From Candidatus Woesearchaeota archaeon (GTDB lineage: Archaea; Nanobdellota; Nanobdellia; Woesearchaeales; BM511), in contig PKTL01000023.1 of assembly GCA_002867475.1 (NCBI GenBank), positions 1 to 34,059 on the forward strand: a stretch of 34,059 nucleotides of DNA. Direction: 5' to 3'. Shown piece by piece: positions 1 to 34,059 of this stretch; positions within the stretch are counted from its first letter, which is position 1; every line of letters begins with the position of its first letter. The notes beneath the pieces were generated by a model. It was not told where the DNA came from. It did no database searches and saw only the letters and a program-made list of their open reading frames with translations. The position numbers and the translations under genes are program-made.

Positions 1-1
1 A

Positions 2-268
2 GAAAAAGAAGTTGATGATAAGACTCGAATAATAGTTGTTGAGGTTGGTGAAGATCAGGTTGGTTTGCTTGTTGATGAGGTAAGTGAAGTTCTTCGGATT
101 AATAGTGATAAGATTGAGCCTGCTCCTGCTTTGATCACTAACAAGGTTCATGCTGATTACATTGAAGGTGTTGGGATAATCGATGAAAGATTGATAATTC
201 TTTTGAACATTAGAAGCTTGCTTGGTGAAAAGATTATAGAACAATTGAAAGAGATATCAAAAAAATAA
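2..268 (+). CDS. cheW: CheW-like chemotaxis coupling protein, 3' part
   Basis: The reading frame is open from the left edge of the window, so the true start lies outside it; the TTG at 65 used by the ORF track is internal. The visible 88 residues carry the second half of a CheW SH3-like fold: VGLLVDEVSEVLRI, followed by a segment ending GVGIIDERLIILLNI and a helical tail. CheW links chemoreceptors to the CheA kinase in the cytoplasm. A receptor gene begins 56 nt downstream on the same strand, so the two are probably co-transcribed. Family identity is clear; only the N-terminal half is missing. Confidence 0.88.
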   Translation, partial: EKEVDDKTRIIVVEVGEDQVGLLVDEVSEVLRINSDKIEPAPALITNKVHADYIEGVGIIDERLIILLNIRSLLGEKIIEQLKEISKK

Positions 269-313
269 GTATAGCAATATTTATTAATGATCAATCTTAA
301 AATTTATCCAAAA

Positions 314-319
314 GAGGTG
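314..319 (+). promoter_or_regulatory. Shine-Dalgarno site fixing a TTG start
   Basis: GAGGTG lies five bases before the TTG at 325. No ATG competes nearby, so this site supports TTG as the true start of the chemoreceptor. Confidence 0.7.
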
Positions 320-324
320 GAGAA

Positions 325-2427
325 TTGAATCTAGAAAAAAGACTTTATATGTTTGCTGCAATATTTGTTGGAATTTCACTATTTTTAGGATTGGTGGGTT
401 ATATATCTATAAATATAATTCATGGTGAATTAGATGATGTTCAAGCAGTTTATGATGATACTGTTTTTCTTGAAAAGAAACTTAATGATCATTATGTGTG
501 GATGGAATCTTTATCAAATCAATTGATAATGGATGAAGAGTTTAATAAAGAACTAGATCCAACTAAATGCGATTTTGGGAAATGGTATTATGAATATATA
601 GAAAGTGATTCATTTAATAATTTACCAAGTGATATTCAATCTTTAATTCTTGAACTTGAAGAACCTCATTCTGATTTACATTTACATGGGAGTGAAATAA
701 AAGAATTATATGCAGATATTGATCTATCCTTGGAAGCATTTTTTGTTAATATAAAACTTTCACATTATATGTGGATGGATGATCTACAAAACGTTTGGAG
801 AGATAATGATGAAACCTTTGCGGGAATAACTGACCCTACTCAATGCAAGTATGGGAAATGGTATTATTCAATTAAGGGAACGGATTATTTTAATCAATTT
901 CCTAAAGAGATAAGAGATGCATTTTTAGAAGTTGAAGAATCACATGCATTAATACATGAAAGCGCTACTGAAATATTAGATATGGCTGATGTGAATGAAA
1001 AAATAATCGACCCTATAATAAAACAAGATGCAATGAATCTTTTCGATACAACAACAAGAGATCATGCAAAAGATCTTACCAATTCATTTGATGTTATAAT
1101 AAATTATGCTAAAGCTGAATCTCAAAAGAAAAATGATGCAATGGAAATATATTCAGTGGATGTGAAAGATGCTATAAGTATTATAAATAGTAAGATAGGA
1201 TTATATCAAGAATATCTTGATAGTGAAATAGAAATGGCAAATACTCATGTTAATAATGCAATGAGTATATCAACATTAGCCTTGATAATTTTACTTATTG
1301 CCGGTGCAATATTTGGTTTTCTTATAGCTATGAAAGTTGTAAAAGGGCTTGTTAAACCAATAAAAAGAATTGAATCAGATATGAAAAGAGTAAGTGAAGG
1401 CGATTTAACATTAGAGTCTATCAATTGTGAAAATAAGGAGTGTGGTGAACTAAAAGAGCTTTCTGCATCATTTAATTATATGGTTTCACAGTTTAAATTA
1501 TTGATAACTAATATCCTTGATAATTCTAATAAAGTTTCTCAAAGTGCTGAAAATTTAAGCGCGATGAGTCAAGAAGCAAATGCTAGTTCAGAACAGGTTA
1601 GTGCAACAATACAAGAGATAGCTAAAGGTGGACAAGTATTAAGCGTTAGTGCTAGCGATTCAAAACAAGCAACCGAAACACTATCTAATTCTGTAAACAA
1701 CATTGCTAGTACTGCTAACGATTCAAATAAGGAAGCTATAGAAACAAAAGAACTTGCAGTAAAAGGAAGCGAAGCTGCAAAAGATGCATCTGAAAAGATG
1801 AAAGTGCTTACTGAAACATTTAAGAGCAGTGCTTCAAAAATAGAGGAACTTGGCACTAAGACTCAAGAGATTAATAAGATTATTGAGGTTATTAATAGTA
1901 TCAGTGAACAGACTAATTTATTGGCACTTAACGCTGCGATTGAGGCGGCTCGAGCTGGTGAGGCTGGTAAAGGTTTTGCGGTTGTAGCTGATGAGGTCAG
2001 AAAACTTGCTGAAGAATCACAAAAAGCAACTAAACAGATTGAAGAAATGATTTCTGAAATAATTTCTAGTGTACAAAATTCAGTGGAAGGTATGCAGAAA
2101 GGAACTGTTGAGCTTGAAGAAGGTAATAAGGTTATAAGTGATGCTTTAAATTCTCTTAATACAATAGGATCTAAAGTAACTGGATTAACTTCTCAAATAG
2201 AAATGATAACTGCTGCAACTCAAGGTCAATTATCTTTGAATGATAAGGTGAAGAAATCTATTGATGAAGTTAGTAGTGTTGCTGAAGAAAGCGCTGCATC
2301 AACTGAAGAGGTTAGTGCAAGCATTGAAGAAATAACAGGTAGTGTTCAACAAGTTTCAACTAATGCTCAATCTCTTTCGCAAAATGCTGCTGATCTTAAA
2401 AAATTAGTTGATAAATTTCGATTATAA
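325..2427 (+). CDS. Methyl-accepting chemotaxis protein with two extracytoplasmic CZB-like domains
   Basis: 700-residue chemoreceptor. TM1 is about residues 8-32 and TM2 about 313-337, followed by HAMP ([18 protein letters not shown]) and a long MA signalling domain with the conserved hairpin tip [20 protein letters not shown] near residue 528. The region between the two membrane segments holds two copies of the CZB zinc-binding pattern: H56, C82 in CDFGKWYY, H115/H119; then H147, C174 in CKYGKWYY, H207/H211. Each copy has His, Cys-x-aromatic-Gly-Lys-Trp and HxxxH in order. CZB domains are known as zinc or redox sensors of bacterial receptors and cyclases, so this receptor plausibly senses zinc or an oxidant outside the cell. 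No C-terminal methylation-enzyme tether is seen. It follows cheW. Confidence 0.93.
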
Positions 2428-2429
2428 GA

Positions 2430-2500
2430 TTCTTATTTTTTTTATCTTTATGGTTTTATTTTTTTAGGTTTTAGTCTTATTTTACTCTTTTTTTAGTAAT
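2430..2500 (+). terminator. T-rich terminator region after the chemoreceptor
   Basis: Directly after the receptor stop there are several runs of seven or eight T (TTTTTTTT, TTTTTTT, TTTTTTT) without a strong hairpin. Poly-T tracts are the usual archaeal termination signal. Confidence 0.55.
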
Positions 2501-2527
2501 TTTTTGAACAAATTTCAAAAGAAAACC

Positions 2528-2537
2528 TTTAAATATA
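2528..2537 (+). promoter_or_regulatory. TATA box of the signal peptidase-like gene
   Basis: TTTAAATATA is centred about 27 nt before the ATG at 2559, giving a transcript that begins at or next to the start codon. No Shine-Dalgarno site is present, so a leaderless mRNA is likely. Confidence 0.65.
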
Positions 2538-2558
2538 ATAATTTGTTACTAATTAGTG

Positions 2559-3116
2559 ATGAAAAAATTAGATTTGGGAAAATTCAGTATAATTTTAGCA
2601 TTAACAAGCTTTTTTCTAGTTTCATTTAGCTTTGGAGCAATAACTGAAAAGGTGTTTTTCGAAAATGATGATATATCTTTTGTAGATATAACTGGAAACG
2701 TTGTAGATCTTGGTATAGATGAAGAGATACCTAGTGAAATAGATTATTCAAGAGAAAAACCAAGCCCTGCAGATTGGATATCTGAATCAAGAATAAAAGT
2801 CTATAATGATAGGGTTGTAATATTGATCGATAATCCTGAATGGGCAAGATTCACAGATACAAACAGTATGGATCCAGTATTTGATGAAGATTCAAATGCT
2901 ATAGAAATTGTTCCAAAATCACCTAATGAGATAAATGTCGGAGATATTGTAAGCTTTCAATATGGTGAAGACACAATCATCCATAGAGTTATAAAAACTG
3001 ATTATGATGAAGAAGGCTGGTATATGATAACAAAAGGAGACAATAACCAGAAAGCCGACCCAACAAAGATAAGATTTGAACAAGTAAGAAGATTAGTTGT
3101 AGCAATAATCTATTGA
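2559..3116 (+). CDS. S26-family signal peptidase-like membrane protein
   Basis: The ORF track begins at a GTG (2556), but the ATG at 2559 fits the TATA box better, giving 185 residues. A single N-terminal membrane segment (about 8-28) is followed by a roughly 70-residue extracytoplasmic spacer and an S26 catalytic core: TNSMDP with Ser103, VGDIVSF, IIHRV with His142, and TKGDNN. The 39-residue Ser-His distance matches the Sec11-type Ser/His enzymes that remove signal peptides in archaea. The C-terminal membrane helix common in archaeal enzymes is not seen, and the spacer before the catalytic Ser is long. It may therefore be a specialised or substrate-restricted relative rather than the housekeeping peptidase. 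Its 3' end overlaps a convergent small gene by 7 nt. Confidence 0.8.
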   Translation: MKKLDLGKFSIILALTSFFLVSFSFGAITEKVFFENDDISFVDITGNVVDLGIDEEIPSEIDYSREKPSPADWISESRIKVYNDRVVILIDNPEWARFTDTNSMDPVFDEDSNAIEIVPKSPNEINVGDIVSFQYGEDTIIHRVIKTDYDEEGWYMITKGDNNQKADPTKIRFEQVRRLVVAIIY

Positions 3117-3373
3117 TAATTATTTAAGCAATTAGGATTTGGTTCATATACTATTTTAGGTAATTTCTTATACAAATTTACATTTTTAGCATTCAATTCA
3201 TCAAGAGGCATCGATTGATCTCCAGATTTCAAATGAGCTACTTGTGAAGGTATTTTAAGTTTTCTTTCACAACTTCCCATATATATTCTTTCAATAAGAA
3301 ATTTATGTGCGATATTTTTTCCTAATTCGTTTGATATAGAAGTATAATCTTTAACTAAATCTATAATTCCCAT
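3110..3373 (-). CDS. Hypothetical protein, 87 aa
   Basis: I do not recognise the family. The protein is soluble and mixed in composition, begins MGIIDLVKDYTSIS and has no membrane segment or obvious metal site beyond two scattered cysteines. A TATA-like box 26 nt upstream of the ATG supports it as a real, leaderless gene. It converges with the signal peptidase-like gene (7-nt overlap) and diverges from the radical SAM gene. Confidence 0.6.
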   Translation of the reverse strand: MGIIDLVKDYTSISNELGKNIAHKFLIERIYMGSCERKLKIPSQVAHLKSGDQSMPLDELNAKNVNLYKKLPKIVYEPNPNCLNNYQ

Positions 3374-3394
3374 TTTTTTAGTAACATGTAGAGA

Positions 3395-3404
3395 ATATAT
3401 AAAT
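3395..3404 (-). promoter_or_regulatory. TATA box for the 87-aa gene
   Basis: On the minus strand this reads ATTTATATAT, centred about 26 nt before the ATG at 3373. Confidence 0.6.
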
Positions 3405-3427
3405 CTAATGGGTGCTTTTAGTCAATG

Positions 3428-3437
3428 TTTTTAAATA
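3428..3437 (+). promoter_or_regulatory. TATA box of the radical SAM-map operon
   Basis: TTTTTAAATA is centred about 23-26 nt before the two consecutive ATG codons at 3455 and 3458. Box spacing elsewhere in the window slightly favours the second ATG. Confidence 0.65.
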
Positions 3438-3454
3438 GCTAAAAATTTCTTATA

Positions 3455-4792
3455 ATGATGAAAGTATTACTTATTTATTCACCATTTTGTACTCCAGCAA
3501 CGCCCCCTTATGCGATTGCAAACATATATTCTTTTCTAAAAGTAAATAGTGTTGATGTTGATATTTTAGATCTGAATTTAGAATTTCATAAATTAAAATT
3601 TCCAAAAGAATATGATTATTATAGGGATTTCATATTGGAAGATTATGAAGAAAAAACTAACGAATTCATGAAAGAATCATCAAAAATATATTCTGAAAAT
3701 AACAAGAAGATAGTGAAAGGTGAAAAACCTGAATCATTTGATGAATTAATAGAACTCATCAGATCAAAAAAACCAGATCTTGTCGCATTTAGCGTTGTCT
3801 ATTCAAGTCAAGTATTCTATACAAAAGCTTTGATAGAAGAATTAAATAAAGAGGGAATCAAATGTGTTATAGGAGGACCTGCAATAAACGATAAGCTAAA
3901 AGAAAAAGCAACATTTTGCAACAATGAATTTGAACTATTGAATCATATCAATTCAAGTATTAAACCAAACAAAGCAAAAGTTCATGATTATATAGATTTT
4001 TCATCATTTCAAGATTATTTCATAAAAGAAAAAAATAAAGTATTACCTATAAAGACATGCACAACATGTTATTATAAGCAATGCGCATTTTGTACACATC
4101 ATCAGCATACTTGCTATTATGAATTTCCTTTAGAATTTATTGAAAAAACAATTACAAAAAATAATTCAAAATATTGGTTTTTTATTGATGATATGATACA
4201 CGAAAAAAGGCTTTTGCAGATAGCAGAAATCATGAAACAAAAAAAAGTTATTTGGACATGTCAATTAAGACCAACAAAGTTTAGTAAAGAGACATTGCAA
4301 ACATTAAGCGATTCAGGATTGAAGATGATAATTTGGGGTGTAGAATCAGGAAATGATAGGGTATTAAAATTGATGAGAAAAGGAACAAACAAGATTGAGA
4401 TAAGCCAGATACTAAAAGATTCACATATTGCTGGGATAAAGAATGTCATCTATACAATGTTTGGTTTCCCAACTGAAACAAAGGAAGAATTCATTGAAAC
4501 TATCAAATTCCTTCAAGAAAATAATGAATATATAGATCTGGTTTCAACAAGTATTTTCGGGCTTCAAAAAGGAACAGTAATCTATGATCGACCAGACCTT
4601 TTTGAAATAAAAAAGATACATGAAAAGAAAAGAACAGTTTTGGAGCCAAAGATAACATATGATGTTGAATCCGGTTTGACAAATGAAGAAGCAACAAAAT
4701 TAAGACAGAAATATAAAAAAACAATTGAAAAGATTAATAAGTATCCAAAAACAATGAATTTTTTTAGAGAACACATGTTGATAATTGATTAA
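3455..4792 (+). CDS. B12-binding domain radical SAM protein
   Basis: 445 residues. The N-terminal part (about 1-170) starts MKVLLIYSPF and contains KPDLVAFSVVYSS and KCVIGGPA, as in cobalamin-binding domains of class B radical SAM enzymes. The radical SAM core follows, with cysteines 202, 205, 210 and 213 in KTCTTCYYKQCAFCTHH. The last three form C-x4-C-x2-C instead of the usual C-x3-C-x2-C, with one extra Cys three residues earlier. Later core motifs include WTCQLRPTKFS, IIWGVESGNDRVLKLMRKG and YTMFGFPTETKEE, typical of the TIM barrel. Substrate is unknown; related enzymes methylate or modify lipids, cofactors or peptides. It ends 2 nt before map, with which it should be co-transcribed. Confidence 0.82.
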   Translation: MMKVLLIYSPFCTPATPPYAIANIYSFLKVNSVDVDILDLNLEFHKLKFPKEYDYYRDFILEDYEEKTNEFMKESSKIYSENNKKIVKGEKPESFDELIELIRSKKPDLVAFSVVYSSQVFYTKALIEELNKEGIKCVIGGPAINDKLKEKATFCNNEFELLNHINSSIKPNKAKVHDYIDFSSFQDYFIKEKNKVLPIKTCTTCYYKQCAFCTHHQHTCYYEFPLEFIEKTITKNNSKYWFFIDDMIHEKRLLQIAEIMKQKKVIWTCQLRPTKFSKETLQTLSDSGLKMIIWGVESGNDRVLKLMRKGTNKIEISQILKDSHIAGIKNVIYTMFGFPTETKEEFIETIKFLQENNEYIDLVSTSIFGLQKGTVIYDRPDLFEIKKIHEKKRTVLEPKITYDVESGLTNEEATKLRQKYKKTIEKINKYPKTMNFFREHMLIID

Positions 4793-4794
4793 AG

Positions 4795-5688
4795 ATGGAT
4801 AAGGAAACCGAACAAAAATATGTAGAAGCTGGTACGATAGCAAAACAAGCTAGAGATTATGGTAAAGATTTGATTAAGGTAGGTGCAAACCTAAAAGATG
4901 TGCTTGAATCTATTGAAAATAAGATAATTGAACTCGGTGGTGGTTGTGCGTTTCCTCCACAGATAAGCGTAAACCAGATAGCTGCACATTATTGTGCTGA
5001 CCCTGATGAAGAGACAGTCTTTGAAACTGGAGATATGTGCAAACTTGATCTAGGTGTTGAAATTGATGGTTACATAGCAGATACTGCAGTAACTGTTTAT
5101 CTTGGCGATGATGAGAACATGAAACTTTTGTCAGATGCTAGCAAAGCAGCACTCAATGCAGCATTAAATCTTGTTAAACCAGGAGTTAAATTAAAAGAGC
5201 TTGGTTCTGCAATTAGTAAAGAGATTGAAAGTCGAGGTTTTCAACCAATAAGAAACCTTAGCGGTCATGGGCTTGATAGGTATGTGATACATACTAAACC
5301 AACGATTCCAAATTATGATAATGGAGATAATACAACTTTGAAAGAAGGGGATGTTATAGCGATTGAACCTTTTGCAACTAATGGTGTTGGTCTTATTTAT
5401 GAAACTGAAAGTTCTAATATTTTTAGTGAGATTTCAAGCAAGCCTATTCGAAGCATGTATGCAAGAGAAGTGTTGAAATTAGTAAAAGAGTTTAAAGGTT
5501 TACCTTTTACAACAAGGCAAATTAGTAGAAAATTAGGAATGGGAAAAACTAGACTTGGAATAAATGAATTACTAAAGGCTGGAATAATAAGAGGCTATCC
5601 TCCACTTCCAGAACAAAAAGGTGGAATGGTAAGCCAACATGAGCATACAATAATAGTAAAAGATGAACCTATAGTTACAACAAGATAA
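4795..5688 (+). CDS. map: Methionine aminopeptidase, type II (archaeal)
   Basis: 297 residues, the normal length for archaeal type II enzymes, which remove the initiator methionine from nascent proteins. The pita-bread fold metal ligands are visible: KLDLGVEIDGYIADTAVT (two Asp), LSGHGL (His), AIEPFAT (Glu) and QHEHT near the C-terminus (Glu); the substrate-side His is in AAHYCADP. The helical insertion typical of type II appears as RQISRKLGMGKTRLGINELLKAG, a winged-helix-like segment. The ATG lies 2 nt after the radical SAM stop, so expression is coupled to that gene. Converges with hisS, 2 nt away. Confidence 0.95.
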   Translation: MDKETEQKYVEAGTIAKQARDYGKDLIKVGANLKDVLESIENKIIELGGGCAFPPQISVNQIAAHYCADPDEETVFETGDMCKLDLGVEIDGYIADTAVTVYLGDDENMKLLSDASKAALNAALNLVKPGVKLKELGSAISKEIESRGFQPIRNLSGHGLDRYVIHTKPTIPNYDNGDNTTLKEGDVIAIEPFATNGVGLIYETESSNIFSEISSKPIRSMYAREVLKLVKEFKGLPFTTRQISRKLGMGKTRLGINELLKAGIIRGYPPLPEQKGGMVSQHEHTIIVKDEPIVTTR

Positions 5689-5690
5689 AA

Positions 5691-6926
5691 TTATTTCTCT
5701 TTACCTGTTTTTAGATCTTTGATTTTATAGGATTTATTTTTGGTTTCTTCATCACCAATAACTATTAAGTTTTTAGCGTTGATGCTGTTAGCATAATTCA
5801 TCTGCTTCTTGAAATTACGATTAGCAACCTCAATTTCAACACTATTGCCTTTTTTCCTTAAACTATTAGCAACCTCAATAGCATAAGAGCTGTTTTCCTC
5901 ACCCATTATAGCAATAAAGTAATCAGTAGAAAGCTCTAATTTTTTCAGTAATCCTTTTTTTTCAAGCAGTAAAGCTAAAACTGCGTCACCCATACCAAAA
6001 CCAATGCCTGGACAACGCTCTCCATTAAAGACTCCAACAAGGTCATCATACCTGCCACCACCAGCAACAGCTCTAAATTCACCAGTTCGGTCATAAAGCT
6101 CGAAAACGATTCCCGTATAATAGTCAAATCCTCTAATAACACTCAAATCAAGAACCATTAAATCTTTTAATCCAAAATCAGTAAGGTAATCAGATATCTG
6201 TTTCACATTCTCAAAAGCATCCTTATCATAGTCTAAACCACTTTTTTCAAGATCTTCAACAGATTTCACAGTGAATAAAAGATTTATCTTATCAATTTGC
6301 GAATCATTAAGTCCATTATCTTTCAATCCTAGGACAAAATCCTTCTCGCTGATCTTTGCTTTCTTATCAATCAATTTGAATACTGGTTGAATATTTTTGA
6401 TCTTAATATTTTTAAATATGCTATTGATAAGTTCTCTTTGACTAAGCCTAATAAAAAAATCATCTTTTGTAAGACCTAATTCCAAAAGGATGTTAGAAGC
6501 AAGAGCAATATTTTCAGCATCAGCAATAGGAGTTTCAACGCCAAGGCAATCAGCATTGAATTGCACAAAACCACGAAGCCGCCCCTTTTGAGGTCTTTCA
6601 TACCTAAAACACTGACTGACACTAAACCATTTCATGGGTTTTTTTAGTTCTTTTTGCTTTTGAACGACAAGTCTAGCAACGCTAGGTGTTGTTTCAGGCC
6701 TAAGAGTTATCTTTCTATCGCCTTTATCAGTAAAATTATATAATTGGCTGGTTATCTCTTCTCCGCTTTTAGCAGTAAAAAGCTCTAATGGTTCGATTAT
6801 TGGAGTATCTATCTCTTTATAGCCAAAGCTATTTGCTACCTTTCTCCAAGCGTCAAAAATATAATTTTCGACAACCATGTCTTCTGGGTAAAAATCCCTT
6901 ACGCCAATATACTTATTTATTTTCAT
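5691..6926 (-). CDS. hisS: Histidyl-tRNA synthetase
   Basis: 411 residues, class II synthetase charging tRNA-His. Motif 2 is FRYERPQKGRLRGFVQFNAD, the histidine-binding segment is RGFDYYTGIVFELYD, the glycine-rich stretch is AGGGRYDDLVG and motif 3 is GIGFGMGDAVLALL. The C-terminal 90 residues (from about YFIAIMGEEN) form the anticodon-binding domain. The ATG at 6926 is 25-27 nt from a TATA box shared with the divergent HD gene, which supports this start and a leaderless transcript. Length and motifs are complete. Confidence 0.96.
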   Translation of the reverse strand: MKINKYIGVRDFYPEDMVVENYIFDAWRKVANSFGYKEIDTPIIEPLELFTAKSGEEITSQLYNFTDKGDRKITLRPETTPSVARLVVQKQKELKKPMKWFSVSQCFRYERPQKGRLRGFVQFNADCLGVETPIADAENIALASNILLELGLTKDDFFIRLSQRELINSIFKNIKIKNIQPVFKLIDKKAKISEKDFVLGLKDNGLNDSQIDKINLLFTVKSVEDLEKSGLDYDKDAFENVKQISDYLTDFGLKDLMVLDLSVIRGFDYYTGIVFELYDRTGEFRAVAGGGRYDDLVGVFNGERCPGIGFGMGDAVLALLLEKKGLLKKLELSTDYFIAIMGEENSSYAIEVANSLRKKGNSVEIEVANRNFKKQMNYANSINAKNLIVIGDEETKNKSYKIKDLKTGKEK

Positions 6927-6947
6927 ATAAACAGAAGAGGGGTCAAG

Positions 6948-6958
6948 TTTTTAAATAA
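6948..6958. promoter_or_regulatory. Shared bidirectional TATA box, hisS / HD phosphohydrolase
   Basis: TTTTTAAATAA sits in the 51-nt gap between two divergent ATG codons. Its centre (6953) is about 25 nt from the plus-strand ATG (6978) and 27 nt from the minus-strand ATG (6926). No second box is visible, so one nearly palindromic element probably drives both genes. Confidence 0.65.
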
Positions 6959-6977
6959 CTTATGGTTCTAAAAAAAC

Positions 6978-7583
6978 ATGGAAAAGCTTGAAAAATTATT
7001 TGAATTTTACAGGGTGATTGAAAAATTAAAAGATGTTAAGCGTTTTTCTACTCAACCTCAATTCAGTGAAACAACTGCTGAACATTCTTGGAAAACAATA
7101 ATGATGACTTATTCAACTGCGAAGGAATTAGATTTAGATATGGATATTCTTCACGCTGTTAAAATAGCTATGGTTCATGATCTTCCAGAATTATTGGTTG
7201 GAGATACAGATAATCTTCTTGTCTATGATGGTAAAATAAGCGTTATTGATAAAGAAACTGAAGAAGAAAGCGCAATGAAAAATATTTCAAAATTAGTGTC
7301 AAATGAGTTAGGGAATGAATTATTTGATTTGTGGAAAGAATATCAGATGAATGAAACAAGAGAAGCTAAATTTGTAAAAGCAATGGATAAATTAGAAGCA
7401 ATATCTCACATCTTATATTCAGAAGAAAAGAACGCAAGACTTGACCACACAGTTCAGTATGCAGATAAGGCAATATTAAATTTTCCAGAATTAAAACCTT
7501 TTTATTCAATCTTTAAAAGGAAACTAAAAAAAAGATTTGAAAAGCAAGGAATGGAATGGAAAGAAGAATATGAATTAATTTAA
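6978..7583 (+). CDS. HD-domain phosphohydrolase (YfbR/HDDC2-like 5'-nucleotidase)
   Basis: 201 residues with the metal-binding HD pattern: His36 in TTAEHSW, His67-Asp68 in AMVHDLPELLVGDT and a later Asp in KAMDKLEAI. The order and the sequence VHDLPE...GD match the YfbR/HDDC2 group, whose members dephosphorylate deoxynucleoside 5'-monophosphates. A cytosolic nucleotide-salvage or pool-cleaning role is therefore likely, though substrate cannot be read from sequence. The gene is leaderless and shares a promoter with hisS. Confidence 0.85.
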   Translation: MEKLEKLFEFYRVIEKLKDVKRFSTQPQFSETTAEHSWKTIMMTYSTAKELDLDMDILHAVKIAMVHDLPELLVGDTDNLLVYDGKISVIDKETEEESAMKNISKLVSNELGNELFDLWKEYQMNETREAKFVKAMDKLEAISHILYSEEKNARLDHTVQYADKAILNFPELKPFYSIFKRKLKKRFEKQGMEWKEEYELI

Positions 7584-7624
7584 CATGAAAAATTGTTTAC
7601 TTTATAGTGATTAAAATAATCAAG

Positions 7625-7635
7625 TTTTTAAATAA
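7625..7635 (+). promoter_or_regulatory. TATA box of the HD-like gene
   Basis: TTTTTAAATAA is centred 26 nt before the ATG at 7656, the same arrangement as at hisS and the radical SAM gene. Confidence 0.65.
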
Positions 7636-7655
7636 AAAAGAATTTCTAGACTCTT

Positions 7656-8303
7656 ATGGGTATAAAAGAAGATATTGATCTTTTGTTTAATAGTAATCTT
7701 GATAGTCCTAGCTTTCTATATAATAATGAATATAATAAATTCATTGCTTCACATGCTTACACTCTCTCAGCAGACCATGATGGTAACGGAATGTATGCTG
7801 GAATAGCAGGAAGATTAATGGATGTGGGAAGAGTGATAAATGGATCAGATATTGATTCAAACACCTTGATATTGACTAAAGAAGTGATGGAAAAAAATGA
7901 ATTTTCTTATGATGATACAAATAGGGTTCTTGATATATTAGATTCATATAAATGTGAAATAGGCAAATCTTTACCAAAATCTATCGAAGCAAAAATGCTA
8001 TCAACAACAGATATGTATTTTCAATTAACAAGCAATTTTTTCTTAAGAGCACATGAAACAGAAAAATTTCCTGATTTCATCGATTATTGCAATTGGGTTC
8101 TTGAAAAGATAGATATGACTTATAGAAGACATTTCGATTCATTACAATTACCAAATAAAAGGTTCTTAGATTCATTACAAGCGATATATTATCATGCAAA
8201 TGATATGGATGAGATAAAAAAAGCATTATGGATAACATTTGATAGAGAGCTTGAAATGGGAAACATAATCCAAAAAAATAAAGGTCTTCATACCTTTATC
8301 TAA
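7656..8303 (+). CDS. HD-like protein lacking the HD dyad (hypothetical)
   Basis: 215 residues, not assigned to a named family. The helical layout resembles an HD domain: His33 in FIASHAY, then a helix YAGIAGRLMDVGR where an HD enzyme would read LLHDIG, then EFSYDDTNRVLDILDSYK and SIEAKMLSTTDMYFQL, which resembles the last HD-domain segment with its Asp. The catalytic His of the dyad is replaced by Met55 while Asp56 is kept. If this alignment is right, the protein is a degenerate HD domain, perhaps nucleotide-binding without hydrolysis. The gene has its own TATA box and follows a genuine HD enzyme. Confidence 0.55.
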   Translation: MGIKEDIDLLFNSNLDSPSFLYNNEYNKFIASHAYTLSADHDGNGMYAGIAGRLMDVGRVINGSDIDSNTLILTKEVMEKNEFSYDDTNRVLDILDSYKCEIGKSLPKSIEAKMLSTTDMYFQLTSNFFLRAHETEKFPDFIDYCNWVLEKIDMTYRRHFDSLQLPNKRFLDSLQAIYYHANDMDEIKKALWITFDRELEMGNIIQKNKGLHTFI

Positions 8304-8373
8304 AATAATCTTTTATAATCTTCTTCTAATTTTTTATATAAAATATAATAGGTATAGTAGGTATATGCCATAA

Positions 8374-8385
8374 GGATATATATTT
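8374..8385 (+). promoter_or_regulatory. Probable TATA box of the CBS gene
   Basis: GATATATATTTT centred near 8380 would start transcription around 8405 and leave a short leader containing the GGGGTGG ribosome site. A second AT-rich candidate lies near 8395-8405, so the choice is uncertain. Confidence 0.4.
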
Positions 8386-8414
8386 TTCATACAATATTTA
8401 TATTATAATCTTTT

Positions 8415-8421
8415 GGGGTGG
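8415..8421 (+). promoter_or_regulatory. Shine-Dalgarno site of the CBS gene
   Basis: GGGGTGG is six bases before the ATG at 8428. It argues against the TTG at 8413 chosen by the ORF track. Confidence 0.65.
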
Positions 8422-8427
8422 TTGAAA

Positions 8428-8847
8428 ATGAAAGTTTCTGAAATAATGCATAAACTATTGACATGCGACGAGAACCTTGAGCTATGCAAAGCAATAGACA
8501 TAATGGTAACATATGATAGAGGTTCGGTTGTAGTCATGAGAAAAGAAAAACCTGTGGGGATATTTACAGAAAGAGACGGGCTAAGATTGCTAGTATCCAG
8601 AAGGAAATGTGATAGTCTAAAGATAAAAGACGTGATGACTCCACTTCTTTATACAGCAGATGAAGAAATGCCTGTGCTTGAAGCATCAAGGCTCATGGAA
8701 GAAAAAGGAGTAAGAAGACTTCCAGTAATAGATAAATCCGGAATTCTTGTAGGGATGGTGACAGCAGCATCAATTGCAAAAAGCAAGAAATATATGATGG
8801 CAAGAAGCTTAAGCAGTGGACTTAGTTCAGGGAGCATATATAGTTAA
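8428..8847 (+). CDS. Stand-alone CBS-pair protein
   Basis: 139 residues from the ATG at 8428, which has a good Shine-Dalgarno site. Two CBS motifs fill the protein: the first runs from MKVSEIMHK through GSVVVMRKEKPVGIFTERD, the second from IKDVMTPLLYTADEEM through GVRRLPVIDKSGILVGMVT. CBS pairs (Bateman modules) bind adenine nucleotides and relay energy status. There is no attached enzyme or transporter domain, so it must act through a partner. The tail is Ser-rich (SLSSGLSSGS). It converges with a phosphoribosyltransferase, one base between the stops. Confidence 0.88.
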   Translation: MKVSEIMHKLLTCDENLELCKAIDIMVTYDRGSVVVMRKEKPVGIFTERDGLRLLVSRRKCDSLKIKDVMTPLLYTADEEMPVLEASRLMEEKGVRRLPVIDKSGILVGMVTAASIAKSKKYMMARSLSSGLSSGSIYS

Positions 8848-8848
8848 A

Positions 8849-9364
8849 TCAATTAATAGAAAAAATTAGATATTTTTTATTTAATTCTTCTATATTTTTG
8901 TTTTTATCTGCATTAAGAGTTGTAATTCCTACAATTTCTCCTTTTAACTTTTCAATAAGTTTAATAGCGGATTTAACTTGAGTTCCAGTTTCAATCCATT
9001 CATCAACAATAATAATTTTATCACCTTCTTTTATTGATGATTTATTTATTTCAAAACTTTTAGAATCATTACTATAATCAATAAAAGAATCAGCAATGAT
9101 TGAATCTTTAACTCCTGGCAATTTACCTCCTTTTCTTATAGGAACAAATCCAACTTTTTCTTTTTGAGCTAATGCACCACCAATAATAAAACCTAACGCA
9201 TCCAACCCAACAATTTTATTAAATTCTATATCTCTATCTTTAAAGGGTTTAATAAGATCATTTAATAGATTAGAAAAAACTTCATAATTTTCAAATATTG
9301 GTGTAACATCATATCTTCCAATAGTATTTTTATTAATATATTTATCATAATATTCAAAATCCAT
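8849..9364 (-). CDS. Adenine phosphoribosyltransferase-like protein
   Basis: 171 residues with a type I phosphoribosyltransferase fold. The PRPP loop reads IIIVDEWIETGTQVKSAI, and upstream GLDALGFIIGGALAQ and VPIRKGGKLPG match the adenine phosphoribosyltransferase layout. Such enzymes salvage a purine base with PRPP. The usual Asp-Asp of the PRPP loop is Asp-Glu here, as in several archaeal relatives, so base specificity should not be taken for granted. A TATA-like box about 27 nt upstream of the ATG suggests its own promoter although gatB ends only 39 nt upstream. Confidence 0.8.
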   Translation of the reverse strand: MDFEYYDKYINKNTIGRYDVTPIFENYEVFSNLLNDLIKPFKDRDIEFNKIVGLDALGFIIGGALAQKEKVGFVPIRKGGKLPGVKDSIIADSFIDYSNDSKSFEINKSSIKEGDKIIIVDEWIETGTQVKSAIKLIEKLKGEIVGITTLNADKNKNIEELNKKYLIFSIN

Positions 9365-9386
9365 AAAAGCAATTATAAAAATAGAT

Positions 9387-9398
9387 AATATAAATTTT
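9387..9398 (-). promoter_or_regulatory. TATA box of the phosphoribosyltransferase gene
   Basis: The minus strand reads AAATTTATATTA, centred about 27 nt before the ATG at 9364 and lying in the gap after gatB. Confidence 0.5.
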
Positions 9399-9403
9399 CT
9401 GAT

Positions 9404-10825
9404 TTAGTTAACTAATTTCTTTATGAGTTCAATAACTTCAGGAGCACTAGCAGCTCCTCTAGTTTGTCTCATAACCTGACCAACAAGGAAATTAAGGCTT
9501 TGCTCTTTTCCACCTTTATATTCCTCAATAGCTTTAGGATTGGCATCAATCACTTGCTTTATTATACCTTCAAGAGCACCACTATCAGCAACAGCTTCAA
9601 GCCCTTCACTCTTAACATAATCCTTAACATCAAAATCACCTTTCTCACAAAGCCTTTCAAGAATCTTCTTTGCAACATTATCTGTGATCTTCTTTGCTTC
9701 AAGCAATTCTAAAATATCAGAAAAATGATCGCTTGTAAATTTGATATCATGAAATTCTAAATTATTATAATTCAACACTCTAGGGAGTTCTCTTCTAACC
9801 CATTTAGCAGCAGTAATAGGATTGACTTTTTTAGCAACCGCATCAAAAAATTCACTCAACTCATAATCTAGAGTAAGTACTTTAGCATCCTCCCCATTTA
9901 TTTTTAGTTCTTTAACATATCTTTTAGCCCTTTCAATAGGTAGTTCAGGAAGATTTTCTTCAACTTCTTTAACCCAATCACTTGTTATATCAGTAATGAC
10001 CAAGTCAGGATCAAGAATATATCCATAATCACTTTCAGATTCTTTAAGTCTCATATGTTTAGTGATTCCTTTTTCACTATCCCAAAGCCTTGTTTCAAGA
10101 ACAATATCTTCTCCTTTTTCCACAGCTTCCTTTTGCCTTTCAATCTCATACTCAACAGCTCTTTCGATCTCTTTGAATCCAGAAACATTCTTTATTTCAA
10201 CACGTTTATAACCGCTTTCCTTCACAGAAATATTAACATCAGCTTTTATGATTCCTTCATTGATATCAAATATCTTCAAGTATTGAAGTATATTAACAAG
10301 TTGCTTCATGAAATCTCTAGCCTCTTCAGAACTATTCAGCTCAGGCTCAGTAACCATTTCCAAAAGAGGCCTACCACTTCTATTATAATCAACAAGAACA
10401 TAACTACTACTGCTCATACCACTTGGGTGCACAAGACTTGCAGGATCCTCTTCAATATGGATCCTTGTAAGATTAACAACTTTTCCACTTGATAACTCAA
10501 TCTTTCCTTTTTCACAAATAGGAAGCTCATATTGAGTTATCTGATAATTCTTGCTCATATCAGGATAGAAATAATTTTTTCTTGAGAAAACCAATTCTTT
10601 AGCAATATTGCTTTTAGTTGCAAGACCCATTCTAATAGCATAATCAATAACTTTTTTGTTCAATACAGGTTTACTCCCTGGAAAACCAAGACAGATCTCA
10701 CAAGTACTAGTATTTGGTTCTTTAGCTTTTGTACTGCAAGCACAAAAAAGCTTGGTCTTTGTATCAATCTCCATATGGATCTCAAGTCCGATCACTACAT
10801 CACTGGTAAATTTATAATCATTCAT
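9404..10825 (-). CDS. gatB: Asp/Glu-tRNA amidotransferase subunit B
   Basis: 473 residues. GatB activates the carboxylate of mischarged Asp-tRNA-Asn or Glu-tRNA-Gln and accepts ammonia from GatA. The N-terminal cradle has GLEIHMEIDTKTKLFCACS, with zinc ligands C28, C30, C42 and C45, then RKNYFYPDMSKNYQITQYE and IHIEEDPASL. The C-terminal helical and YqeY-like tail (VADSGALEGIIKQV, FLVGQVMRQTRGAASA), which grips the tRNA, is present. It is the last gene of the gat operon and overlaps the MazG-like gene by 8 nt. In archaea GatCAB usually serves Asn-tRNA; Gln-tRNA is made by GatDE. Confidence 0.95.
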   Translation of the reverse strand: MNDYKFTSDVVIGLEIHMEIDTKTKLFCACSTKAKEPNTSTCEICLGFPGSKPVLNKKVIDYAIRMGLATKSNIAKELVFSRKNYFYPDMSKNYQITQYELPICEKGKIELSSGKVVNLTRIHIEEDPASLVHPSGMSSSSYVLVDYNRSGRPLLEMVTEPELNSSEEARDFMKQLVNILQYLKIFDINEGIIKADVNISVKESGYKRVEIKNVSGFKEIERAVEYEIERQKEAVEKGEDIVLETRLWDSEKGITKHMRLKESESDYGYILDPDLVITDITSDWVKEVEENLPELPIERAKRYVKELKINGEDAKVLTLDYELSEFFDAVAKKVNPITAAKWVRRELPRVLNYNNLEFHDIKFTSDHFSDILELLEAKKITDNVAKKILERLCEKGDFDVKDYVKSEGLEAVADSGALEGIIKQVIDANPKAIEEYKGGKEQSLNFLVGQVMRQTRGAASAPEVIELIKKLVN

Positions 10826-11222
10826 TACGGATCACCTTCGCTCTTTCTTTTTGCATTGCTTTGGCTTTATTCCAAACTTCTCTTTCTTCGTCAATACTAA
10901 CCAGTTTTTCTTCAAAAAGATGAGGTTTTCTTTCCTTAAACTTATCAACAACTCTATCAACAACATTTTCAAATTTTAATCCATGCTCTCGCTCCGCTAT
11001 CGCAATCAAACCAATCATATCCCAAAGAGCATCACCTAACTCTTCTTCTAGATTATCCATATCATTATTATTGATAGCAGCAACCACTTCTTCAACTTCA
11101 TCAAGAAGCTCTTTATGGTGTTCGATTATCTGTTGAGTCTTGAACCAATCACTATATTTGTTATTGTTTCTTTGTGCTTTTAACAGATCATTGAAATCAT
11201 TCATTGTTTTTTGTTCATTCAT
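10818..11222 (-). CDS. MazG-like nucleoside triphosphate pyrophosphohydrolase
   Basis: 134 residues from the ATG at 11222; the ORF track uses a TTG at 11228, but GGAGGA eight bases upstream of the ATG decides the start. The all-alpha NTP pyrophosphohydrolase signature is visible: KELLDEVEEVVAA and LEEELGDALWDMIGLIAIAE, supplying the acidic Mg-binding residues (ExxE, then ExxD). Such enzymes hydrolyse non-canonical or excess NTPs. It lies between gatA and gatB. Its ATG is only two bases beyond the stop that gatA would use if its internal TAA were absent. Confidence 0.82.
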   Translation of the reverse strand: MNEQKTMNDFNDLLKAQRNNNKYSDWFKTQQIIEHHKELLDEVEEVVAAINNNDMDNLEEELGDALWDMIGLIAIAEREHGLKFENVVDRVVDKFKERKPHLFEEKLVSIDEEREVWNKAKAMQKERAKVIRNE

Positions 11223-11224
11223 GT

Positions 11225-11311
11225 TCAAATTCCTCCAGAATTTGACACACTAGAGTTATTTTGACTCTTTGTGTTTTCAAACACCTTCGCTAAATCAAGA
11301 AGTTTCTGTTA
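11225..11311 (-). pseudogene. gatA: In-frame continuation of gatA beyond its TAA stop
   Basis: Reading on in frame from the gatA stop (11309-11311) gives 27 codons without a stop, QKLLDLAKVFENTKSQNN then SSVSNSGGI, before a TGA at 11225-11227. QKLLDLAKVFE matches the usual GatA C-terminal helix, which follows GNHFD in homologues. The TAA would be a GAA Glu codon with one base change. The extended protein would be 483 residues, the family's usual size, and would end two bases before the MazG-like ATG, restoring the tight spacing of the operon. Confidence 0.8.
11231..11236 (-). promoter_or_regulatory. Shine-Dalgarno site of the MazG-like gene
   Basis: The minus strand reads GGAGGA, eight bases before the ATG at 11222. 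The same bases encode Gly-Gly at the end of the gatA continuation. Confidence 0.7.
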
Positions 11312-12676
11312 ATCAAAATGGTTTCCTGTAACCATGAAACCAACAGGCATAGTTTCAGTTTCAATAGGAATATTAATATGTGGAAGCCCTGCTAAATTAG
11401 GTCCAACAGTAAGGACATCGGCCATGTAATGCTGTAAAGGAGTCATCTTTTCAATCTCATCAAACCTTGGTGCAATCATAGGAGTTGTAGGACTGATTAA
11501 AACATCAAATTTTTCAAAAGCTTTTTTGTATTCATCAATTATTAAGGTCCTTATCTTCATAGCCTTGATGTAATAAGCATCCCTATAACCACTAGTTCTT
11601 GTAAACGTACCAAGCATAATCCTTCGTTTCGCTTCATCACCAAGATATTTGCTTCTAACATTAGTAAAATATTCATTGAATGTACCTTTAAGCTCATCCT
11701 CTTTACCATAACGCATACCGCAATATTTAGCAAGGTTAGTTGATGCTTCACTAGTACCAATAACATAATATGCAGCGATACCATAATCAATAGCTTTTTT
11801 TAAACTAACTTCTTCAACAACTGCTCCTTTGCTTTTCAAAAATTCAATCTGCTTATTAAAAACATCTTTCACGTTTTTATCAGTTCCAGAATCAAGACTC
11901 TCTTTTATAAGACCAATTTTCATCCCATTAATATTTGAATTTAATTTTTCAAGATAATTTGGAATCTCTTTATCAATACTAGTACTGTCTTTCTTATCGT
12001 AACTAGCAATAGTTTCCATACCAATCGCAACATCTTCAGCAGTTTTTCCAATAGGACCAACTTTATCAAGACTATTGCCATAATCAATTAATCCATACCT
12101 ACTAACTCTTCCATATGTAGGGCACAAAGCAAGGACTCCACAGAAACTTCCAGGATTAACAATACTCCCACCAGTTGATTCTCCAAGACTTATATGGGGA
12201 AAATCAGCTAGGGCAGTAATGCACGCAGCACCACCACTACTGCCTCCAGTTGCTCGTGTCTTATCAATAGGATTTTTAGGAATCTTATATTCAACACCAA
12301 CATTAACACTAAAAGCACCAAAACCAAATTCATCCTGGCTCGTTTTACCAATTATGATAGCTCCTTCATCAACACAGTTCTGCACAGCAGTAGCATTGAA
12401 AGGAGGTTTGTACCCTTCAAGTATTCTGCTTCCACCAGTACTATTAACATCTTTCACACAGATACTATCTTTAACTGAAACAAAAACTCCAGCAAGTTTT
12501 CCTTTAGGATCTTTAGAAATCTTTTCTGCTTGTTTTAATGCTAATTCTTCACTGATTTCAATCAAACAATCATATTCTTCATTTAACTTCTTAATCTTTT
12601 CTAGCACTTCTTTAGTATATGAAACTATGTCAATTTCCTTATTCTGCACTTTTTTTATGTATTCAGATATTTTCAT
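11309..12676 (-). CDS. gatA: Asp/Glu-tRNA amidotransferase subunit A, truncated by an in-frame TAA
   Basis: 455 residues up to TAA. GatA is the glutaminase that releases ammonia for GatB. The amidase-signature triad is intact: Lys69 in VSVKDSICVKD, cis-Ser147 in TGGSSGGAA and nucleophile Ser171 in GESTGGSIVNPGSFCG, with the expected 24-residue spacing between the serines. The common SIRxPA reads SIVNPG here. The protein stops at GFMVTGNHFD, exactly where homologues continue into a final helix; that helix is encoded in frame right after the stop (see the continuation entry). So this is a nonsense change, an assembly error, or readthrough. The start overlaps the upstream 86-aa gene by ATGA. Confidence 0.92.
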   Translation of the reverse strand: MKISEYIKKVQNKEIDIVSYTKEVLEKIKKLNEEYDCLIEISEELALKQAEKISKDPKGKLAGVFVSVKDSICVKDVNSTGGSRILEGYKPPFNATAVQNCVDEGAIIIGKTSQDEFGFGAFSVNVGVEYKIPKNPIDKTRATGGSSGGAACITALADFPHISLGESTGGSIVNPGSFCGVLALCPTYGRVSRYGLIDYGNSLDKVGPIGKTAEDVAIGMETIASYDKKDSTSIDKEIPNYLEKLNSNINGMKIGLIKESLDSGTDKNVKDVFNKQIEFLKSKGAVVEEVSLKKAIDYGIAAYYVIGTSEASTNLAKYCGMRYGKEDELKGTFNEYFTNVRSKYLGDEAKRRIMLGTFTRTSGYRDAYYIKAMKIRTLIIDEYKKAFEKFDVLISPTTPMIAPRFDEIEKMTPLQHYMADVLTVGPNLAGLPHINIPIETETMPVGFMVTGNHFD

Positions 12677-12933
12677 TTTAGCAGTTCTTTTTTGACATCT
12701 ATTTTTTTACTTCTTGATTGAAGAAGTTCTTTATGCGTGGAATTTAAGGCTTTAGTAAGAAGAGATTCATCTATCTGATCTAAAGCTTTCTTTTCCAAAA
12801 CATCTTCTTTGATTCCCATAACTTGATTCCTTAAATTTTCAACCCGTTTAACTTCATCAAAAATAGGATTTGGATCATTATTTTTCTTTTCTTTAGCAAT
12901 ATGTAATTTCTCTTCTAATTCTTCTTTTCTCAT
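12673..12933 (-). CDS. Hypothetical helical protein, 86 aa, in the gat operon
   Basis: I do not recognise the family. The protein is highly charged, Lys/Glu-rich and probably all-helical (MRKEELEEKLHIAKEKKN at the start), possibly coiled coil. It has ATGA overlaps on both sides, with the PHP gene upstream and gatA downstream, so it is translated as part of the operon. That placement and spacing are the main reason to accept it as a gene. Confidence 0.7.
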   Translation of the reverse strand: MRKEELEEKLHIAKEKKNNDPNPIFDEVKRVENLRNQVMGIKEDVLEKKALDQIDESLLTKALNSTHKELLQSRSKKIDVKKELLK

Positions 12934-13643
12934 CTTTCAACCCCTAAAAATTCTAATAGTTCATCAGGATAATTATTGATTATCATATCATTAGTCAATC
13001 CTAATTCATCCTTATATTTTTCTAATTCTGAATCATCACCAAGCTCCCAAAGATTGTGGCTGTCTGTATTAACAATAAGTTTTTTATCATGTTTTTTGAC
13101 AATTTCAATCATTTTCTTGATTAATGATATGTGATCATAATCAAACTCTTTTTTTAGATATGAAATATTCAATTCTAAAAGTACATCGTTCTTGCATGCT
13201 TCTTCATAAACTTCTTCAAAATTTGCTAGCCCATAAGGTGCATAAGGATGACTGATTATATTCATCTTCTTCGATCTAATAGCATTTATCATAGCAGTAG
13301 TATTATTTTCAACAGTTCCATCATAATTTTTTGGAGTGTGTATGCTTGCAATAACATAATCAAGCTTTGCCAATCTTTCATCAGGAAGATCTAAACCTCC
13401 ATCTAAATCCATAATATTTGCTTCAACACCATAAATTATTTTTAGTCCATTGATTTCTTTTGGCATACGTCTATAATTTGATATACAGTAATCAGTAAGA
13501 TAACTTGCAGGCATACCATAACCATGTTCGCTAAAACCGATTATTTCCATATTATTCTCTAAAGCTTTATCTATATATTCTTTGTAAGTGCTATGTGCAT
13601 CCCCACTTATTGTGGTATGCATATGCAAATCAACCTTTAACAT
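12930..13643 (-). CDS. PHP-domain phosphoesterase (YcdX-like)
   Basis: 237 residues, a complete PHP metal-dependent phosphoesterase. Metal ligands are seen in order: DLHMHTTISGDAHS (His7, His9), FSEHG, YGVEANIMD, ASIHTP, IISHPYAPYG and VNTDSHN. The layout with a short insertion after motif I resembles YcdX-type proteins and histidinol phosphatase-like enzymes. Substrate cannot be told; no other histidine biosynthesis genes are in the window. Sits between the cyclophilin gene (5-nt gap) and the 86-aa gene (ATGA overlap). Confidence 0.85.
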   Translation of the reverse strand: MLKVDLHMHTTISGDAHSTYKEYIDKALENNMEIIGFSEHGYGMPASYLTDYCISNYRRMPKEINGLKIIYGVEANIMDLDGGLDLPDERLAKLDYVIASIHTPKNYDGTVENNTTAMINAIRSKKMNIISHPYAPYGLANFEEVYEEACKNDVLLELNISYLKKEFDYDHISLIKKMIEIVKKHDKKLIVNTDSHNLWELGDDSELEKYKDELGLTNDMIINNYPDELLEFLGVER

Positions 13644-13648
13644 CTTAT

Positions 13649-14218
13649 TTAATCCTTCGTGATGGTGATTATTTTATCACCAACCTCTATCTTTTTAACA
13701 ACATCAAGCCCTTTGATTACTTTACCAAAAACAGCATATTGCATATCAAGGTGTGGTGTTGCATCAAGAGTGATAAAAAATTGACTTGTAGCACTATTAG
13801 GATCCATAGTTCTTGCCATGCTTAAAACACCGCTTGAATTATGTTTCAATTCAGGACTAACCTCTAAGGGAATAGTTTTACCACTGCCACCTGTACCAAT
13901 TCTTGGATCATCAAGAGGAAGCGTTTTTGTTTGAGGATATCCAACTTGAATTACAAAACCCGGTTCAACCCTATGGAATAATATTCCATCATAAAAATTT
14001 TCATTAACCAAATCTTTAAAATTTTGTGTTGTAATAGGTGCTTTTTGTTCATAAAGTTCTATTTTCATATTTCCTTTGTTAGTTTTGATTGTGTAAGTCA
14101 TATTATCCTCTCCTTTATTTTTATTATATATCATGAAACTTAAGATCATTATTAATATTACTGCGATTATCCTAAGAACAACCTTTAGATTTTTACCTTG
14201 ATCTTTTTTCTTTCTCAT
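13649..14218 (-). CDS. Membrane-anchored cyclophilin-type peptidyl-prolyl isomerase
   Basis: 189 residues: a positively charged start, one membrane helix (about residues 13-31, VVLRIIAVILIMILSFMIY), then a complete cyclophilin domain. Catalytic-site residues are visible in ILFHRVEPGFVIQVG, SMARTMDPNSATSQFFITL and TPHLDMQYAVFGKVI. Cyclophilins isomerise Xaa-Pro bonds during folding; the anchor would place the enzyme outside the membrane. The start overlaps gatC by ATGA. An internal ATG at 14101 begins exactly at the cyclophilin domain (MTYTIKTNKG) and has a strong Shine-Dalgarno site, so a second, soluble 150-residue form is possible. Confidence 0.92.
   Translation of the reverse strand: MRKKKDQGKNLKVVLRIIAVILIMILSFMIYNKNKGEDNMTYTIKTNKGNMKIELYEQKAPITTQNFKDLVNENFYDGILFHRVEPGFVIQVGYPQTKTLPLDDPRIGTGGSGKTIPLEVSPELKHNSSGVLSMARTMDPNSATSQFFITLDATPHLDMQYAVFGKVIKGLDVVKKIEVGDKIITITKD
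14107..14113 (-). promoter_or_regulatory. Internal Shine-Dalgarno site inside the cyclophilin gene
   Basis: The minus strand reads AAAGGAGAGG, ending five bases before the internal ATG at 14101. It lies in the short linker codons between the membrane helix and the enzyme domain. Confidence 0.5.
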
Positions 14219-14499
14219 AGTGCACTAGGACCCTTGAAATATCCATCTTTCTTATGTTTTGTTTGACTAAGTGCTAACTCATTTGAATAAGATTCTTCTA
14301 CAACATCATCTCTTAATACATTCCTGACTTCAACAGGCTGAATGCTCATCTTAACATTTTCTGTATCTATTTCATCAAGCTTTTCAAAATAAGAAATAAC
14401 TTCTTTTAGTTGTGGTGTGAATTTTTTCACTTCTTCATCTGTTAGGTTAAGTCTTGCAGTTTTTGCTATGTCTTTAACTAGTTTCTCGTCAACATCCAT
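14215..14499 (-). CDS. gatC: Asp/Glu-tRNA amidotransferase subunit C
   Basis: 94 residues, normal for GatC, the small subunit that belts GatA and GatB together. The N-terminal helices read DIAKTARLNLTDEEVKKF and VISYFEKLDEIDTENV, followed by LRDDVVEES and the C-terminal signature DGYFKGPSAL. It is the first gene of the operon, with a TATA box 27 nt upstream of the ATG at 14499. Its stop overlaps the cyclophilin start. Confidence 0.93.
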   Translation of the reverse strand: MDVDEKLVKDIAKTARLNLTDEEVKKFTPQLKEVISYFEKLDEIDTENVKMSIQPVEVRNVLRDDVVEESYSNELALSQTKHKKDGYFKGPSAL

Positions 14500-14520
14500 A
14501 GGATGTTGAAAAAAGCTGTT

Positions 14521-14530
14521 TATTTATAAG
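14521..14530 (-). promoter_or_regulatory. TATA box of the gat operon
   Basis: The minus strand reads CTTATAAATA, centred 27 nt before the gatC ATG. No other clear promoter is seen until gatB, so the seven genes probably share this one. Confidence 0.65.
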
Positions 14531-14552
14531 CCTTCCTTTACTTTCCAAAAGA

Positions 14553-14560
14553 TTTAAATA
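14553..14560 (+). promoter_or_regulatory. TATA box of the 64-aa gene
   Basis: TTTAAATA is centred about 30 nt before the ATG at 14587. It is separate from the gatC box, which lies about 30 nt away. Confidence 0.6.
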
Positions 14561-14586
14561 CTAATAAGCACTCCTAGTATACTAAA

Positions 14587-14781
14587 ATGGCTACTATAAA
14601 ACCTTTTCCATATGAAAGAAGAGCAACATATGATCTTGGTAAAGGATATTATATGGAATCTGGAACTGAAAGAATCTATCATAAATCTAGTTCAGGAATA
14701 GATAAATTAGTTGCTGATTTCAAAGATATGGTGTTTCCATTCCCAAAGCCACAAAAAGTATATGTTCTAAATATTGATTAA
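14587..14781 (+). CDS. Small hypothetical protein, 64 aa
   Basis: I do not recognise the family. It is rich in aromatic and basic residues (MATIKPFPYERRATYDLGKG), has no membrane segment and ends FPFPKPQKVYVLNID. A well-placed TATA box and ordinary codon use support it as a real gene. It converges on the 109-aa gene with a 4-nt gap. Confidence 0.6.
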   Translation: MATIKPFPYERRATYDLGKGYYMESGTERIYHKSSSGIDKLVADFKDMVFPFPKPQKVYVLNID

Positions 14782-14785
14782 TCGA

Positions 14786-15115
14786 TTAACCAAAATATTT
14801 TATTCCTCTCTCAATAGATGTCTGAAGAGGTTCACCACTATCTTTTGATAATATCTTATTATATATGATTGACGTTTCAAAAACATCGGTCTCAGCAAAA
14901 AATATAAGATAAATTTTCTTATTTTTCAGATTTTTTATCCAATTGGAAAACTCTTCTTCAATACTAGAAAAAACAACATAGATTCCATCATCTGCATCAA
15001 TATTCTCTAAATCTGTAAATATATTTATTTTAACTCCCGCATATCTATTCTTTAGAACAAGAGACTGTATTTTCATCAAGTTTCTATTCTTTCCTATGAA
15101 ATTAATATTTAACAT
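14786..15115 (-). CDS. Hypothetical protein, 109 aa
   Basis: Start moved from the TTG at 15118 to the adjacent ATG at 15115, which is about 25 nt from a TATA-like box. The predicted alternation of short beta strands and helices (INIFTDLENIDADDGIYVVF, KIYLIFFAET) looks like a small Rossmann-like alpha/beta protein, but there is no motif that names a family. It is divergent from the ArsR-type gene. Confidence 0.55.
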   Translation of the reverse strand: MLNINFIGKNRNLMKIQSLVLKNRYAGVKINIFTDLENIDADDGIYVVFSSIEEEFSNWIKNLKNKKIYLIFFAETDVFETSIIYNKILSKDSGEPLQTSIERGIKYFG

Positions 15116-15133
15116 CAAAAAATGAATTATATC

Positions 15134-15146
15134 TTTATTTATAATC
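15134..15146 (-). promoter_or_regulatory. TATA box of the 109-aa gene
   Basis: The minus strand reads GATTATAAATAAA, centred about 25 nt before the ATG at 15115. Confidence 0.5.
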
Positions 15147-15162
15147 TTTATTATAACAATCT

Positions 15163-15172
15163 TTATATATTA
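15163..15172 (+). promoter_or_regulatory. TATA box of the ArsR operon
   Basis: TTATATATTA is centred about 25 nt before the ATG at 15193, consistent with a leaderless transcript. It overlaps the palindrome ATATATTAATATAT (15165-15178). Confidence 0.55.
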
Positions 15173-15174
15173 AT

Positions 15175-15186
15175 ATATTTAAATAT
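15175..15186 (+). promoter_or_regulatory. Candidate operator between TATA box and ArsR start
   Basis: ATATTTAAATAT is a perfect 12-bp palindrome in the initiation region, just before the regulator's start. Dimeric ArsR proteins often bind such sites in their own promoters. Chance palindromes are common in very AT-rich DNA, so confidence is low. Confidence 0.35.
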
Positions 15187-15192
15187 GTAAAT

Positions 15193-15450
15193 ATGTTTGT
15201 TGTTGAAAAGCTTAAAGCATTAGCAGATGAAACACGATTAAAAATAATCAAGGAATTATTAAAAAAAGAAAGAAATGTCACTCAACTAGTTGAAAAAGTC
15301 AAAAAATCCCAACCAAATGTTTCTTTAGCATTAAATAAATTAGAAAATGCAAAGATAATATCTAAGAAAAAAAATGGAAAAAATATAATCTATTCTTTAA
15401 AAAATAAAGAAAATATCAAAAAAATATTGGAGCTGGTTAAAGATGAATAA
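15193..15450 (+). CDS. ArsR-family winged-helix regulator
   Basis: 85 residues. The pattern EKLKALADETRLKIIKELLK, a central recognition helix with QPNVSLALNKLENAKII and a basic wing (SKKKNGKNIIYSL) is typical of ArsR-type dimeric repressors. The metal-binding Cys motif of arsenic/cadmium sensors is absent, so the signal is unknown. The stop overlaps the next gene by 8 nt, which places the regulator at the head of an operon with the proline-rich membrane protein and the double glycosyltransferase. Confidence 0.85.
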   Translation: MFVVEKLKALADETRLKIIKELLKKERNVTQLVEKVKKSQPNVSLALNKLENAKIISKKKNGKNIIYSLKNKENIKKILELVKDE

Positions 15451-16552
15451 AAAATTAGCTCTAATAATCTTATTATCTTTTATTTCACCGTCAGTATTAG
15501 GTGCATCCCTTCTTGATAGTCAATGCACTGGTGGAGGATCTCTTTATGGTCATGATTTAGGTATTCTTTCAGGCCCTATGGAACTATTTATGAAAATAAT
15601 CTCAAGTGAGATTTCAGTATTTTTCATGATGTTCATATTCTTTTTCATGCTAATATATGGTACATCTTATGCATCATTATCAAAAGCTAAAGTGTTCGAA
15701 GGACAAAAAAGATCACAAAAAGCAGTGTCTGTAGCGATAGCAGCAATAACAAACATAGCATTTTTTGGATTGACAACAAACCATGGAGGTCCAAAAGCAG
15801 CACTATTAAGAATCATAACATTTAGTGAATTACTATTTGGAATATTGATAGCAACAGTATTTTTCTTTGTAGTATATTATTCCTTCAAAAATGATGATTC
15901 AAAAGGAAACACTAATTGGGGACTCGCATTACTTGGAGCAGGAATTGGACTTTATCTTGTAGGAAGCCTTATTTGTCAACCAGAATGGTACGCATGGGGA
16001 TCGGTTCTTATACTATTTGGACTTATAGGATTATTATTTTCAAGCGTAGGAAAAGAAGGGGGAATATTATCAAAAATAGGAAAAGCAAAAACTAGTAATC
16101 CAAAAAGGCCACCTACTCCGCCAACTCCTCCAAGGCCGCCAGTACCACCAGTGCCTCCAACACCTCCTGATTTCACAAATGAATTAAATGAGATTGAGAG
16201 ATTATTAAATGAATATGAAACATTTTTATCCGATTTTAAAAATAAAGGAAATGAAATTTTGATTTTGCATAATCAATTTTTAAATTCATTATCAGGTTAT
16301 GGTCCTGTAGTTCCTCCTGTAAGTATTGAAAAACTAAATGCTTTTTTCGAAGTTTTGAGTAAATTGGATTTAAAAGGAATAGATATTAATCAAAAATTTA
16401 ATGATTTTTTAAACCTTCCAAATATATCTAAAATTAGTGAACAGCAGAATAATCAATTTGTAAATTTATCAGATCAATGGGTTAATCATTTGAATGAATT
16501 TGATAATTATAAAACTGAATTTAAAGAGAAGTATGATAGAGGGGATATTTAA
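15443..16552 (+). CDS. Multi-pass membrane protein with proline-rich linker and helical tail
   Basis: 369 residues, family not recognised. A cleavable-looking signal peptide (MNKKLALIILLSFISPSVLG) is followed by about five membrane segments near residues 52-75, 92-110, 124-147, 155-174 and 181-200. A proline tract, about residues 221-243, reads RPPTPPTPPRPPVPP. The C-terminal 120 residues are hydrophilic and helical (ELNEIERLLNEYETFLSDF). The layout suggests a membrane core carrying a stalk and a coiled domain. Codons in the proline tract are locally GC-rich only because of proline. It overlaps the ArsR gene and lies 1 nt before the glycosyltransferase gene, so it may belong to the same surface-glycan function. 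Confidence 0.75.
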   Translation: MNKKLALIILLSFISPSVLGASLLDSQCTGGGSLYGHDLGILSGPMELFMKIISSEISVFFMMFIFFFMLIYGTSYASLSKAKVFEGQKRSQKAVSVAIAAITNIAFFGLTTNHGGPKAALLRIITFSELLFGILIATVFFFVVYYSFKNDDSKGNTNWGLALLGAGIGLYLVGSLICQPEWYAWGSVLILFGLIGLLFSSVGKEGGILSKIGKAKTSNPKRPPTPPTPPRPPVPPVPPTPPDFTNELNEIERLLNEYETFLSDFKNKGNEILILHNQFLNSLSGYGPVVPPVSIEKLNAFFEVLSKLDLKGIDINQKFNDFLNLPNISKISEQQNNQFVNLSDQWVNHLNEFDNYKTEFKEKYDRGDI

Positions 16553-16553
16553 T

Positions 16554-19500
16554 ATGACAACTTATGATGCTTTAAAAGAAAGAGAAGGAAAAATTATTTC
16601 ATCTATTAAAACTATGGAAGATGTAAGTTCAAAAAAAGCTAATTTTTTGTCAATATTATTATCTGCAATTAAATTATTACCTTCATATAAATCTAGTTCT
16701 CAATTATATGGATGTATAGAAAAACTAGACAAATCTAAAATTTTAATAAGTAAAAAGGATAAAGAAGAGATGCAAATTCTTATAGATAATGAATTAATTA
16801 AAGTTAAGGAATCAATAAAAAAATTAAAGAAATTTAAAGTAAAGATTAATAATTTACATCAACAGTTTCTTGCATTTAAGAAAAGGTATGAATATGATTC
16901 TTTATTTGATAAAAATGAAGGGTTTTATTGGGATAATGTTGGAGGTAATTATTATAAGCTTAAAACTTTAAAAACTTATATCAAAAATTTTCAAGTAGCT
17001 GTTTTTATGGATGAATTTAAAAGTCTTTTAGACAATTATTCTTTCGATAAGGACATATTAATATATATTGAAAATTTATCTAGATTATGTTCTATAAGAT
17101 CTATTTTATTATTAGAATCCAATAATTTAAATAATCCTGAATCAATTGATTATGTTTTCAAATTAAAAAAAGAAAAAAAATCAGATGAAATTGTCAACAA
17201 ATTAAATTCAATAGAAATTTCCTCTAAGTTAAATTTAAAAGTTAAAATGATTCTTTATCTTATTAATAATTTATTGAATATGGAATATTATATTCCTAAA
17301 AAAATTTCTGATAATATTCACATTAAAGAAAAAGAAGTTCAAAGATTAAATCATGAAATTAAAAATATTCGAAAAAATTCTTATTTAGATTATCCTTCAA
17401 ATATTAAGAAAATAAAAATATTAATTTTGTCACATGAATTGAAAGAGGGAGGGGGAGTTGCAAAAGTTGTTGATAATTTAGTTTCTACTTTAAATAAAAG
17501 AGGTAAAGTTCATGTAGATGTTTTGGTACATAAGCCTATTAAAAATTTTAATAAGAGTGAACCTTATATTTTTTGTTTTAAAGGTGATTTAAACAATAAT
17601 TTAAAATTTAAAACTTTAAGTGAACTATTATATTTTCTTTCTTCTATAAATTATGATATAATCCATGTGCATAGTTTAAGTTATGCAAGTTTGTTCAAAG
17701 GAGGATTAAAACAAATAAAAAATATGAATAAAGATGCAAAAATTATTTATACCTGTCATTCTATTGTAAAATATGAAAGATTAGTTCAAGATAAAAATCG
17801 TCCTTGGGGTAGAGTTGATATTATTGCTCAAGAAGAATTAATGAATTTTGCTGATAAAATAATTCATTTAACTAATTTTGGTTCATTTATTGCACATGGA
17901 ACTGAAAAAGAATTATCTAATTTTTTAAATTATAGATTGCAAGGATTTTATCCAAATTTTAGAAGTAAATCTTGTGTAATTCCTAATGCAATAGATATTG
18001 ATTTTGATTTTTTTAATTTTAAAAAACGAAATTTACAAAAAAAAATAAATGAAAATGAGGAAATAATTTTAGGTTATGTTGGTAGGTTAGCAGAAGAAAA
18101 AGGTGTATTAAATTTAGCCAAAATTTTTCCAGAAATTATTAAAAAATATTCTAATTTAAAACTCAAAATTATAGGAGATGAATTTTCTGGTGCTGGTATA
18201 AAAAGGCAAATGGAACTTTATCTAAGCCAATCTAAAAACAATGTTGAATTTACAGGTTATTTAGAAAAAGATGATTTGAATAATGAACTAGATAAATTAG
18301 ATATATTAATTATTCCTAGTTTTAATGAAAGCTTTAGTTTAGCATCATTAGAAGCATTTGCTAAAAGAATTCCTGTAATTATTAGTGATGTTGATGGTCC
18401 TAAAGAAATTTTCATAAATACAAATTTTGCAGTGAAAATTGAAAATCCAAAAGATCCAAAGTCTATTTTTGATTCTATTAATTTTTGTTTTGAAAATCCT
18501 TCTAAATTATCTATAATGGTAAATAATGCAAGAAAAGAAATTAAAAAGAAATATAATTGGAATGAAGTTGCTATAGCACATGAAAAACTTTATTTTGGAA
18601 ATTATTCGTCCAATTTACAAGTTTTTAGTTCTTCCTCATTTAATAAACCTAAATTAGGAAAATCTATAGGTCTATATTATGGTCAAGAATTTTGGAATTC
18701 TTTTATACATTTATTAGAGAAAAATAAGTTTACTGTAAATCTTTATGGTGCTGAATTTGATGAAAAAATATTAAATAATAATCTAGAGGATTTTGTAAAA
18801 GGCAATGATATAATTATTACTTGTTCTGCATCTGCAGATAGATGGGTAATAATATCAAATCTTTGTAAAAAGTATAGTAAAAAACATATTATACGATATG
18901 GAGGTGGAATGGGTTTAAGACAGGATAATATCCAAAAAGAGGCATATCGTAATGCATTACAAAATGCTGATTTAATATGTCCTACAGATTTATTAAGTTC
19001 TAAAGTATTAGAAAAGATTGGAGTTCCTATATCTAAACAACTTATAGTTCCAAATCCTGTTGATTTAAAAGTAATGTCTAAATATAATAAAGAATCTATA
19101 TCCTACCTAAGAAGATTATATGAATATCCTGAAGATAAAATAATAATTACTTTTATTGGAAGGCTAGATCCTATGAGGAATGTGTTAAATTTAGTTAAAG
19201 CATATAAAATTTATTGCAATCAAATAAAGAAGTTAGGAATTAAAAATAAGATTTCCTTGATTATTGAAGGAAAATTAATGACTAATTATGATTCTGATGA
19301 AAGTCATTTAAAATTCCATGAATTTTTATATTTACAAATTAAAGATGTGGTAAATTCTTTTGGAGGGAAAATATATAAAAAAGATTTAAACGAAATTGAA
19401 ATTATAAATAATAGTGATTTTGGTAGTGATAATATAATTTACAAACCCCTAAATAATAATATAAATCAAGATAATTATTTTAAAAAAATAAAAGCCTCAA

Positions 19501-19937
19501 CATATGTATGTATATTGCCTGGTTTTAGTGTTGGATCAAATAGGGCGTTAGCTGAAGCATTAGCTCTAAAAAGAAGAATCATAACTCTTAATGCTGTTAC
19601 AAATGCATATGTATATGGTTCTGTTGGAATATTTTCTAAATCAGAAGATAAACCCTCAAAAGTAAACAATTTTGTTTTCTTTAAGCCTGAAATATCGGAT
19701 TTAGTTAAAATATTATTAAATATTAATAATAATCCATTAGATAAATTAGATTATTCTAAAGGATATGATTATATAAGAGAAGTTATAGATAGTGACACTC
19801 TTGTTAATTTTTATTTAGCTCCTAGTATTAATTTGTTATTAGAAGATAATAAAGAAGAAATAATTAAATTATTTAATAATTTATATTCTAAAATGAAATC
19901 AAACTTTAATCCTGATGATTTATTATATCCTTATTAA
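16554..19937 (+). CDS. Double GT4-type glycosyltransferase with N-terminal helical domain
   Basis: The ORF track starts at 16494 inside the previous gene; the ATG at 16554, one base after that gene's stop and behind GAGGGG, is better, giving 1127 residues. Residues 1-280 are charged and helical without a known motif. The first GT-B unit starts near 284 (KILILSHELKEGGGVAKVV), with GYVGRLAEEKG near 508 and the donor-site E-x7-E as E592/E600 in NESFSLASLEAFA. The second unit starts near 700 (SIGLYYGQEFW), with FIGRLDPMRN near 868; its E-x7-E is degenerate, Val993 replacing the first Glu while E1001 is kept. Sugar and acceptor unknown. The gene is markedly richer in A+T than housekeeping neighbours, suggesting transfer or fast exchange. 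Confidence 0.87.
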   Translation: MTTYDALKEREGKIISSIKTMEDVSSKKANFLSILLSAIKLLPSYKSSSQLYGCIEKLDKSKILISKKDKEEMQILIDNELIKVKESIKKLKKFKVKINNLHQQFLAFKKRYEYDSLFDKNEGFYWDNVGGNYYKLKTLKTYIKNFQVAVFMDEFKSLLDNYSFDKDILIYIENLSRLCSIRSILLLESNNLNNPESIDYVFKLKKEKKSDEIVNKLNSIEISSKLNLKVKMILYLINNLLNMEYYIPKKISDNIHIKEKEVQRLNHEIKNIRKNSYLDYPSNIKKIKILILSHELKEGGGVAKVVDNLVSTLNKRGKVHVDVLVHKPIKNFNKSEPYIFCFKGDLNNNLKFKTLSELLYFLSSINYDIIHVHSLSYASLFKGGLKQIKNMNKDAKIIYTCHSIVKYERLVQDKNRPWGRVDIIAQEELMNFADKIIHLTNFGSFIAHGTEKELSNFLNYRLQGFYPNFRSKSCVIPNAIDIDFDFFNFKKRNLQKKINENEEIILGYVGRLAEEKGVLNLAKIFPEIIKKYSNLKLKIIGDEFSGAGIKRQMELYLSQSKNNVEFTGYLEKDDLNNELDKLDILIIPSFNESFSLASLEAFAKRIPVIISDVDGPKEIFINTNFAVKIENPKDPKSIFDSINFCFENPSKLSIMVNNARKEIKKKYNWNEVAIAHEKLYFGNYSSNLQVFSSSSFNKPKLGKSIGLYYGQEFWNSFIHLLEKNKFTVNLYGAEFDEKILNNNLEDFVKGNDIIITCSASADRWVIISNLCKKYSKKHIIRYGGGMGLRQDNIQKEAYRNALQNADLICPTDLLSSKVLEKIGVPISKQLIVPNPVDLKVMSKYNKESISYLRRLYEYPEDKIIITFIGRLDPMRNVLNLVKAYKIYCNQIKKLGIKNKISLIIEGKLMTNYDSDESHLKFHEFLYLQIKDVVNSFGGKIYKKDLNEIEIINNSDFGSDNIIYKPLNNNINQDNYFKKIKASTYVCILPGFSVGSNRALAEALALKRRIITLNAVTNAYVYGSVGIFSKSEDKPSKVNNFVFFKPEISDLVKILLNINNNPLDKLDYSKGYDYIREVIDSDTLVNFYLAPSINLLLEDNKEEIIKLFNNLYSKMKSNFNPDDLLYPY

Positions 19938-20879
19938 TTGGTTAATAAAAAAATCAAAAGAATATTCTTTAGGAAGAAAAGTTTTATCTTTTGGGAAATA
20001 AATTTTATCTTCAAATTTCTGTGCTATTTTTTTTGATAAGTATATTTCATTAAAGGATTCTATTTTTCTTACAAGAATAGGAGTTCCATTTGCAATTGAT
20101 TCTATTCCAACCATATTAAAACTATCATAATAACTAGGTAATATAACTAGCTCTGCTTTTTGATATTCTAAATCTAATTTATTTGTTTCATAAATCCAAT
20201 CAAGCAATTCATAATTTGTGCCATTCAAAATATTAATTATTTGTGTAATGATTGGTGAATTCATGTCGCCAATAATTTTCAGTTTATATGAGGGTTGAAT
20301 TTCATAAAATTTTTTAAATTTTTGACATAAATCAAGTATGCCTTTTTCTTTTGTTAATCGACCAACATATAGAATCACTTTTTCTTTCTTTTCAGTAATT
20401 TTTCTGTGTATAGTTCCAGGATAAATAACTTCAGATTTATATTTTAGAAAGGGATATTTATTTATCGCTTTGTTTTTTTGTGAATTGTTTAAAAAAATAA
20501 TTTTTTTACTTTTTGTAAATAATTCTTCTTGTGCTATCAATTTTTGTTCAAATTTTTTTTTATTTTTATAATATTCTATTTCTTCTAATATTAAACTATG
20601 ACAAAAATATGTTACATGTATATTATTTCTTATTAGCTTATCAATTATTCCTTTAAATACAGATGAATCTAAAATGGAATGTAAATGTGCTTTTTTAATT
20701 TTTTTTTGCATAAAAAATTGAGTTAAATTTTCAATTTTTTTTTTATTAAATTCATATTCTGAAAGAATTGTTTTACGTTCTAAATTAATTGATTTAATTT
20801 TATCATTGTAAAGTCTTATAAATTTATTAATACCTATTTTTTGATTTAGATAATTTTGAGTTGAGATTAGAATAGTCAT
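19923..20879 (-). CDS. GT4-family glycosyltransferase
   Basis: 318 residues from the ATG at 20879, which overlaps the EamA stop as ATGA; the ORF track start at 20936 reaches into that transporter. The C-terminal half has the GT4 donor-binding fold: VILYVGRLTKEKGILDL, LKIIGDMNSP and VILPSYYDSFNMVGIESIANG, where the donor motif is D-x7-E. The N-terminal acceptor half is weakly conserved. It is very AT-rich, like the double glycosyltransferase it converges with (15-nt overlap). Likely role: adding a sugar to a lipid-linked or cell-surface glycan on the cytoplasmic side. Confidence 0.85.
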   Translation of the reverse strand: MTILISTQNYLNQKIGINKFIRLYNDKIKSINLERKTILSEYEFNKKKIENLTQFFMQKKIKKAHLHSILDSSVFKGIIDKLIRNNIHVTYFCHSLILEEIEYYKNKKKFEQKLIAQEELFTKSKKIIFLNNSQKNKAINKYPFLKYKSEVIYPGTIHRKITEKKEKVILYVGRLTKEKGILDLCQKFKKFYEIQPSYKLKIIGDMNSPIITQIINILNGTNYELLDWIYETNKLDLEYQKAELVILPSYYDSFNMVGIESIANGTPILVRKIESFNEIYLSKKIAQKFEDKIYFPKDKTFLPKEYSFDFFINQLIRI

Positions 20880-21721
20880 ATTACAAGACCTACTAATCCA
20901 ATTAGTGTAACTATTATTCCAATTAGTTGGTTCCATTCAATCTTTTCTTTCAAAAAAGCAAAAGCTAAAATTAACACTACTAATGGATTTGCAGCACCAA
21001 TAATGCTTGCAATACTAACATTTGCATATTTTATGCCTAAAAAAAAGAATAGTCCTCCTATTGCTTGAAAAATACCTGTAAGGACAGGGTACTTCCATTT
21101 TTTTGGTTTTTGAAGATTAACCTTTCCAATGAAGAAATATATCCCTAAAAATATCAGTATGAAAAATTCTGTGTAGAACATTCCTAGATATGGTCCGACT
21201 CCTGCTTCAATTGGTCTAAGAAGAACGCTATAAAGACCAAGACCTATGCTAAATATGATCGCGTAAAGAACTCCTTTAGTATCCTCTTTTTCTATCTTGA
21301 AATTCTTTATCTCTTCACGTTTTAAAACTATTAATGTGATTCCAAATATGATCAATATTCCAGCAAGATATTTACTAAAAGTTAACACTTCACCAAAAAA
21401 TAAGTATGCAAAGATTACAGCCGGAAGACTGTAAGTGTTAGCGATAGGAATAACTATGCTAAGTTTTCCAGATGAGATAGCTTTGTAGAGAAAAGGAATA
21501 TTGATTGCACCAATAATAGAAGCTAATAGTATCAACATGGAAGTTTTATGGTCTGGCAATATGAAACCTGTAAAAATTAATGGAATAAGGCTACCAACAA
21601 GAAATATGTGCACATATATCAAGCTTGAATAGATATTTATGTCTTTAATATTTTTCAAGAAAAACTGGTAGAAGCCAAAACCAACCATACTAATAATTGC
21701 AAATATTATTCCTTCAATCAT
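20876..21721 (-). CDS. EamA/DMT-family transporter
   Basis: 281 residues from the ATG at 21721; the ORF track uses a TTG at 21730. About ten membrane helices fall in two homologous halves (for example PAVIFAYLFFGEVLTFSKYLAGILIIFG and PLVVLILAFAFLKEKIEWNQLIGIIVTLIG), the EamA hallmark. Members move metabolites, and some flip sugar-lipid carriers. Since it is translationally coupled to a glycosyltransferase, a lipid-linked sugar carrier is a reasonable but unproven substrate. The start overlaps the HAD phosphatase stop by 8 nt. Confidence 0.85.
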   Translation of the reverse strand: MIEGIIFAIISMVGFGFYQFFLKNIKDINIYSSLIYVHIFLVGSLIPLIFTGFILPDHKTSMLILLASIIGAINIPFLYKAISSGKLSIVIPIANTYSLPAVIFAYLFFGEVLTFSKYLAGILIIFGITLIVLKREEIKNFKIEKEDTKGVLYAIIFSIGLGLYSVLLRPIEAGVGPYLGMFYTEFFILIFLGIYFFIGKVNLQKPKKWKYPVLTGIFQAIGGLFFFLGIKYANVSIASIIGAANPLVVLILAFAFLKEKIEWNQLIGIIVTLIGLVGLVI

Positions 21722-22385
21722 CTTTTTCAACCAAATAACTATATATCTCTCTCATATCAACATCTTTTATATTTACATCAACAATTGAATCAAGTTCAGC
21801 ACTTTTACTATTATAGCCAAAACTAAAACCTGCAATTTTTGCAGCACTCACATCATTTGCATGATCTCCAACATATGCAACTTTTTCTAACGGGATATTT
21901 TCTCTTTTAGCAATCAGCATCAATGCATCTGCTTTGCCTTTATCACCATATTCACTAGCATGCCAATGACTAATGTTTCCTTTATCATCAAAATAGATTT
22001 TATTTATGAAAACATCTTCAAATGGATGATCTGGAAAAATAATTTCAAGTACAAAATCAATACTACCACTGATTACAGCAAGCTTAAAACCTTCATTTTT
22101 CAGATCAAAAACCAATTCTTTAGCGCCAGGATTCAATTTTAAAGTCTTTATCTCTTCAATCAAGACCTCTTTTGTTATAGCATTATTTTTCCAGTCACTT
22201 AGATCAATATTAACCCATTCTTCAAAACTAAACTTTCCAGATTTATAATCCTTATACCTTTGATTACTGACATCAAGATTTCCATATATTCTCATTAGGA
22301 TCCTTTCCCATATAACAAGTCCATTATCATCAGCGATCAAAGTGCCATCAAGATCAAAACAAACAAGATCAAACTTTCTTCTCAT
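21714..22385 (-). CDS. HAD-superfamily phosphatase (SerB-like)
   Basis: 223 residues. HAD motif I is CFDLDGTLIAD (Asp11, Asp13), motif II VISGSIDFV, the Lys motif GDKGKADAL and motif III YVGDHANDVSAAKIAG. A helical cap lies between motif I and II, as in phosphoserine phosphatase-like subfamily IB proteins. Substrate is uncertain. It leads a three-gene minus-strand operon with the EamA transporter and the glycosyltransferase, so it could act on a sugar phosphate. TATA-like box 25 nt upstream of the ATG. Confidence 0.85.
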   Translation of the reverse strand: MRRKFDLVCFDLDGTLIADDNGLVIWERILMRIYGNLDVSNQRYKDYKSGKFSFEEWVNIDLSDWKNNAITKEVLIEEIKTLKLNPGAKELVFDLKNEGFKLAVISGSIDFVLEIIFPDHPFEDVFINKIYFDDKGNISHWHASEYGDKGKADALMLIAKRENIPLEKVAYVGDHANDVSAAKIAGFSFGYNSKSAELDSIVDVNIKDVDMREIYSYLVEKDD

Positions 22386-22404
22386 ATAATCATTTTTTCT
22401 TTTC

Positions 22405-22415
22405 TAATTTATATG
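22405..22415 (-). promoter_or_regulatory. TATA box of the HAD-EamA-GT operon
   Basis: The minus strand reads CATATAAATTA, centred 25 nt before the ATG at 22385. Confidence 0.55.
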
Positions 22416-22431
22416 TTTTATTAGAATAAAC

Positions 22432-22443
22432 TTTATATTTAAG
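22432..22443 (+). promoter_or_regulatory. TATA box of the 177-aa gene
   Basis: TTTATATTTAAG is centred about 25 nt before the ATG at 22462. It is distinct from the divergent HAD promoter about 27 nt away. Confidence 0.55.
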
Positions 22444-22461
22444 CTAATAATATGTTATTTA

Positions 22462-22995
22462 ATGCAGGGATTAGAAGATGAAGTCATATCTTTCTTATTA
22501 GAAGAAGGAGAAAGAGTTTTAGGAAACACAGAAATAATGATATCATTAACTCCTCACGACTTTTTTTCAAAACTTGTGCCTTATTCATTTATAAAAAATA
22601 AGTTAGATTCAAGTGAACACTATCTTGGGGCAATGACTGTTTCAAACATGCTTACTTCACAAGTAAAATCTCAATCAGACCTTAACAATCCTGCATATTT
22701 TGTTCATATGATAGAACTAATATTAAATGAAGATCGAGATCCTAATAATATTCCTTTAATAAAAGATTATGCTGAAAAAACAATGCTGCTTAAAGGATTT
22801 TATCCAGAAAGTTTTAAAGTGAAACCTGTGGCGCAAACTCATTTTGCAAGAAAAGCACTTTGTCATATAGGATCTACAAATAATGAACCTGCATATTTTA
22901 TAGTTGCAGAGAATTTTGAACCCTATATATATTCTTTAAATTATATGAGAAATCTGTTAGGTCCTAAATCAAGTAATATATTTTTATTGAATTAA
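22462..22995 (+). CDS. Hypothetical protein, 177 aa
   Basis: I do not recognise the family. The protein is soluble and mostly helical, with segments such as EDEVISFLLEEGERVLG and NPAYFVHMIELILNEDRDP and a conserved-looking C-terminal part (THFARKALCHIGS). No catalytic motif stands out. Promoter position and codon use support it. It converges with the second EamA transporter, 2 nt apart. Confidence 0.65.
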   Translation: MQGLEDEVISFLLEEGERVLGNTEIMISLTPHDFFSKLVPYSFIKNKLDSSEHYLGAMTVSNMLTSQVKSQSDLNNPAYFVHMIELILNEDRDPNNIPLIKDYAEKTMLLKGFYPESFKVKPVAQTHFARKALCHIGSTNNEPAYFIVAENFEPYIYSLNYMRNLLGPKSSNIFLLN

Positions 22996-22997
22996 TT

Positions 22998-23825
22998 CTA
23001 TAATTTTAGTAATATATACCCTATTATCAATAAAATTATAGCAATAAGTCTTTGCTTGAAAAACTTTTTTTCATCAAGGAACTTATGGCCAAGGATAAGA
23101 ACCAACAAAGGTTGCACTGCAAGGATTGGAACTGTTAAGTAAACATCTTGATTTGAAAGTACATAAAGAAAAGTTAAAAGACCTATCGTTGAAAGTACTC
23201 TACTAGTAAGAAAAAGAGGCCAATTTTTTATCTGTGGTTTCTCTACTTTATAGAAAGCCCAAACACTAGCAAACATACGCCTAAAGAACAAAAGACTAAA
23301 AGCACTGATGCTAAAGAGTATAGTTTTATTTATTGTCGTTGTTATAGCTGAAATAAATGCGCCAGCAAGAACGATAAGCAATGCCTTATTATGCTTTATA
23401 AAATACTTTAATGATTCTGGCTTTTTCTCTGCAGTTATCAAGTATCCACCGAAAACCATGATGAGAACTCCAATAAAATTAATAGAATTTATATTTTCAC
23501 CAAGAAAAATTATAGCAAGTATAACTGCAAACAAAGCACTGAATTGGTTGAAGGGTGTTACTCTTGAAGCTTCATCATTTTTGATTCCTATATTAAAGAA
23601 TTTTGCAGAGAAAAAAGATAATATGGAAAGGAAAAAAAGGATTAGAACAATTTTAATAGGTGGTATTTCAAGTAAAAAAAAGAATGGTAAAAGCATAAGA
23701 AACTGACTTATCAAGACCCAATCATTAAAATTAGCAGCACTCACTTTTTTGATCAGTTTCTTATCCAATATTTTTTGTATACTCCAAGCAATTATTACAA
23801 GAAAAAGAAGGATATCATAGATCAT
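22998..23825 (-). CDS. EamA/DMT-family transporter, second copy
   Basis: 275 residues, about ten hydrophobic helices in two halves (FAVILAIIFLGENINSINFIGVLI; VQPLLVLILGHKFLDEKKFFKQ), again an EamA protein. It is not a close copy of the one at 20.9-21.7 kb; similarity is at family level only. ATGA overlap with the upstream SLOG-like gene makes a two-gene unit. Substrate unknown. Confidence 0.83.
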   Translation of the reverse strand: MIYDILLFLVIIAWSIQKILDKKLIKKVSAANFNDWVLISQFLMLLPFFFLLEIPPIKIVLILFFLSILSFFSAKFFNIGIKNDEASRVTPFNQFSALFAVILAIIFLGENINSINFIGVLIMVFGGYLITAEKKPESLKYFIKHNKALLIVLAGAFISAITTTINKTILFSISAFSLLFFRRMFASVWAFYKVEKPQIKNWPLFLTSRVLSTIGLLTFLYVLSNQDVYLTVPILAVQPLLVLILGHKFLDEKKFFKQRLIAIILLIIGYILLKL

Positions 23826-24334
23826 TCTTTTCTCTCCAATATGTGGTGGTCTAATTCATCATAAGAGATATATTTGATATTAATGTTCATTGTAGATTCG
23901 CTTGGTAGCTTTTGACTGATGAAATCCTCAACAACTAACACTTTAGGTTTATTGAACCATTTAGAATTACCTATCTCAGCTAAGACTCCTTCACTAAGAC
24001 CAAGTACTAGAAGAACATCGCAAACCTCATTGAATTTGCATGAATTGTTTCGCCAAGTGACACTATTGATTATCTCATCACAAAAAAATTCATCAATATT
24101 ATCAATGCCATATTCATTATCATCCATAGGTATCAAACCAAAAAGCTTCACACCACCGATACTCTTATACATTGAACCTATAAGAATAGGTAATGAATCA
24201 TTTGTAGGAGTGATTACTATCTCTTTATCTTTCAATGACTCAACAATCTCTTTTAGTTTAAACTCAAAACTTTCATCAAGCATTTCCTTCCATGATTTCA
24301 GATCGCTTGGTCCAAGAACTCCTATATTTAACAT
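23822..24334 (-). CDS. SLOG/LOG-like Rossmann-fold protein
   Basis: 170 residues. The start NIGVLGPSDL, the middle PILIGSMYKSIGGVKLFGLIP and the segment CDVLLVLGLSEGVLAEIGNSKW, followed by KPKVLVVEDF, resemble the SLOG superfamily, in which a strand is followed by a Gly-rich loop and an acidic helix that bind a nucleotide. The family's classic GGxGT motif is replaced by GLSEGVLAE. The assignment is therefore by overall pattern. It is coupled to an EamA transporter. Confidence 0.55.
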   Translation of the reverse strand: MLNIGVLGPSDLKSWKEMLDESFEFKLKEIVESLKDKEIVITPTNDSLPILIGSMYKSIGGVKLFGLIPMDDNEYGIDNIDEFFCDEIINSVTWRNNSCKFNEVCDVLLVLGLSEGVLAEIGNSKWFNKPKVLVVEDFISQKLPSESTMNINIKYISYDELDHHILERKE

Positions 24335-24397
24335 AAATTTATTACCTCATAAATTTTGGTAAGCTTGAATTTGTTTTCAAATTCATTGTTAATTTTT

Positions 24398-25339
24398 TTA
24401 TCTCTCATCAATCTTTTTGAAAGTATAATATAATCCAATTATTATCGCAATCATTATTCCAAGTATTCCAAAAAAACCATACTTAGAATCTGCAAAAGGG
24501 AGATAAGTGAAATTCATACCATAAAGCCCGCTGATCATTGTAGGAACAGCAATAATCACCGCAAGAAGAGTTATACGGTTCATGAAATTGTTAAGTTTCT
24601 GCTGAGCGATAGCAGACTGTAGATTGAAAAGCGAAAGCATTATCTCTTGCTGGATCTTAGCATTATCTCTTATCTCAAGATTATCATAATAAAGATCATT
24701 GAAGTTTTCCATATCTTTTTTTGTAAAACTCTTAAAAAAAGTCTTTCTCAAAGTGTTCAAAACTTCTTGGTTAGCAACAAGTGATTGATGGAAGAAACTA
24801 AGAGTAACACTACTATCATAAACCTTTTCAATCCAATTATTATCAAACTTATCCTCTTTTTTCTTCAAGAAAGTTGTAGTATTCTCAATACGATTAACAT
24901 GATTCAAAAAACCATCATTGATATGATCTAGTAGTTTAAACAAGAAATCGCCTGGCGAGAACTTAAAAAAATGTTTAGCCTTATTACTATCAAACTTTTT
25001 CATCAATCCATCAATGATAAGAGTGTTGCTATCTTCTAATGTGACAACAACCTGATTTTTTACGAATATCTTTATAGGTGCCGCAACAATATCTCCTTTT
25101 TCTCTTCTAGGAGTGTCATATGTGATAATAAGTGCACCTTCTTTTTCAAGTCTTGGTCTTTCCTCTTCTTCTAAAAAATCAGTAAAATACTCTTTTTCAA
25201 CATTTAATATTTTTGTCAAGAATTCTATCTCTTTTTCATCAGGTTTGACAGCTCTGACATAAGAAAGCTTACTTTTATTAAGATTACTTGTAGAAAGCTT
25301 CAAGATTTCATCATTTTTAAGAGTATAAATATCTAACAT
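24398..25339 (-). CDS. corA: CorA-family divalent cation channel
   Basis: 313 residues, the usual CorA size. A long N-terminal cytoplasmic domain and stalk helices are followed by two C-terminal membrane helices; the first ends in the signature YGMN (GLYGMNFTYLP), the second is GFFGILGIMIAIIIGLYYTF with a basic tail. CorA pentamers take up Mg2+ and sometimes Co2+ or Ni2+. The promoter has a TATA box inside a 25-bp palindrome, suggesting specific regulation. Confidence 0.93.
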   Translation of the reverse strand: MLDIYTLKNDEILKLSTSNLNKSKLSYVRAVKPDEKEIEFLTKILNVEKEYFTDFLEEEERPRLEKEGALIITYDTPRREKGDIVAAPIKIFVKNQVVVTLEDSNTLIIDGLMKKFDSNKAKHFFKFSPGDFLFKLLDHINDGFLNHVNRIENTTTFLKKKEDKFDNNWIEKVYDSSVTLSFFHQSLVANQEVLNTLRKTFFKSFTKKDMENFNDLYYDNLEIRDNAKIQQEIMLSLFNLQSAIAQQKLNNFMNRITLLAVIIAVPTMISGLYGMNFTYLPFADSKYGFFGILGIMIAIIIGLYYTFKKIDER

Positions 25340-25361
25340 AAAAAGAAGATAAAAAAAAGAA

Positions 25362-25371
25362 TTTATAAAAG
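25362..25371 (-). promoter_or_regulatory. TATA box of corA
   Basis: The minus strand reads TTTTATAAAT, centred 27 nt before the corA ATG at 25339, consistent with a leaderless transcript. Confidence 0.6.
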
Positions 25372-25389
25372 TTATTAAATAACTTTTAT
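25365..25389 (-). promoter_or_regulatory. Palindromic candidate operator over the corA TATA box
   Basis: ATAAAAGTTATT, one central base, then its exact complement AATAACTTTTAT: 12 of 12 arm positions match. It covers the TATA box and the BRE side of it, where a bound dimer would block TBP/TFB. Confidence 0.5.
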
Positions 25390-25393
25390 GCCT

Positions 25394-25407
25394 AGAGCTT
25401 TAGCTCT
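25394..25407. repeat. Short inverted repeat between aspS and corA
   Basis: AGAGCT-TT-AGCTCT, two six-base arms, followed on the plus strand by TTTT. No plus-strand gene ends here, so a terminator role is not obvious. Confidence 0.4.
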
Positions 25408-25444
25408 TTTTGTAAAAAGGTTCTTAAAACTTAAGGTTTCTTTA

Positions 25445-25474
25445 GTATGCATAAATTCAAAGAATTTAGCATAC
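25445..25474. repeat. Hairpin-forming inverted repeat after aspS
   Basis: GTATGC-A-TAAATTC, loop AAA, GAATTTA-GCATAC: thirteen pairs with one bulged base. On the minus strand it lies nine bases after the aspS stop, behind a run of seven T. It may protect the aspS mRNA 3' end, with the T-run as terminator. Confidence 0.5.
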
Positions 25475-25482
25475 AAAAAAAT

Positions 25483-27240
25483 CTAGGATTTTTTTAGTAT
25501 GTCCCACTTCATATGAAGATCTTTCAATTGCTGTTGATCAACATTGCTTGGACTTCCATCCATTGGACATTCAGCTGATTTATTCTTTGGAAAAGCTATA
25601 ACTTCTCTGATATCAGTTGTTCCTTGAATCATAGCAACCAATCTATCGAACCCTATAGCAAAACCGCCGTGAGGTGGTGCTCCATATTTGAATGCTTCCA
25701 AGAGAAATCCAAATCTTTCTTCTGCTTCTTCTTTAGGGAATCCAACAACATCCATAACTTTTTGCTGGATGGTTGGGTCATGAATTCTGATGCTTCCTGA
25801 TGCAAGCTCCACACCATTTAAAACCAAGTCATAGCATGATGCAAAAACCTTAGCTGGGTCAGATTCAATGTACTGCATGCACTCGCTTTGAGGCATTGTA
25901 AACATGTGGTGTGCGGGATCCCATTTTTCATCATCTTCATTCCATTCAAACAAGGGGAAATCTATAATCCATGCAAATCTAAATTCATCTTTATCAATCA
26001 ATTCAAGATCTTCTCCAAGCTTAAGCCTTAATCTACTGATAACATCATTACATTTATTTTTCTTATCAGCAATAAACATCAATATGCTTCCAGGCTTAGC
26101 ACCAATAGCATCAATCAATTCCTTTTGAACATCTTCATTGAAGAATTTAGCGATATTGGATTCAAGTCCATTTTCTGTAACTCTCATCCAAGCCATACCT
26201 TTTGCACCAAAGCTTTGACAATATTCAATATATCGATCAATCTCTTTTCTAGGGATGTCTTTTTCAGGATTTATACATTTGACAATGCCTTCTTTACTAG
26301 CAACATCTTTGAATACTGAGAAATCGCTTTTTTTCACTATTTCTGTAACTTCAGTAAGTTCCATTCCAAATCTTAAATCTGGTTTGTCATTACCAAACCG
26401 TTCCATTGATTCTTTATATGAAATTCTTGGGAAAGGAATTTGAACATCAATATTTTTTGTATCTTTCATTATAGATTTGATCATTCCTTCACAAACCTTA
26501 AATATGTCATCTTGTTCTGCAAAACTCATCTCAATATCTATTTGTGTGAATTCAGGTTGCCTGTCAGCTCGTAAATCTTCATCTCTTAAGCATCTAGCAA
26601 GTTGATAATATCTATCAAATCCTGATGCCATTAAAATCTGTTTGTAAAGCTGAGGGCTTTGAGGAAGAGCGTAAGCTTTTCCAGCGTTCACTCTGCTAGG
26701 AACAATATAATCTCTAGCTCCTTCAGGTGTAGCTTTTACGAGAAGTGGTGTTTCTATTTCTAAAAATTTTTCAGAGTTTAGATAATTTCTTGCAGCAAGA
26801 GCAGCTTTATGTCTAGTCACAAAATTGTTTTGCATACTAGATCTTCGTAGATCAAGATATCTGTATTTCATTCTTGCATCTTCATTTGCAATCTTATGCT
26901 CATCAACTTCAATTGGAGGAGTTAATGATTTGTTTAGGATTGTGAGATCACTAACTATTAATTCTATGTCTCCAGTATCTAAATTTGGGTTATTCATGCC
27001 TTCTTTTCTATTGTTGACTTTTCCTTTTACTTTGATTACATCTTCTCTTCTTAGCTTACTAGCTTCATCAAAATCCTTTATGTCTGGATTGAAGACTACT
27101 TGTGTAATTCCATATCTGTCTCTTAAATCAACAAAGATAACCCCTCCATGATCTCTGGGTTTTGATACCCATCCTGAGAGAGTGACTTCTTGTCCTTCAT
27201 CTGTTTTTCTTAATTCTCCGCATGTGTGTGTTCTGTGCAT
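25483..27240 (-). CDS. aspS: Aspartyl-tRNA synthetase, bacterial type
   Basis: 585 residues from the ATG at 27240, which has AAGGGTG six bases upstream; the track's GTG at 27249 is less likely. The length and the GAD insertion (about residues 285-425, between motifs 2 and 3) mark the bacterial form; archaeal AspRS is about 430 residues without it. Visible parts: anticodon-binding OB fold (LSGWVSKPRDHGGVIFVDLR), motif 1 region, motif 2 RCLRDEDLRADRQPEFTQID and motif 3 GFAIGFDRLVAMI. His in DHGG and Gly in RKEGMNNPN match residues linked to non-discriminating bacterial enzymes. Such an enzyme would make Asp-tRNA-Asn for GatCAB. Probably acquired from bacteria. Confidence 0.95.
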   Translation of the reverse strand: MHRTHTCGELRKTDEGQEVTLSGWVSKPRDHGGVIFVDLRDRYGITQVVFNPDIKDFDEASKLRREDVIKVKGKVNNRKEGMNNPNLDTGDIELIVSDLTILNKSLTPPIEVDEHKIANEDARMKYRYLDLRRSSMQNNFVTRHKAALAARNYLNSEKFLEIETPLLVKATPEGARDYIVPSRVNAGKAYALPQSPQLYKQILMASGFDRYYQLARCLRDEDLRADRQPEFTQIDIEMSFAEQDDIFKVCEGMIKSIMKDTKNIDVQIPFPRISYKESMERFGNDKPDLRFGMELTEVTEIVKKSDFSVFKDVASKEGIVKCINPEKDIPRKEIDRYIEYCQSFGAKGMAWMRVTENGLESNIAKFFNEDVQKELIDAIGAKPGSILMFIADKKNKCNDVISRLRLKLGEDLELIDKDEFRFAWIIDFPLFEWNEDDEKWDPAHHMFTMPQSECMQYIESDPAKVFASCYDLVLNGVELASGSIRIHDPTIQQKVMDVVGFPKEEAEERFGFLLEAFKYGAPPHGGFAIGFDRLVAMIQGTTDIREVIAFPKNKSAECPMDGSPSNVDQQQLKDLHMKWDILKKS

Positions 27241-27246
27241 GGTTTT

Positions 27247-27253
27247 CACCCTT
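27247..27253 (-). promoter_or_regulatory. Shine-Dalgarno site of aspS
   Basis: The minus strand reads AAGGGTG, six bases before the ATG at 27240. It indicates a leadered mRNA. Confidence 0.6.
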
Positions 27254-27280
27254 ATTTAGTATGGTTTTGGATTAGGATTC

Positions 27281-27291
27281 TATATATAAAG
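27281..27291 (-). promoter_or_regulatory. TATA box of aspS
   Basis: The minus strand reads CTTTATATATA, centred about 46 nt before the ATG. Transcription would begin near 27260, leaving a leader of about 20 nt that includes the Shine-Dalgarno site. Confidence 0.55.
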
Positions 27292-27421
27292 ATATCGGGA
27301 TAAATTTATTTTTCAAAACCTTTATACAGTAAACCTAGTTTAAGAATGTTTTTCAAATAAAAAACTTTATATATCAGTTCATTTAGTGTAATGATTATAT
27401 TAAAATATTGAATTGGTTATA

Positions 27422-27697
27422 ATGAAAAAAGAAGCGATTGGTTCACAAAGTGTATTTAATTTTTTGATTAAAGATAAATATTACAAGCTTTTAAAACTTT
27501 TTTTTGATAATCCAAATTCAAAATTCTATGTCAATCAAGTCAAGGAACTAACAGGAATATCACCAAGAATGGTGGTAGAAGAATTGAAAAACCTTGAAAA
27601 ACAGAAGATACTAACAAGCGAAAAACTTGCAAACGCTCTTTTCTATACATTGAATAAAAATTCCATCACAAAAAAGATTGAGGTGATATTCAAATGA
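27422..27697 (+). CDS. Winged-helix DNA-binding protein, 91 aa
   Basis: The ATG at 27422 is preferred to the TTG at 27413. The segment KYYKLLKLFFDNPNSKFYVN, then QVKELTGISPRMVVEELKNL and EKQKILTSEKLANALFYTLN fits a small winged helix-turn-helix with the recognition helix in SPRMVVEELKNL. It is coupled by ATGA overlap to a membrane protein gene, so the regulator may control or sense through that partner. Confidence 0.75.
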   Translation: MKKEAIGSQSVFNFLIKDKYYKLLKLFFDNPNSKFYVNQVKELTGISPRMVVEELKNLEKQKILTSEKLANALFYTLNKNSITKKIEVIFK

Positions 27698-28365
27698 GAA
27701 ACTCACTTCCAATACTCATAGTATCTCTTGCTTTAATTTTCATTCTTCTTTTTTCAGGAGGAAAAATGAATTCTACTGATTCAAATTTGGAATCACCAAA
27801 AGATATTATGACTTTTGAAAATAGTCCTTATTCATCAATTCTTCTTATAATAGCATGCATATCTTTGTTGGCATATATAGAATTCTTGAATATAAGAAAA
27901 GATGAATTAAGGCTTTTCAGTCTTGATTATGATGTTTTGAGAAATCTAATTATTTTTATTATCAGTTTTAGTATGTTTAGCCTTGTCACACTTCTTCCCC
28001 CGGACCTGGACTTCGTAATGAAGATTATGTCATGGGCGTTCCTCGGAGCGCTCATGATCCAGGTCACTTTTTTTATTGGAAGAAAAAATCATGAAGAATA
28101 TGAAAAAGAAATAAAAAGATTGATCGAATATATAGAGAAATCTAGTGATGTAAATCATTCAAAACATGAGCTTTTAAAAAAAGGATGGAATAAGGATATG
28201 ATCAATGAAGCCATCATCAGAACTTTAAAATTAGAGCATGACGCAATGAAACTAATCAATTATGAAAAAAAGCATCATCATAAGAAAAATGATGTTAAGC
28301 ATGAACTTTTATTTGCAGGTTGGAACGAAAAACTAGTTGATGAACTCATAAAACGACATTGGTAA
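27694..28365 (+). CDS. Four-helix membrane protein with two C-terminal GW repeats
   Basis: 223 residues, family not recognised. Membrane segments are near residues 4-21, 47-64, 83-101 and 110-127; the cytoplasmic tail is charged. The tail holds two similar units, HELLKKGWNKDMINEAI and HELLFAGWNEKLVDELI, separated by a His/Lys-rich linker (KKHHHKKND). Similar GW-type helical units occur as small interaction motifs, but I cannot name the domain. Codons for residues 102-124 are strikingly GC-rich and foldable, unlike the rest of the gene. ATGA overlap with the winged-helix gene. Confidence 0.7.
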   Translation: MRNSLPILIVSLALIFILLFSGGKMNSTDSNLESPKDIMTFENSPYSSILLIIACISLLAYIEFLNIRKDELRLFSLDYDVLRNLIIFIISFSMFSLVTLLPPDLDFVMKIMSWAFLGALMIQVTFFIGRKNHEEYEKEIKRLIEYIEKSSDVNHSKHELLKKGWNKDMINEAIIRTLKLEHDAMKLINYEKKHHHKKNDVKHELLFAGWNEKLVDELIKRHW

Positions 28366-28371
28366 ATTCAA

Positions 28372-29025
28372 TCAATCTAATATTTCGACTTTACATGAAC
28401 TGAGCTTTTCAAATTCTTCAGCAGCTTCTCTTGTACCAACAATACTATTATAATGCATAGGAATTGCAAACATTTTCGGATTGATGAGATCACAAGCTTT
28501 AGCAGCTTCATTAGCATCCATAGTATAAGTTCCACCAACAGGAAGAAGTGCTACATCACAATTGATATCTTTCATTTCAGGAATAACATCTGTATCTCCT
28601 GCATGATAAACCTTTATCCCATTAAAATTCAATATGTATCCTATCCATTCATTGGATTTTTCATGAAATTTTTTATCAATATTATATGATGGAACTGTTT
28701 CAACACCAATACTTTTAATCTCTCCTTTAAATCCTAGATTTACAATTATAATATTTTCTTCTGGAATATTAAGAGGATTCTCTTTTAATTTATCTGTACA
28801 ATTTTCAGGTATGACAAGAATTGTATCTTTATCAATAATTTTTTTCAAATCAGTAACACTATAATGGTCATAATGGTGATGTGTTATAAAAATAATATCT
28901 GCTTTTTCTTTTGTATTGATTTGAAAAGGGTCAATAAACACATTCTTTTCAGCATATCTTATTAAAAAACTTGCATGACCAAGCCAGTTTAAACTTACAT
29001 TTTCACTTAGATTTAATTCTCTCAT
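28372..29025 (-). CDS. UlaG-like metallo-beta-lactamase-fold hydrolase
   Basis: 217 residues. Metal-site motifs of the MBL fold are present: FITHHHYDHYSVTDL (HxHxDH), YHAGDTDVIPEM and a late PMHYNS. The start, LNWLGHASFLIRYAEKNVFI, is the typical opening of UPF0173/UlaG-like proteins. These hydrolyse diverse phosphoesters or lactones; the substrate is not predictable. The ATG is about 28 nt from a TATA box shared with the divergent HAD gene. Confidence 0.88.
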   Translation of the reverse strand: MRELNLSENVSLNWLGHASFLIRYAEKNVFIDPFQINTKEKADIIFITHHHYDHYSVTDLKKIIDKDTILVIPENCTDKLKENPLNIPEENIIIVNLGFKGEIKSIGVETVPSYNIDKKFHEKSNEWIGYILNFNGIKVYHAGDTDVIPEMKDINCDVALLPVGGTYTMDANEAAKACDLINPKMFAIPMHYNSIVGTREAAEEFEKLSSCKVEILD

Positions 29026-29046
29026 AAAATAATTTAATTAGAAAGA

Positions 29047-29058
29047 TTAATATAAATC
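29047..29058. promoter_or_regulatory. Shared bidirectional TATA box, MBL / HAD genes
   Basis: TTAATATAAATC on the plus strand and TTTATATTAA on the minus strand. The centre (29053) is about 29 nt from the HAD ATG (29082) and 28 nt from the MBL ATG (29025), as at hisS. Confidence 0.6.
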
Positions 29059-29081
29059 TTTTGAAAATTCTAAAAAACACT

Positions 29082-29717
29082 ATGAAAAAAGCATTGATAT
29101 TTGATTGGGATGGGACAATAGCACATAAAGAATTAGCAACGATAGCAGCAGTAAAACAGATGAACATGATGGGAATGGATGTAACTATCGAAAAGATGCA
29201 TGAATTTCAAAAAACACATTCACATTATGATGATGTTTTTTCAACTATGAGAAAACTGGTTGGAAACTATGATGATTCTGTGATAATACCTTTGACAACA
29301 AACCTATTTCAATTCTTTTATCTAGAAACAGCAAACAAAAATCCTTCTGAAATATTCTATAAAGATATGTTTGATGTATTAAATGAGCTAAAAAAAGATT
29401 ATAAGCTACTCATAGCAAGCAATCTTCGCCAAGACATACTTGAGCCAATAACCGAAAAGTATTGTCCAAATCTTTTCGATAAGGTTTACGCAAATACTCC
29501 TGACTTAAAATATTCAAAAACAGATCTAGTCAAAAAAGCCTGTGATGAATATGAATGTATTTCTATGATAGGAGACAGGGAAGATGATATTAATGCAGGA
29601 ACTCGAAATGATCTAGAAACAGTTATTGTCTCTTGGGGTTACAGAAACGGAGAAAAATGCAATCCTACTCATAGGATAGAATCTCCATTAGAATTGTTGA
29701 AGATATACAAATTATGA
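29082..29717 (+). CDS. HAD-family hydrolase (phosphoglycolate phosphatase-like)
   Basis: 211 residues from the ATG at 29082; the TTG at 29061 used by the track would lie upstream of the expected transcript start. HAD motif I is LIFDWDGTIAH (Asp8, Asp10), motif II LIASNLRQDIL, the Lys lies in YSKTDLVKKAC and motif III is MIGDREDDINAGTRN. The small helical cap of class I HADs sits between motifs I and II. The natural substrate is unknown. Confidence 0.85.
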   Translation: MKKALIFDWDGTIAHKELATIAAVKQMNMMGMDVTIEKMHEFQKTHSHYDDVFSTMRKLVGNYDDSVIIPLTTNLFQFFYLETANKNPSEIFYKDMFDVLNELKKDYKLLIASNLRQDILEPITEKYCPNLFDKVYANTPDLKYSKTDLVKKACDEYECISMIGDREDDINAGTRNDLETVIVSWGYRNGEKCNPTHRIESPLELLKIYKL

Positions 29718-29787
29718 TTGTGCAAAAATATAGCACATTTTCCACTTCAAAATAATATTTATAAATAAATCTAAGATTTAATAGGTT

Positions 29788-30930
29788 ATGAAAGGTAAAA
29801 ATTTTAATCCGATCCTATTTCTAGCGTCACTTGGCGCAGGGGGAATAGCAGTTATGCCATTCGCATTTCTGCAATACGTTTATTATAAGGGTGCAGGCCT
29901 AGTAACAATGTCAGGAGTTGGTCATGGAACCATATCAGCAAGCCAAGAATTATTATTCTATAGTTTAGAAGCAGTGATGGTTGTCTTTACAATAATCCAT
30001 CTGATTTTAACCGTTGTTTTTACAAAGAGATTGATCAAATGGGTTGGTACAAAAGAATATCATTCATTAATCAATGATCCATTGAAAAATGCAGGGATCT
30101 TAGCAGCATTCTTAAGTTATACTATGACTATGAATGTTGTAATAGGACCCATAAGATATTTTGTTCCTTGGGTCTCATCTAATTTACAGAATATGATGCT
30201 TCCAGCATTCCTTGGATGGTTGGTGATATATATACTTCTATTAAGGATGGTTATAAAACTGCTTAGGATTTCATTCACACACGATTTTGACGTGAGTAAG
30301 ATAAGCTTTGGATGGTTGCTTTATCCATTCTCCATAGGTATGGTTGCAGTTGTTGGTGCAGGAATTGCAGCAATAGGAAACAACACAACACTTTCAAACG
30401 CAGCAGCTTTCTTAACACTTATCATGGCAAGCATGGGATTGTTTCTTTTGATAGTTAAGATGATATCTATATTCAAAAGTCATTTTGCAGCAAAAGGACT
30501 TCCTGAAAAACAATTCATGCCAAGCTTTTTGATAGTCGTACCAAACATAACACTTTATGCAATAACCTTTTTTAGATTAGGACATTATCTAGAAAAACAC
30601 TTAGGTTATCACTTAGATTATTTCTTTTATTTTGTAATCCTTGGTTCGGTGGCATTCCAAGTATGGTATCTTATTTTTGGGCTTGCTCTTCTTTGGGACT
30701 ATTTCAAAAGAGATTTCTTCAGAAAAGAATACTATCCTTCAATGTGGGGATTTGTATGTCCAGTAGTTGCTTTTGCAGTACTTGGAGCATTCGCACATAA
30801 GATATATCCAAATATGGTATTCTATTGGACTATGATAGTTTCAATGGCTGTTGCTGTAGTACTATTCTTATTCTTACTTAGAAGACATCTTGGATGCGAA
30901 AAAGGAGTTAAAAGAATAGATTGCATCTAA
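29788..30930 (+). CDS. SLAC1/TehA-like (TDT family) membrane transporter, putative
   Basis: 380 residues with about ten hydrophobic helices. The opening NPILFLASLGAGGIAVMPFAF, the run of Gly-rich helices and the pattern of paired helices resemble the tellurite-resistance/dicarboxylate transporter (TDT) family, which includes anion channels of SLAC1 type. There is no short diagnostic motif, so this is by overall architecture. The tail is basic with two cysteines (LGCEKGVKRIDCI). The 3' end overlaps the Lrp-like gene by 4 nt in convergent orientation. Confidence 0.55.
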   Translation: MKGKNFNPILFLASLGAGGIAVMPFAFLQYVYYKGAGLVTMSGVGHGTISASQELLFYSLEAVMVVFTIIHLILTVVFTKRLIKWVGTKEYHSLINDPLKNAGILAAFLSYTMTMNVVIGPIRYFVPWVSSNLQNMMLPAFLGWLVIYILLLRMVIKLLRISFTHDFDVSKISFGWLLYPFSIGMVAVVGAGIAAIGNNTTLSNAAAFLTLIMASMGLFLLIVKMISIFKSHFAAKGLPEKQFMPSFLIVVPNITLYAITFFRLGHYLEKHLGYHLDYFFYFVILGSVAFQVWYLIFGLALLWDYFKRDFFRKEYYPSMWGFVCPVVAFAVLGAFAHKIYPNMVFYWTMIVSMAVAVVLFLFLLRRHLGCEKGVKRIDCI

Positions 30931-31499
30931 CAGCAATCATCTTTTTTATTTTTTTTTGTTATCTCTTCAAATAAATTTATGTTAGGTGAGGATCCTATTT
31001 CTTTTGAAAAAATTATTTTTAATAGGTCTTTTGGACTATTTTTTATAAAACTTTGATCGCTAAGATATATTATTTTTTCAATATTCAAATAATCATTATA
31101 AACTCTTTGTATCTCATTAAAATATTTATTTGCAATTATATTATTTTTGAATGCATATGTGACTATATAACTAAAATCTTTTTCACTTGTACGTATAGCA
31201 TTCACAATTTGTGGTGCACTCATTATCTTTTTAACATCTTCTTCAGATAGTTCTTTCCACCATTTAGGTGTCACGCTATAGAAAATCATAACATAGCATT
31301 TTATTCCAAGTAGATTATAATTAATGCTTGTAGAAAAACCGTTTATAATTTTTTTATCAATTAATTTTTCACGTATCCGAGATATGCTTGATACTGTTAA
31401 TTTCATTTTATTTGCGATTTCTGAATCTGTTATTCTTCCATTTTTGCATAGAAAACCTAATACTTTTTGCTCGTTTTTAGTCAATTTTATTTCTTCCAT
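30927..31499 (-). CDS. Lrp/AsnC-like transcriptional regulator
   Basis: 190 residues. The N-terminal winged helix-turn-helix reads KLTKNEQKVLGFLCKNGRITD then SEIANKMKLTVSSISRIREKLIDKKII, as in Lrp/AsnC proteins. The remainder has an alternating strand/helix pattern (YVMIFYSVTP, FSYIVTYAFKNN) compatible with a divergent RAM-like effector domain, with a C-terminal extension ending KKDDCC. The terminal Cys pair could bind metal or form a disulphide, which is speculation. The divergent intergenic region contains a perfect inverted repeat that could be its operator. Confidence 0.75.
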   Translation of the reverse strand: MEEIKLTKNEQKVLGFLCKNGRITDSEIANKMKLTVSSISRIREKLIDKKIINGFSTSINYNLLGIKCYVMIFYSVTPKWWKELSEEDVKKIMSAPQIVNAIRTSEKDFSYIVTYAFKNNIIANKYFNEIQRVYNDYLNIEKIIYLSDQSFIKNSPKDLLKIIFSKEIGSSPNINLFEEITKKNKKDDCC

Positions 31500-31559
31500 T
31501 TTATTTTTGCTATTTTTTAGCTTATTTTTACTTTTTTAATATATAATTTTGCGGAGATA

Positions 31560-31587
31560 TTTATATATGTTTCTTTTCATATATAAA
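31560..31587. promoter_or_regulatory. Inverted repeat, candidate operator for the Lrp-like regulator
   Basis: TTTATATATG, eight bases, CATATATAAA: both ten-base arms match exactly. It lies in the 122-nt gap between the Lrp-like gene and the divergent small-protein/sensor operon. Confidence 0.5.
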
Positions 31588-31610
31588 ATTTATACTTTTA
31601 ATTAGGTAAA

Positions 31611-31615
31611 GAGGT
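31611..31615 (+). promoter_or_regulatory. Shine-Dalgarno site of the 55-aa gene
   Basis: GAGGT lies six bases before the ATG at 31622 and supports translation of this short ORF. Confidence 0.55.
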
Positions 31616-31621
31616 AGATAA

Positions 31622-31789
31622 ATGAGTAAAAAAGAACAATGTAAAGTTTTGATGGGCGATCTTTTTGGTCCAGCTTCTGCAAATCTTGTTGATTCTATGA
31701 GTGAAGATGAGTGTGTGCAGAAATGCAGAGCTAAAGCAAGCGCATTTCTTGGTGAGGATAAAGCAAAAGTATTTGACGATATTAAATAA
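31622..31789 (+). CDS. Small Cys-containing protein, 55 aa, upstream of the Cache sensor
   Basis: This gene is too short for the ORF track. It has an ATG start with a GAGGT ribosome site and ends at TAA 17 nt before the sensor gene. The product is soluble, begins MSKKEQCKVLMGDLFGPAS and contains DECVQKCRAKASAFLG, a CxxxC pair within a predicted helix, plus an earlier Cys7. The Gly/Asp/Ala-rich pattern and good codon use suggest a real, folded helical protein. I do not recognise the family. Location implies a role with the sensor. Confidence 0.7.
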   Translation: MSKKEQCKVLMGDLFGPASANLVDSMSEDECVQKCRAKASAFLGEDKAKVFDDIK

Positions 31790-31794
31790 GTTAT

Positions 31795-31800
31795 GAGGTG
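31795..31800 (+). promoter_or_regulatory. Shine-Dalgarno site of the Cache sensor
   Basis: GAGGTG is six bases before the ATG at 31807 and identical to the site before the CZB chemoreceptor. It rules against the GTG start at 31798. Confidence 0.7.
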
Positions 31801-31806
31801 CAAATT

Positions 31807-33081
31807 ATGAAATTTAAGATAACACAAAAACTAATGGTTTTAGGCATATTGCTTGTATTGATTCCAAGTTTATTAATTGGATTTGTAGGATATAATGCAG
31901 CAGAAAAAGCAGTATATGAAGGAGTCAACGATAGATTGATGGACCAAGCAAAGGATTGGAAATTGCTTGTGGAAGCATATGATAAAGAGATTGAGATGCA
32001 AGAAGGAAGAGTTGAGAAAAGTGCACATAATATAGTTACAGCTCAAACAAAAGCTACATATGATCTTATACATCATTTTATATATAATGGTGAAGTAGAT
32101 TTTTCTGAAAAAAGAGAAGAGCTTCTTGATATATTAAGTGATGATACAGTTGGTGAATCAGGATATGTTTGGATTCTAGATTATGAAGGTGATTATGTTC
32201 TTTCAAAGGATAGGCTTAGAGATGGAGAAAGTATATGGGAAGTTAAAGATTCTGATGGAAACTATGTAATTCAAGATTTGGTTAGTATTGGAAAAGAGCT
32301 TAGAGGGGATGAGATAGGTTATCATTCATATCCTTGGTTAAATAATGGCGAGACTGAATCTAGAGATAAGATTGCAGCAATACTTCACTTTCCAGAACTT
32401 GAATGGGTTGTAGGAATCTCAACATATTATGATGATCTAGTTGATACGAACTATAGGGAAAGAACTATTGAAGATCTAAAGGATAAGATTGCAAAGCAAC
32501 TGATTGGGCGAAGCGGATATATATGGGTTCTTGATTCAGAAGGAAATTATATAGTATCTAAGAACAGGCTTAGGGATGGTGAAAACATATGGGATGCTAA
32601 AGATTCAGATGGTAATATGGTTATCCAGGACCTTGTTAGGATTGGAAAATCAGCTGAACAAACATATCACGCATATCCTTGGATAAACACTGGAGAAACA
32701 GAAGCAAGAATGAAAGTAGCAGGAATGGCATATTTTGAAAAATGGGACTGGTTAATAGGTGTAAGTGCTTACTATGATGACTTTGAAGAAGAAGGATCAC
32801 TTGCCTATGTTCGAAACAACATATTATTATTCGGATTCATTTCAATAATAATTGGCCTTTTAGCAGCATTCTTAGTCGGATTTAAGATTTCAGAACCAGT
32901 AAAACGATTAACTGCGACAGCAAATAAATTAAATGAAGGAAATTTAGATGTAACTGTTGATGTCGTATCTAATGATGAAATTGGAGACTTAGCAGGATCT
33001 ATGGAAGGTCTTGTAATGGGATTTAAAATGCTAAAACAACAAAAAGAAGAATGTGAACATAAAGGTAAAAAGAAAAAGTAA
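31807..33081 (+). CDS. Membrane sensor with two tandem Cache domains and HAMP, no output domain
   Basis: 424 residues from the ATG at 31807. TM1 is about residues 8-28; a helical segment is followed by two similar Cache units, starting GESGYVWILDYEGDYVLSKD near residue 116 and GRSGYIWVLDSEGNYIVSKN near 234, each ending WV/LIG(I/V)SxYYDD. TM2 is near 338-360, then HAMP (KISEPVKRLTATANKLNEGN). The protein then ends within about 20 residues (MLKQQKEECEHKGKKKK). Receptors with this sensor normally continue into an MA or kinase domain; here nothing follows, and the DNA after the stop gives no continuation. It may be a ligand-sensing partner for another protein. Confidence 0.88.
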   Translation: MKFKITQKLMVLGILLVLIPSLLIGFVGYNAAEKAVYEGVNDRLMDQAKDWKLLVEAYDKEIEMQEGRVEKSAHNIVTAQTKATYDLIHHFIYNGEVDFSEKREELLDILSDDTVGESGYVWILDYEGDYVLSKDRLRDGESIWEVKDSDGNYVIQDLVSIGKELRGDEIGYHSYPWLNNGETESRDKIAAILHFPELEWVVGISTYYDDLVDTNYRERTIEDLKDKIAKQLIGRSGYIWVLDSEGNYIVSKNRLRDGENIWDAKDSDGNMVIQDLVRIGKSAEQTYHAYPWINTGETEARMKVAGMAYFEKWDWLIGVSAYYDDFEEEGSLAYVRNNILLFGFISIIIGLLAAFLVGFKISEPVKRLTATANKLNEGNLDVTVDVVSNDEIGDLAGSMEGLVMGFKMLKQQKEECEHKGKKKK

Positions 33082-33113
33082 ATCTTTCTTCTATTTTTTA
33101 TTTTTTTATTTTA
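33082..33113 (+). terminator. T-rich terminator after the Cache sensor
   Basis: Runs of six and seven T directly follow the sensor stop (CTATTTTTTATTTTTTTATTTT). They overlap the end of the convergent Lit-family gene. Confidence 0.45.
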
Positions 33114-33733
33114 ATATTTTTTACATAATAAAAATATCCAAGCGATATACTAATTATCAATATTTCTTTAAAGAAAAATTCTTTCATTACTAATTTTATG
33201 AAACCATAGAAGAAACCTATTGGAAACAGTTGTATAAGGTTACTGTCTGCTGGAAATGAATAGTTTCCTTGAGGAAAAATTGTGTTATGCATTCCATCAA
33301 AAGATGTACTAAAAGGAATTATTGAAAATATAAAAAAAGTCACTAAAGCTAATATGATGCCAAGAATTACAGAAGGAAGAATTATTATAAGAATATTTTT
33401 TTTTATAAGATATATTAGAAAAATAACCAAAATTATGAATGAAATGTAGTATATGTAATTTAATAGGGTAAATATCTTTTTCACATCTTTCATATGACTT
33501 ATTTCAGCATCAGTAAAAAAAGAATTGTCAAGCGAGTTCTTATCACTAAAAAAACCTATGATTTCAGAAGTCTTATTGATCTTAACTGATTCATTGAATG
33601 AAACATCGTTTTTTTCATATAATTCAAGATATATTTTCTCATCATATAGATTTGAATTAAAGCTGGAAAGTAAAAGCACTATGTTGAAAAGAATACCAAT
33701 ACTAAATATCAATCTCCAATTTTTATTGAACAT
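33098..33733 (-). CDS. Lit-family (DUF1461/TIGR01906) integral membrane protein
   Basis: 211 residues with about five membrane segments. The family pattern is clear: TDAEISHMKDVKKIF (His80) before the second helix, and FDGMHNTIFPQGNYSFPADS followed by NLIQLFPIGFF (His149), matching the conserved HMxDV and the H-x-I-F-F...W/Y-x-F...LxP blocks of TIGR01906. Bacterial Lit proteins of this family transfer an acyl chain within lipoproteins using conserved His residues. The archaeal substrate would have to differ or be a lipid-modified lipoprotein. It follows the histidine kinase gene by 16 nt on the same strand. Confidence 0.78.
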   Translation of the reverse strand: MFNKNWRLIFSIGILFNIVLLLSSFNSNLYDEKIYLELYEKNDVSFNESVKINKTSEIIGFFSDKNSLDNSFFTDAEISHMKDVKKIFTLLNYIYYISFIILVIFLIYLIKKNILIIILPSVILGIILALVTFFIFSIIPFSTSFDGMHNTIFPQGNYSFPADSNLIQLFPIGFFYGFIKLVMKEFFFKEILIISISLGYFYYVKNIKIKK

Positions 33734-33749
33734 AATATTATAAAAAGAA

Positions 33750-34058
33750 TCAATTATTTAAAAAGTATGGGTGTGTTGGGGTTTTAATTATTATCTTGGT
33801 TCCTGTTTTAACATCATTGAATAATTCACGATTTTCGACATAATGAGATTTGATATTAAACGCGCCACCATAATTTCTTGTTGCTTCTCTGATCAATTGG
33901 AATCCTAGTCCTCCTTCTTTTCCTTTTGAACTAAAATTTGTATGTGCTTTACTTATTGTCTCTGGAGGCATTCCAAGACCATTATCTTTTACTTCTATAT
34001 AATCAAAACCTTCTTTTCTATAGATTTTAACTCTTATATCTTTTTCAAAATCATAATC
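33750..34058 (-). CDS. Sensor histidine kinase, C-terminal ATPase part
   Basis: The gene runs in from the right edge; the ATG at 33971 used by the track is internal. The visible 102 residues show the GHKL ATPase domain: IEVKDNGLGMPPETISKAHT (G1 box), SSKGKEGGLGFQLIREAT (G2 region) and GTKIIIKTP at the end. The phosphoacceptor His and sensor domains lie outside the window. It is upstream of, and probably co-transcribed with, the Lit-family gene. It could conceivably be another GHKL protein, but the layout is that of two-component kinases. Confidence 0.85.
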   Translation of the reverse strand, partial: DYDFEKDIRVKIYRKEGFDYIEVKDNGLGMPPETISKAHTNFSSKGKEGGLGFQLIREATRNYGGAFNIKSHYVENRELFNDVKTGTKIIIKTPTHPYFLNN

Positions 34059-34059
34059 T

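Follow-up and report, generated by a model that had tools for sequence, protein, structure and literature searches.

The gatA gene of this draft archaeal genome, which encodes the glutaminase subunit of Asp-tRNA(Asn) amidotransferase, is interrupted by an in-frame TAA at a position where glutamate is conserved. We infer, with a probability of about 0.6, that this TAA is a scattered base error (or a minority allele) in the draft consensus. Interruption by an in-frame stop is not special to gatA: single stops were found in at least six other genes, among them the only tyrosyl-tRNA synthetase (TyrRS) found, and base errors in the draft are therefore likelier than a recoding event peculiar to gatA. 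Errors or minority alleles are also the simplest common cause of such scattered stops. The order of likelihood at which we arrived, which is not proven, is (i) an error in the draft, (ii) a real and tolerated truncation of GatA and (iii) genome-wide readthrough. If the stops are errors, even a draft genome rated as highly complete may contain numerous spurious nonsense codons within essential genes, so that read support is needed before gene loss or recoding is claimed from a single draft; if they are real, this archaeon would be translating past ordinary stops in genes that are essential, with gatA and tyrS as the prime sites for testing it.

The interrupted end of gatA

The window (the whole stretch of 34,059 nucleotides analysed here) is contig C69 of a metagenome-type draft genome of 1.67 Mb in 84 contigs, an assembly rated 95.35% complete and 0.9% contaminated. 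As annotated, gatA occupies 11309..12676 on the minus strand, where it encodes 455 amino acids followed by TAA (PF01425, Amidase; TIGR00132). The TAA lies at 11309..11311 (minus strand) and the same frame continues beyond it for 27 codons (11228..11308, minus strand; QKLLDLAKVFENTKSQNNSSVSNSGGI) up to a TGA at 11225..11227 (minus strand), the presumed original stop. Only 2 nt separate this TGA from the ATG of a MazG-like gene at 11222; measured from the TAA, the gap is 86 nt. The preliminary description had gatA ending at GNHFD-TAA with QKLLDLAKVFE and more continuing in frame, which is borne out, all of its coordinates being correct. A GGAGG within the tail (11232..11236, minus strand), 9 nt before the next ATG, is a possible ribosome-binding site; GGAGG is frequent across the window.

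C-termini of GatA from the same order were extracted and compared with this tail. In all 45 relatives a glutamate stands at the position of the TAA codon and is followed by the final helix. The preliminary description had asked whether homologues also end at HFD with no conservation of the downstream frame; none of the approximately 49 homologous C-termini compared ends at that site. Against a profile of the 45 relatives' tails, QKLLDLAKVFE scored 15.4 bits, the best competing 11-codon open window reached 9.2 bits (33,399 windows, all frames of the 34-kb window) and a score of 15.4 bits was attained by 1 of 20,000 shuffled versions of QKLLDLAKVFE. The match to the relatives' tails is thus not due to chance. 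Family membership, defined as a TIGR00132 score over the curated cut-off of 481.1, depends on the tail as well: the read-through GatA scored 486.9 bits (profile positions 4-462 of 466), whereas the truncated protein scored 472.3 bits and fell below the cut-off. The companions GatB and GatC are encoded in the same gene cluster.

Since the tail is conserved and the glutamate invariant, a one-base change turned a glutamate codon, in the simplest case GAA, into TAA, as had been proposed. The claim of an intact 27-codon C-terminus stands in part. Homology covers the first 11-18 residues or so, which contain the conserved C-terminal helix; the last 10 or so are without conservation support, because the proteins of the relatives extend only 12-19 residues from the site (the site itself counted). 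An AlphaFold model of the read-through protein placed a helix at residues 456-478, but was built on a shallow alignment with a mean pLDDT of 52 and is too weak to use.

Genomic context and the cost of a broken gatA

Two other genes of the cluster, gatB (9404..10825, minus strand; TIGR00133) and gatC (14215..14499, minus strand; TIGR00135), are intact. The gene downstream of gatA encodes a MazG-like pyrophosphohydrolase (10818..11222, minus strand; PF03819), and the window also carries aspS (25483..27249, minus strand; TIGR00459), whose product, an aspartyl-tRNA synthetase of the bacterial type, would be expected to partner GatCAB. A genome search found one copy of gatA and no AsnRS above the cut-off, the sole matches being the AspRS of this window. 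Genes gatD and gatE are present and intact; a TAA flagged as in frame within gatE is simply its normal end. GatDE handles Gln-tRNA. Given this gene content, and within the 95% completeness of the draft, GatCAB together with the bacterial-type AspRS is probably the sole means of making Asn-tRNA(Asn), and for the same reasons a null mutation of gatA should be lethal. In living cells gatA is most likely intact and runs on to the TGA in front of the MazG-like gene, and the full-length glutaminase would supply ammonia to GatB for the conversion of Asp-tRNA(Asn) to Asn-tRNA(Asn).

The stop could nevertheless be a recent and real nonsense mutation of the strain; GatA would then lack its last helix, ending at HFD, and GatCAB would still work well enough, perhaps with reduced stability and more Asn-to-Asp mistranslation. 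We regard this as rather unlikely, and retain it among the explanations because only the terminal helix would be lost, the catalytic motifs being left intact, and because there is a precedent. In Moraxella catarrhalis, according to a review (PMC8406222, citing Akochy et al. 2012), the GatA C-terminus is changed by an insertion lying between gatA and gatB, and the strain is viable with subtly changed activity. As here, the altered C-terminus adjoins a downstream gene; it is, however, an inserted gene that alters the end of gatA in that case, and a stop that removes the last helix in the present one. Mycobacterial mutants with partial loss of GatCAB are also viable (PMC7541841; PMC8406222). One Mycobacterium smegmatis mutant, a gatC-gatA fusion, resembles our case in that a gatCAB gene end is changed and the cell survives, but it is a selected laboratory mutant in which the gatC stop was lost (PMC7541841), whereas here a stop was gained. 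A tolerated truncation has to contend with the invariance of the glutamate (45/45) and with the lack of any GatA ending at this point among the roughly 49 homologous C-termini. It also leaves unexplained the TAA in the only TyrRS, where truncation would not be tolerable.

Three further drafts of the order have a broken gatA (G104, L088; G152, L091; G153, L087), by apparent frameshifts or small deletions, which counts in favour of an error in the present draft. Flags of stops inside the gatA genes of relatives were mostly ordinary terminal stops. A search of viral contigs for same-species sequence, in which either the sense or the stop base was allowed at the site, gave no match. Elsewhere in the window, positions 325-2427 encode a methyl-accepting chemotaxis protein that has CZB zinc-binding domains, although the archaeal genome is small, and positions 16494-19937 encode a protein of 1147 amino acids whose middle part is a family-4 type glycosyltransferase domain and which has a second half that, judged by eye, is also glycosyltransferase-like.

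Single in-frame stops in other genes

Genes with one in-frame stop and coding sequence on either side of it were sought in 0.91 Mb (54%) of the genome; the cross-genome scan was run on coding-scored genes, since antisense shadow ORFs swamp the unscored version. Six further genes were found to contain a single in-frame TAA or TAG followed by a conserved downstream frame, each backed by homology. The most telling encodes a bacterial-type TyrRS (L193 / G000:C30:20344-21558, also L167; minus strand) with TAA at codon 98 of 405. Beyond the stop, the remaining 307 codons are intact and fully conserved. The Pfam domain extends over the interruption, as do alignments with solved TyrRS structures, and the interrupted copy is the only TyrRS match found in the genome. 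A TyrRS cut at codon 98 is unworkable by normal translation, so that the stop is either absent from the cells or read through.

The other five genes lie on plus strands. A HydB-like Fe-S protein (L118:15714) is interrupted by TAA, a relative that is 63% identical (in genome G002) being uninterrupted; among 19 aligned homologous sequences the residue at the site is E in 13, Q in 4, D in 1 and G in 1, i.e. E or Q in 17 of 19. An AAA ATPase (L115:8128) also has TAA, at a site where the residue varies among its uninterrupted relatives. TAG interrupts a HepT-like protein (L115:2757), most relatives of which have W at the site, and an MCM-like AAA ATPase (L189:8077), for which the relative in G002 has E. 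In a DUF6088 protein (L180:4225) the Pfam domain spans a TAA. Candidates at L169, L179, L118 (minus strand), L121, L111 and L180 (position 1637) were without confirmation as interrupted genes.

Alignment of about 40,000 codons with two genomes from the same GTDB family showed no break by frameshift. Stops without frameshifts are the pattern expected of base substitutions, and this supports an error in the draft, one of several options raised in the preliminary description and the one now favoured in view of the same type of stop in at least six other genes. It is known that assemblies of low coverage or low quality yield numerous false stops inside genuine genes (PMC11017572). Those stops have much in common with ours (isolated in-frame stops in genes conserved over their full length, substitutions rather than indels, a draft genome); the difference is that in the present draft the cause is deduced from sequence alone. 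The gatA TAA would then be one of many isolated single-base faults of the draft, a glutamate codon (GAA in the simplest case) having been misread as TAA, and we infer that the stop is absent from living cells.

Three observations count against a draft error, namely the rating of the assembly (95% complete, 0.9% contaminated), the state of those other window proteins that were compared with Pfam or NCBIfam, none of which showed a clearly truncated domain, and the similar number of candidates in relatives. Ab initio in-frame candidates amounted to 17.6 per Mb here, compared with 17.8 and 15.7 in two drafts of the same family, so that no excess over relatives is established; almost none of the candidates in those two drafts is homology-backed, most of them having had no individual check. 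Because these counts do not separate the genomes, the case for a draft error is built on the genes backed by homology, TyrRS foremost. In a genome of the same family (G003, L273:8566), a polyprenyl-synthetase-like gene is likely also cut by an in-frame TAA.

Stop codons, readthrough and reassignment

The seven interrupted genes have five TAA, two TAG and no TGA. Random single-base nonsense changes are expected to give approximately 52% TAA, 23% TAG and 25% TGA; the observed split is compatible with this, seven cases being too few for a test. TAA is also the ordinary stop most used, ending 554 of 912 coding segments in the sample. The residues replaced by the stops differ (E, E/Q, E, W and variable). 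No tRNA with a UUA, CUA or UCA anticodon was found in an Rfam genome search and by intron-aware ARAGORN, among 28 hits that make up an incomplete set. A possible suppressor tRNA (anticodon 'ttat') called on contig C51 by ARAGORN in bacterial mode is really an intron-containing tRNA-Asn(GTT), as the intron-aware search revealed.

Programmed readthrough of the gatA TAA, giving two forms of the protein, had been put forward as another option and is not supported. RNA structure downstream of the stop is not unusual (fold z = −0.94), no matching tRNA was detected in the searches just described and, while the downstream frame is conserved, the stop itself occurs in 0 of 45 relatives. CAR-YYA is a known leaky stop context, which the sequence around the stop (TAA CAG AAA) matches only partially. 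The presence of the same kind of in-frame stop in at least six unrelated genes of the assembly further argues against readthrough specific to gatA. The preliminary description was thus correct in its observation, a single substitution in front of an intact last helix; the programmed event that it listed among its options lacks support.

It is improbable, in our estimation, that the organism instead reads through many UAA and UAG codons, with gatA, tyrS and other products made at full length, perhaps in two forms, by weak termination, a near-cognate tRNA or an unrecognised suppressor tRNA. What speaks for it are the number and nature of the interrupted genes (at least seven in 0.91 Mb, essential ones included, each with a conserved frame beyond the stop), the lack of frameshifts and the prevalence of E at three of the four conserved sites. 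For conserved in-frame stops in prokaryotes, readthrough has been suggested (PMC7918605), and ours resemble them in having coding homology on both sides of the stop; that study, however, demanded that a stop recur in at least two genomes, and here a single genome has it, the stop being common to no relative. Moreover, the organism would be reading through its commonest ordinary stop, the replaced residues (E, E/Q, E, W) fit no single reassignment, neither a tRNA (from the incomplete list) nor an RNA structure was found, and the archaeal cases described as unequivocal are those of selenocysteine and pyrrolysine only (PMC8037382). The fullest form of the idea, a DPANN-like archaeon that tolerates UAA and UAG inside essential genes through residue-unspecific, genome-wide readthrough of the same codons that end most of its genes, is slightly less credible still.

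Local reassignment of TAA to glutamate would account for the conserved E at the gatA site and its frequency at the HydB site. It was rejected, and simple reassignment is excluded, because TAA is still the main, normal stop, ending hundreds of genes in the genome, the replaced residues differ, TAG sites are hit as well (W being the residue lost at one) and no fitting tRNA turned up in the incomplete set; we consider it to have almost no chance of being correct. An error in the draft accordingly remains the preferred reading of the gatA stop. As to the tRNA genes themselves, several tRNAs were not found, and there are two tRNA-Asn genes, one with an intron. Introns of 16 to 54 nt occur in many of the tRNA genes of this genome (L059-L086).
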